Below are positions 1 to 64,000 of a DNA stretch of 64,000 nucleotides, piece by piece (position 1 is the first letter of the stretch; the number at the start of each line of letters is the position of its first letter). This stretch comes from Sulfurovum sp. (lineage in GTDB: Bacteria; Campylobacterota; Campylobacteria; Campylobacterales; Sulfurovaceae). The DNA is taken from positions 1 through 64,000 of the forward strand of contig JALWTA010000004.1 of NCBI GenBank assembly GCA_027082955.1, in the 5' to 3' direction. The position numbers were made by a program, and so were the translations under genes. Below the pieces are notes generated by a model. That model worked only from the letters and a program-made list of their open reading frames with translations. It made no database searches and had not been told where the DNA came from.

Positions 1-109
1 GGGTGATAGCGGTCAGGTGAGACCTCTGTCGGCTTTTCCCCTATTTTACGGCATCTTCTCTTATTCTTTCAATGGTTTGTATTTTCTATTTCGAGATTTG
101 GGTTAAAAT
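1..109. other. Window edge without a recognisable gene
   Basis: No open frame with a convincing start or ribosome-binding site is visible on either strand. On the minus strand this is the region directly downstream of the CNNM-type gene. No strong hairpin is present. Confidence 0.5.
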
Positions 110-1162
110 TCAATGCAAATTCAAATCTTTTTTTTGTCCTCTTCTTTGCAAACGCATCTTGAGTTTGGCAAGTTCTCTCATATCGACATGAGCATCACTC
201 TCATCGACGATTTCAACCCCAAGGATGGTCTCTACACAATCTTCCAGAGTGACAATACCTTCGACCTGGTCATACTTGTCCAGTACCAGGAACATATGCT
301 CTTTCTTTTCTATAAAAAGATCCAACGCCCATGATACCGGTACCTGTTCATTGATGCGGTAGATATCTTTCTGAATTGCTTTCAACTTTACACTGTCATC
401 TTTAAGCGCTTGTGAGAAGAGATGCTTGGTGAGGATCATTCCTGTTACCTTTTCAATGTTGCCATCATACACAGGGATTCTCGAATATTTGAAAATGTCT
501 GCCTCGTTTTTCACAATATCTGAAACAGTTCGTTCTCCATCCAGTGCGAAGACAACACTTCTTGGTGTCAAGATGTCATGTACCTTGATATCATCGAGCT
601 TGAGAATATTTTCAATAATATCCGACTCCTGCTCATCCAGCACCCCCTCATCCTCGCTAAGAAGTGTACTCTCCAAAAGCTCCTCTTTACTGAGACTGTG
701 CCCTTCATCGCCTTTTTTAATGCGATTGGTCACGAAGAGAGTCAGCAAAATGACGGGATAGGTCAGCCAGATAAAGAATTTGATCACATAGGCTGCCAAT
801 GGTGAAAGCTGCTTCCAGTAGGTCGCACCGATCGTTTTGGGAATGATCTCCCCTGCAAACAAAATAGCAAATGTCAGAATGGCAGACACCCAGAAGAGTG
901 CCCCAGAGCCAAATACACGCTCTGCCTGTGCACCGACTGCTGCTGCTCCGACAGTGTTGGCGATCGTATTGAGTATGAGAATGGATGCAATAGACTTGTT
1001 GATATTGTGTTTGTGCTGTTTCAGCAAAGCCCCAGCCTTGGGTTTCTCCTTTTCAAGCACAGAGATAAAAGGTATCGTAACCGAGAGCAGTACTGATTCC
1101 AGCACTGAACAGACAAACGATACAATGACCGCGCCCAAGAAATAGATCACTAAAAGATTCAT
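110..1162 (-). CDS. CNNM/CorC-type membrane protein with CBS pair
   Basis: 350 aa. Residues 1 to about 145 hold the DUF21 (CNNM) membrane domain: an N-terminal hydrophobic segment, then three more segments, with the family's GEIIPKT motif near residue 105. Residues about 190-315 form two CBS domains (LTPRSVVFAL start, then VEGIVTLEDCVETILG). The protein ends shortly after the second CBS, so the C-terminal CorC_HlyC domain of longer relatives is missing. The family is implicated in Mg2+/Co2+ efflux or Mg sensing; older annotations call it hemolysin. It starts 18 nt after the mgtE stop on the same strand, so the two are probably cotranscribed, which supports a role in magnesium balance. The ATG is preceded by AAGGA at a rather long distance. 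Confidence 0.85.
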   Translation of the reverse strand: MNLLVIYFLGAVIVSFVCSVLESVLLSVTIPFISVLEKEKPKAGALLKQHKHNINKSIASILILNTIANTVGAAAVGAQAERVFGSGALFWVSAILTFAILFAGEIIPKTIGATYWKQLSPLAAYVIKFFIWLTYPVILLTLFVTNRIKKGDEGHSLSKEELLESTLLSEDEGVLDEQESDIIENILKLDDIKVHDILTPRSVVFALDGERTVSDIVKNEADIFKYSRIPVYDGNIEKVTGMILTKHLFSQALKDDSVKLKAIQKDIYRINEQVPVSWALDLFIEKKEHMFLVLDKYDQVEGIVTLEDCVETILGVEIVDESDAHVDMRELAKLKMRLQRRGQKKDLNLH

Positions 1163-1180
1163 CGCAGTTTCAATTTCCTT

Positions 1181-2509
1181 CTATAGTAAAATAACGGTTG
1201 CTAAACCCAAAAATGCAAAAAAACCGACTATATCTGTCACCGTCGTCAGTATAACCGTACTGCCGATCGCAGGGTCTATACCGAACTTTTTCAGCATGAG
1301 AGGTATCATCGAACCAAAAAAACCTGCACTCAGCAGATTGATCACCATTGCCATAGCAATCACCACACCAAGCATTCCTTTATGGAACCATATTGCAGCG
1401 ATCACACCGATGACCACGGCAAAAAGAAGTCCGTTTGCCAGTGAGAGCAGCACCTCCTTTTTGATCGTACGAAAGGCATCATGTTTGGCAATTTCACCAA
1501 GCGCAAGCTGGCGTACGACCACCGTAAGCGACTGTGTACCGGCATTGCCGCCCATCGATGCCACGATCGGCATCAAAACAGCAAGCGCCACATACTGCTG
1601 AAGTGTCCCTTCAAAAAGACCAATCACCAGCGATGCAGCGATCGCTGTAAGAAGATTGATCCCAAGCCAGACAGCACGTGCCTTACCTGCTTTGAAAAGG
1701 TCATCATCCTCTTCAGCATCATCGCTTACCCCTGCAAGATGGTACATCTGATCCGTCGCATGCTCGCTGATAAGGTCATAGATATCATCCGACGTGATTC
1801 GCCCAAGCAGTTTTCCATAGGTATCGACGATCGGCATGGAACCCAGATCGTATTCCTGGAATTTCTGCACGATCTCTTTAATATCATCGTGGTCATGACC
1901 TATGATCGGTTTGAACTTTTCAGGATTTTCCTGAATATTCTCACGCAGTGTACGGCTTGGATCAAACACGATCAGATCATCCAGACCGACACCGTATCTT
2001 AGGTAACCTTCATCATCGGTCACAAAAAGATAGTTGATATTTTCAAGTTCGCCCTGGCGTTTGAGCGTTGCGAACTCTTTTATGACATCTTCTACTTTCT
2101 GATCAAGCTTTGCCGAGTAGACCTCCACCTGCATGTAGGCACCGGCTTCATGCTCTTCATACTGCTTCAGTTGAAGAATATCTTCCTGATCCTCTTTGTC
2201 AAGCTGCTCAAATACCTCTTTTGCTTTCGAGTCATCATGCTCTTCAAGTTCTTGAATGAAGTCCGTTTGGTCATCGGACTCCATCTCTGACAGAGACTCT
2301 GCAATCTCTTCCGGCGTAAAGTTTTCCACCACATCGCCAAAATAGCGATCCGGAAGCTCCAATGCAACATCGGCTATAAGCTCTTTGGGGATGGAATGCA
2401 CCGCCTCATCAAAATGTGTATCACTCAAATCTTTAAGCAGATTGGCGATCTCAGAGGGGTGCAGTTCTTCTTCTTTGCGTGTTTGAAGATAGTGCCTAAA
2501 CTTCTCCAT
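1181..2509 (-). CDS. mgtE: MgtE-type magnesium transporter
   Basis: 442 aa, normal for MgtE. An acidic, helical N domain (residues about 10-130) is followed by a CBS pair (about 130-255), a connecting helix and five membrane segments (about 285-442). The MgtE signature GGNAGTQS is visible near residue 320. In the family, CBS and N domains bind cytosolic Mg2+ and close the pore. The start has a good Shine-Dalgarno (GGAAGGAC, about 7 nt upstream). It is the first gene of a two-gene unit with the CNNM-type protein. No M-box-like riboswitch is apparent in the short leader. Confidence 0.93.
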   Translation of the reverse strand: MEKFRHYLQTRKEEELHPSEIANLLKDLSDTHFDEAVHSIPKELIADVALELPDRYFGDVVENFTPEEIAESLSEMESDDQTDFIQELEEHDDSKAKEVFEQLDKEDQEDILQLKQYEEHEAGAYMQVEVYSAKLDQKVEDVIKEFATLKRQGELENINYLFVTDDEGYLRYGVGLDDLIVFDPSRTLRENIQENPEKFKPIIGHDHDDIKEIVQKFQEYDLGSMPIVDTYGKLLGRITSDDIYDLISEHATDQMYHLAGVSDDAEEDDDLFKAGKARAVWLGINLLTAIAASLVIGLFEGTLQQYVALAVLMPIVASMGGNAGTQSLTVVVRQLALGEIAKHDAFRTIKKEVLLSLANGLLFAVVIGVIAAIWFHKGMLGVVIAMAMVINLLSAGFFGSMIPLMLKKFGIDPAIGSTVILTTVTDIVGFFAFLGLATVILL

Positions 2510-2538
2510 TACACTGTCCTTCCTGGATTTTTTGACAT

Positions 2539-2567
2539 ATTATACTTGGTTTTGGGAGAGAAAGAAA
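2539..2567 (-). promoter_or_regulatory. Probable promoter of mgtE
   Basis: The minus strand reads TATAAT (positions 2544-2539), 30 nt upstream of the mgtE start, with a weak TTCTTT at -35 spacing (17 nt). The -10 box is convincing; the -35 is not. Confidence 0.45.
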
Positions 2568-2602
2568 GAGACAAAAGTAGCATTTGTCTCCTATTTGCAG
2601 TA

Positions 2603-2806
2603 CTATTTTTCAGGAATATCACACTTTTTGGTAATGATACATAACGGACAAAAATTGGCAATCCCCGCAATGAGAGGAATAATACCAAGGAAAAGCCACT
2701 TAGACCATGATGCATCGATCACAAATGCCCCAATAATCAAAGCTGTTCCTAGAATAATCCTAAATACACGACAAAAACTGCGTATTTTGTTGTAGTTGAC
2801 AGCCAT
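2603..2806 (-). CDS. DUF2892 (YgaP membrane-type) small protein
   Basis: 67 aa. Two hydrophobic segments (about 13-30 and 36-52) separated by a short basic turn, then a C-terminal NFCPLCIITKKCD tail rich in cysteine. This is the DUF2892 layout (inner-membrane, often next to or fused to rhodanese or thioredoxin-like domains). The same architecture, including the N-x-CPL element, forms the N-terminus of the fusion protein at 35497-36012. RBS AAAGGATTC precedes the ATG. It sits alone between pckA and mgtE; its partner is unknown. Confidence 0.7.
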   Translation of the reverse strand: MAVNYNKIRSFCRVFRIILGTALIIGAFVIDASWSKWLFLGIIPLIAGIANFCPLCIITKKCDIPEK

Positions 2807-2858
2807 ACGAATCCTTTTCTAAAAACTATATGAAACTATACACTATCATACTTAGAAT

Positions 2859-2884
2859 AAAATAAGAGCAAATTGCTCTTATTT
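2859..2884 (-). terminator. Rho-independent terminator after pckA
   Basis: A near-perfect inverted repeat (AATAAGAGCAA / TTGCTCTTATT) lies 15 nt past the pckA stop. On the minus strand it is followed by a T-rich tract (TTTTATTC). Confidence 0.75.
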
Positions 2885-2898
2885 CAAAAGGTAGCGTT

Positions 2899-4491
2899 TT
2901 AGAGCTGCGGTCCTGCAGAAGCAAAGTCGAATTTACCACCTTTGTCGTCATATCGGTGGAAATTCTCTTGGAACATCTTGGCAAGCTTGGCTAGACTTGC
3001 ATCATACTCTGCTTTGTCCGCCCATGTATTTCTAGGATTCAGTACGGTATTGTCCTGAACACCTTCGAGAGACTTTGGTATCTGAAGATTGAAGGTAGGC
3101 AGTGTTTCAAACTCGGCATCGTTGATAGAACCGTTCAAAATACCATCAATACATGCACGTGTATCTTTAATGCTCATACGTTTACCTACACCGTATGGTC
3201 CTCCTGTCCATCCGGTATTGACAAGATAGACATTTACATTGTGCTCATCGATTTTCTTTCCGAGCAGCTCTGCATAGACTGTCGGATGCAGCGGCAGGAA
3301 GGCTTCACCAAAACATGCGGAGAAGGTCGCTACAGGTTCAGTGATCCCACGCTCAGTACCCGCTACTTTGGCAGTATAACCGCTAAGGAAGTAGTACATC
3401 GCCTGTTCTTTGGTCAGTTTGCTCACCGGTGGCAATACACCGAATGCATCGGCAGTAAGGAAAATAATATTGCTTGGATGCCCAGCCTGAAGGTTTGGCT
3501 GATGGTTTTCAATGTGTTCAATAGGGTATGATACACGTGTATTTTCTGTTTTGGAATCATCAGCATAATCAACATTACCGTTCTCATCGGCAACGACATT
3601 TTCAAGCAGTGCATCTTTGGTAATGGCACCATAGATCTCAGGCTCTGATTTTGGATCGAGGTTGATCACTTTTGCATAACAGCCGCCTTCGAAGTTAAAG
3701 ACGCCATTGTCATCCCAACCGTGTTCATCATCACCGATAAGCGCTCGGTTTGGATCGGTAGAGAGTGTGGTTTTCCCTGTACCTGAAAGTCCGAAGAAGA
3801 GGCATACATCTCCCTCTTTGCCCACATTGGCAGAACAGTGCATAGAGAGCTTTCCTTCAAGTGGAAGCCAGTAGTTCATCATAGAAAAGATACCTTTTTT
3901 CATCTCACCGCCGTACCACGTACCACCGATGATAGAAACATTATCTTCAACGTTAAAGACGACAAAGACATCGGAGTTAAGTCCGTGTTCTTTGTACTTT
4001 TCGTCTACCGCTTTACACGCATTATATACGGTAAAATCAGGCTCAAAATTTTCCAGTTCCTCTTCTGTAGGACGGATGAACATATTTTTGACAAAGTGCG
4101 CCTGCCAAGCCACTTCTGTCACAAAACGGATAGAACGGCGGCTTGCTTTGCTTGCTCCGGTAAAGACATCCATCACATAGATTTTTTTGCCGGAAAGCTG
4201 CTGTTTTGTCAAAGCTAGCAATTCTTCATAGATCTCTTTTTTGATCGGTCTGTTCACGTCACCCCATGCAATGTGCTGGTTTGACGGCGGCTGATCTACA
4301 AAATATTTATCTTTTGGACTCCTTCCGGTAAAAATACCGGTATCGCACATTGCTGTGCCTGAGGTTGAAATCTTGCACTCGCCTCTGTTAATCTCGTGCG
4401 CTTGCAACTCATCATAACTCAGATTGTAATAGACTTCTTGAATATCTGACAATCCGAGTGCATCAAGTCCGTTGGGCATTTTGGTACTCAT
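2899..4491 (-). CDS. pckA: Phosphoenolpyruvate carboxykinase (ATP)
   Basis: 530 aa, full length. It interconverts oxaloacetate + ATP and PEP + CO2 + ADP. Residues 234-244 carry the kinase P-loop [11 protein letters not shown], followed by GDDEHGW (metal and substrate site). [13 protein letters not shown] near 188-200 contains the conserved lysine region, and TGRSPKDKY near 55-63 is the oxaloacetate-binding stretch. Its own promoter region carries a 26-bp palindrome, and a terminator follows the gene, so it is probably monocistronic. Together with oadGAB just upstream it handles oxaloacetate; in an rTCA organism the gluconeogenic direction is likely. Confidence 0.96.
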
Positions 4492-4535
4492 AGTATCCTC
4501 TTTATTATTTTGTAGTTACATTATGCCAAAGCATA

Positions 4536-4561
4536 CGTTAGAAAAAGAACTTTTTCTAACG
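4536..4561. promoter_or_regulatory. Perfect 26-bp palindrome upstream of pckA
   Basis: CGTTAGAAAAAG, a 2-nt spacer (AA) and its exact reverse complement. It lies 45 nt upstream of the pckA start. A likely pckA extended -10 (TGGCATAAT on the minus strand) lies between it and the gene, so the palindrome overlaps the expected -35 region. It could be an operator for pckA. A separate GC-rich terminator hairpin for the oad operon lies beside it. Confidence 0.5.
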
Positions 4562-4582
4562 CATACCTTCAAAAGAAGCAAA

Positions 4583-4600
4583 GCGGAGAAAACGCTCCGC
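4583..4600 (-). terminator. Terminator hairpin after oadB
   Basis: Stem GCGGAG / CTCCGC with a 6-nt loop, 7 nt past the oadB stop. On the minus strand it is followed by a T-rich stretch (TTTGCTTCTTTT). Confidence 0.65.
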
Positions 4601-4606
4601 ATACTG

Positions 4607-5959
4607 CTACTTAAAGATAGAAAGCAATACACCTGCTGCAACAGCAGAACCGATAACTCCTGCCACGTTAGGACCCATAGCATGCATCAAAAGAATATTG
4701 CCGGGTTTCGCTTCGGAACCTACCTTGCTCGATACCCTTGCTGCCATAGGTACGGCAGAAACCCCTGCCGAACCGATAAGCGGGTTGATTGGCTCATCTG
4801 AGAATTTGTTCATGATCTTCGCCATCAGTACACCTGCTGCTGTACCGGCAGCAAATGCCAGCAGACCGATGATCATGATCCCCAGTGTCTCGGCAACAAG
4901 GAACTTGTCTGCCTGCAGTGTCATACCGACACCAAAACCAAGGAAGATCGTTACGACGTTGATCAGTGAATTTTGCATCTCGTTAGAGAGTCTATCCACT
5001 ACGCCTGACTCTTTAGCAAAGTTACCAAAGGCAAAGGCCCCCATCAGCGGTGCTGCATCAGGCAGCACCATCGCGATCATCATGATCACAACCAACGGGA
5101 AGATAAGTTTTTCAAGCTTATTGACTTTTCTGCCCGTTTTCATCACGATCTTACGTTCTTCTTCTGTGGTCAGTGCTTTCATGATCGGAGGTTGGATCAC
5201 CGGTACAAGTGCCATGTAGGAGTATGCCGCAACCGCAATAGCTCCCAGCATTTCAGGTGCAAGTGCCGATGCGATGAAGATAGATGTCGGGCCATCCGCA
5301 CCACCGATAATGGAGATGGCTGAACACTGTTTGAGCGTAAAGTCAACCATGCCTGTATACTGTGACAGCATAGCAGCACCAACCAGAGAACCGAAAATCC
5401 CAAATTGTGCTGCACCGCCAAGCAGTGCTGTTTTTGGATTGGCAAGCAGCGGACCAAAATCGGTCATTGCCCCTACCCCCATAAAGATCAGCAGCGGGAA
5501 GAACTCATTATGAATACCCATATTGTAGATAATACCAAGCATCCCGTCAGGTCCTGTCATATTGGCTACAGGGATATTCGCCAGAAGCCCGCCAAATGCA
5601 ATAGGAAGCAGCAGCAGCGGCTCAAAGCCTTTCGCAATCGCCAGATAGAAAAGAATGAAGATGATGATGAACATGATCACGCGTCCCCAACTCTGCGCGA
5701 ATTTACTCATCTCGACCCCCTGACCGTTTTTAACCCCCTCTTTTGGGTTCAAAATGGCGTAGAGTCCAGTGGTCGTAAAGAAACTGCTAATGAGTTCGGT
5801 GACACTTTTAGGATGGTAAGTTGCCTGTTCCTGTGCAATCAGCTCTTTTTGTGTCAGAAAATGCTTTGCTCCGCCTTCATGCTCTGAAGCAACTGCACTG
5901 GCAGTCCCCAGAAAGGCGAATGCAAAGAGTATAGAGAGTAACAGATGTTTGATCTTCAT
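4607..5959 (-). CDS. oadB: Oxaloacetate decarboxylase beta subunit (Na+ pump)
   Basis: 450 aa, a polytopic membrane protein with an apparent N-terminal signal-like segment. The family subunit decarboxylates carboxybiotin on OadA and couples this to Na+ export. Family hallmarks include [10 protein letters not shown] near residue 220 and the repeated glycine-rich membrane hairpins. The N-terminal extension before the first conserved segment (about 80 residues with a hydrophobic start) is typical of the longer epsilonproteobacterial forms. It starts 2 nt after the oadA stop, so translation is probably coupled. Confidence 0.93.
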
Positions 5960-5961
5960 GA

Positions 5962-7758
5962 TTACTCCATTGTTGCCAGAAGCTGTCCGTCTGCTACCGC
6001 GTCATTGACATTGACATTGATCGATCTGATCGTGCCTGCCTGCGGTGCAGCGATGTCGATCTCCATTTTCATCGCTTCAAGGATCATAATCACATCACCC
6101 TCTGCTACAGCATCTCCCGGATTTTTCAGAATTTTCCAGACATTACCCGGAGTCTGTGAATGGATCTCAACACTGCCAACACCGTTTGCAGGTGTTGGTG
6201 CCGGCGCTGCCGCTGCCGGTGCAGATGTTGTCGGTGCCGCTTCAGAGATTTGGATATCTGCATCACCTTCTGCTACCTGAACACTGTATTTCTTACCGTC
6301 AACCACTACTGTATAATTTCCTGCCATATTTCCTTCTCCACAATTGTTTTCTTTACCTTTTCTTACCATCAACGGTGACTCACCCTTGAGGAACGCAATA
6401 CCCTTCTGATCACATGCCGCTGCAATGAAGACGTTCTCTTCTGTTGTCTCAAGTCCTTCATCTTCAAGCACTTTTGTCCAGTGTGCAATGGACTTGTTCT
6501 CATCTTTATCAGCGATATCAAGCGGATTTTCTGTTGTTGGATCAAGCTTGAGTTTCTGGCTTGCAAGCTCTACGATCTCACGATCCGGCTCAACAGGTGT
6601 TTTACCGAAGTAGCCAAGTACCATTCTTCCGTATCCCGGAGCGATCTGCTTCCATGGTCCGAACATCACGTTCGCATACGCCTGCTGCCAGTAGAACTGG
6701 CTGACAGGTGTTACAGAAGTGCCGTAACCACCGCGTTCAACCACCTCTTTCATCGCCTTGATCACTTCATCGAACTTGTCAAGATCACCGTTGTCTCTCA
6801 TCATCTGCGTGTTGGCTGTCAACGCACCGCCAGGCATTGGCGAGAACGGGATAAGCGGGCTGACCTGCGTTGCTTCAGGCGGGATCATATAGTCTGCAAG
6901 ACACTCTTTGAGGCGTTCTTCATACTTCAGTACTTTGTCAAGCTTGAGATCCCCAAGGTTGTAGTTGGTACCCTTCGTTGCATGCAGCATTGTAAGAATG
7001 TCTGGCTGAGAAGTACCGCCGCTGACAGGACTTGCCGCCATATCGATACCGTTCGCACCCGCTTCAAGCGCTGCAAGGTAAGAAGCAACGGACACACCGG
7101 CTGTCTCATGCGTATGGAGTCTGAGATGTACACTCTCACCAAGCAGTTTACGTGCCATTGCGATCGTTTCATACACTTTGTGCGGATTGGCTGTACCGGA
7201 AGCATCTTTGAAACAGACAGAATCGAACTCGATACCGCTGTCAAGGATGTTTCTCAGTGTCTTTTCATAGAAAGGTACATCGTGTGCTCCTTTACATCCT
7301 GGAGGCAGGTCCATCATTGTTACGACCACTTCATGGTTCATACCGTGCTTTTTGATGCACTGTGCAGAGTATTCAAGGTTGTTGACATCATTGAGTGCAT
7401 CGAAGTTTCTGACCGTAGTGGTGCCGTGTTTTGCGAACATCTTTGCAAAAAGGTCGATCATCTCACGGCTTCCTGTGTCAAGCATAACGGTATTGATACC
7501 GCGTGAAAGGACCTGAAGGTTCGCTTCAGGACCAACGATCTCACGGAATCCGTCCATCATCTCAAACGCATTCTCCTGTAGATAAAAGAAGAGCGACTGG
7601 AAACGCGCACCACCTCCAAACTCAAAATGGGTAATACCCGCCTGCTTGGCAGCTTCCACTGCCGGAAAGAAGTCATCCATCAGAACACGACCGCCAAAGA
7701 CAGACTGGAAGCCGTCTCTAAAGGTCGTATCCATTACATCAATATATTTTTTAGCCAT
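5962..7758 (-). CDS. oadA: Oxaloacetate decarboxylase alpha / pyruvate carboxylase subunit B
   Basis: 598 aa. The N-terminal carboxyltransferase barrel (about 1-280) opens with [10 protein letters not shown], the metal and substrate motif. The conserved PycB/OadA domain follows (about 290-455). An Ala-Pro-rich linker (about 510-530) leads to a C-terminal biotinyl domain with the EAMKME biotinylation motif near residue 565. OadB and OadG neighbours point to the sodium-pumping decarboxylase. The same subunit type pairs with a separate biotin carboxylase in two-subunit pyruvate carboxylases, and an AccC-like protein is encoded at 61129-62592. Direction of use cannot be told from sequence. Confidence 0.93.
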
Positions 7759-7772
7759 CTGTCAAACCTTGT

Positions 7773-8018
7773 TTACGATTTATTTTTACGAAATTCTGCA
7801 ACAGCAGCAACAATTGCAGCGACATGATGCGCATCATCCTGTGCTGTGCTGGGAGAGGGAGCGGAAGCGGGCACCTCAGGTGCTTTTTCCGGGAAGTATT
7901 TGTTGATAAGCTTTGCCTGAAGCTTCATCACCTGGACAAGGACTATCAGGAATACGAATACGATCAGCATTCCCAAAACCATGAACTTTAGGGCTTCACC
8001 CACAATATTTATTTCCAT
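7773..8018 (-). CDS. oadG: Oxaloacetate decarboxylase gamma subunit
   Basis: 81 aa. One membrane helix (about 10-32) is followed by a short basic segment and an Ala-Pro-rich hydrophilic tail containing a His pair (DDAHH). In the family the tail binds Zn2+ and OadA and joins it to OadB. It is first in the oadG-oadA-oadB order, 14 nt before oadA. RBS AAGGTGTCC precedes the ATG. Confidence 0.88.
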   Translation of the reverse strand: MEINIVGEALKFMVLGMLIVFVFLIVLVQVMKLQAKLINKYFPEKAPEVPASAPSPSTAQDDAHHVAAIVAAVAEFRKNKS

Positions 8019-8088
8019 TTGGACACCTTATGATTTGGTTGACAAATTTTAAAACAGTTTTGCTTGAGTGCAGTTAAAAACAGCCCCA

Positions 8089-9471
8089 TTATCGACGCTT
8101 TTTTCGACGATTGTTATTTCGGGTAGCTTTTTGTTCGTTTTCATACGCTGAAAGCATGGCATCCACCTGTGCCTGATCAAACCCGATCTGGCTCCCGATA
8201 TTCTGTTCTTCACGTTCAATAAAGGCAGAAACAAGCTTCTCAATCAGCAGTTCTCTGTCCATATCATTCATCGCCCCTATCACCTCCTGTACCTGTGTAT
8301 GCACAGGTACAGAACGGATCTGATCAGCAAGATATTCGATACTTGATGCATCAAGTCCCTCACCACCCTCAATGGTAGCAAGGCGCATCTGCGCCCCTAC
8401 CTCTTTTTGAATACGCTGCAGCTCTCTGAATTCCTCAGTGGTCACCAGAGTGATCGCCTGACCACTTTTGCCTGCACGCCCCGTACGCCCAATGCGGTGC
8501 ACATAGCTTTGCGGATCGAACGGAATATGGTAGTTGAAAACATGTGTCACATCTTTGACATCAAGCCCACGGGCAGCTACATCTGTTGCCACCATGATCT
8601 TGGTCTCCCCTCTTCGGTAGGATTTGATGATCACTTCACGATCCTGCTGTTCAAGGTCGCCATGCAGCCCTGCAGCATTGTACCCAAGTGCCTGAAGATG
8701 TTCTGTAAGTCTGTCCACTTCCCGTTTCATACGGCAGAAGATAATGCATTTGTTGGTATCTTCAGTATCGAGCAGCTTGACGATCGCCTCATCACGCTGA
8801 GATTCGTTGATGACATAATAACGCTGTTCAATGACATTGTTGGTTGTCTCTTCCTCACCAATAACCGAAATAAACTCCGGATTGTAGAGAATATGTTCAG
8901 CAAGTTCTTTAATGGGTTCTGGCATGGTTGCCGAAAAAAGTAGTGTCTGACGGTTTTGGGGGATGTAGTCAAATATCTCTTTGATCTCATCCAAAAAGCC
9001 CATATCGAGCATCTCATCCGCTTCATCAAGTACTACGATTTCAGGGTTGAATGTATCTATCTTCCCTTTTTTGTAAAGGTCTTTCAGCCGTCCCGGTGTC
9101 GCTACAACGATCTGAACTCCTTTGTGGATCAGTGCGATCTGCCGCCCATACCCTACTCCGCCATACACTGTAAGGGTGCGAATGCCGGCGAAGCGCCCAA
9201 GATGGTACAATTCGTCACTTACCTGAGTTGCAAGCTCACGTGTTGGTGTAATGACCAGCGCACGTTCAATCTCGCCTTTGGCGATCTTATCCATCATCGG
9301 CAGACCGAATGCTGCTGTCTTACCCGTACCCGTATGTGCTTGTCCTACAAGGTCTCTGCCCTCTTTGATAATGGGTATTGCCATCTCCTGAATAGGACTT
9401 GGTTCCCTGAACCCTGCGATCTTCACCCCTTTGGCAAGATCACGGTGAAAATCAAATTCACTGAATTTCAT
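8089..9471 (-). CDS. DEAD-box ATP-dependent RNA helicase
   Basis: 460 aa. All superfamily 2 motifs are visible in order: a Q-motif (FREPSPIQEMAIPII), motif I AHTGTGKT, PTRELA, DEAD within VVLDEADEMLDMGF, SAT, and HRIGRTGRAG. A short C-terminal domain ends in a very basic tail (NNNRRKKRR), typical of RhlE/DeaD-like helicases in RNA remodelling, ribosome assembly and cold growth. A 70-nt gap separates it from oadG downstream; no clear terminator is visible there. Confidence 0.93.
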   Translation of the reverse strand: MKFSEFDFHRDLAKGVKIAGFREPSPIQEMAIPIIKEGRDLVGQAHTGTGKTAAFGLPMMDKIAKGEIERALVITPTRELATQVSDELYHLGRFAGIRTLTVYGGVGYGRQIALIHKGVQIVVATPGRLKDLYKKGKIDTFNPEIVVLDEADEMLDMGFLDEIKEIFDYIPQNRQTLLFSATMPEPIKELAEHILYNPEFISVIGEEETTNNVIEQRYYVINESQRDEAIVKLLDTEDTNKCIIFCRMKREVDRLTEHLQALGYNAAGLHGDLEQQDREVIIKSYRRGETKIMVATDVAARGLDVKDVTHVFNYHIPFDPQSYVHRIGRTGRAGKSGQAITLVTTEEFRELQRIQKEVGAQMRLATIEGGEGLDASSIEYLADQIRSVPVHTQVQEVIGAMNDMDRELLIEKLVSAFIEREEQNIGSQIGFDQAQVDAMLSAYENEQKATRNNNRRKKRR

Positions 9472-9574
9472 TGTCTTCCTTTAGGCAGTCATCTGCCCTG
9501 CAAATTTCGTTCAAAAATTGTTTTGAACTTATCCAAAACTCCCATGGGAGACTTGGTAAATCCAATAAAAAGCC

Positions 9575-9628
9575 TTGGAAACGGAGACTTCAGTCCCGCA
9601 AGTTTTGGAAACGGAGACTTTAGTCCCG
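9575..9628. repeat. Two-copy 30-bp tandem repeat
   Basis: Units at 9575-9598 and 9605-9628 share TTGGAAACGGAGACTT, then C or T, then AGTCCCG, at a 30-bp period. A partial copy of the core (GGGAGACTTGG) lies at 9547-9557 and an inverted piece (CGTTTCC) near 9650. This sits in the 198-bp space between uppP and the DEAD-box helicase. A minus-strand frame through it gives a repeating LKSPFPKL-type peptide, but no ribosome-binding site supports translation. Confidence 0.8.
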
Positions 9629-9669
9629 AATTAGGCGAGGCTAAAGCCATCGTTTCCGGAATCCATCCA

Positions 9670-10434
9670 CTAAAGCACCCACAGCAACAATACACCGAAA
9701 ACGATACGGTAGATACCGAACGGCACAAAGGTAAACCGCTGCAAAAATACCAAAAAGAGTTTGATGGTCGCATAGGCTACCACAAACGCTATCGCAAATC
9801 CTATGGCAAACGCTCCCCAGTTTGCCGAAGCGAACTCATGATAGTGTTTAAGCAGATCATAGCCGCTGACCGCTGCCATGACCGGAATGGCAAGCAGAAA
9901 GCTAAACTCCGCAGAGGCTTTTCTGTCCAACCCTGCAAGCAGTCCGCCGACAATCGTCGCACCGGCACGGCTGGTACCCGGTATCAAGGAAAATATCTGC
10001 GCAATACCTATCCAGAGTGCCTGCTGCCATGTAGTCTGCTCAACATCTTTAACATGGGTCGGTTTCTCACGGTAGAAGTACTCCACCACAAGAAACACAA
10101 TACCCCCGATGATGAACATCCATGCAACAGTCTGTACATTGAAAAGTGATTTGATGGTATCTTTGAAGATAAAACCTACGACCGCAAGCGGCAGAAAGGC
10201 AAGAAGCAGTTTCATCCACAGATCGAATTTTTTAAAGGTAATTTTGTCACGGTAGATAAGTATCACCGCCAAAATAGCGGCAAACTGTATGATCACTTCA
10301 TACGCTTTGGTAAGATCGTTTTCCGCTACACCCAGAAATTTTGATGCTACAATCATATGCCCGGTTGAAGAGATGGGCAAAAACTCCGTAAACCCCTCGA
10401 TGATCCCGATGATCACCGCCTGAAAAACGTCCAT
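9670..10434 (-). CDS. uppP: Undecaprenyl-diphosphatase
   Basis: 254 aa polytopic membrane protein of the UppP/BacA family. It dephosphorylates undecaprenyl pyrophosphate to recycle the lipid carrier of peptidoglycan and O-antigen synthesis; overproduction gives bacitracin resistance. Both catalytic motifs are seen: [13 protein letters not shown] near residues 14-26 and PGTSRAGAT near 150-160. About seven membrane segments. It lies 41 nt after the ABC exporter gene, with a hairpin between them. Confidence 0.95.
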
Positions 10435-10454
10435 AAAGTTCCTTCATTCTCACA

Positions 10455-10473
10455 GGTGTTGAGCATCAACACC
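10455..10473. terminator. Hairpin between ABC exporter and uppP
   Basis: GGTGTTGA, a 3-nt loop, then TCAACACC: a perfect 8-bp stem starting 3 nt past the ABC exporter stop. No U-tract follows on the minus strand, so it may attenuate, pause or stabilise the mRNA rather than terminate it. Confidence 0.45.
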
Positions 10474-10475
10474 CT

Positions 10476-12248
10476 TTACAACATTTGAGAGAAATAGCTC
10501 TCATCCTTAGCCAACAGCGCCTGCGGCGATCCGCTATCGACTACCTGCCCCTCTTCCAGCACATAGATCAGTTCCGCACTTTTGATGGTGCTCAGCCTGT
10601 GTGCGATGGTGATGACCGTCCGCTCTTTCAAAAAAGCATGCAGCGCTTCAAAAAGCTTTGCTTCAGTATGCACATCGAGTGCCGATGTCGACTCATCAAA
10701 GATCACCGCTTTGGGGTTTGCCAAAACCATACGGGCAATGGCAACACGCTGGCGTTGACCGCCGCTGAGCTTGATACCGTCCTTTCCGACCATGGTATCG
10801 AGCCCATGCTCCAACCGCCCGATCACCTCTTCAAGCTGTGCAATGTGGATCGCTTCGGCAATCTGTGCATCACTGTAGTGGTTACCAAGGGTAAGATTGA
10901 ACAGCATTGTATCATTAAAGAGTTTAGGATGTTGCAATATCAGGTAAATATTTTCACGTATCATCGCAAGGGGCAGTTGGCTGTGTGCCACACCGTTATA
11001 GCGAATAGATCCTGCATCGAACGGGTAGAAACCGACCAAAATATTTGCCAGAGTAGTCTTTCCACTACCGCTTGCACCGACAATCGCCACTTTTGATGCT
11101 GCCGGTATCGACATATTGATATTTTCTAATATATTAGCCTCTCCCTGCCGATAGGCAAAGCTGAGCCCCTCCACCTCGATCGATACGGCATCCGCCTGTA
11201 AAAACGGATTGACCGTCTCCTTGACCACCGGTTCAGGCTCCATCTCGAAAATAGTGTTGATCCGTCCGCATGCCGCTTTGGCAGTGGCAAGTACATACTG
11301 AAAATTGATCAGATCCTGCGTGGGAGAGACCATCACCCACAGGTAGGAGAAGATCGCCAGCATCAATCCTACGGAGAGATCGGAGTAGGCAACTGCAAGG
11401 ATGCTCACGGCACGGAAGACCTCGTAGCCGGAGAGAAAAACAAGGTAGGAGAGCTTCATGGCAGCATCGCTTTTGTAGCCGTAGTTTCGTGCATGTTCAC
11501 GCAGCTGTTTGGCTTTTTTCTCACTCTCTTTGAAAAAATATGCCTCTTTGTTCGCTGCTTTGATCTGGTGAAAAAGTTCAAGTGTCTCACTCAAACTCGA
11601 CTGAAACAGCTCGATCGCCCTGTTCTCCTCTTTTTTGAGTTTTCCTATGTTGCGTGAGAGTTTGACCGTAAAGAGTACCACCACCGGATTGGTCAGCAAA
11701 ATAAAAAGCGCCAGCTGCCAGTGTATCCAGAGCAGAATGATTGCAGAAAAAAGCAGTATCAATGAAGAGACGATCAGTTTTGAGATAGTAGTGGCCACAA
11801 AACCGTCAATGGTCTCTACGTCGGTTACCAGCTTGGAAGTGACCGCCCCTACCCGCATGGTCTCATACTCTTTCAGTGAAACATGCTTCAGATGGGCAAG
11901 CAGAGAGCTACGGAGATGATATGTAATATTTTTTGATATAAAAACAAATATCTTCGTCTGCCAAATAGACAACAGCGTACTCAGTAGACGCAGCAGAAGT
12001 ATCAGCCCCAAAACGGCAAGCACATACCCTTTGGTATCTGTCTGCCATAGATGCGCAGAGATCCATGAGATAAAATGGTGGTCTTTTCCAAGCAGCAGTT
12101 CATCGACAAGTATCGGGATAAAGAGCGGTACGGTAACGATCAGTAACGTAGCGGCAATAGCGATAATATTACCAAATATCAATTCCTTCCGATACTGCAT
12201 GAGCTCCCGGATAATGCCATTGATCGTACATTTTGACATCTGTTTCAC
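10476..12248 (-). CDS. ABC exporter, fused permease-ATPase
   Basis: 590 aa, a half-transporter. Six membrane helices (about 20-320) precede an ATPase domain with Walker A GASGSGKTT, signature LSGGQRQRVAIAR and Walker B AVIFDEST, plus the H-loop IAHRLST. This is the MsbA/multidrug/lipid-exporter (ABCB-like) group; the substrate cannot be assigned. Start: GTG at 12248 with AAGGG 6 nt upstream; an in-frame ATG at 12239 lacks that support. A TATAAT at 12281-12276 (minus strand) is a likely -10. It is divergent from the ZIP gene. Confidence 0.9.
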   Translation of the reverse strand: MKQMSKCTINGIIRELMQYRKELIFGNIIAIAATLLIVTVPLFIPILVDELLLGKDHHFISWISAHLWQTDTKGYVLAVLGLILLLRLLSTLLSIWQTKIFVFISKNITYHLRSSLLAHLKHVSLKEYETMRVGAVTSKLVTDVETIDGFVATTISKLIVSSLILLFSAIILLWIHWQLALFILLTNPVVVLFTVKLSRNIGKLKKEENRAIELFQSSLSETLELFHQIKAANKEAYFFKESEKKAKQLREHARNYGYKSDAAMKLSYLVFLSGYEVFRAVSILAVAYSDLSVGLMLAIFSYLWVMVSPTQDLINFQYVLATAKAACGRINTIFEMEPEPVVKETVNPFLQADAVSIEVEGLSFAYRQGEANILENINMSIPAASKVAIVGASGSGKTTLANILVGFYPFDAGSIRYNGVAHSQLPLAMIRENIYLILQHPKLFNDTMLFNLTLGNHYSDAQIAEAIHIAQLEEVIGRLEHGLDTMVGKDGIKLSGGQRQRVAIARMVLANPKAVIFDESTSALDVHTEAKLFEALHAFLKERTVITIAHRLSTIKSAELIYVLEEGQVVDSGSPQALLAKDESYFSQML

Positions 12249-12294
12249 ATCTTACCCTTAACAAATCGTTGTCGCATTATAACCAAAAGAGATA

Positions 12295-12324
12295 AGGACA
12301 ACTCTAATAACCCCATGCTATACT
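12295..12324 (+). promoter_or_regulatory. Probable promoter of the ZIP transporter
   Basis: AGGACA and TATACT separated by 18 nt. The -10 box overlaps an upstream in-frame ATG (12315), which supports the downstream GTG at 12357 as the true start. Confidence 0.5.
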
Positions 12325-12356
12325 GTGTCTTTACAGATTTGCAGAAAGGGCTGACA

Positions 12357-13154
12357 GTGACGGCATATTTTACATCACTCCCCATAGTATGGCAAGGTAT
12401 TTTTGCAGGTATAGTAGTAGGTGTCATGACACTGCTGGGAGCCATACCTCTTCTCTTCTTTCGCAACATCAATCAGCGTAAACAAGATGTACTTTTAGGA
12501 ATGAGCGGTGGCATCATGCTGGCGGCAACAACCTTTTCACTTCTTATGCCCGCACTGGAGGAGAGCAAACGGACATTTTCCTTTTCTCCTTTTTGGACAG
12601 TGACGGTTGTTTCTGTTTCGATGCTTGTCGGCATTGTTTTCATCAAACTTGTCAGCCGATATGTCGATTTTGAGCGATACTTTCAAACCAATAAAAACAT
12701 TGATGAAAACATCGCAAAAAAAGTATGGATCTTTATCTTCGCCATTACGCTGCATAACTTTCCGGAAGGTCTGGCTGTGGGTATGGGCTACGGGCAGAGC
12801 GACCTGCACAAAGCGTTCAGCCTTACACTCGGGATAGGTTTGCAGGATATTCCGGAAGGACTTGCCGTAGGACTTGCTCTCTTGAGCATCGGATACAGCA
12901 AAACCATTTCCTTTATCGGTGTCGCTGTCTCCGGCATTGTTGAAACCTTTTCAGCGATTATTGGCATACTGGCTGTCAGCCACATACATTTTCTGCTTCC
13001 CATCGGTCTGGCGTTTGCAGCGGGAGCGATGTTCTATGTCATCATTTACGAGATCATCCCCGATATACAAAAACACCACCACAGAGACCTTGCCGTCAAC
13101 TCACTCTTTGCTGGATTTATCTTGATGATGTATCTTGATGTCATCCTTGGATAA
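12357..13154 (+). CDS. ZIP-family metal transporter
   Basis: About 265 aa from the GTG at 12357, which has AGAAAGGG 6 nt upstream. An ATG 14 codons earlier lies inside the promoter. Eight membrane segments are predicted, with the family's metal-binding helices visible as HNFPEGLAVG and QDIPEGLAVG. A hydrophilic loop lies between helices 3 and 4. ZIP proteins import Zn2+, Fe2+ or other divalent metals into the cytosol; this one resembles the ZupT/GufA group. Its 3' end overlaps the convergent permease gene by 54 nt. Confidence 0.9.
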   Translation: MTAYFTSLPIVWQGIFAGIVVGVMTLLGAIPLLFFRNINQRKQDVLLGMSGGIMLAATTFSLLMPALEESKRTFSFSPFWTVTVVSVSMLVGIVFIKLVSRYVDFERYFQTNKNIDENIAKKVWIFIFAITLHNFPEGLAVGMGYGQSDLHKAFSLTLGIGLQDIPEGLAVGLALLSIGYSKTISFIGVAVSGIVETFSAIIGILAVSHIHFLLPIGLAFAAGAMFYVIIYEIIPDIQKHHHRDLAVNSLFAGFILMMYLDVILG

Positions 13155-13640
13155 TGCCATCCACCTCCCAAGCAGCACCCCCTGCACCCACGCACCCAGC
13201 ACCACATAAACCGTATAGACCACGGTAAATGTCCAGCCAAAGTAGGCGATCATCAGCGGTATCCACGGTATCTTCACTGCCCTTGCATAGATAAACGCCC
13301 CTATCAGTCCATCTTTTGCGCCGCGTTCTCTGAGGTTTTGCAGCATCGGGTACCAGACATACCCCGGTCCGTGGCTGAGGATGCCGCCAATGAGTGCCAG
13401 CAACCACCCTTTGAGTCCACTCTCTTCTCCCAGATGTCTGGAGATTGATTTTTCATCAATAAACGTATTAAGCAGTGCTGTCAAGGTCAATACCAGCACA
13501 AGAATAGGGATGATCATCTTCAAAACACCCAGACTCTCTTTGAGCGCCATGAGGGTTTTGTCGGCGTTGAGGGAAAAGAGTACGGCATAGAGCAGCACCA
13601 CAATGCCCAGCATGACCAGTCCGCTTTTGTTCTTTTTCAT
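13101..13640 (-). CDS. Half-size permease of the DUF318/ArsP-like group, subunit 2
   Basis: 179 aa with four to five hydrophobic segments. GGILSHGPGYVWYPM near residue 85 and the following GAFIYARAVK resemble one half of DUF318 (UPF0718/ArsP-like) permeases. It begins at an ATGA overlap with the partner half-permease gene upstream, so the two are translationally coupled and may form a heterodimer replacing one full-length permease. Its last 54 nt overlap the convergent ZIP gene. Substrate unknown. Confidence 0.65.
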   Translation of the reverse strand: MKKNKSGLVMLGIVVLLYAVLFSLNADKTLMALKESLGVLKMIIPILVLVLTLTALLNTFIDEKSISRHLGEESGLKGWLLALIGGILSHGPGYVWYPMLQNLRERGAKDGLIGAFIYARAVKIPWIPLMIAYFGWTFTVVYTVYVVLGAWVQGVLLGRWMALSKDDIKIHHQDKSSKE

Positions 13641-14062
13641 ACAAAGAGCCTGAGTGTTACGGTAATGGCAACGGAGAGCAGAAAAGCAAAGATGAGACTT
13701 AGGAGGTTGCGCGCAAGGGTAAAACGGAAGCCGAAGATGGAAAACTCCATGGGAAGCTGTACGACACCAAGGGTGACAAAGGCGAGGATGAATGCCGTTA
13801 CCCCGTAAAAAGAGGCACCCTCATCGAGCAGTTCGCCGCCAATGATGTAGCTTAGAAACGGCTGCCCTACCGACACACCGCCAAAACCGACCCCCATCAG
13901 CATATCGTGCAAGGCACTGCCGTTAAAGAGTGTATGGAGCATCTGCGGTGTGACAAAGGTTTTAAAAAGCCCTACCAGCCCAATGACAGCCAAAAGCATG
14001 GGAGAGATGACGTAGAGTGTCTTGGCGGCATTTTTCAACGCACTTTTCAGTTTTTGCAACAT
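13637..14062 (-). CDS. Half-size permease of the DUF318/ArsP-like group, subunit 1
   Basis: 141 aa, four hydrophobic segments. GGVSVGQPFLSYIIGGELL and VQLPMEF resemble the other half of DUF318-type permeases. It lies 21 nt after the oleate hydratase stop and overlaps the next half-permease by 4 nt (ATGA). The two are distinct sequences, not a frameshifted single gene: each has its own start and stop and a coupled junction. Confidence 0.65.
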   Translation of the reverse strand: MLQKLKSALKNAAKTLYVISPMLLAVIGLVGLFKTFVTPQMLHTLFNGSALHDMLMGVGFGGVSVGQPFLSYIIGGELLDEGASFYGVTAFILAFVTLGVVQLPMEFSIFGFRFTLARNLLSLIFAFLLSVAITVTLRLFV

Positions 14063-14083
14063 GGGGAGACCTTTTAGATTTCT

Positions 14084-15802
14084 CTATTTGACCAAATCTT
14101 CAAATGTCGTATTTTCCAGCTTCTTTTTGATCACATGCTCTGCGATCTTTTTGAATATCCCCTCATCATCGGTCTTCATGGTCTTGACTGCCGTTGCCAG
14201 CACACGGACATCGTACAGGCTGGGGTAGATCTCCGGTACAAGCTTTTCAAGGTTCAGCAATCCATACACTGCCATAATGGCAGAACGTACGGAGTACTCA
14301 ACGGTAAAGACACAGTCATTCTCGATCTCACAGAATTGTCCAAGAAAGGCAAGGTTCCGGCTTCCTTGCGGAATGACTTCGGGTCTGTCGCCCTTGAGCC
14401 TTGGCATGAACTGGCTGGTAATGTAGGGCATCATTGCGGGAATGACGATACACTCGTCCAGATACGGCTGCATTGCTTCCGGTTCAATGCCAAAGTGGTA
14501 CAGTAGCTCCTGCAGCAGCTCCTTTCCGGTACATTCACTCATCTTTTTATCGATAAAATCACCCTTTTTGTCAGGGAACAGCCCGTATGCCCATGCTACA
14601 GTCGTATCGGCAGGCTGGTTTTTAAACTGCGGCTGTCTGTTGACGGTAACACTCATCAGCCAGCTTGAGTCTTTGACGGTGATGATGCCACCTGTTGCCG
14701 TGCGGTGCGGCAAAAACTTGCGCTCTGCAAAGGCTTCAAGCAGCTCGCGCATCTTGCTACCTTTTGCCGTAATGGTAAAAGACTCCCACTTGGTCTTGTC
14801 GATGTCACTGCAGAAGACTTCGGGCTTTCCAAACACAGCATCTTTAGCGGCGATCTTCTTCCACAGGTGCCATACAGCCCCCTCGCTTGTATCCAATACC
14901 GGTGCAGCGTCGGTACTGCCAAGCGATGAATTTTCGGTCATAGAACCGTTGGTGAAAAAGACAAGATCATCCGCAGTTGTTGCTATGGTCTCTTCCTGTC
15001 CCTCTTTGAGCAGATGAATGGCTGTGACGGTTTTACTCTCACCCTCTATGGCAATGTCAAGGTCTGTGACGGTCGTGTTGAAGACAAAGTTCACCCCTTT
15101 GGCTTCAAGATGCTTTTTCAGCGGAAGCACCAGTGAGTCGTACTGGTTATACTTGGTAAAGACAAGCCCTCGCATGGTGCTCATGCCCGGTACAAGGTGG
15201 ATAAAACGCTGCATATAGCGCTTCATCTCCACCACACTGTGCCAAGGCTCAAAGGCAAACATACTTCTCCAGTAGAGCCACATATCTGTCTCGAAAAAGG
15301 AGCTGTCAAAGTACTCTTCTACCGTTTGTGTGCCGAGGTCTTCCTCTTTTGTGAGGATGAGTTTTGTCAGTTCATTGAGATTTTTTTCATGCAGTCCGAG
15401 GTCGGTTCTGCGGTGTTTCTCTCCCCGGTTGTAGATGACACGCACTTTGGAGAAGTTGGGGTCTATCTCGTTGAGTTCTCTAAACTCATCCAGCACAGTT
15501 CGCCCCTCCTCTTCGATGGAAGGTATCTTGCCAAAGAGATCCCACAGACACTCATAATGCGCTTCCATCTCCCTGCCGCCACGTGCCACAAATCCCTCTT
15601 CAGGACTCCCCGCACCGTCAAGCGCGCCGCCGCTCACACCGTCTTGCTCAAATATGGTGATCTGACCACCCTCCATGTGACCATCACGCATCAGATACTC
15701 CGCAGCCGCCAAGGATGCAATGCCTGAGCCTATCAGAAAGGCACGCTTTTTCTCAATGCCTTCAGGTTTTCGTGTATGGATTCGTTGGTAGTTGTTCATC
15801 AT
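14084..15802 (-). CDS. ohyA: Oleate hydratase (MCRA family)
   Basis: 572 aa, usual length. These FAD-dependent enzymes add water to the cis-9 double bond of oleate and similar acids to give 10-hydroxy fatty acids, and are linked to detoxifying free unsaturated fatty acids. The FAD-binding GSGIASLAAAEYL lies near residues 26-38. The conserved RGGREMEAHYECLWDLF stretch (about 75-90) carries the catalytic-loop glutamate. Two ATGs overlap at the start; GGGGAAG is the RBS. It heads an operon with two half-permeases, an association I do not recognise. Confidence 0.92.
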   Translation of the reverse strand: MMNNYQRIHTRKPEGIEKKRAFLIGSGIASLAAAEYLMRDGHMEGGQITIFEQDGVSGGALDGAGSPEEGFVARGGREMEAHYECLWDLFGKIPSIEEEGRTVLDEFRELNEIDPNFSKVRVIYNRGEKHRRTDLGLHEKNLNELTKLILTKEEDLGTQTVEEYFDSSFFETDMWLYWRSMFAFEPWHSVVEMKRYMQRFIHLVPGMSTMRGLVFTKYNQYDSLVLPLKKHLEAKGVNFVFNTTVTDLDIAIEGESKTVTAIHLLKEGQEETIATTADDLVFFTNGSMTENSSLGSTDAAPVLDTSEGAVWHLWKKIAAKDAVFGKPEVFCSDIDKTKWESFTITAKGSKMRELLEAFAERKFLPHRTATGGIITVKDSSWLMSVTVNRQPQFKNQPADTTVAWAYGLFPDKKGDFIDKKMSECTGKELLQELLYHFGIEPEAMQPYLDECIVIPAMMPYITSQFMPRLKGDRPEVIPQGSRNLAFLGQFCEIENDCVFTVEYSVRSAIMAVYGLLNLEKLVPEIYPSLYDVRVLATAVKTMKTDDEGIFKKIAEHVIKKKLENTTFEDLVK

Positions 15803-15829
15803 CTTCCCCTTTTTTTATATGATGGGTAA

Positions 15830-15859
15830 AGTATATCTAAAGGGGTTTAAATTCACCAA
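15830..15859 (-). promoter_or_regulatory. Probable promoter of ohyA operon
   Basis: On the minus strand, TTGGTG (15859-15854), an 18-nt spacer and TATACT (15835-15830), about 28 nt upstream of the ohyA start. Confidence 0.5.
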
Positions 15860-15892
15860 ATCATACGATTTTGCTTATTATTGTTGCTGGTG

Positions 15893-16426
15893 TTATTGGA
15901 AACTACGTCCAGCAGGTATAGCTCCTCGTGCATACCATGGATCATCGTGTATCTTGAAGCGCCACAACACTCTACTCAACATCCCTTTTGCATAATATAT
16001 CTGTAGTTCATCATGCTCTCTGTCTATCCATCCACTGATTCTATACATCATGCCTCTAATGTCTCTTTCTTCTCCTTTGTCATCTCTGATCATCACCCTA
16101 CTCATTTTTACTGCTCTTTGAGTTTCATCTAATTCTAAAAATTCTGATTCTGCAACCATAATGGATTCAAAAAGCTCTTTGAGTATATCTGAGGCATAAA
16201 TACTGTTACGGATATATATCTTTTTGAGTGCCAAGTAATCTTTGTACGGATCTTCCACACCGTACCTTATATGTTCCATATAGTAAACATACATTGGTGT
16301 ATATAGCTTCTCCAGCCTCTCTTTTATCTCATCTTTTTTGCGGTTTGAGATGAAGATGTAGAGGTTGGTTCCAGCAACAAGCGTCGCACCCATGATTGCG
16401 CCGATTCCTAAGGTATTTATGTCCAA
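15893..16426 (-). CDS. Uncharacterised membrane-anchored protein downstream of hsdM
   Basis: 177 aa from a TTG start (AGGA about 10 nt upstream). An N-terminal hydrophobic helix (about 5-27) is followed by a basic stretch and a long helical, charged cytoplasmic domain; no cysteines stand out. No family recognised. It follows hsdM by 18 nt and is the last gene of the restriction locus, so it is probably cotranscribed. A role in the defence locus is only suggested by position. Confidence 0.6.
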   Translation of the reverse strand: MDINTLGIGAIMGATLVAGTNLYIFISNRKKDEIKERLEKLYTPMYVYYMEHIRYGVEDPYKDYLALKKIYIRNSIYASDILKELFESIMVAESEFLELDETQRAVKMSRVMIRDDKGEERDIRGMMYRISGWIDREHDELQIYYAKGMLSRVLWRFKIHDDPWYARGAIPAGRSFQ

Positions 16427-16444
16427 AATGTTCTAATCCTATAT

Positions 16445-17911
16445 TTACAGTTCAGTTAATATATTTTTGAAGCCCTCTAATGCAGCTTCAATCTCATCCA
16501 CAATCTCCTGAGCCAAAACATCGGGCTCAGGAAGATTTTCCATGTCTGTCAAGCTCTCATCTTTGATCCATGTAATATCAAGACTTGTTTTATCTCTTGC
16601 AATGATTTCGTTATATGTATATTTCCGCCACCGACCATCGGGGTTCTCTTCGCTCCATGTCTCTATGCGATCTTCTCTGTGGTCGGGACAATAGCACTCG
16701 ATGAAGTCCAGTAGATGCTCAGATCGCATTGGATTTTTCTTTTTGGTATGATGGATATTGGTCCGGTAGTCATATATCCATACCTCTTTTGTCCACGGTG
16801 TTTTTCGAGTCGGTTTGTTGTCGAAAAAAAGCACATTGGCTTTGACACCGTTGGCGTAGAAGATACCGGTCGGTAGTCTCAAAATAGTATGTAGGTCTGT
16901 CTTCTCCAGCAACTTTTTACGTACTGTTTCTCCCGCTCCACCTTCAAAGAGGACGTTGTCGGGGACAACCACCGCCGCTTTTCCGTCGACTTTGAGCATC
17001 GTGTAGATATGTTGGAGGAAATTGAGCTGTTTGTTGGATGTGGTCGTCCAGAAGTCTTCACGGTTGTATGTGAGTTCCTCTTTATTCTGTACACCCTCTT
17101 CGTTGGTGAAGGTCATGGAACTTTTCTTGCCAAAAGGAGGATTCGCCAATACATAATCTACCGTTTTTTTAGGAGAGGCAATCAGCGCATCCGCTCCGGA
17201 AATCATCGGTTCCCCGTCTATTTCACCGATGTTGTGCAAAAACATATTCATCAGCGCCAGTCGGCGGGTATTGGCCACGATCTCATTACCAGAAAATGTT
17301 TTATGTTTGAGAAAGTCGCGTTCATCTCTGTCGAGTTTTTGGGCAGAGAGATAGTCGTAGGCTGCCAGAAAAAACCCTCCGGTACCGCAGGCGGGGTCGG
17401 CGATGGTCTTTTTGGGCTTGGGTCGCATCACCTCTACCATCGCGCGGATGAGCGCACGCGGGGTAAAGTACTGTCCCGCACCGCTTTTGGTATCTTCCGC
17501 ATTTTTCTCAAGCAACCCTTCATAGATCTCGCCTTTGACATCGGTACCGACCATCATCCAGTTCTCTTTGTCGATCATATCGATGAGTTTATGAAGTTTT
17601 GCCGGATCCTGGATCTTGTTTTGGGATTTTGTAAATATCTGCCCAAGCATCCCTTGTTGCTGACCCAATGTCTGAAGCGTAAGGATATAGCGAGTTTCTA
17701 GTTCCGCACCTTTGAGTACCTTCAAATCACTCCAAGTATAGCCTTCGGGGATGCCGACTTTGCGATTGTATGGCGGTTTGCTGTACTCCTCAGCCATCTT
17801 CAAAAAGAGCAAATAGGTAATCTGTTCGAGATAGTCACCGTAACTCACACCATCATCACGCAGGACATTGGCGAAGTTCCAGATTTTGTTTATGATTGTT
17901 GCGGGGCTCAT
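16445..17911 (-). CDS. hsdM: Type I restriction-modification methyltransferase subunit
   Basis: 488 aa. An N-terminal HsdM helical domain (about 1-130) precedes an N6-adenine methyltransferase domain with the SAM motif DPACGTGGF (172-180) and catalytic NPPF (257-260). With HsdS it methylates adenines in a bipartite site; with HsdR added it restricts unmodified DNA. RBS AAGGA lies before the ATG. Unusually it is separated from hsdS by two unrelated genes and comes after hsdR and hsdS in transcription order. Confidence 0.95.
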   Translation of the reverse strand: MSPATIINKIWNFANVLRDDGVSYGDYLEQITYLLFLKMAEEYSKPPYNRKVGIPEGYTWSDLKVLKGAELETRYILTLQTLGQQQGMLGQIFTKSQNKIQDPAKLHKLIDMIDKENWMMVGTDVKGEIYEGLLEKNAEDTKSGAGQYFTPRALIRAMVEVMRPKPKKTIADPACGTGGFFLAAYDYLSAQKLDRDERDFLKHKTFSGNEIVANTRRLALMNMFLHNIGEIDGEPMISGADALIASPKKTVDYVLANPPFGKKSSMTFTNEEGVQNKEELTYNREDFWTTTSNKQLNFLQHIYTMLKVDGKAAVVVPDNVLFEGGAGETVRKKLLEKTDLHTILRLPTGIFYANGVKANVLFFDNKPTRKTPWTKEVWIYDYRTNIHHTKKKNPMRSEHLLDFIECYCPDHREDRIETWSEENPDGRWRKYTYNEIIARDKTSLDITWIKDESLTDMENLPEPDVLAQEIVDEIEAALEGFKNILTEL

Positions 17912-17922
17912 TTTTTTCCTTG

Positions 17923-18393
17923 CTAATATAAAATATCTTTAATACTCAACTTTGCCAGTGCCACAGTTGAAAAAGAGACCAATGAAATAGACCAAAATGT
18001 TATTAGAAATATAGTACCGTAAGTCATGTCAAGTTTTATTGCATAATACCAACTCCACAAACTTCCTAGTAATGACAATACTGATATAACTAAAGCATAA
18101 TATATCCGATTCCTTAGCATCCAGTAGTTTGGCCATGTTTTCAATTTTTTTCTATTTTCTTTGTCTTCTGGATTCAAAATCATTTCTCCAAACTTATAAG
18201 TAAATACTAATGAAGTAACAGGAATACCAAGTAATTTTATATAATCATTCCACTGCATTTTTGGATTAAAAATGTATGATGATATAAATTCTGCAGTTTC
18301 AGAGAATCGTATCATAAGAAGTAGCACTACGGTTCCAAATACAATCTCTGGAGAAATAAAAATGAATCTTACGGTATCTAAAAACTTTTTCAT
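17923..18393 (-). CDS. Small four-helix membrane protein inside hsd locus (ORF Y)
   Basis: 156 aa. Four hydrophobic segments are visible (about 5-28, 40-62, 90-115, 125-150) with a basic cytoplasmic-type loop (NPEDKENRKKLK) between the second and third. Its ATG shares one base with the stop of ORF X (TAATG), so the two are translationally coupled and probably work together. It ends 11 nt before hsdM. Base composition is clearly more AT-rich than hsdM or hsdR. Size and topology resemble RexB-like membrane partners, but no sequence motif proves this. Confidence 0.6.
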   Translation of the reverse strand: MKKFLDTVRFIFISPEIVFGTVVLLLMIRFSETAEFISSYIFNPKMQWNDYIKLLGIPVTSLVFTYKFGEMILNPEDKENRKKLKTWPNYWMLRNRIYYALVISVLSLLGSLWSWYYAIKLDMTYGTIFLITFWSISLVSFSTVALAKLSIKDILY

Positions 18394-19295
18394 TAATGTT
18401 CCAAATATCTTTCGCTGTTTATCGTTACGAGTTCTTCTTTTACAAAATTGAATAACTCTTCTCTATCCGGATCTTTATCAAACAAAAAACTCTTCTGGTT
18501 ATCTTTAGTTTTTATAACAATTTGCTCATTATTACTTAATCCCTCTATCTTAGCTCTACCATAACCATCTGCAGCCATGAGAGTTGCTGCATCTGAAATA
18601 TCATATTTTTCATTTTCTAGAAGTTTTATTTTTTCTTCATCCGAAGCATTTTTCATCTCTAATATCGACTTCATAAAGCTTACCAGTTTCGTTCTTAGTC
18701 CATTTGTGCTTTTAGATTTTTCACTAATTGACAGTTCTCCACTTTCTCTTTTTTCCATATAGTCTTTGAGTTCTTTCCATGCGGGACCAAACAGAGGATT
18801 CGGTGGAACCACATTTGCAGATATTCTTTGAACAATATCTATAGTTGAAACACGTTCAATAAATGTACGCAAATCGACTATCGGTTCAATTTTGCAAGAA
18901 ACCAATAAGTTATCATACTTTTCACAAATCAATTCACAAAAGTATTTCTCAAATTGCTCTTTTTGTAATGTATTCCATATATGAGGATATGCAATCCCCA
19001 TATAATCTAAGACAACAACAAATGGACTAGAGGATTCTTTCTTGTGTTGAATTAGCATGGTAGACTCTTTATGTTCGTTTGGTTCAATAGTTTCAACTTC
19101 ACCTATAGGCATAAATTTCACTAATTTCCCAAACAGATAATTATTTTTCTGATCATAATACATATTGGTAAAAGTATAACTGTATTCTTTTTTTCTAATA
19201 ATTACAGGCTTCATAATGGCTTCAATCAAATCATTGGATGTTAAAGATCCACCTTTAGTAATCCGCCCAAGATAATATCTATACTGTTTCGGCAT
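18393..19295 (-). CDS. Uncharacterised soluble protein inside hsd locus (ORF X)
   Basis: 300 aa from the ATG at 19295, chosen because AAGGAAG lies just upstream; a longer frame to 19361 would overlap hsdS and lacks an RBS. No signal peptide or membrane helix. The first 130 residues look beta-rich; a central stretch holds KIEPIVDLRTFIERV and VPPNPLFGPAWKEL. The C-terminal third is charged and helical. This order vaguely matches RexA-type proteins (beta-rich N-domain, IEPL, then NPSPQF), but identity is too low to assign by eye. Markedly AT-rich. Translationally coupled to membrane ORF Y. Confidence 0.55.
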   Translation of the reverse strand: MPKQYRYYLGRITKGGSLTSNDLIEAIMKPVIIRKKEYSYTFTNMYYDQKNNYLFGKLVKFMPIGEVETIEPNEHKESTMLIQHKKESSSPFVVVLDYMGIAYPHIWNTLQKEQFEKYFCELICEKYDNLLVSCKIEPIVDLRTFIERVSTIDIVQRISANVVPPNPLFGPAWKELKDYMEKRESGELSISEKSKSTNGLRTKLVSFMKSILEMKNASDEEKIKLLENEKYDISDAATLMAADGYGRAKIEGLSNNEQIVIKTKDNQKSFLFDKDPDREELFNFVKEELVTINSERYLEH

Positions 19296-19326
19296 ACTAC
19301 TTCCTTTATTTTCTTTTATGAAATCT

Positions 19327-20784
19327 TTATCTGATATCTGCCTGAACAAGCTTCCCTTCAAACGCCTGCTTCAAAATGCTCTGCCGCAGCATTTTAGCTT
19401 TTTGTAGGTTTTTATCAATAGTTTCCTCTACCTCATCAGCTTTATCTAAATGTGTATTAATTCTATGGATAATTTCATTTTGTTCTTTAATAGACATTAC
19501 TGGAACAGGAACCGTTTGCAAGATCTTCTCATTAAGGTTTTGCATAGTTGTTCCAATGGAGCAATTTTCGAGAAAATCTCTAACATTTTTTGAGCCAAGA
19601 ATATTTACGTAAAATTTTGGATTCAACATAGATGAAAGTCTCACAAATAAACTTCCTGTCCCACAGAGAAATCCATCATTTTTTGAAGAAATCAAAGCAC
19701 ATCTCCCCATCTCACCTCTGCGGCCCATAACAATATCGCCTTTTTTCATTATGTATTTTTTTAGACTTTGTGCCTTTTCATTAGAAATTGTCAAATTGCT
19801 ATCAGGGATGATTTTTTGATTTTTAATATGACTTGGATTAATTATTGGAATACCGTTTTTAATATAGTCAGACTTGTGCAATAATGAACCAAAAGGGCCA
19901 ATTTGGATTAAATATGATATGTTTTGTAATTTAACCCACTTCCACCCATCCGGCAGCTTCGGCAAATCTCTCAATTCCTCTTCGCTCAACGGCGGCAACT
20001 CTTTGGGCTTTTTCGGCTTCGCAGGCTTCTTTCCCTCTTTCCCACTCTCTTCCCAAGCCTTCACCGCCGCTTTCCACTCTTCCAAGCTCTTCTCATACGC
20101 CTCTTCACGCTCTTTTTTGATGCGCTCAAGCAGCGTATCGGCATCTTCGAGTTCATCTTTGTGCGCTTCTCTCCAGGCTTTTGTCAGCTCCCCTTCAAAG
20201 GCGGCTTTGAGGACTGATTGACGGTATAGCGCCAGTTTTTTCTTCGCCGTTTGGAGGCTTTCGATGCTTTTGTCCAGTTCTGAAAAGAGAGATTCGATCT
20301 TGGCGACGGTGCGGTTTTGTTCTTCTATCGGAGGTAGAGGTATTTTGATCTTTTTTGCATTCGTATCATTCAGTGCAGATTGGGTTGAGCCGGAACACAA
20401 GGCATCTTTCTCTTTCAAAAAAATACTTGAACCCAAGTAAAAGTACAAGAATTTTGGCACATAAGTGTTACCATAGGGTCTTACCTGAAAAAATCCCGTA
20501 GAAAAAAGTGCGCCGTCTAATCGATCGTCTATCAGTAAAGCCTTATTGGTTCCTTTCATTCGGGCTTGCAAGACATCATTCTTCTGAACCAAACGATTTG
20601 CTCTTGAGGGGCGATCAGAAAATGAATATATGCCTTCCGGGATATGTTCTTTATCTTTAATACTTCCCGTAGAGTAGTAAGGTTTTTCACCTTCATACGG
20701 TTCTACGCCTGTAGGTACATAATTCAAATCTTCTACTAACGAGATATATTTCCAATGCTTTGGAATTTTCAATTTCTCTGCCAT
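19327..20784 (-). CDS. hsdS: Type I restriction-modification specificity subunit
   Basis: 485 aa. Two target-recognition domains (about 1-145 and 275-425), each followed by a conserved helix (first near 150-200, containing LYRQSVLKAAFEGEL; second near 440-485, containing MLRQSILKQAFEGKL). This internal repeat is the HsdS hallmark and sets the spacing of the bipartite target. Between helix 1 and TRD 2 lies an unusually long charged segment rich in Lys, Glu and Pro (about 200-270). The start is 1 nt after the hsdR stop (TGATATG). TRD-coding DNA is more AT-rich than the conserved parts, as expected for exchangeable TRDs. Confidence 0.94.
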   Translation of the reverse strand: MAEKLKIPKHWKYISLVEDLNYVPTGVEPYEGEKPYYSTGSIKDKEHIPEGIYSFSDRPSRANRLVQKNDVLQARMKGTNKALLIDDRLDGALFSTGFFQVRPYGNTYVPKFLYFYLGSSIFLKEKDALCSGSTQSALNDTNAKKIKIPLPPIEEQNRTVAKIESLFSELDKSIESLQTAKKKLALYRQSVLKAAFEGELTKAWREAHKDELEDADTLLERIKKEREEAYEKSLEEWKAAVKAWEESGKEGKKPAKPKKPKELPPLSEEELRDLPKLPDGWKWVKLQNISYLIQIGPFGSLLHKSDYIKNGIPIINPSHIKNQKIIPDSNLTISNEKAQSLKKYIMKKGDIVMGRRGEMGRCALISSKNDGFLCGTGSLFVRLSSMLNPKFYVNILGSKNVRDFLENCSIGTTMQNLNEKILQTVPVPVMSIKEQNEIIHRINTHLDKADEVEETIDKNLQKAKMLRQSILKQAFEGKLVQADIR

Positions 20785-20785
20785 A

Positions 20786-23572
20786 TCAGCTCACCAACTC
20801 CTCATTCATCTCATCCACCAAATCATACAGCCTATCTCCAAAGACGCTATATGCCTTTGCCAGTGCTCCTTGTTCTATCAGCTCCAAATCCTCCACTTCA
20901 AAGCGGTATGAGCGGGCGATCTCGTCACGAATCTTTTGCAGCCAGGCGATCTGCTCTTTTGTGAATTTGGGTGCGTTGCCTTTTTGTTTCTCAAACGTCC
21001 ACTGTTTGAAATTTTCCATCACTCGCTTCTCAAGCGGGGTCAATGTCTTATCTATACCGGAAGTGTAGCGCAGCAGTCCCACCAAAGCGCCCAGCTCACT
21101 CTTGGGTGTGCCGTTGGCGGCGCTGAGGCGCTCGTATGCCTCCCACACTTTCAAAGGCGCAAGGGGCGGGCGTGACTCTTTGAGCTTTTCCAGCAGCTCT
21201 TTGATCATCCGGTAGGTTACTTCACGGCGGCGGTAGGGCTCACTGTAGAAGATACGCAATACCGTGATCTCCTCTTTGTTCGCCTCGATAAACGCCTGAA
21301 AACTCTCAATGATGCTTTTCGCTCCCTCTTCGCTGTCGCTCTTCCACCCGCTAAAGACAACCGAATCGATATTGACCGTATCGATGATCTGCTCTCGCTT
21401 CCTGCGTACATTTTCCACAAAATCCACCAGCTCTCCGGTGAGAAGTGAACGCGCCTCCTGTGTCAGCTCCTCCTCCACTTGCTTGAGTTGCTCCGGGGTT
21501 GCCTCCTCTTCAGAGTCGAGGTCAAAAAGTCTCTGGGCGCGTTCGACCTGTTTGTCGATATCGTGAGCATCCAAAAATTTATGGATCACCTCTTCGATGC
21601 TGCAATCGGCGATCTTTTCAAACTCCTCCCGTTCTTTGGGTGTCATCTCTTTATTGAGCCGCGCCAAGCGGGCAGCAATAGAGCGGAAGGTGTCTTCGTC
21701 ATCGGCTTCACCCATCAGGACACTCATCATCAGATCTTTGGTCGCGACCGATTTTTTGCGCTCCATCGGCTGGGAGTCGGTTTTGACCGATTCCGTCACA
21801 CCGACGGCATCGACGATGATGAAGTGTGTTTTTTCATGATCGATGTCGGTGCCCGCCTTTTGCATCATATCCATACTACAGACCCGCGTACCGCGCCCCT
21901 TCATCTGTTCATAGTAGTTACGGGACCGCACATCACGCATAAAGATCAGACACTCCAACGGTTTTACATCGGTTCCCGTGGCGATCATATCGACCGTTAC
22001 GGCGATGCGTGGGTAGTAGTCGTTGCGCAGCTCCTGCAAAGTCTCTTTTGGGTTTTTTGCCTGGTAGGTGACTTTTTTGCAAAATTCATTGCTTTCGCCG
22101 AACTCTTCCCGGACGATTTTGATGATATCGTCGGCATGAGAGTCGTTTTTGGCAAAGATCAGTGTCTTGGGTACCTCTTTTCGACCCGGAAAGAGTACGG
22201 GCAGCTTGGCGCGAAACTCTTTGATGATGTTGCGTATCTGGCTGGGATTGACCACTTTTTTATCGAGTTGCGACTGTTTGTACTCCACATCGTCATCGAG
22301 TTCACGCCACTTCTTTTTGCGGGTGAGCTTGTCGCGGTGTTCGATCACCTGTTTGATCACCACGCCGTTTTCGTCTTTTTTCTCTTTTTCGATGCGGGCA
22401 CCCTGTTGGGTGATTTCAGTTGAAATGATGTACTCTTCATAGGGTACGTTCACCCCGTCCGCGACCGCCTGGTCATGAGTGTATTCGCTTACGATGTTTT
22501 CATGAAAAAAGGCAAAGGTACGGTTGTCCGGTGTCGCAGTCAAGCCGATAAGGAAGGCATTGAAATAGTCCAAAACCTGCTGCCAGATATTGTAGATAGA
22601 TCGGTGACACTCGTCGATGATAATGAAGTCGAAAAACTCTATGGGTATCTCGGGATTGTAAACGACCTCTTTGGGACGCTCTTTCAAGCTGTATTCGAAA
22701 TGGCTCTCGTTTTCGGCGCTTTCATCGAGTTCTTTCCCCCGAAGGATCGAGTACATCCGCTGAATGGTACTGATGCAAACCTGCGAGTCGGTGGCAATAT
22801 AGGAGCTACTTAGACGCTGAACATTGTAAAGTTCGGTAAATTGCCGGTTATCATCTTGGGGCTTGTATGCCATAAACTCTTTTTCGGCTTGCTCTCCAAG
22901 GTTTTTGGTATCGACCAGAAAAAGGATCCGCTTGGCATGTGCATATTTGAGCAGCCGATAGACTGAAGTGATCGCCGTGTAGGTCTTACCCGCTCCCGTG
23001 GCCATTTGGATGAGTGCACGCGGACGGTTTTGTGCAAAAGAGGTTTCGAGGTTTTGTACTGCGTTTAGTTGACAATCACGCAGTCCCACAGGATCCAAAG
23101 GAGGAAGTTTTTGCAATCGGCTGCGAAGTGTATCTCCCTCTTCCAGCCAGGCTTTGAGTGTTTCGGGACGATGGAAGGTAAACACTTCGCGCGATCGCGG
23201 TTTTGGGTCGCGTTCATCTCTAAATCGGGTCAATGTCCCCGTACTTTCGTAGATAAAAGGCAAAGGCTTATCATTTGCACACCATTTTAGCTTTGCTTTT
23301 GCATAGCCGCCGGACTGTTCCTCTACAACAGAGAGCCGATAACCATCGGTATCTTTTTTCGCTTCGATGATCCCAACGGGCTTAGCATCGACAAAAAGGA
23401 CATAATCTGCAGGCCCGATGTCGGTCTGATACTCACGAACCGCTATTCCCTTTGCTGAATTATGATTGATTTTGTTTTTGTCCTGCACAGCCCACCCGGC
23501 AGCGATAAGCATCGCATCGATTTGGTCTCTAGCTATTTGTTCCGGGTTTTGGTTAGGGTCGAGTTTGTACAT
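20786..23572 (-). CDS. hsdR: Type I restriction endonuclease/translocase subunit
   Basis: 928 aa. The N-terminal nuclease domain has D56 and E70-A-K72 of the PD-(D/E)xK fold. A superfamily 2 translocase follows, with Walker A ATGAGKT (191-197) and DECH (320-323), then a second RecA domain and an EcoEI-type C-terminal helical domain that binds the methylase core. First gene of the locus, so hsdRS-X-Y-M-Z is one probable transcript. The RBS (GTGGACA) is weak. Confidence 0.95.
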   Translation of the reverse strand: MYKLDPNQNPEQIARDQIDAMLIAAGWAVQDKNKINHNSAKGIAVREYQTDIGPADYVLFVDAKPVGIIEAKKDTDGYRLSVVEEQSGGYAKAKLKWCANDKPLPFIYESTGTLTRFRDERDPKPRSREVFTFHRPETLKAWLEEGDTLRSRLQKLPPLDPVGLRDCQLNAVQNLETSFAQNRPRALIQMATGAGKTYTAITSVYRLLKYAHAKRILFLVDTKNLGEQAEKEFMAYKPQDDNRQFTELYNVQRLSSSYIATDSQVCISTIQRMYSILRGKELDESAENESHFEYSLKERPKEVVYNPEIPIEFFDFIIIDECHRSIYNIWQQVLDYFNAFLIGLTATPDNRTFAFFHENIVSEYTHDQAVADGVNVPYEEYIISTEITQQGARIEKEKKDENGVVIKQVIEHRDKLTRKKKWRELDDDVEYKQSQLDKKVVNPSQIRNIIKEFRAKLPVLFPGRKEVPKTLIFAKNDSHADDIIKIVREEFGESNEFCKKVTYQAKNPKETLQELRNDYYPRIAVTVDMIATGTDVKPLECLIFMRDVRSRNYYEQMKGRGTRVCSMDMMQKAGTDIDHEKTHFIIVDAVGVTESVKTDSQPMERKKSVATKDLMMSVLMGEADDEDTFRSIAARLARLNKEMTPKEREEFEKIADCSIEEVIHKFLDAHDIDKQVERAQRLFDLDSEEEATPEQLKQVEEELTQEARSLLTGELVDFVENVRRKREQIIDTVNIDSVVFSGWKSDSEEGAKSIIESFQAFIEANKEEITVLRIFYSEPYRRREVTYRMIKELLEKLKESRPPLAPLKVWEAYERLSAANGTPKSELGALVGLLRYTSGIDKTLTPLEKRVMENFKQWTFEKQKGNAPKFTKEQIAWLQKIRDEIARSYRFEVEDLELIEQGALAKAYSVFGDRLYDLVDEMNEELVS

Positions 23573-23688
23573 GATTGTCCACAGAGAAAAGATATGAGAT
23601 ATTCTATCATAAAATATGTATTTTTAAGACAGTGATTAGTTTATGTGTTTTATAAGATAGTTTTGATAACCATCAAATAATGCGAGGA

Positions 23689-23988
23689 TCAGACCGCATA
23701 GAGCACTTCACTCTCTATTTGTCTTTTCAGCCCTTTTCTAAGCCTTGGATGCTCATGGATCATATCGATTTTTTTGCCAAATGCCTTTTCCAGATAGAGC
23801 CACAAACCCGTCATATTATCGACTGTTTTCTCACTAAAAACCACATAAAAGTCAATATCGCTTTTCTCTGTCGCCAAATCTTTGGCATACGAGCCAAAAA
23901 GACCAATCTTGCTCACGGCATACTTCTCTTGCAGCAAACTTTTATGTTCTCTGATAAAGTTTAGTATCTCTTCTTTTTGCATTGCCAT
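23689..23988 (-). CDS. MNT-type nucleotidyltransferase domain protein
   Basis: About 99 aa from the ATG at 23988 (a TTG at 24000 is possible). GLFGSYAKDLATEKSDIDF carries the minimal nucleotidyltransferase signature: G-S near residue 33 and the D-x-D pair at 44 and 46. Such proteins are often the MntA antitoxin of HEPN-MNT pairs, where they AMPylate the HEPN RNase. No HEPN gene is adjacent: hsdR lies downstream and selO upstream. An extended -10 (TGCTATAAT on the minus strand, box at 24027-24022) suggests its own promoter. Confidence 0.75.
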   Translation of the reverse strand: MAMQKEEILNFIREHKSLLQEKYAVSKIGLFGSYAKDLATEKSDIDFYVVFSEKTVDNMTGLWLYLEKAFGKKIDMIHEHPRLRKGLKRQIESEVLYAV

Positions 23989-24045
23989 GTTTTTACTCAA
24001 AATATCTATTGCTTTTCCTGTATTATAGCATATTACAGCAAGAGG

Positions 24046-25749
24046 TTACGACGAACAACTCACATGCGACACACCCGCAATGTCAAAAAGGTCGGCAGGT
24101 TTCTTTCGGTAGTATTTACCCTCCACCACTTCAGACTGTTCCGCATAAGGATCGGTCATCACTTCCATGATCTCCTCAATAAGACTGTAGTCACCACGCT
24201 GCGCGGCTTTGTAGGCAGGCACGAGTATCCACTCACGCAGGGTGTATTTGGGGTTGGTCTTTTTCATCTGTGCAGAGAGTGTTTCTCGGAATTCCGCAGT
24301 ATCCGCATCGATGGCCCTTCGCCACTGCTTGAGCCATGCTCGCCAGCGATCAAGAAGTGCTTCGTTATCGGCATTGGCATAAAAACTCTTGGTAAGCGGT
24401 GTGATATCCTCAGGGATATGGGAGAGTTCACGGAAAAAGATTGTGTAGTCTACCGTTGTCTCTATCATCAGGCGCATCAGCTCATTGAAGAGTTCGGAGT
24501 CAAATTTCTGCAAGCCAAGTTTTGAAGCCCACATCTGTATCATCTGTGCTTGCATGAGGGCAGGGAATGCCTTTTGCACCTCATCCAGTCTTTTCAGTGT
24601 CTCTGAGTCGTGCTGCAGCAGCGGGCGCAGTGCCAAAACAAACATCTTGAAGTTCTGCTCCGCCGCTTTGGGCTGATTGAGAAAGGAGAAGTGCCGCCCT
24701 CCACCCGTCCAAGGCTGGTAATAGGGATCGAAGGCATCCATAAACCCAAAAGGTCCATAGTCGAGCGTAAAGCCGCCAATGGCACAGTTGTCACTGTTGA
24801 AGTTCCCCTGACAGTACCCTACCCGTATCCAGTTGGCTACCAATGCGCTAAGACGCTTCCCAAAGGCACGGGTAAGCTGCACTACCTGCTCCGTAAGCGG
24901 CTGTGAGGTGTCGACCTCTTCGCTGTACTCACGCGCGATGATGTAGCGTACCATCGTTTCCAACTCCTGCATCGCCTGAGGATGCTCCCCTTTGCGTGCA
25001 CGACGACCAAAGAGTTCAAGCTGCCCCACACGCAGGAATGAGGAGGCAACCCGTGTGGTGATGGCTACAGGTTCGTCTATCATCACTTCAGGGTCTCTGG
25101 AGTGTGACCCTTCACGAAACCAAGGACGTTTGACCGTTTCGGTGGTAGAGGTGTAGAGCGTCAAAGAACGCGTGGTTGGCACACCAAGCGCATGCATATG
25201 CTCCTGCGCCAAAAATTCCCGCACACTCGAACGCAGCACCGCACGCCCGTCCGCACCCCGGCAATAAGGCGTACGCCCGCCGCCTTTGAGCTGCATCTCC
25301 CACCGCTTGCCATTCAGTACTCCCTCGAAGATGGAAACAGCCCGCCCGTCACCATAGCCGTTACCGGTACCAAACGGACACTGCTCATAGAGCTCCGTAC
25401 CGTAAATAGAGAGCGCATACCCCGTCGCCCATCCGTGTGGTCGCAGCGGTTCGGGCAGATCGGAAGCATCGCCGCTGAACATCTGCATAAAAGGCTCTGA
25501 GATTGCCAGCTTATCCGACAAGCCAAGCTCTTTGAAAAACTGCCTGCTGTGCGATACATAAACAGGATCTGCTATAGGTGTAGGCTTTACCGGTACATAG
25601 TGCCCGCTAAAGACCTGACGCGGGTCGTGGTCTCTGCCGTCATCACTCGACTGCGGGTCTGGCTGAAGGGTATCGAGCAGTGAATAGTCTGCGTGCTTGG
25701 CAAAGGCTTCAAGGCTCTCGATGGGTGTAGTGTTCATCTCTTGTGTCAT
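24046..25749 (-). CDS. selO: Protein adenylyltransferase SelO (YdiU)
   Basis: 567 aa, slightly longer than E. coli YdiU. SelO pseudokinases transfer AMP from ATP to Ser/Thr/Tyr of target proteins and are tied to redox stress. Seen here: [26 protein letters not shown] (inverted-ATP glycine loop), [22 protein letters not shown] (Lys and conserved Arg), and [10 protein letters not shown] with the [11 protein letters not shown] metal site. The C-terminus ends VSCSS, where the cysteine corresponds to the redox-active Sec/Cys position of the family. Good RBS (GGAAGCAC). Confidence 0.95.
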
Positions 25750-25826
25750 AGTGCTTCCTTCTAATTAGGAGTATATTTATCTTATTTACACTATAGCAAA
25801 GTTTCTTGAAGCACCGCTTTATTGTT

Positions 25827-26543
25827 TTAAAGAATTTTCTCCTGTACCGAAACATTTTCAGAGACCACCTTTTTATCTTCAATCTTCAAAATACGGTCAC
25901 ACAGCGGCAGCATCGCTTCATCGTGCGTCACCATGATGACAGCCACATTCTGCTCTATGGCGATCTTCTTGAGCATCTTCACCACATCGACGGAGCGTTT
26001 GGAGTCAAGGGCGGCAGTGGGTTCGTCAGCCAGTATGATCTGTGGTTTGTTCGCAAGAGCACGGGCGATGGCGACACGCTGGTTCTGCCCGCCTGAAAGT
26101 GCACTTGGCATCGCTTTAGCCTTATCGCCGATGTCGAAATACTCCAGTAATTCCATGGCGATTTTGTTCGCTTCTTGCTCACTAACCCCGTTAGTCTGTG
26201 GCACCAGCGTGACATTTTCAATGACATTTAGAAAGGGGATGAGGTAGTGTGCCTGAAAGATAAAGCCTATCTTTTCACGGCGGATCTTGCGTTGTTCCTT
26301 TGTCAGCCATTTGTCTTCATACACCTTTTCGTCTCCCAGCCAGATGGTACCGCTGGTGGGTTCTTCAACACACCCTATCATCATCAGCAGCGTTGTCTTC
26401 CCCGCACCGCTTGGGGCGATGAGCGCAACCAGTTCACCCTTGTTGACCTCAAAACTCGCCCCCTCGATGACACGCACCAGCGTATCTCTCTTGCCAAAGT
26501 GCTTGTAGAGATTCTCTACCCGTATGCCTGCTTCAGTTGCCAC
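25827..26543 (-). CDS. ABC transporter ATPase, MacB/LolD type
   Basis: 238 aa. Walker A APSGAGKTT, signature LSGGQNQRVAIARAL, Walker B IILADEPTAALD and the H-loop VTHD are all present. The LADEPTxxLD form is typical of the LolD/MacB/DevA type-VII group. GTG start with AGGAGG 5 nt upstream, lying just after the permease stop. Last gene of the outer membrane factor-adaptor-permease-ATPase operon. Confidence 0.92.
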   Translation of the reverse strand: MATEAGIRVENLYKHFGKRDTLVRVIEGASFEVNKGELVALIAPSGAGKTTLLMMIGCVEEPTSGTIWLGDEKVYEDKWLTKEQRKIRREKIGFIFQAHYLIPFLNVIENVTLVPQTNGVSEQEANKIAMELLEYFDIGDKAKAMPSALSGGQNQRVAIARALANKPQIILADEPTAALDSKRSVDVVKMLKKIAIEQNVAVIMVTHDEAMLPLCDRILKIEDKKVVSENVSVQEKIL

Positions 26544-26544
26544 T

Positions 26545-27690
26545 CTACCCTCCTATTGCCGCTTGCGGATCGGCACTGATGACCTTTTTGATCCCTGCCA
26601 GTGACGCCAGCAGTGAAGCGACAATCACCACCCCAAAGAGCATCCATGCATCGGGAATCTCCAGTACCACCCGTTTGGGAAACTTGCTGTAGATAAGATG
26701 GGAAAAGAGGTTGGCAAAGATGAATGCCAAAACACCCAGCAGCAGTGTCTCCTGTGCAATCATTTTGACAATCATACTGTTGGGAATACCCACAAGCTTC
26801 ATAATGGCGATCTCCTTGATCTTCTCCAGTGTCATCGTGTAGATGATCAGCGCGATGATAATGGTCGAAACGATGACAAGAATACCTGTAAACATCCCAA
26901 TCTGCTTGGATGCCATCTTAATGAGATTCTGGGTCAACAGCGTACGCTCCTGCGTTGCGGTAAAGACACCTTTGTGCAGGGTCGTTTCAATGTTTTTTGC
27001 TACCTCATCGATGCTGTATCCGGGTTTCACACGGGCTACGATGGCATTGACCATATGCCCTTCTGCCCCCTCGATGCCCCGTGCCCTGTCGGTACGGATA
27101 CGGTTATTGGAGTAGGAAAACTGCAGCTCCTGTGCATCTTTGAGGCTGACATAGATCAGCGGTTCTCCCCCAGAAGAGACCGTACCGTGTGTCACCCCTA
27201 CCACATGGTAGTCATGGCGCAGCAGCCTGATGACATCACCTACATGGTAACCTGTTTTGTCCGTAACGACCATTTCGTAATGGCTGCGCATCAATCCCCG
27301 TCCGGCAACCATACGTTTGGGACTGACCGGGTTGACCATACCAAAGGGGTCGAAGCCCACAGCCACTACCCTGACAGGACTGGGTTTTTGCGGCAGCTGA
27401 ATATTTTGAAAGGTCAGTGCTTCGGCACTCTTGACCCCATCGATGACACGTACCGTATCACGCAGGTCTTCATGGACACGGGAGGCTTCAGCAAAAGGCC
27501 CCAGTGTATCCTCCTGCACTACCCATACATCCGCCCCGATGTCATCAAGCAGCACCTGTGCATCGATGATCATCCCGCGGTAGACGCCGATCATAATGAG
27601 TACGATACCAAGCAGCATCCCAACTCCCATAGCGGTGACGAGAAACTTGCCAAGGGTGTGCTGTACATCTTTTTGCGCCAGATTGATCAT
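26545..27690 (-). CDS. FtsX-like ABC transporter permease
   Basis: 381 aa from the ATG at 27690, which forms an ATGA overlap with the adaptor gene; an earlier in-frame start would extend the protein into nonsense sequence. One N-terminal membrane helix, a large periplasmic MacB-PCD-like domain (about 45-255), then three helices (about 270-375). This is the MacB/DevC permease topology, here without the ATPase fused. Acts with the ATPase 1 nt downstream. Confidence 0.9.
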   Translation of the reverse strand: MINLAQKDVQHTLGKFLVTAMGVGMLLGIVLIMIGVYRGMIIDAQVLLDDIGADVWVVQEDTLGPFAEASRVHEDLRDTVRVIDGVKSAEALTFQNIQLPQKPSPVRVVAVGFDPFGMVNPVSPKRMVAGRGLMRSHYEMVVTDKTGYHVGDVIRLLRHDYHVVGVTHGTVSSGGEPLIYVSLKDAQELQFSYSNNRIRTDRARGIEGAEGHMVNAIVARVKPGYSIDEVAKNIETTLHKGVFTATQERTLLTQNLIKMASKQIGMFTGILVIVSTIIIALIIYTMTLEKIKEIAIMKLVGIPNSMIVKMIAQETLLLGVLAFIFANLFSHLIYSKFPKRVVLEIPDAWMLFGVVIVASLLASLAGIKKVISADPQAAIGG

Positions 27691-28829
27691 AGGTGGATAC
27701 GCATCCCGTCTTTGAGTGTTTTCTTTTTGGGATCGGGCAGAAGTACAGTCGTATCTTCGGCAATGCCAGATACAGCAACCTCTTTGTGGTCTCGTGCCAG
27801 TACCTTGACAGGCACGAAGTGCGCTTTGCCCGACTCCGCCGTCCATACACCCGCCTGTGCCTGTCGGTACACTACAGCAGATGCCGGCAGCTTAAGCACA
27901 TGCTTCAGGTTGCCTGTAACAATGGTTACTTCCGCCTGTTCATTCATCGACAGGGGATTTGGCAGGGTTTTGAAGCCTACATCGACGATCTTTTCCAGTG
28001 TCACCGCATCGCTTTGTGCTTCAATGCGCTTGACAACACCTTCAAATGTACGATAAGGTTTGGAGCGTAATACAATGGAAGCGCTCTGCCCCGCTTTGAT
28101 CGATCCGCTGAGACGTTCGTCTATAAAGGTGCGTACCCAGACCGTTTTGGGATCGACGATCTTCAAGATTGGCTGTGAGGGTACGACTGCCTGCGCCACC
28201 TCCGCCTCTCTTGCGATGACATAACCGTCCACCGGAGAAACAACTGTAAATCGCGCCAGTTTCTCTTCAAGCGCTTCGACACTCTTTTGCAGGCGTTCCA
28301 CCTCTACTTTGGAGGCATCAATACGCGCTTTGGTCGCTTTGATCTGTGCATTGACCACATCGAGATCAGCCTTGGTTTTGTCATACTCCGCTTTGGAGGC
28401 AAAGCGCTGTTTTTGCAGCTTCGCATAGCGCTTGAAAGTGATGAGTGCCAGCGACTTCTGCGCCTCGAGGCTGTACAGCTCTTCTACAGAAGCATCCAGC
28501 TCCATCTTCGCCTTTTTTACCCCGATTTTCGCCTCTTCAAGCTGTTTGGGCAGATCGACCGGGTCGATGCGTACCAGCACCTCCCCTTTTTTGACCCATT
28601 TGCCCTCATCGGTCAAAATCTCGGTGATCTTCCCGCCTGTCTGTGACGTAATCGCATAGATGCGCTTCGCACTGACATTACCCACACCGAAGACTTCAGT
28701 ATGCATGTCGCCATAATCAGGTTTGACCGTTTTGTAGGTTGTTTTGGGAAGATAGACTTTGTTGTAAAAAAGCATGACTCCTGCCACAACGATCAGTGCG
28801 GCAATGCCGTATTTGAAATATTTTTGCAT
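27687..28829 (-). CDS. Periplasmic adaptor (HlyD/MacA family)
   Basis: 380 aa. An N-terminal membrane anchor (about 8-27) is followed by a lipoyl half-domain (GKITEILTDEGKWVKKGEVL), a long coiled-coil hairpin (about 95-210), the second lipoyl half (TVVSPVDGYVIAREAEV), and beta-barrel and membrane-proximal domains. Adaptors of this type bridge an inner-membrane ABC pump and a TolC-like channel. Its ATG overlaps the upstream OMF stop (TAATG) and its own end overlaps the permease start (ATGA). Confidence 0.92.
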   Translation of the reverse strand: MQKYFKYGIAALIVVAGVMLFYNKVYLPKTTYKTVKPDYGDMHTEVFGVGNVSAKRIYAITSQTGGKITEILTDEGKWVKKGEVLVRIDPVDLPKQLEEAKIGVKKAKMELDASVEELYSLEAQKSLALITFKRYAKLQKQRFASKAEYDKTKADLDVVNAQIKATKARIDASKVEVERLQKSVEALEEKLARFTVVSPVDGYVIAREAEVAQAVVPSQPILKIVDPKTVWVRTFIDERLSGSIKAGQSASIVLRSKPYRTFEGVVKRIEAQSDAVTLEKIVDVGFKTLPNPLSMNEQAEVTIVTGNLKHVLKLPASAVVYRQAQAGVWTAESGKAHFVPVKVLARDHKEVAVSGIAEDTTVLLPDPKKKTLKDGMRIHL

Positions 28830-30088
28830 TACAGGTTTCCTTTCAGATAGTCGATGCGTTCGATGGCAAGACTGCGGGAGTAGTAGGCTTCAAGCATACC
28901 AAGCTTCGCTACAAGTACCTGTGTGGTACTGTCAAGCAGTTCTATATAGGTAGCCAGCCCCTCTTTGTAGCGTGCCTCCAGTACCTTCTGGCTCTTTTGT
29001 GCCGAAGCGAGCTGCTCCTTTTTTGCACGGATGGTCTTTTCATAGCGCCTGATATCGATCATCAGTCCCTGCAATTCCTCTCTGAGTGACAGTGCCTCCG
29101 AAGCGGTCTGTTCACGTGCGATCTGGTAGCCTATTTTTGCCTGCTGCTCCTGGGCAGTAAGCTTTCCGCCGTGAAAAAGCGGAATGTTGTAGCTTACGCC
29201 AACATAGTCTGTGTTGTAGAGGTTGAGATTGCTGTTACGTGCATGGGAGGCAACCAGGTCGACCGAGCCGAAGTGTGCCGCTTCGCTTGCTTTGTGCAGC
29301 AATCTGTTTTTCTCAATACCCTGACGGCTCATGCGCATTTTGAAGTTCTTCTCTATCACTTCACTCTCTAACTGTTTGCCTAGATGGATATGGCGTTTGA
29401 TACTCGATTTCTCAAGCGTCAGACTTTCGGGAAGCTCCTCACCCATATACAAAGAGAGCGATACCCGTGCTTTGTCATATGCCGCTTTCGCGCTTGCCAG
29501 TGCATCCTCGGCAGCATAGACAGAGGCAAGAAAACGGCTTGCATCCGCATGGGTCTTCAGCCCCTGCTTCACCAGCTCCTGTGCCTGATTGTAGAGTGCC
29601 CGTTTGGTCTCGAGGTCTTTCTGTCTGGCTGCGACTGCCTCTTTTTGTACCACAAGCAGCTCATAGAGCGTTTTCACCTTGTAGGCAAGCAGCGCTTTGA
29701 CTTCACCAAGGGAGAGTTTCGCAATGTCCTCATCGATCTTCGAAGCCTCTATCAAAGAGGTGGTTTTCTGAAAGTCCCAAACCTTCTGATGAAGCGTTAC
29801 ATTTGCATTCCAGGCATCTTCATCAACCGTATGGAACTGTCCGTTCACGGGAAGTGCAAAGGTTTGTGTGGGTGCAAAAGTTGCCGAAAGGTCAATTTGT
29901 GGCAGATAGTCCGCATAGGCAGCATTGTAGCCCTGCTCCGCCTGCTGCACCTTGAGCATGAAGGTTTTCACGTCTGGGTGGTGCGCCAGCGTTTTGGCAA
30001 CCGCATCTTTGAGCGTCAGCGTCTGTGCACCGAGCAGCCCCGTTGCAACCACAATACCAATGACAATACGTCGGGTCAATCGATTCAC
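28829..30088 (-). CDS. TolC-like outer membrane efflux protein
   Basis: About 419 aa from a GTG at 30088 with AAAGGAAG just upstream. From this start the protein opens with VNRLTRR, a hydrophobic core and a GAQT cleavage region, a normal signal peptide; the longer ATG frame would put 14 polar residues in front. Two repeats of the outer membrane efflux domain follow, with long alpha-helical hairpins (for example residues 140-230 and 330-410). First gene of the tripartite efflux operon. Confidence 0.9.
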   Translation of the reverse strand: MNRLTRRIVIGIVVATGLLGAQTLTLKDAVAKTLAHHPDVKTFMLKVQQAEQGYNAAYADYLPQIDLSATFAPTQTFALPVNGQFHTVDEDAWNANVTLHQKVWDFQKTTSLIEASKIDEDIAKLSLGEVKALLAYKVKTLYELLVVQKEAVAARQKDLETKRALYNQAQELVKQGLKTHADASRFLASVYAAEDALASAKAAYDKARVSLSLYMGEELPESLTLEKSSIKRHIHLGKQLESEVIEKNFKMRMSRQGIEKNRLLHKASEAAHFGSVDLVASHARNSNLNLYNTDYVGVSYNIPLFHGGKLTAQEQQAKIGYQIAREQTASEALSLREELQGLMIDIRRYEKTIRAKKEQLASAQKSQKVLEARYKEGLATYIELLDSTTQVLVAKLGMLEAYYSRSLAIERIDYLKGNL

Positions 30089-30147
30089 GTGCTTCCTTTG
30101 TTGTTTGTAATGACTATCATAACATGTCACTATGAATTTAATGTGAA

Positions 30148-30726
30148 CTATTTGCCTTTATTCTGATGCGCATAGATCACAATGGCGACAAACACCCCGC
30201 CCTGCACCACTCCCAATATCACTTCTGAAATCACTGCAATCATCGCCGGAAGCGTCTGGGGTATCCAGTCACCCGAGCCAAGTGTCGTAAAAGTTACTGC
30301 CGAAATATACATAGCAGTCACAAAGCTGTGCTCTTGAATCGCTTTGAGATTCTCTGGCGGAAACTGTGAGTTGAGATGGAAGAGAGAAAAAACATCAAAA
30401 ATGTTGTACACCACAGCATAATAGACAATGGTGATCACTGTCACTTCAAGGTAAAGCAGGACGATCTGCATCAATGCAAGATGCACATGGTTTTTAGAGC
30501 GGCTGAAGATATAGACCGCCGTATCAAGCATCGTAAAGCGGGCAAGTACAATATAGATGATGTTGGCGATGAGTATCTCATCTGCATGCAATTTAAACCA
30601 TGCAGGATAGATCCCGTGTATGACAACTTCTATTGCCAATGGCAGCAATACCATCGGCAGTACAATAAAGGCGATCTTCTCACTCTTGACAAAACGCTTT
30701 TCACGCTGCATAAATTTATTCAGCAT
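30148..30726 (-). CDS. Two-pore-helix K+-channel-like membrane protein
   Basis: 192 aa. Hydrophobic segments lie at about 20-40, 50-75, 83-110 and 160-187. Between the last two is a pore-loop-like TFTTLGSGDWIP (145-156), equivalent to the TVGYGD selectivity filter of potassium channels but with Ser in place of Tyr. The Ion_trans_2 fold is likely. No cytosolic RCK/TrkA domain. Its start overlaps the thioredoxin-like gene by 11 nt, so it is the last member of the redox operon. Ion selectivity cannot be predicted from GSGD. Confidence 0.7.
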   Translation of the reverse strand: MLNKFMQREKRFVKSEKIAFIVLPMVLLPLAIEVVIHGIYPAWFKLHADEILIANIIYIVLARFTMLDTAVYIFSRSKNHVHLALMQIVLLYLEVTVITIVYYAVVYNIFDVFSLFHLNSQFPPENLKAIQEHSFVTAMYISAVTFTTLGSGDWIPQTLPAMIAVISEVILGVVQGGVFVAIVIYAHQNKGK

Positions 30727-31042
30727 TTTCTTCCTTTAACCTTTTTTCAAACGCTTCAGTGATCTCCTCTGCGGCAACAAGCCCTTCAATGAATATCTCA
30801 CCGTCGAGTACAAGTGTCGGATCTTTTCTGACACCCGCATCGAGCGCCTTTTGGGTGTCATATTCGTAGTGAAACGCTACCCGAAGGGGCAGATGCTTGA
30901 TGGCACAGCTCAGACGCTTGGAGAATTTCGCCGTCGATACACGGTCACCGTAAAGTACCGCAGAAAAAAGCGGGTACTCCGTTTTGGCGGCATTGAGTAC
31001 TTCCCCCTCGTCCATCGTATGACACACTTTAGTGTTTTGCAT
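30716..31042 (-). CDS. Thioredoxin-fold protein without CxxC
   Basis: 108 aa, cytoplasmic. The C-terminal half DPTLVLDGEIFIEGLVAAEEITEAFE matches the cis-Pro and last strand-helix of TM0996/glutaredoxin-like proteins. The place where a CxxC would stand reads YGDRVSTAKF, with a lone cysteine further on (LSCAIKHL). A redox-dead or single-cysteine thioredoxin fold is therefore inferred. Overlaps the membrane protein upstream (14 nt) and the channel downstream (11 nt), pointing to coupled translation of all three. Confidence 0.6.
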   Translation of the reverse strand: MQNTKVCHTMDEGEVLNAAKTEYPLFSAVLYGDRVSTAKFSKRLSCAIKHLPLRVAFHYEYDTQKALDAGVRKDPTLVLDGEIFIEGLVAAEEITEAFEKRLKEENAE

Positions 31043-31367
31043 CTAACACTCCTTGATTCGCAATCTGATAGAGAAAATCATGCATATCGAAATAGCCGAT
31101 CATCGCTTCAAAGACCATGCGCCAGCACAGCTCCATACACAAAAATATCGTGATAAACACCAGCCAGAAGACTGTTTTCTGCCCTTTTGTGAAAGTACCG
31201 TAAAACGTTTTAAGACGATCATTCACACGCTTGAAAAAGGCTACACGCCCAATCAGCTCTTTTCGGAACACATAGAGCACAACGGGCATCAGCACTGCAC
31301 CAATGTAGTAAAAGACAATCAACACATCTTGCGTAATGAAGGTATTGAATACAAGTATGTCATGCAT
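31029..31367 (-). CDS. Small membrane protein of redox operon, unknown
   Basis: 112 aa with two clear hydrophobic segments (about 15-35 and 65-90) separated by a basic stretch (KRVNDRLKTFYGTFTKGQK). No family recognised with confidence. RBS AAAGGGA before the ATG. It overlaps the CxxC-less thioredoxin-like gene by 14 nt and follows the CDF transporter by 32 nt, so it belongs to the same transcript and may be a partner of the channel. Confidence 0.6.
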   Translation of the reverse strand: MHDILVFNTFITQDVLIVFYYIGAVLMPVVLYVFRKELIGRVAFFKRVNDRLKTFYGTFTKGQKTVFWLVFITIFLCMELCWRMVFEAMIGYFDMHDFLYQIANQGVLDAKH

Positions 31368-31399
31368 AGCGCGTCCCTTTAAAAAAATACTTCCTCATA

Positions 31400-32293
31400 C
31401 TACACTATTTTCTCTTTGTTATCCTCTCTGCCGTACTCGCACTGAAACGTTGTATGTTCAATGTCGTATGTATCATGCAGCTTCTTCTCAAGCCGGTCGA
31501 TGACCCTGTTTGAAGCCGAGAGTGCTACATCTTCTTTGAAATCGAGATGCGCTTCAAGGTTGACCTGATGGTCGTTGAGCTTCCAGATGTGAATGTGGTG
31601 CACATCTTTTATCTCCGGTTCTGCCTCTATGGCTTTGACGACCTCATCCACATCGATGCCCTCGGGCGTGAACTGCATCAAAATGGCGCTGCTCTCCTTC
31701 ACCAGTCCGAACGATGCCCAGATGAGATAGAGTGCGATCAGTGCGGAGATAAGCGGATCGATCCAGAGGATACCGAAGTAGTACATCAGCACCCCGCCAA
31801 GCACGACGGCGATGGAGGTCATCACATCGGTCAGGAGGTGCAGGTAGGCGGCCCTGACGTTCATGTTCTCATGGGAATCCTCCTTGACCAGCAGCACGCT
31901 GGCAGTGTTGAGCACGATGCTCAATGCACCCAGTCCGATGACCCATACCGAATTGATCGGTTCAGGGTGGTAGAACTTGTGAAACGCTTCGACAATCAAA
32001 AAGACGGCAATACCGATGAGTACCGAAGCGTTGAAGAGTGCAGCAAGAATCTCGGCGCGCTTGTAGCCGAATGTCCGCTGCACATCATTGGGACGCGCCG
32101 CCATACGGTTTGCCACGTAGGCGATGACCAGTGCCAGCACATCACTGAAGTTGTGCATCGCATCGCTCAGCAGCGCGAGCGATCCGGAGATGATACCCCC
32201 AACGATCTGCGAAAGCGTGATGACGACATTGAGGACAATCGTCCAAAAGAGGTTCTTGCCGCTTACTTCATGATGGTGGTGGTGTCCGCTCAT
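31400..32293 (-). CDS. CDF-family metal cation efflux protein
   Basis: 297 aa. A His cluster (HHHHH) follows the start Met, and six membrane helices (about 12-205) carry the metal site residues SDAMHNFSD (helix 2) and HLLTDVMTS (helix 5). A cytoplasmic ferredoxin-like C-domain contains IHIWKL and DLK-type strands. This HxxxD/DxxxD pattern is the Zn/Cd-transporting ZitB/CzcD group; it exports metal by proton exchange. RBS AAGGACAG. Third-last block of the redox operon. Confidence 0.93.
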   Translation of the reverse strand: MSGHHHHHEVSGKNLFWTIVLNVVITLSQIVGGIISGSLALLSDAMHNFSDVLALVIAYVANRMAARPNDVQRTFGYKRAEILAALFNASVLIGIAVFLIVEAFHKFYHPEPINSVWVIGLGALSIVLNTASVLLVKEDSHENMNVRAAYLHLLTDVMTSIAVVLGGVLMYYFGILWIDPLISALIALYLIWASFGLVKESSAILMQFTPEGIDVDEVVKAIEAEPEIKDVHHIHIWKLNDHQVNLEAHLDFKEDVALSASNRVIDRLEKKLHDTYDIEHTTFQCEYGREDNKEKIV

Positions 32294-32320
32294 TCACTGT
32301 CCTTATTTATAACAACTTTA

Positions 32321-32728
32321 TTACAACGATTTCTTGTAATTTTTAACAGCATCTTTAAAAAGATTTAAAAATGCTGTACCGGTTTTCCCGCCAACAAGGG
32401 TTTCTTCGATCTTTTCTCCCCGGTCATTCACAAAGTGAAACGTAGGTGTTGCTACAGCCTGAAGGTTCTTAGGGGCATCGTTGTTGTTGATGTTCAACTT
32501 CACTGGAATAAACGCTTTATTGACATAACTGTAGATCATTTTGTCGGTAAATACATCTTCCTCCATAAACTCACAGGCACCGCAGCCCGGTTTATAGATA
32601 AAGATCAGCATCGGTTTGTGCTGTTTACGTGAAGCCTTTACTCCCTCTTTGTAGGTATGCAGCCATGTGATTTCTCCTGCAAGCAGCATGTAGGTCATAA
32701 CCATAAATGTCACAATATATCTTTTCAT
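32321..32728 (-). CDS. Exported thioredoxin-like protein (CGAC)
   Basis: 135 aa from the ATG at 32728 (AGGA 6 nt upstream; a TTG two codons earlier is less likely). Signal peptide at 1-17, then a thioredoxin fold with PGCGACEFMEEDVF as active site and TPTFHFVN as cis-Pro loop. The thioredoxin_7/SoxW-like group acts as a periplasmic thiol reductant or oxidant. A CcdA-like electron carrier is encoded two genes upstream, which would supply reducing power. Confidence 0.85.
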   Translation of the reverse strand: MKRYIVTFMVMTYMLLAGEITWLHTYKEGVKASRKQHKPMLIFIYKPGCGACEFMEEDVFTDKMIYSYVNKAFIPVKLNINNNDAPKNLQAVATPTFHFVNDRGEKIEETLVGGKTGTAFLNLFKDAVKNYKKSL

Positions 32729-32741
32729 TCTCAATCCTTTT

Positions 32742-33131
32742 TTAGAATTTATATGTTTTCAACAGCCCGTCAAGCGCATCATCTTCAAGGATACCAACAT
32801 GTCTGTAGACCTCCTTGCCCCGCCCGTCAAAAACGATCTGCGTAGGGATCATCATCACTTTTAGAGCTACAGCCGCCTCACGCTCTTTTTTGACGTTGAT
32901 AAAACGTATGATGTAGTCGGGATGCTGCTTGGCAACCACATAGAGTTTTTTTCCCATTACACGGCAGCTTCGGCAGCTGTCCGAACCTACTTCCAAAAAG
33001 ACCGGCTTGCCTTTGCCAATCTCCGTCTTTACCTGCATAAAGGGTGTCGCTTCCAGCATTGGGCGTCCGTGTACCTCGGCGCCACACAGTCCAAGCGTAA
33101 GCAGTGCCACTATCCAAATGTATCGTTTCAT
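32742..33131 (-). CDS. Exported thioredoxin-like protein (CRSC)
   Basis: 129 aa from the second of two adjacent ATGs (AGGAG 6 nt upstream). Signal peptide at 1-18, active site SDSCRSCRVMGKKL and cis-Pro loop IPTQIVFDG. Most like the DsbD-gamma/thioredoxin_2 group. It follows the CcdA-like gene by 9 nt and precedes the CGAC thioredoxin by 13 nt; the three look like one transmembrane electron relay. Confidence 0.85.
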   Translation of the reverse strand: MKRYIWIVALLTLGLCGAEVHGRPMLEATPFMQVKTEIGKGKPVFLEVGSDSCRSCRVMGKKLYVVAKQHPDYIIRFINVKKEREAAVALKVMMIPTQIVFDGRGKEVYRHVGILEDDALDGLLKTYKF

Positions 33132-33140
33132 CATCTTCTC

Positions 33141-33842
33141 CTAAAGTTGTAGATATGCCTCATAATAAAAATAGGCACCAAATCCCAGCAGCACCAGCGC
33201 AAAGCTCTTATTGAGCCAATCCGAGAGTTTCGCTACCGTTTTGCTCGATGTAACGCTTTGTGCAAAACCGACCGATACACCTGCGGCAAGCAGCAGCAAA
33301 GAGTGCCCCAGCGCAAAGGTAAGGATGAGTCCGTAGGCGTAGAGGTATCCGCTACTTGCCGCCAGCGACATAATGGCAAAGAGCGGTGCGGAGGCGCAAG
33401 GGGTACTCACCAGTCCGAATACCAGACCAATAAGAAACCCGCCAAAGAGCCTATAGCGTATCAATCGGTGCACAATAGCCGACTTGTCTACCTCGCCGAC
33501 AACTCCCAGCGCATAGAGTGCGATCACTATGCTCACACTCCCTGCGATCAAGTATGCCCAAAGCGGCGCTACGGAGAAAAAACCGCCGAATTTGGCGACC
33601 ACCAGCCCCAATATCGAAAAGCTCACCGCCACACCCAGGGCAAAGAGTGCGGTAAAGGCGTAGGTGTAGAGCACCTTTTTTCTGCCCTCTAAATCTTTGT
33701 TGAGCGCCACGGCACTGCCTACCAGCAGCGGTACAGCTACCAGTGAGCAGGGAGCCGCCGCCGTAATGCCGCCTGAGAAAAAGGCGCCTAAAAAGACCGC
33801 CCAAGAATCCGATGCAAGCAGCTGTTCGATAAAGGCTTGCAT
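33141..33842 (-). CDS. CcdA/DsbD-type thiol electron transporter
   Basis: 233 aa, six membrane segments. The two redox cysteines lie in PCS (residue 32) and PCASAPLF (residue 149), matching CcdA and the DsbD beta domain. These proteins carry electrons from cytosolic thioredoxin to periplasmic thioredoxin-fold partners. Two exported thioredoxins follow directly, which are its obvious acceptors. 7 nt after the FmdE-like gene. Confidence 0.9.
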   Translation of the reverse strand: MQAFIEQLLASDSWAVFLGAFFSGGITAAAPCSLVAVPLLVGSAVALNKDLEGRKKVLYTYAFTALFALGVAVSFSILGLVVAKFGGFFSVAPLWAYLIAGSVSIVIALYALGVVGEVDKSAIVHRLIRYRLFGGFLIGLVFGLVSTPCASAPLFAIMSLAASSGYLYAYGLILTFALGHSLLLLAAGVSVGFAQSVTSSKTVAKLSDWLNKSFALVLLGFGAYFYYEAYLQL

Positions 33843-33849
33843 CGCAGTA

Positions 33850-34563
33850 CTACCGACCTACATTTTTGTTGAGTACATCGCTTCGGGAGCCTATATCATC
33901 AATGTTAAAATGGTATTGGTACCCTTTAAGTTCTTCTATTTTCAAAAGCTTTTTAGGATCGGTGTAGAGCATATGCTTCATCGCTTCAAATGCCAGTTTT
34001 TCGACCTCGTCAATATCTTTTGGACTTACCTTTTGGTGCACTTTCTGTTTTGCCTTGATCGCTTCCTCTTTATGTTTGAGTGCTTTGAGAAAGGCTTTGT
34101 CCCTGAGCGAGACTTTGTAGGTTTTGCCCGTGGAGATACGCTGCACGATGAACGCACCGCCGAGGCTGTTGTCAAGCGAGAGGGTTTTGTGGTTGATGCG
34201 CGCACCGCTCATCAGCGCCGAGGTGTCCACCAGACAGGGGCTGTTTTTCGCCACAACCCTGATGTCCGTTCTGTCGATGACCCCGTCATCAAAGAGCTTT
34301 GGAAGCACATGAGAGAGCTCCACATAGGCAAGCACCAGCCCGTCGCACAGATGCCCATGTGAGCGTGCAAGCGTTTTGATGGTCAGTTTTTTAGGAAAAG
34401 GATTGTATCTGCCAAGTGCGCTGTCGGTATCTCGTACCTCTACCGGTTTGGCATTGGGCGCATTTTTGACCGTCTTTTCATAAAAGGCATCGTCAATATT
34501 CAGGTGCTCTGCTGCAGATGCCAAAACAACTGCAAGTGCCAATAACATACCGACGCTACGCAT
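33850..34563 (-). CDS. Exported FmdE-like protein
   Basis: 237 aa. Signal peptide at 1-17 (cleavage near ASAAE). The core HGHLCDGLVLAY (residues 69-80) and NSPCLVD (Cys110) match the FmdE/formylmethanofuran dehydrogenase subunit E domain, a metal-binding fold of uncertain function. The C-terminal zinc ribbon of longer FmdE is absent, replaced by a charged helical tail. An exported FmdE domain beside CcdA and periplasmic thioredoxins suggests metal or thiol chemistry in the periplasm; no enzyme activity can be claimed. Start overlaps the previous gene by 8 nt. Confidence 0.75.
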   Translation of the reverse strand: MRSVGMLLALAVVLASAAEHLNIDDAFYEKTVKNAPNAKPVEVRDTDSALGRYNPFPKKLTIKTLARSHGHLCDGLVLAYVELSHVLPKLFDDGVIDRTDIRVVAKNSPCLVDTSALMSGARINHKTLSLDNSLGGAFIVQRISTGKTYKVSLRDKAFLKALKHKEEAIKAKQKVHQKVSPKDIDEVEKLAFEAMKHMLYTDPKKLLKIEELKGYQYHFNIDDIGSRSDVLNKNVGR

Positions 34564-34804
34564 TGTGCTTTGCCTCTTCGATAAGCTTTACAACCTCATC
34601 GATACTGAGTACCTTTCCTATAGAAACCACTTTGCCGTCGATCACCAATCCGGGGGTACTGACGACATTGTACTTCATGATCTCCATAATATCATCGACC
34701 TTGACCACTTCATGAAAACCGCCCACCTTGGCGACTGCCTGCTCCACTACCTTTTCAAGTGCCACACACTTGGCACATCCAGTTCCTAGGATTTCTATTT
34801 TCAT
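34556..34804 (-). CDS. TM0996/MTH895-type small thioredoxin (CAKC)
   Basis: 82 aa from the ATG at 34804 (GAGAGAG RBS; a tandem ATG lies at 34807). A longer frame would overlap the rubrerythrin gene. ILGTGCAKCVALEKVVEQA gives the active site, and VVSTPGLVIDGKVVSIGKVLS the cis-Pro region. This is the redox-active disulfide protein 2 family, usually found next to DUF318/ArsP permeases, as here. The same domain recurs as the C-terminal half of the fusion at 35497-36012. Confidence 0.88.
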   Translation of the reverse strand: MKIEILGTGCAKCVALEKVVEQAVAKVGGFHEVVKVDDIMEIMKYNVVSTPGLVIDGKVVSIGKVLSIDEVVKLIEEAKHNA

Positions 34805-34821
34805 CATCTCTCTCTTTGAAA

Positions 34822-35478
34822 CTATTTTGTTTCCACTTTGCGTGAAAAATACTCTTTCGGATGGGCACAAACAGGACATTTTTCCGGTGCTTTTCTCCCG
34901 TAATGGACATGCCCGCATACTTCACAGATCCAAACTTCTTCATCTTCACTTTCAAATTCATGCCCTTCGTTTAGGCGCGCAAGCAGCTCTTTGTACATCT
35001 TCTCATGTTCAACTTCAACCTTTCCGATGTTCCGAAAGAGTCTTGCCGCTTCATCGTGACCTTCCTCTTTGGCAATAGCAGCAAAATCAGGATACATCGT
35101 CAAGTTTTCATAACTTTCGCCGGCAATAGCATCTTTTAAATTTTCCAATGTATCGTTCCATGATACTTCAGAATGGTTTTTCATACGGTTGTACAGAGCC
35201 AGCTCAAGTTTTGCATGCTCTTTTTCATTGTTCGCTGCACGCTGAAAATGTGCCGCAATATCACGATAGCCCTCTTTCTGTGCTACCTTTGCATAATACT
35301 CATAACGGTTCCTCGCCTGAGATTCACCCGCAAAAGCTTTTAGCAGATTGACCAGTGTCACATCAACTGTAATGGACGACATCGTCTGTCCGCAGCAGTG
35401 CAGCTCTCCGCCGCCGACTTCCTGTACCTCCACTACATTTCCGCAAATGTCACATCTATAGCTTTCATATTTTTTCAT
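34822..35478 (-). CDS. Desulforedoxin-rubrerythrin-rubredoxin fusion protein
   Basis: 218 aa. An N-terminal desulforedoxin-like domain has cysteines 9, 12, 28 and 29 (CDIC ... CC). A rubrerythrin diiron four-helix bundle follows (about 38-170), with ExxR and ExxH motifs (GESQARNRYEYY, NEKEHAKLE, GESYENL, VEVEHEKMY). A C-terminal rubredoxin-like site has CEVC ... CPVC (about 185-205). Such proteins reduce H2O2 in anaerobes and microaerophiles. Having both iron-sulfur sites on one chain is notable. 18 nt after the DUF2892-thioredoxin gene. Confidence 0.9.
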   Translation of the reverse strand: MKKYESYRCDICGNVVEVQEVGGGELHCCGQTMSSITVDVTLVNLLKAFAGESQARNRYEYYAKVAQKEGYRDIAAHFQRAANNEKEHAKLELALYNRMKNHSEVSWNDTLENLKDAIAGESYENLTMYPDFAAIAKEEGHDEAARLFRNIGKVEVEHEKMYKELLARLNEGHEFESEDEEVWICEVCGHVHYGRKAPEKCPVCAHPKEYFSRKVETK

Positions 35479-35496
35479 ACGCTGTTCCTTCTCTCA

Positions 35497-36012
35497 TTAT
35501 TGTATGAGCGCTTTGATTTCATCGACGCTCAATACTCTTCCCGTACTTTTAACAACCCCATCGACAACAAGTGCCGGTGTGGTAGTCACACGGTAATTGG
35601 CAATCTCCTGCACATCTTCGACTTTGACGACTTTATAGTCGCTGCCAAGCGCTTTGACCGCCTCTTTTGCAGCCTCTTCAAGTGCCTGACACTTTTTACA
35701 GCCGGTTCCCAACACCTCTATTGTACCTTTTTTGGTTGCAAAGAACGAAAGGCTGTCTGCCTTTTTGGCTACACTCTCCGGTTTGGCAGCTGGTGCAGCA
35801 CAGCAACTCTCATTTGTGTCGTTTGATGCAGGTGTCGCGCAGCATCCCGATGCCGGATCACAAGTTCCCATCTTCATCTCGAGCGGACACCAGTTGATAA
35901 TACCGGTAATCAGAGGGATCACCCCAAGGTAAAACCACGCGTTGCCGCTGTAGACACCATAGCCTATCAGGGCTAAACCCACTACTATTCTTACGATTCT
36001 GTTTGTACTCAT
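35497..36012 (-). CDS. DUF2892-thioredoxin fusion protein (CKKC)
   Basis: 171 aa. Residues 1-45 are the DUF2892 membrane pair ending in NWCPLEMKMGTC. A low-complexity linker rich in Cys, Ala and Pro (about 50-85, with CC pairs at about 57 and 70) follows. The C-terminal half is a TM0996-type thioredoxin fold with LGTGCKKCQALEEAA and TTTPALVVDGVV. Linking the disulfide protein to the membrane next to the permease suggests it serves that permease. The free-standing equivalents are at 2603-2806 and 34556-34804. Confidence 0.85.
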   Translation of the reverse strand: MSTNRIVRIVVGLALIGYGVYSGNAWFYLGVIPLITGIINWCPLEMKMGTCDPASGCCATPASNDTNESCCAAPAAKPESVAKKADSLSFFATKKGTIEVLGTGCKKCQALEEAAKEAVKALGSDYKVVKVEDVQEIANYRVTTTPALVVDGVVKSTGRVLSVDEIKALIQ

Positions 36013-36023
36013 TTGTTTTTCCT

Positions 36024-36971
36024 TTATTTTAAAATGTAGTTAAAGAGATAACCGATACAGATGATCCCCACCCCGACGATACCGAAGAAGATCGCGATCA
36101 GTTTGGTATGGAGTATCTTTTTAAGGATCATCGCTTCAGGCAGGCTGAGCGCAGTGATCGCCATCATGAAACTCAGCGCCGTACCCATCAGCATCCCTTT
36201 GTCTGTCAGCACCTCGACCAGCGGCATAACACCCGCGGCGTTGGAGTACATCGGGATACCAAGAATGACCGCCAGCGGCACACCGTACCAATTGTCACCA
36301 CCGGCATATTTGACGATGAAATCTTCAGGTACATAGCCGTGAATAAACGCTCCCACACCGACACCGACGAGTACATAGAGCCAGATCTTCTTGACAATAT
36401 CGGCGGTATACTCCCACGCCTCTTTGGCACGTGCTTTTGCTGACATCTTCACCTCGCCCGCTTCAAGTTTCTCATCGATGGGCTTGACGGGGATGAGCAC
36501 ATACTTCTCAAGGTTGAAACGCCCGATGACAAACCCACCGACAATCGCCACAAAGAGCCCAAAGCCGATGTAGATGGCAGTCACCTTCCAGCCAAAGAGG
36601 GTAAAGAGCATCGCAATGGCGATCTCGTTGTTCATCGGTGCACTGATGAGGTACGAAAAGGTCACCCCCAGCGGGATGCGCGCCTGCAAAAAGCCCAGAA
36701 AGAGCGGAATGGCACTGCATGAACAAAAGGGGGTGATGATCCCAAAGAGTGCCGCCAGTACGTTACCGTAAAGCTCCGACTTGCCCTGAAGATGTGCTCG
36801 GACGTACTCGGTGTTGAAGTGTGTGCGCAGGTAGGAAACCACAAAGATGATGACCACCAACAAAAAGAGGATCTTGACCGTGTCGTAAATGAAGAAGTTA
36901 ACGGTTTCGTTCACACGCCCCGTCAACCCCAACCAATCGACCGTCAGATGGTCGACAAAACTTTTCCACAT
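36024..36971 (-). CDS. ArsP/DUF318-type permease
   Basis: 315 aa, about eight membrane segments. Family features: TPFCSCSAIPLFLGFLQA near residue 80-97 with its Cys-x-Cys, YLISAPMNNEIA and the second-half GIPMYSNAAGVMPL. Relatives include organoarsenical exporters (ArsP) and unassigned YraQ proteins. First gene of the long redox operon, with RBS AAAAAGGAAC and a promoter overlapped by an ArsR-like operator. A trivalent metalloid or thiol-reactive substrate is inferred, not shown. Confidence 0.85.
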   Translation of the reverse strand: MWKSFVDHLTVDWLGLTGRVNETVNFFIYDTVKILFLLVVIIFVVSYLRTHFNTEYVRAHLQGKSELYGNVLAALFGIITPFCSCSAIPLFLGFLQARIPLGVTFSYLISAPMNNEIAIAMLFTLFGWKVTAIYIGFGLFVAIVGGFVIGRFNLEKYVLIPVKPIDEKLEAGEVKMSAKARAKEAWEYTADIVKKIWLYVLVGVGVGAFIHGYVPEDFIVKYAGGDNWYGVPLAVILGIPMYSNAAGVMPLVEVLTDKGMLMGTALSFMMAITALSLPEAMILKKILHTKLIAIFFGIVGVGIICIGYLFNYILK

Positions 36972-37000
36972 AATAGTTCCTTTTTGAATGAATATATAAG

Positions 37001-37040
37001 ACTATAGCAGGTTTTTGAGAATAAATCAAGATATCTTGAT
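37001..37040 (-). promoter_or_regulatory. Promoter with overlapping ATCAA-N6-TTGAT operator
   Basis: On the minus strand: TTGATT at 37029-37024, a 17-nt spacer, and TATAGT at 37006-37001, upstream of the ArsP-type gene. The perfect palindrome ATCAAGATATCTTGAT (37025-37040) covers the -35 box. Spacing and half-sites resemble ArsR/SmtB-family operators, so repression relieved by a metal(loid) is likely. No arsR gene lies in the window. Confidence 0.7.
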
Positions 37041-37069
37041 ATATTGTAGTATTTTCTTTAAAATATGTC

Positions 37070-38434
37070 TTATATCAGACAAAGCAGCAGATAGCTCAAA
37101 GGCAACAATGCCAGCCACCAGAAGGCTTTTCGCTCCAACCACTTGACCTTGCCGGACTCTACCAAAGTAATACGTCTTGATATTAGAAGCAGCGTCCAGC
37201 CTACTGCAACGAAATCGAAAATACCGAACAGATGCAGCCACTCCTCACCCGGCTGTGCCAGAGGAGCAACAAAATGAAAAGGCAGGTGAAAGGCTTCGAT
37301 AAAACCGTTGACAACGTTATGAAAATAGCGTGTAAGAAAGCTTTGGAACGCCACCCCTATGGAAGAAACCAGCGCAAGCGGTGCATAGGCGTACCCTACC
37401 TCTACAAAGAGTCTCTTGCGGTTGATTCCCAGTATCTTTGACGCTTTTGTAAAACTAAGCCACACCAGAAACAGTGTCAATCCTACCGCAACCAGCAGCG
37501 TGAATACCGCCTCAAAATTGAGCGCAGAATGCGGAAAAACCGCTTTGCAGCACGCTGTAAGCCACATCCATGGAAGATAGTCTGCAACGGCACTGTGGTT
37601 GAGTGTCATGGTCAGTTTCATTGTGAACGTCATAAAGGCAAAGAGCAGCAGGTAGGTCCAGACATCAACGGCATGTGTGGGTCTTATGGGCTGTGTCAGT
37701 GAAAAACCGAAGCCTTTTGCCTTGTAGCTGATGGCGGCACAGGCGTTGGCGCAGTCCATGCAGAGCGTACAGTCGCCCATACTGTTATTTTTGTCGAAGT
37801 TGAACGGAGACTGGTCGAATTCACACGCTTTGGCACACTCGAAGGTCGTACAGGTATCGCAGGCGGAGCGGTAACTCCCCAACCACATGAACCCTATGCG
37901 CGAAAAGGCATTGCGTATGGCACTGATAGGGCAGATGTGGGCACAGTAACTCATGTCTTTAAAAAGGAAATAAAAGAGAAATGCCAGCAACATAAAAAAG
38001 GTGTAGAAAAACGCTACGGCAACCGGTTTGGAAAAGACAGACGGAAAAGCATAGAAAAGCCCCCAGTAGACACCCAGCACGATTGTAAGACTGATATAGG
38101 GGTTTTTCAACACTTTTGGCATTTTCACCGCATGTCCATTGCGCTTGATGATCTTTTTCCCCACAAAGGCAAGAGGACAGACGGAGCAGAAATACGCTCC
38201 GAGTGTCGGGAGGGAGAGGAACATGAAAAACGGCCAGAAAAACGACCAGAAGACCGCCGTGGTAAAGTGGTTTTCCGAGGCTTCTGGATGGATAAAACCA
38301 TAGACAAGCGCATAGACAAAGATGCCCAAAGCGACGCTGCGAACGACCAAGAGCGTCTTGGGGTTCTTGAAAAAACGCTCACCCCACTTATAGGCAAAGA
38401 GGTCGTTACGGTCACGCGCGATTGTCTCGACCAT
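37070..38434 (-). CDS. Membrane polyferredoxin (4Fe-4S, NapH/CcoG-like)
   Basis: 454 aa, about nine membrane segments. Cysteine motifs: CSVCP (about 83-87), CAHICPISA (about 163-171), then a soluble ferredoxin-like region with CDTCTTFECAKACE and CTLCMDCANACA (about 188-235), enough for two [4Fe-4S] clusters plus the CxxxCP pairs. Likely a quinol-linked electron-transfer subunit; partner unknown. It follows the carboxymuconolactone decarboxylase-like gene by 21 nt and ends just before the ArsP-type promoter. Confidence 0.8.
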   Translation of the reverse strand: MVETIARDRNDLFAYKWGERFFKNPKTLLVVRSVALGIFVYALVYGFIHPEASENHFTTAVFWSFFWPFFMFLSLPTLGAYFCSVCPLAFVGKKIIKRNGHAVKMPKVLKNPYISLTIVLGVYWGLFYAFPSVFSKPVAVAFFYTFFMLLAFLFYFLFKDMSYCAHICPISAIRNAFSRIGFMWLGSYRSACDTCTTFECAKACEFDQSPFNFDKNNSMGDCTLCMDCANACAAISYKAKGFGFSLTQPIRPTHAVDVWTYLLLFAFMTFTMKLTMTLNHSAVADYLPWMWLTACCKAVFPHSALNFEAVFTLLVAVGLTLFLVWLSFTKASKILGINRKRLFVEVGYAYAPLALVSSIGVAFQSFLTRYFHNVVNGFIEAFHLPFHFVAPLAQPGEEWLHLFGIFDFVAVGWTLLLISRRITLVESGKVKWLERKAFWWLALLPLSYLLLCLI

Positions 38435-38455
38435 TGTCTGTTCCTTTACATTTCC

Positions 38456-38818
38456 TTAGCTCTCGAACGTATCGAAAGCCGCTTTTGCATTGCCCATCAC
38501 GGCACTGCCCTGTGCGTGCTTGACAATCTTGACAAGATAGGCGAGTTCCTCTTTGGTAATGCCCATCTTTTTAAGCATTTTGGTCTGCTCCTGGATGCAC
38601 TCTTGGCTTCCGAGTGTAATGGAAGCTGCCAGCGCGATCATCATCGATGTTTTGGGATCGAACGGGTTTTTCTCGTCTTGAACACTGAATTTACTGCTCA
38701 TCGCCTGCTCTACGAGAAATCTCGGGTCGATCGCTTTGGCGCTGTTGAGGGTTTGAGGGAGTGCTCCCATCTTTTCGACCATCATCGCTTCTACTTGTTC
38801 TGGTGTTGGTGCTTGCAT
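38456..38818 (-). CDS. Carboxymuconolactone decarboxylase/AhpD-like protein
   Basis: 120 aa from the ATG at 38818 (AAGGAATATAGT upstream); a longer frame to 38869 runs into the terminator of the preceding gene. The core DPKTSMMIALAASITLGSQECIQEQTKMLKKMGITKEEL is the CMD/AhpD helical fold. The usual redox pair CxxC is reduced to a single cysteine (QECIQEQ), so AhpD-type disulfide reductase activity is doubtful. Probably cotranscribed with the polyferredoxin. Confidence 0.8.
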   Translation of the reverse strand: MQAPTPEQVEAMMVEKMGALPQTLNSAKAIDPRFLVEQAMSSKFSVQDEKNPFDPKTSMMIALAASITLGSQECIQEQTKMLKKMGITKEELAYLVKIVKHAQGSAVMGNAKAAFDTFES

Positions 38819-38867
38819 ACTATATTCCTTTAATATAAAATTGGTGATACCGCATAGCGGCATCTTC

Positions 38868-38890
38868 AAAAGGCTCGCACAGAGCCTTTC
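38868..38890 (-). terminator. Terminator after the SQR-like gene
   Basis: AAAGGCTC, 5-nt loop, GAGCCTTT: an 8-bp stem starting 14 nt past the stop. On the minus strand it continues into TTTTGAAG. Confidence 0.75.
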
Positions 38891-38902
38891 AAAGAGGCAG
38901 CG

Positions 38903-40120
38903 TCACAGTTTAAGCAGCTTGTCTGTCATCTCCATTGCAAAATCCGGCGGCATATGCCCTTTGTTATAGTAAAGATAGCTGTCAAATCCCCACTTCATCA
39001 TCTTCGACAGCGGTGAATAGATCGCCTTGTCCGTCGGTCCGCCGTAAAGGTTGTCCGAGACAATGAGTGTCGCATCATGACCACCCATATTCATAATACA
39101 GAAGACCTCAAGGTCATGCGGTGGAATCTCAACCTCCTCACCTAGCTCTTTCATCAGTGTCGCTGCGGCGATCGCGCCCTGAATAATGGCAACATGTCCC
39201 AGTTTCGGCTGTGCAAGCGCAGTGATGTCACCGGCAGCAAAGATATTTGGGTAGTCAAGATGGTGCATCTGCCCGTCGGTAGGGATAAAGCCTTTTTCAT
39301 CACCGACCTGTGAGCGCTTGAGTGCTTCAGGTGCACCATAGGGCGGAATGACAATCGCCAGATCACACGGCATGGTCGTGCCATCCTCAAACGCAATGAA
39401 ATCCTTGCCGATCTCAGTGAGAACCTTATTGTTGTGCAAGGTGATCTCTCGCGCTTTCATATATTTGCCTACTACTTCACGCGGGGTATCACCGACATCT
39501 TCGAAAAAGATCTCACCCGGTGTGAAAACATCTATTTTGTAGTCTTTGCCGCGCTGCAGATGCTTGTCTTCGTTCAGATAGTAGTCGAGCATGAACATGA
39601 TCTCGCCTATTGGTCCTTCACACGGCGCCGAAAGCGGCGGAGCGTCGACCCGCGTGCCCCAGGTACTTTTTGCCGCACCGGCAACAATCTTGCCGCCTTC
39701 AAATGTTTTGACACGTTCCCACAGCCGCTGTGCTTCCTTGTCATCACACACAGAGTAGCCATATTCACGATATCCCTTGATAGCATCATAATCCTTGACA
39801 GCACCAACAGTAATGAAGAGATAATCATACATTACAGTCTCTCCAGAAGCCAGTTCAATACGACTGTCAAGGGCATCGATATGAGATGCCTCATCCTGAA
39901 TGAATACTGCACCACGCGATGTCAAAGTAGGTTCAAGCTCAACAAGCGAATGTGAGATCGGTGCACCCTCAAAGGCAACTTCGGGAAGCGAAGGTTTCAA
40001 CAGCGAATGAGTGCGCGGATCGATGACCGTTACTTCAATTTTTTTACCGATAAGATGGCGTATTTTATAAAAGATATGCAGACCGGCAAAACCGGCACCG
40101 AGAATAACTACTTTTTTCAT
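38903..40120 (-). CDS. Sulfide:quinone oxidoreductase-like flavoprotein
   Basis: 405 aa. FAD-binding ILGAGFAGL at residues 6-14, second Rossmann stretch near 140-150, and the third FAD motif NIFAAGDIT near 292-300. Three cysteines, 125, 167 (in SAPCEGP) and 341, are spaced like the three catalytic or structural cysteines of SQR (128/160/356 in the Acidithiobacillus enzyme). This favours SQR over a type II NADH dehydrogenase. SQR oxidises sulfide to polysulfide and reduces quinone at the membrane. Own terminator, so transcribed alone; a TTGTCT-16-TATAAA promoter is plausible upstream (minus strand). Confidence 0.78.
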   Translation of the reverse strand: MKKVVILGAGFAGLHIFYKIRHLIGKKIEVTVIDPRTHSLLKPSLPEVAFEGAPISHSLVELEPTLTSRGAVFIQDEASHIDALDSRIELASGETVMYDYLFITVGAVKDYDAIKGYREYGYSVCDDKEAQRLWERVKTFEGGKIVAGAAKSTWGTRVDAPPLSAPCEGPIGEIMFMLDYYLNEDKHLQRGKDYKIDVFTPGEIFFEDVGDTPREVVGKYMKAREITLHNNKVLTEIGKDFIAFEDGTTMPCDLAIVIPPYGAPEALKRSQVGDEKGFIPTDGQMHHLDYPNIFAAGDITALAQPKLGHVAIIQGAIAAATLMKELGEEVEIPPHDLEVFCIMNMGGHDATLIVSDNLYGGPTDKAIYSPLSKMMKWGFDSYLYYNKGHMPPDFAMEMTDKLLKL

Positions 40121-40241
40121 GGTAACCCTTTTTTATACAATCAAGTCTCTTGGAGACAACGGCTTTAATTCATTCACAAAATTGAAATCAAAGCACCACT
40201 TTTATTTGGGTATACAGCAGATAAAACAGTGTTCTATCTTC

Positions 40242-40262
40242 AAAACACTCCAAAGGAGTGCT
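40242..40262 (-). terminator. Terminator of the RND operon
   Basis: CACTCC-AAA-GGAGTG hairpin lying 18 nt past the DUF4395 stop. On the minus strand the stem is followed by TTTTGAAG. The remaining upstream space (40121-40240) shows no gene. Confidence 0.6.
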
Positions 40263-40278
40263 TCAAAGAGAGAATCTA

Positions 40279-41022
40279 TTATTCATCATCGTCATCGTTA
40301 AAGAAGGCTTCCTCTTCGGCTTTCTCTTTTGCCTTTTGAATGGCTTCAAGCTGTGCTTTGGACATCATCAATGTTTTCATCTTCTTCACAAAGATTGTCC
40401 GGTCAGGCAGTTTGGTAAAGTAGGCGTAAATGCCGTAACCCATGATCAGCACAGTCGTAATCAAAATCACCTTCTGCGCAGGATTAAACCGCTGAATAGG
40501 CTCTTTGATGTTCATCTCACAAACACCGCCTGGACAGTACTTGGGATCTTTGCGTTTTATCCACTCGTAAATCTTACACCCAAGACAGATGGAGAATGCC
40601 GATTCGAAAAAGAGCAATGCCATACAGATCAGACAGACCAGCACCTTGATGGGGTTTGGTTCAAAATGGATGACCAGATAGTAAAACATCGGCCATGCCA
40701 AAATGAACCCCAGCGCCCATGCAAAACGCTTCTGTGCCGCACCGACATATTCGGGCTTTTGGTTCTGTACGAAAAAACGCCCAAGCATCAGACTTGGAGA
40801 ATATCGCGGCTGAATGATGCGTATAGTAAAGTCAATAGCAAAGAAAGTAACAAAGTATTTTGAAAAAATGGCTGTATGCAGCATAATGCCGTTTGTCAGT
40901 CCCAAAAAAGCACCCACGAACAAAATCGCTGCCGCTGCACGCGCCTCTCTCTCGTTAAGTACCCGTACTTCATATCCGGGTACCTTTTCGCCATAGGCGA
41001 AGAACTCTTTCCAATCCAACAC
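40279..41022 (-). CDS. DUF4395-type membrane protein
   Basis: About 247 aa. A consensus AGGAGG lies just after the RND stop; GTG at 41022 (3 nt spacing) or TTG at 41019 (6 nt spacing) is the start, and a longer frame would overlap the RND gene. Four to five hydrophobic segments; ARAAAAILFVGAFLGL and RIIQPRYSPSLMLGRF match DUF4395. CLGCKIYEW and CPGGVCE give a cluster of four cysteines near residues 170-190. The tail is very acidic (FNDDDDE). Last gene of the RND operon; function unknown. Confidence 0.7.
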   Translation of the reverse strand: MLDWKEFFAYGEKVPGYEVRVLNEREARAAAAILFVGAFLGLTNGIMLHTAIFSKYFVTFFAIDFTIRIIQPRYSPSLMLGRFFVQNQKPEYVGAAQKRFAWALGFILAWPMFYYLVIHFEPNPIKVLVCLICMALLFFESAFSICLGCKIYEWIKRKDPKYCPGGVCEMNIKEPIQRFNPAQKVILITTVLIMGYGIYAYFTKLPDRTIFVKKMKTLMMSKAQLEAIQKAKEKAEEEAFFNDDDDE

Positions 41023-41029
41023 AAACCTC

Positions 41030-44000
41030 CTATGATATGATGGCTTCTTCCACTTTTTCAAGCGGATTTGTTTTTTTGTTCCCACTGTCAAAAATGTACG
41101 CATACATCGGTACATAAACCAGTGTCAGCAGTGTCCCGACCAACAGACCCCCAATGGCGACATCGGCAAGCGGTGAAAGGCGTTCCAGCCCCACTGCCTG
41201 TTCCAGTGCGATGGGAATCATCCCCGCTATTGTACCAAAAGCTGTCATCATAACAGGACGGAAACGTACACGTACCGCCTCCTGTGCACTGTCAAACGGA
41301 CTTTCACCCTGCTCTCGGTAGGATTGATAGAAGTCAATCAGCAGTACGGCGTTTTTAATGATGATCCCAAAGAGCAGCAGTATTCCCAAAAGACTTGGCA
41401 TACAGCTTGGCTTGTCAAAGAGCAGCATTCCCCACGCTGCACCAATGAGCGACAGCGGCAGTACCAAAATCATAATAAACGCCAGTCTGACCGAACGGTA
41501 AATCGCAATCAGTGTCATGATCAGAATGATGACACCCAACCCGATCGCTTTGAGCATCCGTTTAAAGCTGTCATGGATCTGTGCGATATCCCCCGTCTGA
41601 TCGATCTGAATGTCGCTGATGTTGGCATCTTTGAGTGCGGCAACGGTATCGTCAGTCAGGTGGGTGACCGGACGTTTGGCACGGTAGCCGTTGACATCGA
41701 CACTATAGAGCATCTTGTCACGCTCGATCTTCGCAAAGGTCATGTGACGCTTGAGCGTCGCCACTTGTGAGAGCGGAATCTCACCACTTGGGGTGGTGAT
41801 GGGCAGGAGTCTCAGTGTCTCGATGTTCTCGGAGAACTTCCCTTTAAGGTAGAGTCTGACTACCTGTGTGTTCATAGACTGGAAGTTGGCATTGAGCCCT
41901 ACCACCTGCCCTTTGATCGGCAGCTGCATCGCGATCTGGTACGGAGTAATGCCGTAGCTGAGCGCTTTGTTCTCGTCAATATCCATCTCCACTTCCATGA
42001 AGTCCTTGTCCCAGCTGGTACTGACCGATGTCAGCCCCTTGACATCCTCCATCGCCTTTGCCACTTCATGTGCCTTGTCAGGCAGTGCGTCGACATACGG
42101 TGAACTGAGTCTCGTATCAACCGTCGCTTTAATGGAGGAGAGTGCCGTTGCACCAAAGTCAAAGACATCGTTTCGCTTGAGCCCTTCCAGATGTGAGAGT
42201 CTGTTACGGATAATATCTTCCAGTTCCCACATGCTCTTATCACGCTTGAAACGGTTGACTGCATTGATGGTAATGGTCGCTTCAGCCGGAAGGTTTCCTG
42301 AACCAAGGCTGAGTACTCCCGGCTCCGTACCGAATGCTACAGAGCTCATCTTGACCCACTTCTGTTTGTCCAGCCAGTTGAGGAACGGCTGGATTTTACG
42401 CTCGGCACTCTCAACTGTTTCATTGGCACTGAAAGCGATCTGCGCTTTGATGATCCCCGTATCCATCGGCGGCATCGCATCTTTTCCGATGGTCGGCATG
42501 ATGTTTTTCATACTCATCACCAAAATCATGATGACACCCATGGTCAATACCATACGTCTGGCAAACCAGAACTTACCGTTGGAGAAGCGGATGATCCCCT
42601 CGTAGGGACCGACCAGCTTGCCGATGGTGTGCTGATAGAACCACTCGAACCACCCTTCTACTTTTGTCTTGCCGACCCCGTTACGGTAGAGCCATTTGGA
42701 AAGCAGCGGAATGAACGTGATGGAGAGGAACCAGCTTACCAGCAGCGCGATAATAAGCGTCTCGATAAGCGGTTTGAAGATCTTTTCAGGAAATCCTCCA
42801 ATGAACATCAGCGGGAAGAGAATGGCAATGGTCGCGATGGTACCTGCAAAGACCGGACTGAGTACCTCTTTGGTTCCTTTGGTGATGGCATCTTCAAGCT
42901 TCTCATGCCCTTCGGTCAAGTGCCGTTCAATGTTCTCAAGTACCACGACCGCATCGTCGGTGAGCATTCCCAGCGCAAGGATGATCGCCGTATAGATAAC
43001 GATGTTGAGCTCTCCTCCCGTCAACCAGATGATCGCCATGGTGGAGAAGAAGACCATCGGGATGGAAAGCCCTGCTGCAATAATCGCACGGAAATTCCCA
43101 AGGAAGATCATGATCACAAGCAGGGTATAAATAATCGCATCACGCAGCGCTTCAAGCATGTTGTCGTTCGCCTGCTCGATGAGGTCGCGCTGGGTATCGG
43201 AGATCTCAAAACGGATATTGGGATACTTTGCCTCAAGCTGTTTCATCTCCTTGCGTGCGGCTTTGGAGACATCGAGCACACTTCCACCCGGAGCACGCTG
43301 CACCGCAAGGGCAATGGCATCTTTGCCATTACCGATGTAGCCGCTGGTACGCTTCTGATAGCTCCACTTCACATCGGCAATGTCGCTCAGGCGGACATTG
43401 GGCATGATCTGAAGCTGTTTAAGCTTTTCGATATTGTCTTTTTCCCCATAGAAAGTAACCGTGTAAAAGTTATTTTTGCCCTTGATGAATCCAAGAGGCA
43501 TATCGCGGTTGAGTGTGCCGATGGCTTTGGCAATGTTTTCAAAGTTGACATGGTACTTTTTCGCTTTGAACGGGTCTACTTCAATGTTGATGGCACTCTC
43601 ATAGCCGCCGAATACTTCGACATTCCCTATGGCGGGGTTACTAAGCAGATGCGGCTTGATGAAACTGTCGGCGATCTTGCGGATATCGGCAAGAGAAACC
43701 GCACTGTTCTTCGGACTCATTGCAATAATGTCCACCGGCAGCGTAAAATCCCCTGCCGTATAGATAGCAGGGTTGGTACCTTTTGGCAGTTTGGCTTTGA
43801 CAATGGAGAGCGCGTTAGCCACATCTACCGCTGCGGCATTGAGCCCCTTTTTGTAGCCAAAGTCCGCCTTGACAATGGAGTAGTTTGCCACATTGACCGA
43901 GCTGACGTCTGTTACCAGCCCTAGACGGGAGATCTCCTCCTCAATGGGTTTTGAGACTGTCGATGCCGCCACCTGTGCTGTTGCACCCGGTACATTGGTA

Positions 44001-44137
44001 ATGACAATCACCTGCGGCGGGTTGGCATCGGGGAAAAGGTTTTTGGGCAGTGTTACCAGCGCAATGATCCCCATAATGAAAAATGCCGCTATGATCGAAT
44101 AGAGCAGATAGGGGCGTTTATAGAAAAAGGAAAACAT
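41030..44137 (-). CDS. RND efflux pump, inner membrane subunit
   Basis: 1035 aa, full-length RND. Twelve membrane helices with two large periplasmic loops. Helix 4 carries LGMLTDDAVVVLENIER with the proton-relay Asp pair, and GTIAGMIPIALE with VRVRFRPVMMT marks the C-terminal half. Sequence style is of the hydrophobe/amphiphile (AcrB/MdtB-like) family rather than heavy-metal CzcA. Exports drugs, dyes or organic acids by proton antiport with the adaptor (3 nt upstream) and TolC-like protein. Confidence 0.93.
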   Translation of the reverse strand: MFSFFYKRPYLLYSIIAAFFIMGIIALVTLPKNLFPDANPPQVIVITNVPGATAQVAASTVSKPIEEEISRLGLVTDVSSVNVANYSIVKADFGYKKGLNAAAVDVANALSIVKAKLPKGTNPAIYTAGDFTLPVDIIAMSPKNSAVSLADIRKIADSFIKPHLLSNPAIGNVEVFGGYESAINIEVDPFKAKKYHVNFENIAKAIGTLNRDMPLGFIKGKNNFYTVTFYGEKDNIEKLKQLQIMPNVRLSDIADVKWSYQKRTSGYIGNGKDAIALAVQRAPGGSVLDVSKAARKEMKQLEAKYPNIRFEISDTQRDLIEQANDNMLEALRDAIIYTLLVIMIFLGNFRAIIAAGLSIPMVFFSTMAIIWLTGGELNIVIYTAIILALGMLTDDAVVVLENIERHLTEGHEKLEDAITKGTKEVLSPVFAGTIATIAILFPLMFIGGFPEKIFKPLIETLIIALLVSWFLSITFIPLLSKWLYRNGVGKTKVEGWFEWFYQHTIGKLVGPYEGIIRFSNGKFWFARRMVLTMGVIMILVMSMKNIMPTIGKDAMPPMDTGIIKAQIAFSANETVESAERKIQPFLNWLDKQKWVKMSSVAFGTEPGVLSLGSGNLPAEATITINAVNRFKRDKSMWELEDIIRNRLSHLEGLKRNDVFDFGATALSSIKATVDTRLSSPYVDALPDKAHEVAKAMEDVKGLTSVSTSWDKDFMEVEMDIDENKALSYGITPYQIAMQLPIKGQVVGLNANFQSMNTQVVRLYLKGKFSENIETLRLLPITTPSGEIPLSQVATLKRHMTFAKIERDKMLYSVDVNGYRAKRPVTHLTDDTVAALKDANISDIQIDQTGDIAQIHDSFKRMLKAIGLGVIILIMTLIAIYRSVRLAFIMILVLPLSLIGAAWGMLLFDKPSCMPSLLGILLLFGIIIKNAVLLIDFYQSYREQGESPFDSAQEAVRVRFRPVMMTAFGTIAGMIPIALEQAVGLERLSPLADVAIGGLLVGTLLTLVYVPMYAYIFDSGNKKTNPLEKVEEAIIS

Positions 44138-44140
44138 CCG

Positions 44141-45154
44141 CTACTCCTTGACTTTGAGTGTATAGCCGCTTGTAAGTTTCAGCAGAACGTCGGGTTTGGA
44201 AACAATGATCTTTTTGCCTGCAAGTGGCTCTTTGACCACCACACCCTGCTCTCCGGACTGGATAACGTGTACCGGTACGGCTTTGGCATGGTTCTTTTCA
44301 ACTTCGAGCACAAAACTTTTGCCGTTACGGTCAAGCAGTGCATCAAAGGGCAGCATGATGGCATCTTTTGCCTCATAGACCACCACATTCACCTCTACCC
44401 GCTCACCGCTGCTGAGCCCCTGAATGTCGTTGACAAACGCTTTGTACTCTTTCAGTCCGCGCAGCGTACTGCCAAGCGGATGGAGTGCATACTCCTTGCC
44501 TGCGAAAAATACCGCTTTGGGGGTAATGTCCTGCGGTGTGCGTACCAGCAGACTGAACCCTCTATCGGCACTAATCTGCAGTAGCGGTTTGCCCGGCATG
44601 GTTACATCACCAACCGCTGCCATGGTTTTGGCAACCGTCCCGTCAATCGGAGAGGTAATAGTGGCGTAGCTAAGCTGGTTCTGTGCCGCTTTGAGTTTTG
44701 CCTTGAGCGATGCAATCTGAGACTGCTCTTTTTGGAGCTGCTCTATGGAAGCCCCTTTGACCTTGTAGAGTGCCTCAGTACGGGCATGGCTTTTAAGTGC
44801 ATTGTCAAGTGAGACTTTCAGTGCCTCTATGTTGGCGGTAAGGTCGGTTGTATCGAGTGTTGCGACCACCTGTCCTTTTTTGACTTCCGTGCCGCTTTTG
44901 ACGATCTGCTCTACACGCGAAGCGATGCGTGAGGAGAGTGTCACATCCATCTCATTATTTGCCTGTGCAAGGTAAGGCAGCGTCAGTTGGGCTGTTCCCT
45001 TTTTGGGCACCATAGCCTTCACAACGATCGGATAGACCTTTGCCGGCACTGCTTTAGCCTCTTGGGCACGCTTCGCTTTTACCAGACGGACACCGCCTGC
45101 GACCAGTGCGGCGGCTGCAACCACCGCGATTGTTATTTTCAACCCTTTTTTCAT
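44141..45154 (-). CDS. RND efflux periplasmic adaptor
   Basis: 337 aa. N-terminal membrane anchor (about 5-24), lipoyl half (VEQIVKSGTEVKKGQVVATLDT), coiled-coil hairpin (about 100-150), second lipoyl half (ATITSPIDGTVAKTMAAVGD) and barrel domain. The coiled coil is short, as in AcrA-like adaptors. Its ATG overlaps the OMF stop by 4 nt (ATGA). Confidence 0.92.
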   Translation of the reverse strand: MKKGLKITIAVVAAAALVAGGVRLVKAKRAQEAKAVPAKVYPIVVKAMVPKKGTAQLTLPYLAQANNEMDVTLSSRIASRVEQIVKSGTEVKKGQVVATLDTTDLTANIEALKVSLDNALKSHARTEALYKVKGASIEQLQKEQSQIASLKAKLKAAQNQLSYATITSPIDGTVAKTMAAVGDVTMPGKPLLQISADRGFSLLVRTPQDITPKAVFFAGKEYALHPLGSTLRGLKEYKAFVNDIQGLSSGERVEVNVVVYEAKDAIMLPFDALLDRNGKSFVLEVEKNHAKAVPVHVIQSGEQGVVVKEPLAGKKIIVSKPDVLLKLTSGYTLKVKE

Positions 45155-46437
45155 TGTACGATCCTTTTCATGTCATTTCCGTAAATTACCGCCAGTTGGG
45201 CAACATCCTGCCACTGCTTCGCCTGAAAGTTGTAGAGATTCGCTCTTGCATTTGCCAAAGCATCTTCGTAACGCAGATACTCCTCTTCGGTGATGTTCCC
45301 GTTGGCAAACGATACCTTTGCGATTTTGAGCAGCTTTTTTTGGTTGGCAACACTTTGTCTTGCCAGTACCACAGAGCGTTTGAGCAGCGCAATCTCCCGT
45401 GTCAGCTGTGAAGCCTGAACACTCAGTGCATGCTTTGTCTTTTCATACACTGCCTTCTCCTCCATATAGGAGACCTTTGCCATTTGAGATGCTGTCGTTT
45501 TGCTGTGGTCGAAGATCGGCATATTCAGATAGATCCCTGCCGAACCAAACCCCTCATGCAGACGGTTGCCGTTATTGTAGGCATCCCCCTGTGAGTAGTT
45601 GTAGCTTCCTTTGGTAACCACACTTGGCAGGTAGGCTTCATCGGCAGCCTGAAGCGCTTTTTGGCTTGCTTTGACTTTGGCATCAAGCGGTTTGAGCGCA
45701 AAGATCTCCCCTTTGCGTACACTGTGGCGCAGACGCAGCGGTACACTGTGTCTTAGATGCACTCCGGTAAGTGTCTCTATTTTGGACGTAAGCAGATTGA
45801 TATTCTGATCAATGGTATTGAGTGAAATATCCAGATCGCTGATGTGGCTGTCGAGCACAAACAGCGCACTCTCAGGTGCCCTTCCCTCTTTAACCTTCAG
45901 CTTTGTGCTTTCGGCTGTTTGAAGGATGGAACGCTTCTTCGCTTTGAGCGCCACTTTCAGTGCTTCGAGGTAGCGCAGCTGTGCTACACTGCCCACTACG
46001 ACCGCCTCACGCTGAATGAGCGAAAGTTTCTGTTTCTCGCGTGCGGCAAGATGCAGCAGACGTGCTTTCTCTTTCAACGTAAAGATGGACTTGATGAAGA
46101 TCGGCCACGTAAAGGAAGCACCCTCACGCATGATCTGCTTGGCAAACGGCTGCGGCACGGCAGGGTTGTTCTGCACCATATGGATCAACTCGTTTGGCGG
46201 TACAGGCACCATACCGTTTGGCGAGTTGTAGATCTCATAGCCAAGATGCAGGTTGGCACTTGGCAGCAGTTTGTCACTGATTGCCTGTTCGCCAAGCGCA
46301 CTCTTTTGGATTGCCAGCATATCCAGCCTGTTCTCGGGTCTATGCTCCAAGGCATTGAGCAAGGTGGTAATGTTTGTTGCATAGGCAGCGCTTGAGAGCA
46401 TCAGCGTCAAGCCTATGGCTGTTACGGTTTTTTTCAT
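45151..46437 (-). CDS. RND efflux outer membrane channel (TolC family)
   Basis: 428 aa. Signal peptide at 1-20 (ending SSAAYA). Two outer membrane efflux repeats with long helices (about 115-215 and 325-420). Overlaps tetR (4 nt) upstream and the adaptor (4 nt) downstream, so regulator, channel, adaptor and pump are one coupled transcript. Confidence 0.9.
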   Translation of the reverse strand: MKKTVTAIGLTLMLSSAAYATNITTLLNALEHRPENRLDMLAIQKSALGEQAISDKLLPSANLHLGYEIYNSPNGMVPVPPNELIHMVQNNPAVPQPFAKQIMREGASFTWPIFIKSIFTLKEKARLLHLAAREKQKLSLIQREAVVVGSVAQLRYLEALKVALKAKKRSILQTAESTKLKVKEGRAPESALFVLDSHISDLDISLNTIDQNINLLTSKIETLTGVHLRHSVPLRLRHSVRKGEIFALKPLDAKVKASQKALQAADEAYLPSVVTKGSYNYSQGDAYNNGNRLHEGFGSAGIYLNMPIFDHSKTTASQMAKVSYMEEKAVYEKTKHALSVQASQLTREIALLKRSVVLARQSVANQKKLLKIAKVSFANGNITEEEYLRYEDALANARANLYNFQAKQWQDVAQLAVIYGNDMKRIVQ

Positions 46438-47075
46438 TGTGATTCCTTGAGCATTTTTTTGATTTTTGCAATGATATAGTCGGCTATCTCCTCTATGTCA
46501 CACTCGGCACAGGTATCCAGATCAATATCTTCCAGTGCTGCCGCTTTGAGCCGCAGCGGTTTGGTCGTGACCATCAGATTGAGGGTACCAATGACCATAA
46601 AGTAGAGAATCATCGGCACCGCATCATGGAAACACCCCTTTGCCTCACCGCGTCTTAAAATGTCAGTGAAAAGTGCAAAGAGTTGGCGCATAGAACTAAA
46701 GAGCATTTCAGGCAGTACCGCACCACTGTCACTTAACTCTCTAAGCAGCAGTGACGGAAGGTACGGATGTGCACATGCATACCTCGCATAGGTACGAATG
46801 AATCCTTCCAACTCCTCTTCCGGTTTACTGTGTTTTTTGTTCTCCTCCATAATCGCCTGCTGTATCTCAACAAGTATTTCACGCATAACCGCTTCATACA
46901 GCCCTTTTTTGTTTTTGAAGTAGTAAAAGACCATCGCTTTGTTCAGCCCGCACCGCTGTGCCAGCTCATCCATCGAAGCCTGTGCATACCCCTTTTCGGA
47001 AAAGAGCGACTTCGCATGGGTGATGATAAGCTGCTTGGATGCTTCAGCATCACGCTTTTGTATTTTTTTAGACAT
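46434..47075 (-). CDS. TetR-family transcriptional regulator
   Basis: 213 aa. N-terminal helix-turn-helix (about 15-60) with SMDELAQRCGLNKAMVFYYFKNKKGLYEAV. The C-terminal ligand domain ends in a cysteine-containing stretch (DLDTCAECDIEEI). First gene of the RND operon. A perfect dyad covers its own -10 region, so it most likely represses its own operon and is released by a pump substrate. Confidence 0.93.
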   Translation of the reverse strand: MSKKIQKRDAEASKQLIITHAKSLFSEKGYAQASMDELAQRCGLNKAMVFYYFKNKKGLYEAVMREILVEIQQAIMEENKKHSKPEEELEGFIRTYARYACAHPYLPSLLLRELSDSGAVLPEMLFSSMRQLFALFTDILRRGEAKGCFHDAVPMILYFMVIGTLNLMVTTKPLRLKAAALEDIDLDTCAECDIEEIADYIIAKIKKMLKESQ

Positions 47076-47088
47076 TTTAAAATCCTAT

Positions 47089-47136
47089 TAATTAACTGGT
47101 TAGTTAATTATAGATCAATTAATCTTGATTTGTCAA
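47089..47136 (-). promoter_or_regulatory. tetR-RND promoter with stacked dyads
   Basis: Minus-strand TTGACA (47136-47131), 18-nt spacer, TATAAT (47112-47107). The dyad TAATTAACT-GGTT-AGTTAATTA (47089-47110, 9+4+9, perfect) overlaps the -10: the probable TetR operator. A second dyad ATCAA-N6-TTGAT (47114-47129) fills the spacer, and CTTGA-N4-TCAAG (47124-47137) overlaps the -35. Confidence 0.75.
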
Positions 47137-47181
47137 GAAAATATAGAATTTTTAAACAAAAATCACAAAACTGCATTTTTA

Positions 47182-47205
47182 TGCTATAATATGCACAATA
47201 TATTA
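47182..47205 (+). promoter_or_regulatory. Extended -10 promoter of toxin-antitoxin pair
   Basis: TGCTATAAT (-10 box 47185-47190) with no good -35. An inverted repeat TAATAT-N7-ATATTA (47187-47205) overlaps it and could be the autoregulatory site for the antitoxin. Confidence 0.5.
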
Positions 47206-47228
47206 CGGAATATAAAAAGGATTATTTT

Positions 47229-47516
47229 ATGGTAAGTTACACGACAAATGAACTCATACCCTCTTCAGAATTTGCCAAAAAATTTGGTACATACCTCACC
47301 CAAATAAAAGAGCATTCCGTTGAGAAACTGGCAATTTTAAAAAACAATAAAGTTGAAGCGGTTGTCATATCAAAAGATGAGTATGAACGCATGAAAGAGG
47401 CACTCAAAGAGATAGAAGCACAGCAAATTTTGCATGCTGTCCATGAGGGTTTGGAGGATGTACATCAAAACAGAACACATGCCATAGAAACACTGTGGGA
47501 TGCACTTGATGATTGA
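47229..47516 (+). CDS. Phd/YefM-type antitoxin
   Basis: 95 aa. The N-terminal half (LIPSSEFAKKFGTYLTQI, EKLAILKNNKVEAVVISKDEYERMK) is the Phd/YefM DNA-binding fold; the acidic C-terminal helix would wrap the toxin. RBS AAAAGGAT. The last 8 nt overlap the toxin gene, giving coupled translation. Neutralises the RelE/ParE-like toxin encoded next. Confidence 0.85.
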   Translation: MVSYTTNELIPSSEFAKKFGTYLTQIKEHSVEKLAILKNNKVEAVVISKDEYERMKEALKEIEAQQILHAVHEGLEDVHQNRTHAIETLWDALDD

Positions 47517-47832
47517 ATACAGTGACAGCTTTTTAAAAGAAGCCAAAAAGCTGTCAAAAAAGTTTAAACATTTAAAAAGTGATCTGAAAGAAGCGGTTAA
47601 TGAGATAGAAACAAAAAAAGATCTGGGTGTCTATCTGGGCTGCAACCTCTTTAAAAAGCGCGTTAAGAACTCTTCAATTCCAACAGGTAAAAGTGGCGGT
47701 TTTCGCATTATTATCTACAAGCAGATAGAAGAGAAGATTATACTTATATCTATCTATTCGAAAACCACAAAAGAAAACCTGAGTGATGAAGAACTAAGCC
47801 AACTCATTAAACAATATTATGAGGGTAGATAA
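47509..47832 (+). CDS. RelE/ParE-superfamily toxin
   Basis: 107 aa from the ATG at 47509 (an ATG three codons earlier is possible). Small basic protein: SDSFLKEAKKLSKKFKHLKSDL helix, then a beta sheet with GGFRIIIYKQIEEKIILISIYSKT, and the ending NLSDEELSQLI. This is the RelE/HigB-like fold; an mRNA interferase is likely. A short hairpin (GTAGAT/ATCTAC, 47825-47841) spans its stop and that of the convergent gene. Confidence 0.82.
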   Translation: MIEYSDSFLKEAKKLSKKFKHLKSDLKEAVNEIETKKDLGVYLGCNLFKKRVKNSSIPTGKSGGFRIIIYKQIEEKIILISIYSKTTKENLSDEELSQLIKQYYEGR

Positions 47833-47837
47833 AAAAT

Positions 47838-48035
47838 CTACTGCACATCCAGCATCGCATTGATCTTCGCGATCTCTTTGGCATTTTCATCACTCATGAT
47901 CTGCTCATAGTAAAGTGCCAATGCTTTGCGTACGGTTTGTGTCGTATCCTCTTTAGTGATCTGCAAAATCTCCTCAAGCTGTGCTGCCTGGTCTGCGGTG
48001 AGAGATACAGTGATCTGCTGCGGTTTTCCTGCCAT
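47838..48035 (-). CDS. Small ribbon-helix-helix-like protein
   Basis: 65 aa. The pattern PQQITVSLTADQAAQLEEILQITKEDTTQTVRKALALYY (strand, helix, turn, helix) resembles CopG/MetJ-type DNA-binding proteins. A TATAAT -10 (48067-48062, minus strand) and RBS AAGGAT support expression. No toxin partner directly beside it in the same direction; it is convergent with the toxin gene. Confidence 0.65.
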   Translation of the reverse strand: MAGKPQQITVSLTADQAAQLEEILQITKEDTTQTVRKALALYYEQIMSDENAKEIAKINAMLDVQ

Positions 48036-48089
48036 AAACTTATCCTTCTTTTTTTGGAAAGATTATAATGATAAAAGGTTAACAGCTTT

Positions 48090-49493
48090 CTACGTCAAGT
48101 AGACTACCTCTTCAGGTCTGACGATATGCGCTTTATCATGCAATCTCTCACCCATCACCTTTTTAAGGATATCCTGTTTCTCTTTTTCTCCATGAATAAG
48201 GAAAATACGTTTGAGGTCGCTGATGCCCCCTACCCATTTCAAAATGCCGTTCTGGTCAGCATGGGCGGAGAAGCCGTTTATGGTGTAGATGCCCGCTTTA
48301 ATGCGTATATCTTCATGGTAGAGTTTGATCCACTTTGCTCCATCGACAATGTGCCGTCCAAGTGTTCCCACTGCCTGATACCCCACAAAGATCACTGCAT
48401 TTTTATGGTTCCAAAGACGGTTTTTGAAGTGATGCAAAATACGCCCACCCGTACACATACCGCTTCCGGCAATGATGATGGCACGTCCGTTGACATCATT
48501 GATGGCTTTGGACTCATCGACAGTAAGCGTATATTGCAACCCTTCAAACTCAAATACCGTTCCGTCACGCTGTTTGATATCTTGACACTCCTGGCTGAGC
48601 AGTTTTTCCGCATACTCCTTATACACCTCCGTTGCACGTGTTGCCATGGGAGAATCAAGGAAGACTTTACACTCAGGCAGTGTACCGTTGTCATGCATCT
48701 CCTTAAGAATGCAAAGAATCTCCTGTGTACGCTCAATAGCAAAGGACGGGATAATGACATTTCCCCAGTTCTCCAGCGTCTTGGTAATAATATTGCGAAA
48801 CTCCTCTTCGCTCTCAAGTGCCCCTTTGTGGTTACGATCACCATAGGTTGACTCTACATAGAGATAGTCTGCATCTTTACAGGGAACAAGATTGGGGATG
48901 ACCATGTCGTTGTCATTGCCGATATCTCCGGAAAAGACGATCTTTCGCTGCTGCCCACCCTCTTCATAGACAATTTCAATGAAAGCAGAACCAAGGATAT
49001 GCCCGGCATTGCGGTAGGTTACACTCACCCCCTCACAGAGCTCAAACGGCACATCATACTCTGGAATGGTTTTTGGCAATGAGAGAGCGGCATCGACATC
49101 TTCCTCTTCATAAAGCGGCGGCTGTACTTTACCTTCTGTACCCCGTCGCTGTGCCTTTTTGTACCGTGTCAGGTAGTCCTCTTTCATGATCTTCGCACTG
49201 TCAAGCAGTACCACTTCCGCCAGTGCCAGTGTCGCTTCAGTGATGACCAGCCTGCCGCTAAATCCCTCTTTGACCAGTTTTGGAATACGCCCCACATGGT
49301 CAAGGTGTGCATGCGTCACCAGCAAATAGTCCACTTCACTCGGATCAAAATCAAAAGGACCATAGTTGCGGTGCTCCTCTCGGCCCTGAAACATCCCGCA
49401 ATCGATCATGATTTTTTTCCCGTTATTCAGTTCCAGAAGATGACAGGAACCTGTTACCACCTCCGCCGCGCCGTATGAGATCACTGTTGCCAT
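48090..49493 (-). CDS. MBL-fold beta-CASP RNA-processing exonuclease
   Basis: 467 aa. Metallo-beta-lactamase motifs: THAHLDHVGRIP (HxHxDH, about 60-66), the histidine in NAGHILGSAF, FSGDIGND, and the beta-CASP signatures including FSAHADQ near residue 412. Family members are CPSF73-like nucleases acting on RNA. Last gene of the gluconeogenic operon (27 nt after the lpd-like gene), an unusual neighbour. Confidence 0.9.
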   Translation of the reverse strand: MATVISYGAAEVVTGSCHLLELNNGKKIMIDCGMFQGREEHRNYGPFDFDPSEVDYLLVTHAHLDHVGRIPKLVKEGFSGRLVITEATLALAEVVLLDSAKIMKEDYLTRYKKAQRRGTEGKVQPPLYEEEDVDAALSLPKTIPEYDVPFELCEGVSVTYRNAGHILGSAFIEIVYEEGGQQRKIVFSGDIGNDNDMVIPNLVPCKDADYLYVESTYGDRNHKGALESEEEFRNIITKTLENWGNVIIPSFAIERTQEILCILKEMHDNGTLPECKVFLDSPMATRATEVYKEYAEKLLSQECQDIKQRDGTVFEFEGLQYTLTVDESKAINDVNGRAIIIAGSGMCTGGRILHHFKNRLWNHKNAVIFVGYQAVGTLGRHIVDGAKWIKLYHEDIRIKAGIYTINGFSAHADQNGILKWVGGISDLKRIFLIHGEKEKQDILKKVMGERLHDKAHIVRPEEVVYLT

Positions 49494-49520
49494 AATTTAT
49501 CCTTTCATATTTATAAATAT

Positions 49521-50912
49521 CTATCTTCTTTGCATCATGCTTTTAAAAAAGAGCTGTTGTGCCAGTTTACCGAAACTTTCCGTCAATGTCGGGTGTGGGT
49601 GGATCGTTTTCATCACATCCATTGCTGTCATTTCATTGGCAACGATCAGTGAGGCTTCCCCGCTCAGTGACGAAGCATCTTCACTGACGATCTGAATACC
49701 GCGGATAATACCACTTTTCTTTTCAATGACGTACTTCAAAAAGCCTTCAGCTGCCTTGTCAATCTGCGCCCTGGCATCCGTACCAAAGTCGTATCTGGCT
49801 GTCTCTACCTCCATCCCTGCTTTTGTGGCATCGGCTTCACTCAAGCCTACCGAAGCGATCTGTGGATCGGAGAAGAGTACCCAGCTGAGTTTGTTCATGT
49901 CACTTTTGTGTTTCATCGGAGCAAAGATGTTATGGATGGCAATGCCCGCCTGGTAGGTCGCCCAGTGTGCGAACTTCGGCCCTACGGTACAGTCGCCCAC
50001 GGCATAGATATTTGGCTGAGTGGTCTGCAGCGTTTCATCTACTTTGATGCCGTGTCTGTCAAAAGTGACACCGGCATTCTCAAGCCCTATGCCCTCCACA
50101 TTGGCAGCACGTCCTGTGGCAATAAGCAAGTGAGGTGTATTGAGGCTCTTGCTTTCGCCGTTTTGAGTGTAGTTGACAGTAAAGTCTCCCTCTCTGCCAT
50201 CAATACTTCCAAAGGTGACGTTCAGACGGATGTCAATGCCCGCATCAATCATCTTCTGTTGTACGACAAGGGCACACTCTTGGTCAATATGCTTGAGAAT
50301 GCGTTCACCGCGCTCGAGCATGCGGCATGTTGTTCCCAGCTTGTTGAACATCTGTGCCAGTTCACAGCTGATGGCACCCGCACCGATAAAGGTAATCTCT
50401 TCAGGCAGATCACTGTGCTTGAAAACATCGGCATTGATCCAGGCGTGTGCAACCCCTTCGCCTTCAAACGGTGGAAGATAGGCGTTGGCTCCCGTTGCCA
50501 CGATGGCATAGTCAAACGATACCTTTTCTCCATCAACGTCAAGGGTGTTGGCATCGACAAAAGCAGCACTACCTTGTTTAAAATGGAGATTTGGAAGCCG
50601 TTCCATCTGCTTTAGCGTAGCCATGGAACGCTGTTTAAGTATCTCTTCTTTGTCCGCAAGCACTGCTTCCCAGTGAATCTGCCCTTTGCTCTGAATATCA
50701 ATATGAAAGGCTTTCATCTCTTTGAGCAAGGCAAAACGGTTGGCGGCATTTTCCAGTACTTTGGAGGGGATACACCCTTCAAATAGGCACTCCCCGCCCG
50801 GTGCATCGCGTTTGTCGACAAGCAGCACCTTTTTGCCAAACTGTGCCGCAGCCATCGCTGCGGGGGTACCTCCCGGGCCGGCACCAAGCACGACAAGATC
50901 ATATCTTTCCAT
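49521..50912 (-). CDS. Dihydrolipoyl dehydrogenase-like flavoprotein
   Basis: 463 aa. FAD motif VLGAGPGGTPAA (7-18), the active disulfide GGECLFEGCIPSK (Cys-x4-Cys, about 40-52), NAD site GAGAISCELA (about 175-185), and the C-terminal dimer motif HPHPTLTESF supplying the His-Glu pair. Class I pyridine nucleotide-disulfide oxidoreductase. No 2-oxoacid dehydrogenase genes are nearby, so a true E3 role is uncertain. It lies 3 nt after the aldolase gene. Confidence 0.85.
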   Translation of the reverse strand: MERYDLVVLGAGPGGTPAAMAAAQFGKKVLLVDKRDAPGGECLFEGCIPSKVLENAANRFALLKEMKAFHIDIQSKGQIHWEAVLADKEEILKQRSMATLKQMERLPNLHFKQGSAAFVDANTLDVDGEKVSFDYAIVATGANAYLPPFEGEGVAHAWINADVFKHSDLPEEITFIGAGAISCELAQMFNKLGTTCRMLERGERILKHIDQECALVVQQKMIDAGIDIRLNVTFGSIDGREGDFTVNYTQNGESKSLNTPHLLIATGRAANVEGIGLENAGVTFDRHGIKVDETLQTTQPNIYAVGDCTVGPKFAHWATYQAGIAIHNIFAPMKHKSDMNKLSWVLFSDPQIASVGLSEADATKAGMEVETARYDFGTDARAQIDKAAEGFLKYVIEKKSGIIRGIQIVSEDASSLSGEASLIVANEMTAMDVMKTIHPHPTLTESFGKLAQQLFFKSMMQRR

Positions 50913-50915
50913 GGT

Positions 50916-51818
50916 TTATCCTTCCAGTATTTTCAGAGCTTCCTCTACAGAAGCGTTCTTGACCGTGACCGCATAGATGGCATTTGCCATACGGATGGCT
51001 TCATCGAGCGGACGCTGGTGAATGTTGCGTCCGGTACCGTTGCCTCTGCTGCCGCCTTTGCGGATCTGCTCATACAGTTCCATCAGGAAAGCTTCGGGTG
51101 CGACTTTGTCTCCGCCTTCACAGAGTACACCGGTGCGCCCGGCAGCCGTGGTCACTTCCACCAGTCCATCCGTGTCAAGCTTGCCGTCAATGTAAGGTAC
51201 TTTGAGTTTTGCAAAATCGGCTCCGAGTGCTGCACCCACACCTGCTGCACCGGCAATGAGGTGACGGTCATGCTGGTCTTTGACGAAGTTGCCTTTGGGG
51301 TAAATCCAAAGCACGGCGATCCAGCCGTTAAGGTGCGCCTCATGGACAATGCGCGCCGCTTCACGCAGCATGGCATGTTCGTGTTCGCTGCCAAGATAGA
51401 GCGTGTAGCCAACGCCACGGATGTCCAAACCGCTGCTCTTTTGGAAACGTACCACATCTTCAACCTCCAGCCACTGCTGTGAGTACGGGTCTTTGGCACT
51501 GTAGGGAATGAGGTTGGTTTTGGCATTGAGTTTCACGAGGTAGGGAATGTCGGGGTAGTCGCGTCCGTAGCGGCTAATGAGCCCGAACTGTGTGGCAAAG
51601 ACACCAATGTCCGCTTGTGAAGCGATTTTGAAGAGGTGTTCGGGGTCGTTGTCTTCAAGGGGAATCCCCTCTCCGTAAAAGTCGTTGTTGAGATGTTCTA
51701 CCTTCTGATCACCGGCAAAGAGCATCAAGCGTCCGCTCCCTCCGGTGGTCTTTTCAAAATTCTCTATAAACGCTTTTTCCTTGTCAGCAGGTACATCTGC
51801 GGGTAGATAAAGTTGCAT
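50916..51818 (-). CDS. Archaeal-type class I aldolase (DhnA/FBA family)
   Basis: 300 aa, (beta/alpha)8 barrel of the DhnA family, which includes archaeal class I fructose-bisphosphate aldolases. Seen: LFAGDQKVEHLN near the start, GYTLYLGSEHE, a conserved WIYPKG, and GADFAKLKVPY holding the likely Schiff-base lysine (about residue 205). The phosphate-binding NIHQRPLDEA lies near the end. Position between gap and the lpd-like gene supports a sugar-phosphate substrate. Confidence 0.85.
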   Translation of the reverse strand: MQLYLPADVPADKEKAFIENFEKTTGGSGRLMLFAGDQKVEHLNNDFYGEGIPLEDNDPEHLFKIASQADIGVFATQFGLISRYGRDYPDIPYLVKLNAKTNLIPYSAKDPYSQQWLEVEDVVRFQKSSGLDIRGVGYTLYLGSEHEHAMLREAARIVHEAHLNGWIAVLWIYPKGNFVKDQHDRHLIAGAAGVGAALGADFAKLKVPYIDGKLDTDGLVEVTTAAGRTGVLCEGGDKVAPEAFLMELYEQIRKGGSRGNGTGRNIHQRPLDEAIRMANAIYAVTVKNASVEEALKILEG

Positions 51819-51828
51819 TGTCTCCTCC

Positions 51829-52842
51829 TTACGCGTTCATTTTGGAAGCGACAAAGTCAGCCAGTTCCAGCAGTCTCTGGGAGTAGCCGTATTCGTTGTC
51901 GTACCACGCGAGTACTTTGACCATACGATCCCCCACTACAGCGGTAGAAAGACCGTCGATGATGCTTGAGTGGCGGTTGCCGAGAATGTCCGAAGAGACG
52001 ATCTCATCTGTGTTAAATTCAAGAATACCTTTGAGTTCATCTTCTGACGCTGCTTTAAACGCAGCATTGACCGTATCGACAGTTACAGGCTTGTTCAGAA
52101 GCGCTACAATTTCTGTAATGGCACCGTCGGGTACAGGTACACGCAGTGCCATCGCTTCCATTTTTCCCTGAAGCGCAGGAATAACTTCCGTCGTCGCAAT
52201 CGCCGCTCCCGTTGTAGTCGGGATGATATTCACCGCTGCCGCACGGCCGCGTCTGCGTTTTTTGGCACGCTTGTCCACGGTTGTCTGGCTGGAAGTGTAG
52301 GCGTGTGTGGTGGTGATCATCGCATTTTCCACGCCGAAGTTCTCTTCAAGCACTTTCATTGCCGGTGCAAGCGAGTTTGTCGTACACGATGCGTTGGAGA
52401 GCACATGGTGCACGTCAGGGTCGTACTCGTTCTGGTTCACGCCCAGCACAATGGTCTTGTCCACATGCTTGCCCGGTGCGGAGATGATGACCTTTTTCGC
52501 TCCAGCTTCAATGTGCTGTGCAGCAAGCGAGCCTTCGGTAAAGTGCCCCGTACACTCAAGGACAATATCGATGTTCATCTCTTTCCACGGCAGTTCCAGC
52601 GGGTTATGGCTGCTGACAATGGCGATTTCGTGCCCGTCGATAATGAGCTTGTTCTCTTCTGTGCCAATGTCAAAGTCAGCCCGTCCGTGGACAGAGTCGT
52701 ATTTGAGCAGATAGGCTGCATCTTCCACGCTCGATGTATTGGCTGCGACAATTTCACAGTTTTTGGGCAGTGCATGAATATAGTGTCTGAGTATCTGGTT
52801 CCCGATGCGTCCCAGTCCGTTGATTGCTACACGTTGTTTCAT
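51829..52842 (-). CDS. gap: Glyceraldehyde-3-phosphate dehydrogenase, divergent type I
   Basis: 337 aa. NAD(P)-binding INGLGRIGNQILR at 7-19; catalytic SNASCTTNSLAP with Cys153; the active-site histidine in TTTHAY. The residues after the second strand read NTSS (35-38) instead of the ND of NAD-specific enzymes, which suggests NADP(H) can be used. NIIPTTTGAA and RVPVPDGAITEI also differ from housekeeping GapA. It could be an anabolic (gluconeogenic) form. Spaced 15 nt after eno. Confidence 0.92.
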   Translation of the reverse strand: MKQRVAINGLGRIGNQILRHYIHALPKNCEIVAANTSSVEDAAYLLKYDSVHGRADFDIGTEENKLIIDGHEIAIVSSHNPLELPWKEMNIDIVLECTGHFTEGSLAAQHIEAGAKKVIISAPGKHVDKTIVLGVNQNEYDPDVHHVLSNASCTTNSLAPAMKVLEENFGVENAMITTTHAYTSSQTTVDKRAKKRRRGRAAAVNIIPTTTGAAIATTEVIPALQGKMEAMALRVPVPDGAITEIVALLNKPVTVDTVNAAFKAASEDELKGILEFNTDEIVSSDILGNRHSSIIDGLSTAVVGDRMVKVLAWYDNEYGYSQRLLELADFVASKMNA

Positions 52843-52857
52843 GATATTCTCCTTTGT

Positions 52858-54135
52858 TTATTTCCAGTAGTATTGGGCATCGTCGCCCAGTGCATGTTCG
52901 ATTTCGATAATGCGGTTGTACTTGGCAAGGCGCTCGCTGCGTGATGCCGAACCGCTTTTGAGGTGTCCACTCTGCATGGCAACTGCAAAGTCGGCAAGGA
53001 ACGTGTCCGCCGTTTCACCGGAGCGGTGGGAGAGGAACGCCCGCCAGCCGTTCTCCAGACAGAGTCTGACCGCTTCGACCGTTTCGGTAACCGTACCGAT
53101 CTGGTTAAGTTTGATCAAAGAGGCGTTGGCGGTATGTTCCGCAATACCACGTGAGATGAATTTGGTGTTGGTGACGAAGATGTCGTCGCCGACTACCTCT
53201 ATCTTGTCACCCAGTGCTTTTGTAAACTGGGCAAATCCTTCCCAGTCCTCTTCTGCCAGCGGGTCTTCCCACAGAATGATGGGATACTTCTTTACCCACT
53301 CCTCTGCCAGCGCGATGAGGTCGCTGCTTAGCATTTTCCCTGCACCCGACCACTTCAGGTCGTAATGCCCTTTTTTGTCCGTAGAAAACGAGGTAGCGGC
53401 ACTGTCGATGGCAATGGAGATGTCTTCTCCCGGTCTGTAGCCGCTCTTTTCGATCGCTTCGACGATGAGTTCTAACGCCTCTTCGTTGCTGCCGAGATTG
53501 GGTGCAAAACCGCCTTCATCACCTACAGAAGTGGCAAGCCCTCTATCATGCAGAAGCCCCTTTAGAGTATGAAAGGTCTCCGCCACATAGCGCAATCCTT
53601 CACTGAAACTTGGCGCACCGTGAGGTACGGCCATGAACTCCTGAAAGTCCACGCTGTTGTCGGCATGCTCTCCCCCGTTGAGAATGTTCATGCAAGGTAC
53701 GGGCAGTCTGCGCGCTTCGGCACCGCCAAGGTAGCGGTAAAGTGGTGTATTCTGGCTTTGTGCCGCCGCTTTCGCTGCTGCCATGGAGACACCGAGAATC
53801 GCATTGGCACCCAAACGGCTTTTGTCTTCGGTACCGTCAAGTTCAATGAGTGTACGGTCTATTTTTGCCTGTTCGGAAGCATCCATCCCCTTAAGCACCG
53901 GCGCTATCTGATCGATAACATTGGCACACGCTTTGAGTACCCCTTTGCCTTTGTAACGGTGCATATCCCCGTCACGCAGTTCATGCGCCTCATACTCACC
54001 TGTACTCGCGCCGGAAGGAACGGAAGCACTTACCTCGGTACCGTCTTCAAGTGCCATCAGCACCCTTACTGTCGGATTACCCCTTGAGTCGAGGATCTCT
54101 ACCGCATCGATCGATTGAATGTTACTTTTTGCCAT
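52858..54135 (-). CDS. eno: Enolase
   Basis: 425 aa, full length. SIDAVEILDSRGNPTVRV start, SGASTGEYEA loop, SVGDEGGFAPNL, LIKLNQIGTVTET with the catalytic Lys region, and SHRSGETADTFLADFAVA. Interconverts 2-phosphoglycerate and PEP. In relatives eno commonly sits elsewhere (near recA), so this may be a second copy; the window alone cannot tell. Confidence 0.95.
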   Translation of the reverse strand: MAKSNIQSIDAVEILDSRGNPTVRVLMALEDGTEVSASVPSGASTGEYEAHELRDGDMHRYKGKGVLKACANVIDQIAPVLKGMDASEQAKIDRTLIELDGTEDKSRLGANAILGVSMAAAKAAAQSQNTPLYRYLGGAEARRLPVPCMNILNGGEHADNSVDFQEFMAVPHGAPSFSEGLRYVAETFHTLKGLLHDRGLATSVGDEGGFAPNLGSNEEALELIVEAIEKSGYRPGEDISIAIDSAATSFSTDKKGHYDLKWSGAGKMLSSDLIALAEEWVKKYPIILWEDPLAEEDWEGFAQFTKALGDKIEVVGDDIFVTNTKFISRGIAEHTANASLIKLNQIGTVTETVEAVRLCLENGWRAFLSHRSGETADTFLADFAVAMQSGHLKSGSASRSERLAKYNRIIEIEHALGDDAQYYWK

Positions 54136-54144
54136 CCTCTACTC

Positions 54145-56559
54145 CTATCTGCCCAGTTTCTTTTCAAGATCGACAATTTTCGGCAGTGTACTCAAGACGC
54201 TGTCGGGGTTGAGGCTGATGGAGTCGATGCCAAGCTTCACAAGGTACTCCGCCACTTCCGGGTAGTCTGAAGGTGCCTGTCCGCAGATGCCGCTGTGGCG
54301 GTTGTTACGTTTGGCACCCTCTACTGCCATCTCTATCATCTTCAGCACACCGGGGTCACGCTCATCGTAGTCGAATGCAACAATTTCACTGTCACGGTCG
54401 ACCCCCAGTGTCAGCTGCGTCAGGTCATTGCTTCCAATGCTGAAACCGTCGAAAATCTTGCTGAATGCGTCAATGGAGATGACATTGTTGGGGATCTCAC
54501 ACATCACATAGATCTTCAGACCGTTTTCACCCTGTTTGAGACCGTACTTCGCCATGGTGTCGATGACACGCTGTCCCTCATCCACACGGCGGCAGAAAGG
54601 GATCATGAGAATGACATTGTCAAAGCCCATCTCGTCACGCACACGCTTCATGGCTGCACACTCGAGTGCAAACCCCTCTTCGTAGGCGGGGTGTGCATAG
54701 CGGGCTGCGCCCCGAAAGCCGATCATCGGATTGTCTTCGGTCGGTTCAAAGAACTTCCCGCCGAGCAGGGAGGCATATTCATTGGACTTGAAGTCACTCA
54801 TACGCACGACACACGGTTTGGGGTAAACGGTTGCTGCGATGGTCGCCACCCCTTCACTCAGGCGTTTGACAAAGAAGGTTTCAAAGTCTTCGTACCCTTC
54901 GGTCAGCTCCGCCAACGCTTTTTGCGTGGCATCGTCGGTCTTTTCCGGATGTCGCAGCGCCATAGGGTGTGCTTTGATGTCATTGTTGATAATGAACTCC
55001 ATGCGCGCAAGCCCAATGCCGTCTACCGGCAGTGAAGCAAGAGAGAAGGCAATGTCGGGGTCACCAAGGTTCATCATGATCTCTGTTTTGGTTTTTGGCA
55101 GTGCGCTGAGGTCAGTCTCCTGCACTTCAAACGGCAGTATGCCTTCGTAGACATAGCCTGTTTCCCCCTCTGCACAGCTGACGGTCACTTCCTGTCCGTC
55201 TTTGAGCACTTCGGTTGCATTGCCAGCCCCAACAATCGCAGGCAGTCCCAGTTCACGGCTGACAATGGCAGCATGGCAGGTACGCCCACCCTTGTTGGTA
55301 ACAATGGCGGAGGCGATCTTCATCACCGGTTCCCAGTCAGGTGTCGTGATGTCGGCGACAAGCACTTCACCGGGCTTGAAGCTGTCCATCTCTTTGACAT
55401 CATTGATGATGTGCACTTTACCCGCACCTATCTTGGTACCGACGGCACGTCCTGTTGCAAGGACTTTGCCTTTTTCTTTCAGACGGTAGAGCTTGAGCAC
55501 AGAGCCTTTCTGCTGTGATTCAACCGTTTCGGGGCGTGCCTGCACCATATAAAGGTGTCCGTCTTCTCCGTCTTTTGCCCACTCCATATCCATCGGCTTG
55601 TGGTAGCCTGCTTTTTTGGAGTAGTGGTTCTCTACTTTGATGGCATAATCTGCCAGAACCATCACATCACCATCGCTAAGGGCAAAGCGCTTGCGTTCTT
55701 CCGGTGTTGTTTCGACATTTTTAGTGTACTCTACCGCCATGTTGCTGACATTGGCCTCTTTAGTAAAGACCATTTTAAGCGCCTTGCTTCCAAGGCGGCG
55801 TTTGAGTACGGCACGGTGTCCTTTGTTAAAGGTCGGTTTGTGGACGTAGAATGTGTCCGGGTCTATGGTACCAAGCACTACGTTCTCTCCCAAACCAAAC
55901 GCCGCATTGATGAAGACGACATCACGGAAGCCTGTTTCGGTGTCAAGACTGAACATCACACCGCTTGCGCCGATGTCGCTGCGTACCATTTTCATAACCA
56001 CTGCTGAGAGGTAGACCTTGTAGTAGTCAAAGCCGTTGTCATACTTGTAGTGCAAAGAGCGGTCGGTGAAGTTGGAGGCAAGACAGCGCATGTACGAGTC
56101 AAGCAGCTGCTCTTCATTTTGAATATGCAGGTAGGTTTCATTCTGCCCGGCAAAAGAGGCTTCAGGGGAGTCTTCGGCAGTAGCTGAGGAGCGCACGGCA
56201 ACGGAGAGGTGTTCGCCGTACTCCTCTTTGAGTTTGGCGTAGTTTTCAAGGATTTCCTGTTTCAAATCATCGGGAATCGTTGCCTTGTAGACAAGGTCAC
56301 GGCACGCCGCACCACGCTCTTGCAACTGCTTAACATTGTTGGGATCAAGGTCGTCAAGCTGCGCATGCAGTTTTTCCCAAAGATGATTGTAGTCAAGAAT
56401 GTATTTGTATGCCGAGGCTGTTACAGCAAACCCGTTGGGGACGCGTACCCCTTCACTGGTAAGATTTTGGTACATTTCACCAAGCGATGCATTTTTGCCC
56501 CCTACTTCGGCAACATCCTCAATGCCTATTTCACTAAACCATTTGATATTTTGACTCAT
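54145..56559 (-). CDS. ppsA: Phosphoenolpyruvate synthase
   Basis: 804 aa from the ATG at 56559 (AAAGGAT RBS). Converts pyruvate + ATP + water to PEP + AMP + phosphate. ATP-grasp domain at about 15-345 (VAVRSSATAEDSPEASFAGQNET), swivelling phosphohistidine domain with GGRTCHAAIVSRELG near residue 420, and a PEP/pyruvate barrel (about 475-795) with the GICGQAPSDYPE catalytic Cys near 750. First gene of the ppsA-eno-gap-fba-lpd-MBL operon. Confidence 0.95.
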   Translation of the reverse strand: MSQNIKWFSEIGIEDVAEVGGKNASLGEMYQNLTSEGVRVPNGFAVTASAYKYILDYNHLWEKLHAQLDDLDPNNVKQLQERGAACRDLVYKATIPDDLKQEILENYAKLKEEYGEHLSVAVRSSATAEDSPEASFAGQNETYLHIQNEEQLLDSYMRCLASNFTDRSLHYKYDNGFDYYKVYLSAVVMKMVRSDIGASGVMFSLDTETGFRDVVFINAAFGLGENVVLGTIDPDTFYVHKPTFNKGHRAVLKRRLGSKALKMVFTKEANVSNMAVEYTKNVETTPEERKRFALSDGDVMVLADYAIKVENHYSKKAGYHKPMDMEWAKDGEDGHLYMVQARPETVESQQKGSVLKLYRLKEKGKVLATGRAVGTKIGAGKVHIINDVKEMDSFKPGEVLVADITTPDWEPVMKIASAIVTNKGGRTCHAAIVSRELGLPAIVGAGNATEVLKDGQEVTVSCAEGETGYVYEGILPFEVQETDLSALPKTKTEIMMNLGDPDIAFSLASLPVDGIGLARMEFIINNDIKAHPMALRHPEKTDDATQKALAELTEGYEDFETFFVKRLSEGVATIAATVYPKPCVVRMSDFKSNEYASLLGGKFFEPTEDNPMIGFRGAARYAHPAYEEGFALECAAMKRVRDEMGFDNVILMIPFCRRVDEGQRVIDTMAKYGLKQGENGLKIYVMCEIPNNVISIDAFSKIFDGFSIGSNDLTQLTLGVDRDSEIVAFDYDERDPGVLKMIEMAVEGAKRNNRHSGICGQAPSDYPEVAEYLVKLGIDSISLNPDSVLSTLPKIVDLEKKLGR

Positions 56560-56594
56560 GATGTATCCTTTCATTTTGTTGTCTATCTTCTCTA

Positions 56595-56638
56595 AGTATA
56601 CTCCAATTCCCGTTTACAGTCTATTATACTTATAATAG
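56595..56638 (-). promoter_or_regulatory. ppsA promoter with adjacent dyad
   Basis: Minus-strand TAGACT (56623-56618), 17-nt spacer, TATACT (56600-56595). A perfect dyad CTATTATA-N2-TATAATAG (56621-56638) abuts and overlaps the -35, a likely regulator site. A second small palindrome GCATTT-A-AAATGC (56645-56657) overlaps the stop of the Crp/Fnr-type gene. Confidence 0.65.
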
Positions 56639-56648
56639 TTATAAGCAT

Positions 56649-57365
56649 TTAAAATGCATTACACTTTTGTACAAGTTTTTCAAGATTTTTAACCGCCAAT
56701 TTTCCCCGCTTGGAGAAAATAATCTCCTCTTCTTTGAGCTTTTGCATCTGTGTGGTAACCACTGAGCGTACAGACCCGATCAATTCGGCAAGCGACTCAT
56801 GCGAAAGATTGTTAATAAGATGTACCGGATAATGATCCTGCTCATCATCTTTACAACGATCTGTATGGTACAAAATGAGATTGGCAAGCCGTGTAGTAGT
56901 GTCATGAAATACCAAGGATTCACTGAAAGCTTCTATCTCTCTCAGACGCTCACCCAGATAAGGTAAAAAGGCTTCATTGAACTGTGGATGTTCTTTTACC
57001 CATTCTCTCGCACGTTCAAGAGGAATACGCAGCAGTTTCATTGCACTCATCGGCACAGGAAAAACAATGTGTTCTTTGCCGTCAAGCAGTGTAAAGATAT
57101 CAAAAATATCACCGGGTGCCAATAAAAAAAGTGCCATACTTCTACCCGTTTCAGGGTCAATCTGTGTCACTTTGAGTTTACCTTCTATAATGATGTGCAG
57201 ATACTTCATACTCACATCAGGGTCAATACTTTGAGCCTTTTTCCATTCAATACTGCTGCATTCAGAAACAAGATCACGCCTTGTCTCCTTCGTAAGATTG
57301 CCAAACAGTTTGGAGTTTCTCAATACTTCACATGCGCCCTCATAGCACGGATCATTCGGTGTCAT
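56649..57365 (-). CDS. Crp/Fnr-family transcriptional regulator
   Basis: 238 aa from the ATG at 57365 (AAGGAC upstream); a longer frame runs back into the preceding gene. Cyclic-nucleotide-binding-like beta roll (about 20-135) and a C-terminal winged helix with NLSHESLAELIGSVRSVVTTQMQKL. Cysteines at 7, 12 and about 37 lie in the N-terminal part but not in the FNR iron-sulfur pattern. It starts inside the end of the 181-aa gene (14-nt overlap). Lying directly upstream of the ppsA operon, it is a candidate controller. Confidence 0.88.
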   Translation of the reverse strand: MTPNDPCYEGACEVLRNSKLFGNLTKETRRDLVSECSSIEWKKAQSIDPDVSMKYLHIIIEGKLKVTQIDPETGRSMALFLLAPGDIFDIFTLLDGKEHIVFPVPMSAMKLLRIPLERAREWVKEHPQFNEAFLPYLGERLREIEAFSESLVFHDTTTRLANLILYHTDRCKDDEQDHYPVHLINNLSHESLAELIGSVRSVVTTQMQKLKEEEIIFSKRGKLAVKNLEKLVQKCNAF

Positions 57366-57897
57366 GGTTTTTATGTCCTTGTCTGAGTCTATGCAGTTTA
57401 TTGTACCCAAACTTCTCACCCAAACGGTAAATGTCTGCAGCTGTTTTTGTTTCAAGATGATCAACTCTTTTAAGCAAAGAAGTATGTGCATGGTCTCCAG
57501 CATATGTCTTCAGTGCCGCAATAGCATCTTCCATATGCAGCTTTTGGGAAAGGAACGACTCTTCCAAACGTGCTTTGGCAAGATCGAATGCACGTCTATT
57601 CCTGTGCAACTCTCCAACCGTATGTGCATGCAGTGTTTTGACAATAGTATCTGCAGCATAGTGAAGCAAATGCTCCTCTCTCTCCTTGTTTTTGACAATA
57701 TCCAAAAGTCCTCTTTCCAGCCCCTCCATCACGTCATACACAAAACTTTCAACGGACTCCCCAACCCGTCTTGATTCATCCAGTGCATCTTCTATAACCG
57801 ATTTGATCATTGATTCTATCTGAGCATCATCCGGATGGGTATTGTCCAGTTTATCCAGATACATTTTTATCATCGTTTCATAATAGGATTTTTCCAT
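57352..57897 (-). CDS. Uncharacterised helical protein upstream of Crp-type gene
   Basis: 181 aa, almost entirely charged and helical, with heptad-like stretches (about 45-140) suggesting coiled coil; histidine-rich in the second half and tail. No signal peptide or membrane helix. No family assigned. Coupled to the Crp/Fnr-type regulator by a 14-nt overlap and transcribed from a strong promoter at 57920-57948. Confidence 0.65.
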   Translation of the reverse strand: MEKSYYETMIKMYLDKLDNTHPDDAQIESMIKSVIEDALDESRRVGESVESFVYDVMEGLERGLLDIVKNKEREEHLLHYAADTIVKTLHAHTVGELHRNRRAFDLAKARLEESFLSQKLHMEDAIAALKTYAGDHAHTSLLKRVDHLETKTAADIYRLGEKFGYNKLHRLRQGHKNHDTE

Positions 57898-57919
57898 CGT
57901 TACTCCAAATTATGGTCAT

Positions 57920-57948
57920 AGTATCATTGTAGAACAACTTTCTGTCAA
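57920..57948 (-). promoter_or_regulatory. Promoter of the 181-aa gene and Crp-type regulator
   Basis: Minus strand TTGACA (57948-57943), 17-nt spacer, GATACT (57925-57920), 22 nt before the start codon. Confidence 0.7.
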
Positions 57949-57956
57949 CTTCTGTT

Positions 57957-57995
57957 ACCTGACTGACATTCAGGTTTCTCTTTAGTTGATATAAT
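57957..57995 (+). promoter_or_regulatory. Promoter region of Bax-inhibitor gene with dyad
   Basis: A TATAAT box (57990-57995) lies 32 nt upstream of the start, without a clear -35. The dyad ACCTGA-N7-TCAGGT (57957-57975) occupies the expected activator or -35 zone. Confidence 0.5.
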
Positions 57996-58027
57996 GGAGC
58001 AAAAATTCAAACATAGAAGGATAAAAT

Positions 58028-58735
58028 ATGCAAACTACCAACATATATAACAGAGAACTGAGCCGACATGACACCAATGTGCTGCTTAACTCTGTTTACC
58101 AGTGGATGATGGTCGGATTGCTGATCTCCGGTCTAAGTGCTTTTATGGTGATACACAGTGCCACTATGCTGCATCTGCTATTTGGAAATCCCTATATGAT
58201 ATGGGTACTCTTTCTCATTGAACTGGGGCTTGTTATCGCCATCTCAGCAGGTATCAACAAGATGGATGTCTCCACAGCACGGGTACTGTTCATTCTCTTT
58301 TCCATTGTCGACGGCATGACACTGGCAAGCATTTTCATTGTATACACCGAAGCTTCCATCGTCACCACTTTTTTCATCGCTGCGGCTACATTCGGGGTGA
58401 TGAGCATCTACGGGTACTTTACCGACACAGACCTCAGTTCGTGGGGAAACCTGCTGTTTGCTGCACTGATCGGACTGATCATCGCTATGGTTGTTAACTT
58501 TTTCCTGCAAAGTCCAGCCTTTGAATGGTGGCTAAGTGTGATTGGCGTCATCATTTTTGTAGGACTGACCGCCTACGATACCCAAAAGATCAAAACCCTC
58601 GAGGAAACAATGGCAAAAGACGATGATGCACAGAGTCTTGGACGCATTGCCATTGTCGGTGCTCTGACACTCTACCTTGACTTCATCAACCTTTTTATTC
58701 TGATGCTGGAATTTTTTGGCAACAGGAGGGATTGA
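58028..58735 (+). CDS. Bax inhibitor-1 family (YccA/YbhL-like) membrane protein
   Basis: 235 aa, seven hydrophobic segments. Family signatures: VYQWMMVGLLISGLSAF near residue 24, TAYDTQKIKTLEE near 190-202 with the conserved Asp, and the LTLYLDFINLFI ending. Bacterial members act as Ca2+ leak or FtsH modulators; the exact role here is unknown. RBS AGAAGGAT. Confidence 0.92.
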   Translation: MQTTNIYNRELSRHDTNVLLNSVYQWMMVGLLISGLSAFMVIHSATMLHLLFGNPYMIWVLFLIELGLVIAISAGINKMDVSTARVLFILFSIVDGMTLASIFIVYTEASIVTTFFIAAATFGVMSIYGYFTDTDLSSWGNLLFAALIGLIIAMVVNFFLQSPAFEWWLSVIGVIIFVGLTAYDTQKIKTLEETMAKDDDAQSLGRIAIVGALTLYLDFINLFILMLEFFGNRRD

Positions 58736-58760
58736 TTTTGTATTCGATTTGGGATATAAT
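58732..58760 (+). promoter_or_regulatory. Promoter of RelB-YafQ pair
   Basis: TTGATT (58732-58737), 17-nt spacer, TATAAT (58755-58760). The -35 box overlaps the stop codon of the Bax-inhibitor gene. Confidence 0.75.
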
Positions 58761-58786
58761 TAAAAAAATTGTATCGAAGGATGCAT

Positions 58787-59041
58787 ATGAGCAAGACACA
58801 GACAACCATCCGCGTTGATGAAGAGAGTTACATTGCAGCAAAAGAGATTTTAAGACAGATAGGCATGAACTATTCGCAGGCAATCAGTGTATTTAACAAT
58901 ATGATTGTCCTAAACAAGGGACTTCCTTTTGAACTCAAGCTTCCCACGCAGGAGACCCAACAGGCACTCCAAGAACTCAAAAAACGTGAAGGCAAAACAT
59001 TTGAGAGTGTCGACGCACTTTTTGAGGACTTGGATAACTGA
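58787..59041 (+). CDS. RelB/DinJ-type antitoxin
   Basis: 84 aa from the ATG at 58787 (GAAGGA 5 nt upstream; two in-frame ATGs lie earlier). TTIRVDEESYIAAKEILRQIGMNYSQAISVFNNMI is the RelB/DinJ ribbon-helix-helix domain. The second half is charged. It precedes the YafQ-like toxin by 3 nt. Confidence 0.88.
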   Translation: MSKTQTTIRVDEESYIAAKEILRQIGMNYSQAISVFNNMIVLNKGLPFELKLPTQETQQALQELKKREGKTFESVDALFEDLDN

Positions 59042-59044
59042 TTT

Positions 59045-59314
59045 ATGTATACAATTTTTAGAACCGGCAGTTTTAAAAAAGATTACAAAAAACTTACGTC
59101 AGCTGAACAAAAACAGCTAAAAGAGATTATCATTAAGCTGGCAAAGGGTGAACCATTGGAAGAGAAGTACCGAGACCATAACCTTGCAGGAAACTATTTT
59201 GGATGTCGGGAATGTCACGTTAAACCTGACCTGCTTCTGATCTACCGTATTGACAACACCATACTTGAACTGGCACTGGTTCGTACCGGAAGCCATTCAA
59301 AACTTTTCAAATAA
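59045..59314 (+). CDS. YafQ-type mRNA interferase toxin
   Basis: 89 aa. Matches E. coli YafQ: YRDHNLAGNY, CRECHVKPDLLLIYR and ALVRTGSHSKLF with the catalytic His-His-Asp-His set visible (His51, His58 and Asp61 region, His84). RelE superfamily; cleaves mRNA on ribosomes. Paired with the RelB/DinJ antitoxin just upstream. Confidence 0.9.
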   Translation: MYTIFRTGSFKKDYKKLTSAEQKQLKEIIIKLAKGEPLEEKYRDHNLAGNYFGCRECHVKPDLLLIYRIDNTILELALVRTGSHSKLFK

Positions 59315-59323
59315 AGGCAACAT

Positions 59324-60631
59324 ATGCGAAGCATCGGACTACTTGGCGCAATCTCCATTGGAATCGGCGGTATGGTCGGCGGAGGAATCTTCGCCGTTTT
59401 GGGTGAAGCGGTATCGCTCGCACATGGTGCAACGGCTGTGGCATTCGCCATTGCCGGGCTTGTCGCCATACTCACAGCCTATTCATACGCAAAACTCTCC
59501 GTCACCTACCCCAGTGAGGGCGGGACAGTTACCTTCATCGACAAAGCCTTTGGAGACAATGTCCTCTCAGGCAGCGTCAACCTCATGCTCTGGCTGAGCT
59601 ATCTGGTGACCATTTCACTCTATGCCACCGCATTCGCCTACTATGGTGAAACTTTTTTCACCCAGAAAAGTGCCTGGCTGCATCATGGGCTCATTACCGC
59701 CGCCATCATCGTCCCTGCCCTCATCAACCTTGTCAGTGCCTCGTTTGTCGGAAAAAGTGAAACCATTATTGTCATCATAAAAGTCTCACTACTGGTACTG
59801 GTCATTGTTGCCGGCGCTCCCCACGTTGATCCGGCGCGTATGTCACCCGAACACTGGGGTACACCACTTTCCATTGTTACTGCGGGTATGATCATCTTCG
59901 TCGCCTATGAAGGCTTCGAGCTTATCGCAAACTCTGCTGAAGACATCGTTAAACCCTCAAAGAACCTGCCCCGTGCCTTTTATGCTTCTGTCATCATTGT
60001 CATTGCGCTCTATGTGCTCATCTCCATCATTACCGTAGGCAGCGTACCCGAAGATGCTCTCATGAAAGCCAAAGACTATGCCCTCGCCATTGCTGCCCAA
60101 CCCTCACTGGGACATACCGGGTTTGTTTTGGTCGCCTCCGCCGCCCTTCTCTCAACCTTTTCCGCCATCAATGCCACCATTTACGGCAATGCAAGACTGG
60201 GATACATCATCGCAAAGTACGGTAAACTCCCAAAAGCATTGATGGATGAGGACAAACGTTCAGGTGTGCCTTTCAAAGGGGTACTCTACACCACCGTTTT
60301 CAGCCTCATTTTAGCCAATACCATCGACCTGACACAGATTGCCATCATTGGTAGTGCCGGTTTTTTGCTACTCTTTTTTATCGTCAATCTGAGTGCCTAC
60401 CGTCTTCATGCTACTATCGGTGCCAGCCGGACTATATTGATCACCTCATCTACACTGGCTTTTTTGGCACTCTGTACCCTGCTTCTGCACACCTACCGCA
60501 CCAATCCAGATGCCGTTATGATCTTCATGGGATTTGTCATTATCTCCGGTATGTTCGAGCTTATCTACGGAAGATATATCCGTGGTCAGTTTTTCAATAG
60601 AGACTATCCTGTGGCTACACGTAAAAAATAG
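59324..60631 (+). CDS. APC-superfamily amino acid permease
   Basis: 435 aa, 12 hydrophobic segments. The first helix carries SIGIGGMVGGGIFAVLGEA, the substrate-binding unwound segment of APC transporters; EGFELIANSAEDIVKP in helix 6 is also typical. Amino acid or polyamine uptake; exact substrate not predictable. 9 nt after the YafQ stop, so possibly read through from the toxin promoter. Confidence 0.9.
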   Translation: MRSIGLLGAISIGIGGMVGGGIFAVLGEAVSLAHGATAVAFAIAGLVAILTAYSYAKLSVTYPSEGGTVTFIDKAFGDNVLSGSVNLMLWLSYLVTISLYATAFAYYGETFFTQKSAWLHHGLITAAIIVPALINLVSASFVGKSETIIVIIKVSLLVLVIVAGAPHVDPARMSPEHWGTPLSIVTAGMIIFVAYEGFELIANSAEDIVKPSKNLPRAFYASVIIVIALYVLISIITVGSVPEDALMKAKDYALAIAAQPSLGHTGFVLVASAALLSTFSAINATIYGNARLGYIIAKYGKLPKALMDEDKRSGVPFKGVLYTTVFSLILANTIDLTQIAIIGSAGFLLLFFIVNLSAYRLHATIGASRTILITSSTLAFLALCTLLLHTYRTNPDAVMIFMGFVIISGMFELIYGRYIRGQFFNRDYPVATRKK

Positions 60632-60642
60632 AACATTGCAAA

Positions 60643-60699
60643 ATGCTCAAAGAGCGTTTCGGGAAAGAATTTGACAGACAAAAAGAGGAAGCGTTTTGA
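60643..60699 (+). other. 18-codon mini-ORF in intergenic space
   Basis: ATG to TGA encoding a charged peptide (starts MLKERFGKEF). No Shine-Dalgarno, and it ends inside the next promoter. Could be a fragment of a lost gene or chance; translation is not supported. Confidence 0.2.
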
Positions 60700-60724
60700 T
60701 ACTGTATCCAATACTTGATATAAT
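60696..60724 (+). promoter_or_regulatory. Strong promoter giving a probably leaderless mRNA
   Basis: TTGATA (60696-60701), 17-nt spacer, TATAAT (60719-60724). The DUF202 start codon begins at 60731, just where transcription should start. Confidence 0.7.
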
Positions 60725-60730
60725 GGCTGT

Positions 60731-61120
60731 ATGAGAAAACACAATATTGATCCCAAAGACCTGATGGCGGTTGAGCGTACCACAACGGCACTCATCGGTA
60801 CTGCCATCTCACTCATAATACTTGGCTTCGTAGTCGAAAAGTTTGAACTTTTTTTGTATCTTTTTGCAACAGAACTGAAAGGCGAAGAGCATTCCGAACT
60901 CCCAAAACAGATGATGCATGCGGCATTTTACAGCTATCTGGGCATTGCCATTGTTGCCGCAGGCATCATCCTTGCACTCTATACCTACCGCTACTATACC
61001 CGTTGGGTACATCATCTTGAGGAGGGACGTATAGATACAGATAAAAATATCTATCTTATACTTGCTCTTTTTATCGCATTTATAGGTATTGTCATCCTTG
61101 CAAGTATGATTGTACTTTAA
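60731..61120 (+). CDS. DUF202 (YidH-like) membrane protein
   Basis: 129 aa with three hydrophobic segments (about 19-40, 65-88, 105-128). DLMAVERTTTALIGTAISLIILGF carries the DUF202 ER-T signature. Function unknown in the family. No Shine-Dalgarno lies before the ATG at 60731; the -10 box ends only 6 nt upstream. An in-frame ATG at 60764 also lacks one. Convergent with the accC-like gene, 8 nt between stops. Confidence 0.75.
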   Translation: MRKHNIDPKDLMAVERTTTALIGTAISLIILGFVVEKFELFLYLFATELKGEEHSELPKQMMHAAFYSYLGIAIVAAGIILALYTYRYYTRWVHHLEEGRIDTDKNIYLILALFIAFIGIVILASMIVL

Positions 61121-61128
61121 AAAAACTT

Positions 61129-62592
61129 TTACAATATATCACCTTTAATAGTCATCAACCCCTTCTGCATCAAACGGGACATGAATGATGTAGTATCTTC
61201 ATTGCTTGTCGGGGCAATCGTACTTAAAAGTGCAAACTCATCGGCAAACCTGTCAAGAAAGGCTGTTGTAAAAAGTCCCTTTTGAAAATCATCATCTTCA
61301 ACAATCGCTCTGTGCAGAGGTAGGTTGGTTTTGATCCCTTCTATGTAGTATTCATCGAGTGCCCTTTTGGCTTTGTGAATAACGCCTTCCCAATCAAGTG
61401 CCCAAACGATCAATTTTGAAACCATTGAATCATAATGCGGTGGAATCGCATAGCCACTGTAGATACCGCTGTCCAGTCTCACTCCCGGACCACCCGGTGT
61501 CAAATACTCCCCAATCGTACCAAAGGATGGCATAAACTCTTTTTGCGGATCTTCGGCATTTATACGAAACTCTATAGCATACCCTCTAAACTGTATCTCC
61601 TCTTGCAGAAAATGGAGTGTATCACCCTCTGCAATCTGAATCATCCGCTGAATAAGATCAACACCGGTAATGGTTTCCGTCACAGGATGTTCCACCTGAA
61701 TACGGGTATTCATCTCTATAAAATAGATCGTATCCTCTTCATCGACAAGAAACTCAAGGGTACCGACACTCTCATACCCTAAACGATAAATCGCCTTTTG
61801 TGCAATACGATAAAGCTCTTTACGTGTCTGTGCATTTAATCTTGGTGAGGGAGATATCTCTATGACTTTTTGGTGTCGCCTTTGAATCGAACAATCTCTT
61901 TCTCCTAAATGAACAACATTCCCATATTTGTCTGCAATGATCTGCACTTCGATATGGCGTGGATTTTTAATATATTTTTCAACAAAAAGATCACCATTTC
62001 CAAAATATTTTTCTGCTTCAGATCTGGCTGCATCAAATGCCAAAACAAATGATTTTGCTGTTTCAACAATACGCATACCCCTACCACCTCCGCCAAATGC
62101 CGCTTTGATAATAACAGGATATCCAATCTCTTCGGCTATCTTTTGTGCCTCCTCTATATTGTGTACAGGTGTAGGTGTTCCTTCAATCACAGGTACACCA
62201 ATCTCTTTCATTTTCTCTTTTGATGCAATCTTGTCTCCAAACAGTGCAATATGCTCCGGACTTGGACCAACGAAGATAATACCGTTTTTTTGACACGCTT
62301 TGGCAAATTCTGCACTCTCTGAAAGAAAACCGTAACCCGGATGAATCGCATCACATCGGTTTGTTTTTGCCACATGAACAATATTGTCATAGTCCAAATA
62401 AACCTGCACAGGATGTCCTTGCAGTTCTATGGTCTGATCTGCTTTTTTTACCCAGACTCCCTCTTTATCTGCGGTAGAGTGTACCACAACACTCGTAATG
62501 CCAAGTTCTTTACAGGCTCTTATAATCCGCAGTGCGATTTCACCGCGATTGGCGATAAGCAGTTTAGAAATTTTCTTTTTTATATTTTTCAT
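61129..62592 (-). CDS. Biotin carboxylase subunit (AccC / PycA)
   Basis: 487 aa from the ATG at 62592 (AGGAG 5 nt upstream). KLLIANRGEIALRIIRACKELG opens the biotin carboxylase N-domain; the ATP-grasp has GFGGGGRGMRIV, and EMNTRIQVEHPVTE and FRINAED mark the active site. Carboxylates biotin using ATP and bicarbonate. It could serve acetyl-CoA carboxylase or, with the oadA/pycB-like subunit at 5962-7758, a two-subunit pyruvate carboxylase; no accB is adjacent, which favours the latter slightly. Confidence 0.92.
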   Translation of the reverse strand: MKNIKKKISKLLIANRGEIALRIIRACKELGITSVVVHSTADKEGVWVKKADQTIELQGHPVQVYLDYDNIVHVAKTNRCDAIHPGYGFLSESAEFAKACQKNGIIFVGPSPEHIALFGDKIASKEKMKEIGVPVIEGTPTPVHNIEEAQKIAEEIGYPVIIKAAFGGGGRGMRIVETAKSFVLAFDAARSEAEKYFGNGDLFVEKYIKNPRHIEVQIIADKYGNVVHLGERDCSIQRRHQKVIEISPSPRLNAQTRKELYRIAQKAIYRLGYESVGTLEFLVDEEDTIYFIEMNTRIQVEHPVTETITGVDLIQRMIQIAEGDTLHFLQEEIQFRGYAIEFRINAEDPQKEFMPSFGTIGEYLTPGGPGVRLDSGIYSGYAIPPHYDSMVSKLIVWALDWEGVIHKAKRALDEYYIEGIKTNLPLHRAIVEDDDFQKGLFTTAFLDRFADEFALLSTIAPTSNEDTTSFMSRLMQKGLMTIKGDIL

Positions 62593-62612
62593 CAAAGCTC
62601 CTTTTTTTCGGC

Positions 62613-62618
62613 ATTATA
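62613..62618 (-). promoter_or_regulatory. -10 box of the biotin carboxylase gene
   Basis: TATAAT on the minus strand, 20 nt upstream of the start; no good -35 is seen. Confidence 0.45.
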
Positions 62619-62675
62619 ACTTCTAACATTTCAGAATCTCTACACTTTATTTGGTTAAAAAATTATCCTTTTTTG

Positions 62676-62704
62676 TTATAAAAATCTCTTTATATTGCTA
62701 TAAT
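62676..62704 (+). promoter_or_regulatory. Extended -10 promoter of the AraC-type gene
   Basis: TGCTATAAT with -10 box at 62699-62704; TTATAA 17 nt upstream (62676-62681) is a weak -35. The start codon at 62712 is at the expected transcription start, so the mRNA may be leaderless. Confidence 0.55.
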
Positions 62705-62711
62705 ACTCTTT

Positions 62712-63566
62712 ATGAAAAGAGAAACATACTGGAAACATGTACGTATTGCAAACGATTTGATGTACTATATCTATACCAATATTGATACTCCTATCAATAT
62801 TGATGAGATAGCAGAGACATTTGCCATAGACAAGTTTTACCTCCACAAAATCTTCAAAAATGTTTTTGGCAGAAATATTTACGAGAGTATCAAAGCTATT
62901 CGTTTACAGAAAGCATCCAATCTGCTTATTACAAATAGACACTCTACCATCAGTGAAGTTGCAAATGCTTGCGGATACAGTTCACAAACTTCCTTTATCC
63001 GTGCCTTTAAAGAGCGTTTTGGCATGACACCTGGAAAGTGGAGGAAAGGAGGCTATCTTCATTACTCCGGCATCTTGCTACAAGACAGCCCCAGCCGTCA
63101 CTTAAATATAAGCGAACCGGAAATCGTAAAACAACCTTCCCTCTACGCTTTTTATATTAGAGACAATGGTTATGGTGTACACATCAAACGCTCATGGCAA
63201 AAACTCCAAACACTTATTTATACACTGGATTTGAAACAATACAGACTTATCTCTCTCTTTCATGACAACCCTGCTATTACAGCGCTTGAGAGATGCCAAC
63301 ATGTGTCAGCCTTATCGATAGAAAAACACAAAAAGAATATCAACTTGCCCCAATTTAAGATTGAAGGTGGTGTATATGCATGCTTTCATGTCACAGGGGG
63401 AAGAGAAGATTTGCTGCCGTTCATTCGATGGGTATACCACACCTGGTTACCACAAAGCGGTTACGAAACCACTACCAAGCCACCTTATGCCATCTATCAT
63501 ACAAATCACCATCTTAGTAAAGATGGAAGTTTCAATATGGATTTTTATCTTTCAATAATGCTGTGA
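62712..63566 (+). CDS. AraC-family regulator with GyrI-like ligand domain
   Basis: 284 aa. N-terminal double helix-turn-helix (about 10-115) with INIDEIAETFAIDKFYLHKIFKNVFG and ISEVANACGYSSQTSFIRAFKERFGMTPGKWR. The C-terminal half (about 130-284) is a GyrI-like/SOUL-type ligand-binding fold, as in Rob. Such proteins activate drug or stress defence when bound to hydrophobic compounds. Likely target: the YfdX-like gene just downstream. No Shine-Dalgarno before the start. Confidence 0.9.
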   Translation: MKRETYWKHVRIANDLMYYIYTNIDTPINIDEIAETFAIDKFYLHKIFKNVFGRNIYESIKAIRLQKASNLLITNRHSTISEVANACGYSSQTSFIRAFKERFGMTPGKWRKGGYLHYSGILLQDSPSRHLNISEPEIVKQPSLYAFYIRDNGYGVHIKRSWQKLQTLIYTLDLKQYRLISLFHDNPAITALERCQHVSALSIEKHKKNINLPQFKIEGGVYACFHVTGGREDLLPFIRWVYHTWLPQSGYETTTKPPYAIYHTNHHLSKDGSFNMDFYLSIML

Positions 63567-63619
63567 TATTTCTGCCTTTAGTGTCAGCCAGCTAACAGTA
63601 ACTATTATCTTTTTACATC

Positions 63620-63625
63620 TATACT
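63620..63625 (+). promoter_or_regulatory. Possible -10 box of the YfdX-like gene
   Basis: TATACT, 28 nt upstream of the start and without a clear -35, as expected for a promoter needing an activator. The flanking 63567-63619 contains no gene. Confidence 0.35.
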
Positions 63626-63653
63626 TTGAACATACCAACACAAAGGATTTATG

Positions 63654-64000
63654 ATGAAAAAAAACGTATTACTCTCAGTATTGACATGCGGACTCCTTTT
63701 TGGAGCGACAGGACTACAGGCACACAGCACCAAAAAAGAACTTGTCAATCAGGTTGTACAGCAGCAGATAAAAGACCGAAAACAGGCACCAAAAGAGATT
63801 GTATCCGGGATGAAAAGCACCTATGAAGCCCTTCAGGCAATGCAGAGAGGTAAAAAAGAGGCTGCCCAAAAAACACTTGAAACAGCAACAAAAAGTTTCG
63901 ATGCAGCACTCAAAGCTGATCCTACACTCGATCTTGTACCGGTTGATGAACGTTTTCAGGCATATGCATTTCTCGGTAACTCCAATGCAATTGCTGCAAG
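63654..64000 (+). CDS. YfdX-like exported protein, cut by window end
   Basis: First 115 residues only; the frame is open at the window edge. ATG at 63654 with AGGA 6 nt upstream. Signal peptide at 1-24 (ending LQAHS). The mature part is helical: ALQAMQRGKKEAAQKTLETA, then DAALKADPTLDLVPVDER, matching the YfdX family of stress-linked periplasmic proteins. Probably controlled by the AraC/GyrI-type regulator upstream. Confidence 0.7.
   Translation, partial: MKKNVLLSVLTCGLLFGATGLQAHSTKKELVNQVVQQQIKDRKQAPKEIVSGMKSTYEALQAMQRGKKEAAQKTLETATKSFDAALKADPTLDLVPVDERFQAYAFLGNSNAIAA

Follow-up and report, generated by a model that had tools for sequence, protein, structure and literature searches.

A divergent DUF4747-type gene pair in the hsdS-hsdM gap of a Sulfurovum type I restriction operon, probably a RexAB-like abortive-infection module

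What are two AT-rich genes, one for a soluble protein and one for a small membrane protein, doing between hsdS and hsdM of a type I restriction locus? The question arises from the first 64,000 nucleotides of a Sulfurovum sp. contig (JALWTA010000004.1), here called the window. A first-pass annotation had likened the pair to RexA and RexB of phage lambda and suggested an abortive-infection module coupled to restriction. The reading favored here is that the pair (genes A and B) is probably a divergent, RexAB-like abortive-infection module of the DUF4747 type, carried as cargo in the gap between hsdS and hsdM. The features concerned are as follows.

20786..23572, minus strand: hsdR, restriction subunit (ResIII E 7.8e-40, EcoEI_R_C E 2.5e-31; best NCBIfam match NF008521)
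19327..20784, minus strand: hsdS, with two target-recognition halves (Methylase_S E 1.4e-23; PADLOC Specificity_I E 5.9e-70)
18393..19295, minus strand: gene A, ATG start, 300 aa, soluble; taken as a divergent DUF4747-superfamily member, proposed sensor
18774..18818, minus strand: motif region around VVPPNPLFGPAW in A; P164, N166, P167 and W173 invariant in the six-member alignment
18538..18582, minus strand: motif region LMAADGYGRAKIEG in A; M240, D243-G246 and G252 invariant in the six-member alignment
17923..18393, minus strand: gene B, 156-aa four-helix membrane protein, proposed effector
16445..17911, minus strand: hsdM, modification subunit (N6_Mtase E 3.8e-71; PADLOC MTase_I E 2.8e-199)

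The minus-strand order is hsdR, hsdS, A, B, hsdM; the hsd genes were confirmed by both Pfam and PADLOC, and all three appear intact. Coordinates and junction sequence bear out the TAATG-joined pair described by the first-pass annotation: the A stop codon overlaps the B start codon as TAATG, the junction reading ...GAACATTAATGAAAAAG. Thirty-one nt separate the hsdS stop from the A start and 11 nt separate the B stop from the hsdM ATG, each gap containing a purine-rich stretch that resembles a ribosome-binding site. Given the overlap and these spacings, the five genes can be read as one operon. Directly downstream of hsdM (15893-16426, minus strand) is a gene for a 177-aa protein with one N-terminal membrane segment and no family match; at 39% GC it is AT-richer than hsdM, and it may represent additional cargo, or an accessory gene, of the hsd operon. 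Just upstream of hsdR lies a gene for an MNT-type nucleotidyltransferase (23689-24000, minus strand; Polbeta E 3e-13).

Location within the hsd operon, with shared transcription, is what one would expect of an accessory to the type I system, which might control restriction, or else adjust the Hsd complex or tether it, for instance to the membrane. The base composition of the pair, however, is sharply unlike that of hsdR and hsdM. Its GC content of 30.9% is lower than that of every one of 1253 equal-sized steps across the window, in keeping with the AT-richness remarked on earlier; the window as a whole has 46.9% GC, hsdR 49.6% and hsdM 46.1%. At third codon positions the pair has 25% GC, as against 59% in hsdR and 53% in hsdM. 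The 3' half of hsdS also falls within the AT-rich zone (36.4% GC), and an AT-rich recognition half is common in hsdS genes where that half was exchanged by recombination.

The plasmid relatives of the window hsdM also bear on this point. Genes other than A and B precede hsdM in six of the seven relatives examined (L064-L069): a DUF262 protein in Gemmobacter, PtuA and PtuB of Septu in Pantoea (PADLOC E 3e-196 and 9e-88), a HipA-like protein and a HIRAN protein in Rhodococcus, a GIY-YIG nuclease in Streptomyces, an AAA ATPase in Roseomonas, and two membrane-anchored proteins in Pusillibacter. The Vibrio relative has nothing at this position, and an eighth relative, from Methylomonas, was left uncounted for want of an annotated hsdS beside its hsdM. 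None of the cargo proteins that were profiled (all except those of Streptomyces and Roseomonas) was A-like, and no close hsdM was found among 175 genomes of the window's own family. Several of the occupants are of known defense type (Septu, GmrSD-like). As different genes lie ahead of hsdM in six of seven relatives, the hsdS-hsdM gap is best viewed as a cargo slot; that close relatives hold unrelated cargo there, or none, also argues against an accessory of the Hsd complex. Defense genes embedded in type I restriction operons are known from TgvAB (PMC11411939) and DarTG2 (PMC12255303), and the A-B pair is a new occupant of this known kind of slot.

The description of the products as a 300-aa soluble protein and a 156-aa four-helix protein has held up. 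A has no transmembrane segment, and AlphaFold places four long helices in B (residues 15-42, 48-73, 90-120 and 123-146; mean pLDDT 63), of which hydropathy recovers three strong membrane segments and one weak one (best 1.21). Searches of Pfam, NCBIfam and PADLOC returned no match to A, and PHROGs only one at chance level; even up to E 10, Pfam yielded nothing for the A proteins of the window, the cyanobacterial plasmid and the Nitrospinae contig described below, bar one irrelevant match. B likewise has no meaningful match in Pfam, NCBIfam, PADLOC or PHROGs, and a Foldseek search of its model against viral proteins gave no match at E 0.001; Sbash gp31 ranked seventh, with an E of about 1, which is not evidence of a structural match. 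The AlphaFold model of A, made from an alignment of two sequences (pLDDT 35), is unusable for fold comparison. Along the second half of A, prediction gives a strand, a helix, a strand with the proline motif, a helix and a hairpin, an order that gives the impression of resembling the published dimerization domain of RexA.

Five further A-B pairs were found, one on a cyanobacterial plasmid, one on a Nitrospinae contig and three in Bacteroidota, so that the pair is now known from six loci in at least four phyla. A always comes first and a four-helix gene follows directly (6/6 loci), most pairs overlapping, while identity among the A proteins is 20-45%. A tblastn search of plasmids gave a single distant A, from Picosynechococcus sp. 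PCC 8807 (20% identity, E 2e-6). A 27-kb plasmid carries it beside dndE and dndD, with its four-helix gene following. This stretch of the small plasmid (L003, NZ_CP016488.1, 1752-7369) comprises dndE, dndD, a gene for a DUF2442 protein and the A-B pair, and additional Dnd-associated genes lie farther along. On the Nitrospinae contig (L022), A begins 16 nt behind a type I specificity-like gene (Methylase_S E 2.2e-6) and overlaps its four-helix gene; this locus came from a genome-wide search with a DNA pattern that was one base off in spacing and therefore under-finds members, and was afterwards confirmed by profile.

Sampled genomes were also searched with a profile built from the A proteins of the window, the cyanobacterial plasmid and the Nitrospinae contig. 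Matches came from 3 of 296 genomes (L048, L049 and L050, each at E <=1e-49, each with B directly downstream of A) in the phylum of a Bacteroidales genome, from 1 of 77 in that of the Nitrospinae, and from none of 398 in that of Pseudomonas. A single-sequence search of 397 genomes of the window's own phylum returned essentially the window alone; one further match there, in genome G303 (E 8e-5 over 92 residues of a 115-aa frame with unrelated neighbors), was judged to be chance. The A-B branch, known from few members, is rare and patchy. Phage records and viral contigs gave no match to A, so the branch is not obviously phage-borne. It is a scattered and previously unrecognized group that is invisible to current defense databases, and the motifs P.NP...W and MAADGYG can be used to find more A members.

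The settings of these pairs return us to the accessory explanation. The Nitrospinae pair directly behind an hsdS-like gene and the cyanobacterial pair near dnd genes are what it would predict, but the other loci do not fit: L049 has NYN and TIR genes in its surroundings, L050 is a further setting of its own, and the neighborhood of L048 contains no clear defense genes and no restriction genes. The A-B pair therefore does not need restriction genes, and the fact that it also occurs away from restriction loci speaks for independent action. Together with the composition and the slot relatives, this makes an accessory role unlikely. A toxin-antitoxin-like pair, with B toxic and A its neutralizer, serving mainly to maintain the restriction island, would account for a cassette of two overlapping genes, one of them for a small membrane protein, that is mobile, AT-rich and patchy, and the L048 pair adjoins a YefM-like antitoxin gene (read by eye). 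That said, the A-like protein of studied relatives activates its membrane partner rather than neutralizing it (PMC12894663), and the link to DUF4747 described next ties A to infection-sensing systems, so we regard this explanation as quite improbable.

Of the proteins that the first-pass annotation had singled out for comparison, it was the DUF4747 type that proved informative. Aligned by hhalign, the six A proteins match five DUF4747 proteins over 250 columns, that is, full length, with a probability of 96.0% and E 3.8e-9; adding a seventh, more distant A (from L051, see below) raises this to 97.4% and E 9.6e-12, all such E-values referring to single comparisons of small alignments. Sixty column-shuffled controls reached at most 0.5% (six A proteins) or 0.8% (with L051) and reversed profiles 0.1%. 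The match survives leaving out any single member (79.7-96.1%), and three A proteins of the window clade alone still give 76% (E 2.2e-5). From the other direction, a DUF4747 HMM built in this analysis matches the cyanobacterial A at E 3.6e-7. Shared motifs follow the same lines: the PNP element is common to A and DUF4747, and the LMAADGYGRAKIEG region, in which residues 240-246 form an M-x-x-D-G-Y-G motif, has a DUF4747 counterpart in A..NG.V...G. A does not reach the Pfam gathering cut-off for DUF4747 (PF15931); on the strength of the profile match and its controls, we treat it as a distant member of that superfamily.

Pfam DUF4747 is present in 3 of 120 genomes from the phylum of Pseudomonas, and two more copies, both on plasmids, came from tblastn (Pfam E 2e-42 and 1e-41); in all five loci sampled a four-helix gene comes immediately after the DUF4747 gene (that of L060 read by eye). 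Profiles of the B family and of these partners match at 86% (E 5e-6; shuffles at most 0.2%), a result carried by the Nitrospinae, cyanobacterial and L050 members. Because the window clade of B fails on its own (0.2%), kinship between the B family and the DUF4747 partners is probable, not proven. Two of the DUF4747 loci sit in prophage-like regions, judging by eye from their neighbors, and no DUF4747 was found in viral contigs. At another (L059, 662-13716) the pair lies by a long helicase, DUF262-like, PIN-like and ATPase genes and a large methylase-like gene (by eye), apparently a defense island. The prophage system "DUF4747/CarolAnn" has been counted as an immune operon that is often near restriction operons, and DUF4747 operons have been placed next to restriction operons under CapKS control (PMC13373217); such pairs are called RexAB-like abortive-infection systems in the literature.

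These results weigh on a third alternative, that A and B have an unrelated function, such as transport or stress signaling, and resemble Rex only superficially. Neither protein has an annotated function, and no sequence similarity to RexA or RexB was detected, as such a view would have it. Against it stand the full-length DUF4747 profile match with its clean controls, a four-helix partner at 6/6 A loci and 5/5 DUF4747 loci, and several neighborhoods rich in defense genes, and we consider it very improbable indeed.

How close, then, is the pair to lambda Rex itself? The first-pass annotation was correct that sizes, topology and gene order agree: lambda RexA has 279 aa and RexB 144 aa with four helices. 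KIEPIVDL and VPPNPLFGPAW are both found in A, but the likeness it had seen between these and IEPL and NPSPQF in RexA is not significant. Neither protein has a Pfam match to RexA (PF15969) or RexB (PF15968), and hhalign gives about 0.1% for both; comparisons with the Sbash, CarolAnn and Butters proteins (MAFFT, hhalign) gave nothing above noise, and DUF4747 likewise failed to align with RexA or with the proteins of Sbash and CarolAnn. Neither profiles nor motifs read by eye thus support direct homology to lambda RexA/RexB. The same profile test fails for RexA against Sbash gp30 as well; its power is therefore low, and it does not decide Rex homology. Weak DUF4747 matches have been reported for lambda RexA and for the soluble halves of the published defense pairs Sbash 30/31 and CarolAnn 43/44 and of Butters (PMC6426596, PMC6426606, PMC7542560), that of Butters at E 140. 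An abortive-infection module appears right in kind, with a conserved pair, A-DUF4747 homology and some defense-like loci behind it, though naming RexAB was too specific.

If the DUF4747-type reading is correct, a mechanism can be proposed from studied relatives. RexA is a DNA-binding protein with an RdgC-like fold, and non-specific DNA binding has been shown for RexA, Sbash gp30, CarolAnn gp44 and Toast gp42 (PMC11077077); in the RexAB pair of Pseudomonas putida, RexA likewise shows non-specific DNA binding, and RexB damages the membrane upon RexA overexpression (PMC12894663). By analogy, A would be a soluble, DNA-binding dimer that recognizes a phage-specific DNA state or a phage protein. Once activated, it would open or assemble B in the inner membrane, which would be permeabilized or depolarized; with integrity or energy lost, growth would stop before phage release. 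Transcription shared with hsd would make the pair a second line of defense, and we propose that it acts as a back-up to restriction; that the trigger and restriction are functionally linked is a guess.

The distant A of L051 suggests a modular sensor. There (875-5746) A is overlapped not by a membrane-protein gene but by one for an FRG-domain protein (Pfam FRG E 8e-26; PADLOC candidate PDC-S15 E 1e-48). Beyond the FRG gene come a cytosine methyltransferase-like gene (by eye) along with an HTH and an HNH nuclease, a type II-like restriction system. Defense-like contexts of the family include hsd in the window, the hsdS-like gene of L022, dndD and dndE on the plasmid, NYN and TIR genes at L049, and this FRG, methyltransferase and nuclease cluster. 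A broader idea, which we hold to be rather doubtful, is that the A family supplies restriction, Dnd and type II loci with a portable sensor of infection tied to DNA modification. Its effectors would be interchangeable (four-helix or FRG), and it would fire once defense based on modification had been breached, DNA ends left by restriction being one conceivable trigger. On the preferred reading, RexAB-like systems are not confined to prophages but also occur within a host's restriction operon, with relatives in at least four phyla, and the window offers a natural test of coupling between membrane-killing abortive infection and restriction.

Among known systems, TgvAB and DarTG2 share with A-B the arrangement of a two-gene defense cargo within a type I operon, that of TgvAB also having five genes, but TgvAB is a GmrSD-like type IV enzyme and DarTG2 a toxin-antitoxin, whereas A-B would be a membrane-effector pair. 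Lambda RexA and RexB (RexA structure 8TWQ) are likewise a soluble protein followed by a four-helix one of similar sizes; they differ in lying in a prophage immunity region and in showing no sequence similarity by profile comparison. RexABpp of P. putida (PP_5643/PP_5644, PMC12894663) has the same two-gene soluble plus four-helix architecture and serves as the functional model here, a likeness drawn from the published description; unlike A-B, it is prophage-encoded. The closest resemblance is to the DUF4747 plus four-helix pairs, which have soluble proteins of ~300 aa with full-length profile similarity to A, PNP and A..[DG][NY]G motifs, a four-helix gene immediately downstream, and other defenses nearby. 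The DUF4747 loci sampled lie in prophages, on plasmids and in a defense island, whereas the window pair is inside an hsd operon; its A is below Pfam detection for DUF4747 even at E 10, and window-clade B, at 156 aa, is shorter than the DUF4747 partners of about 190-210.
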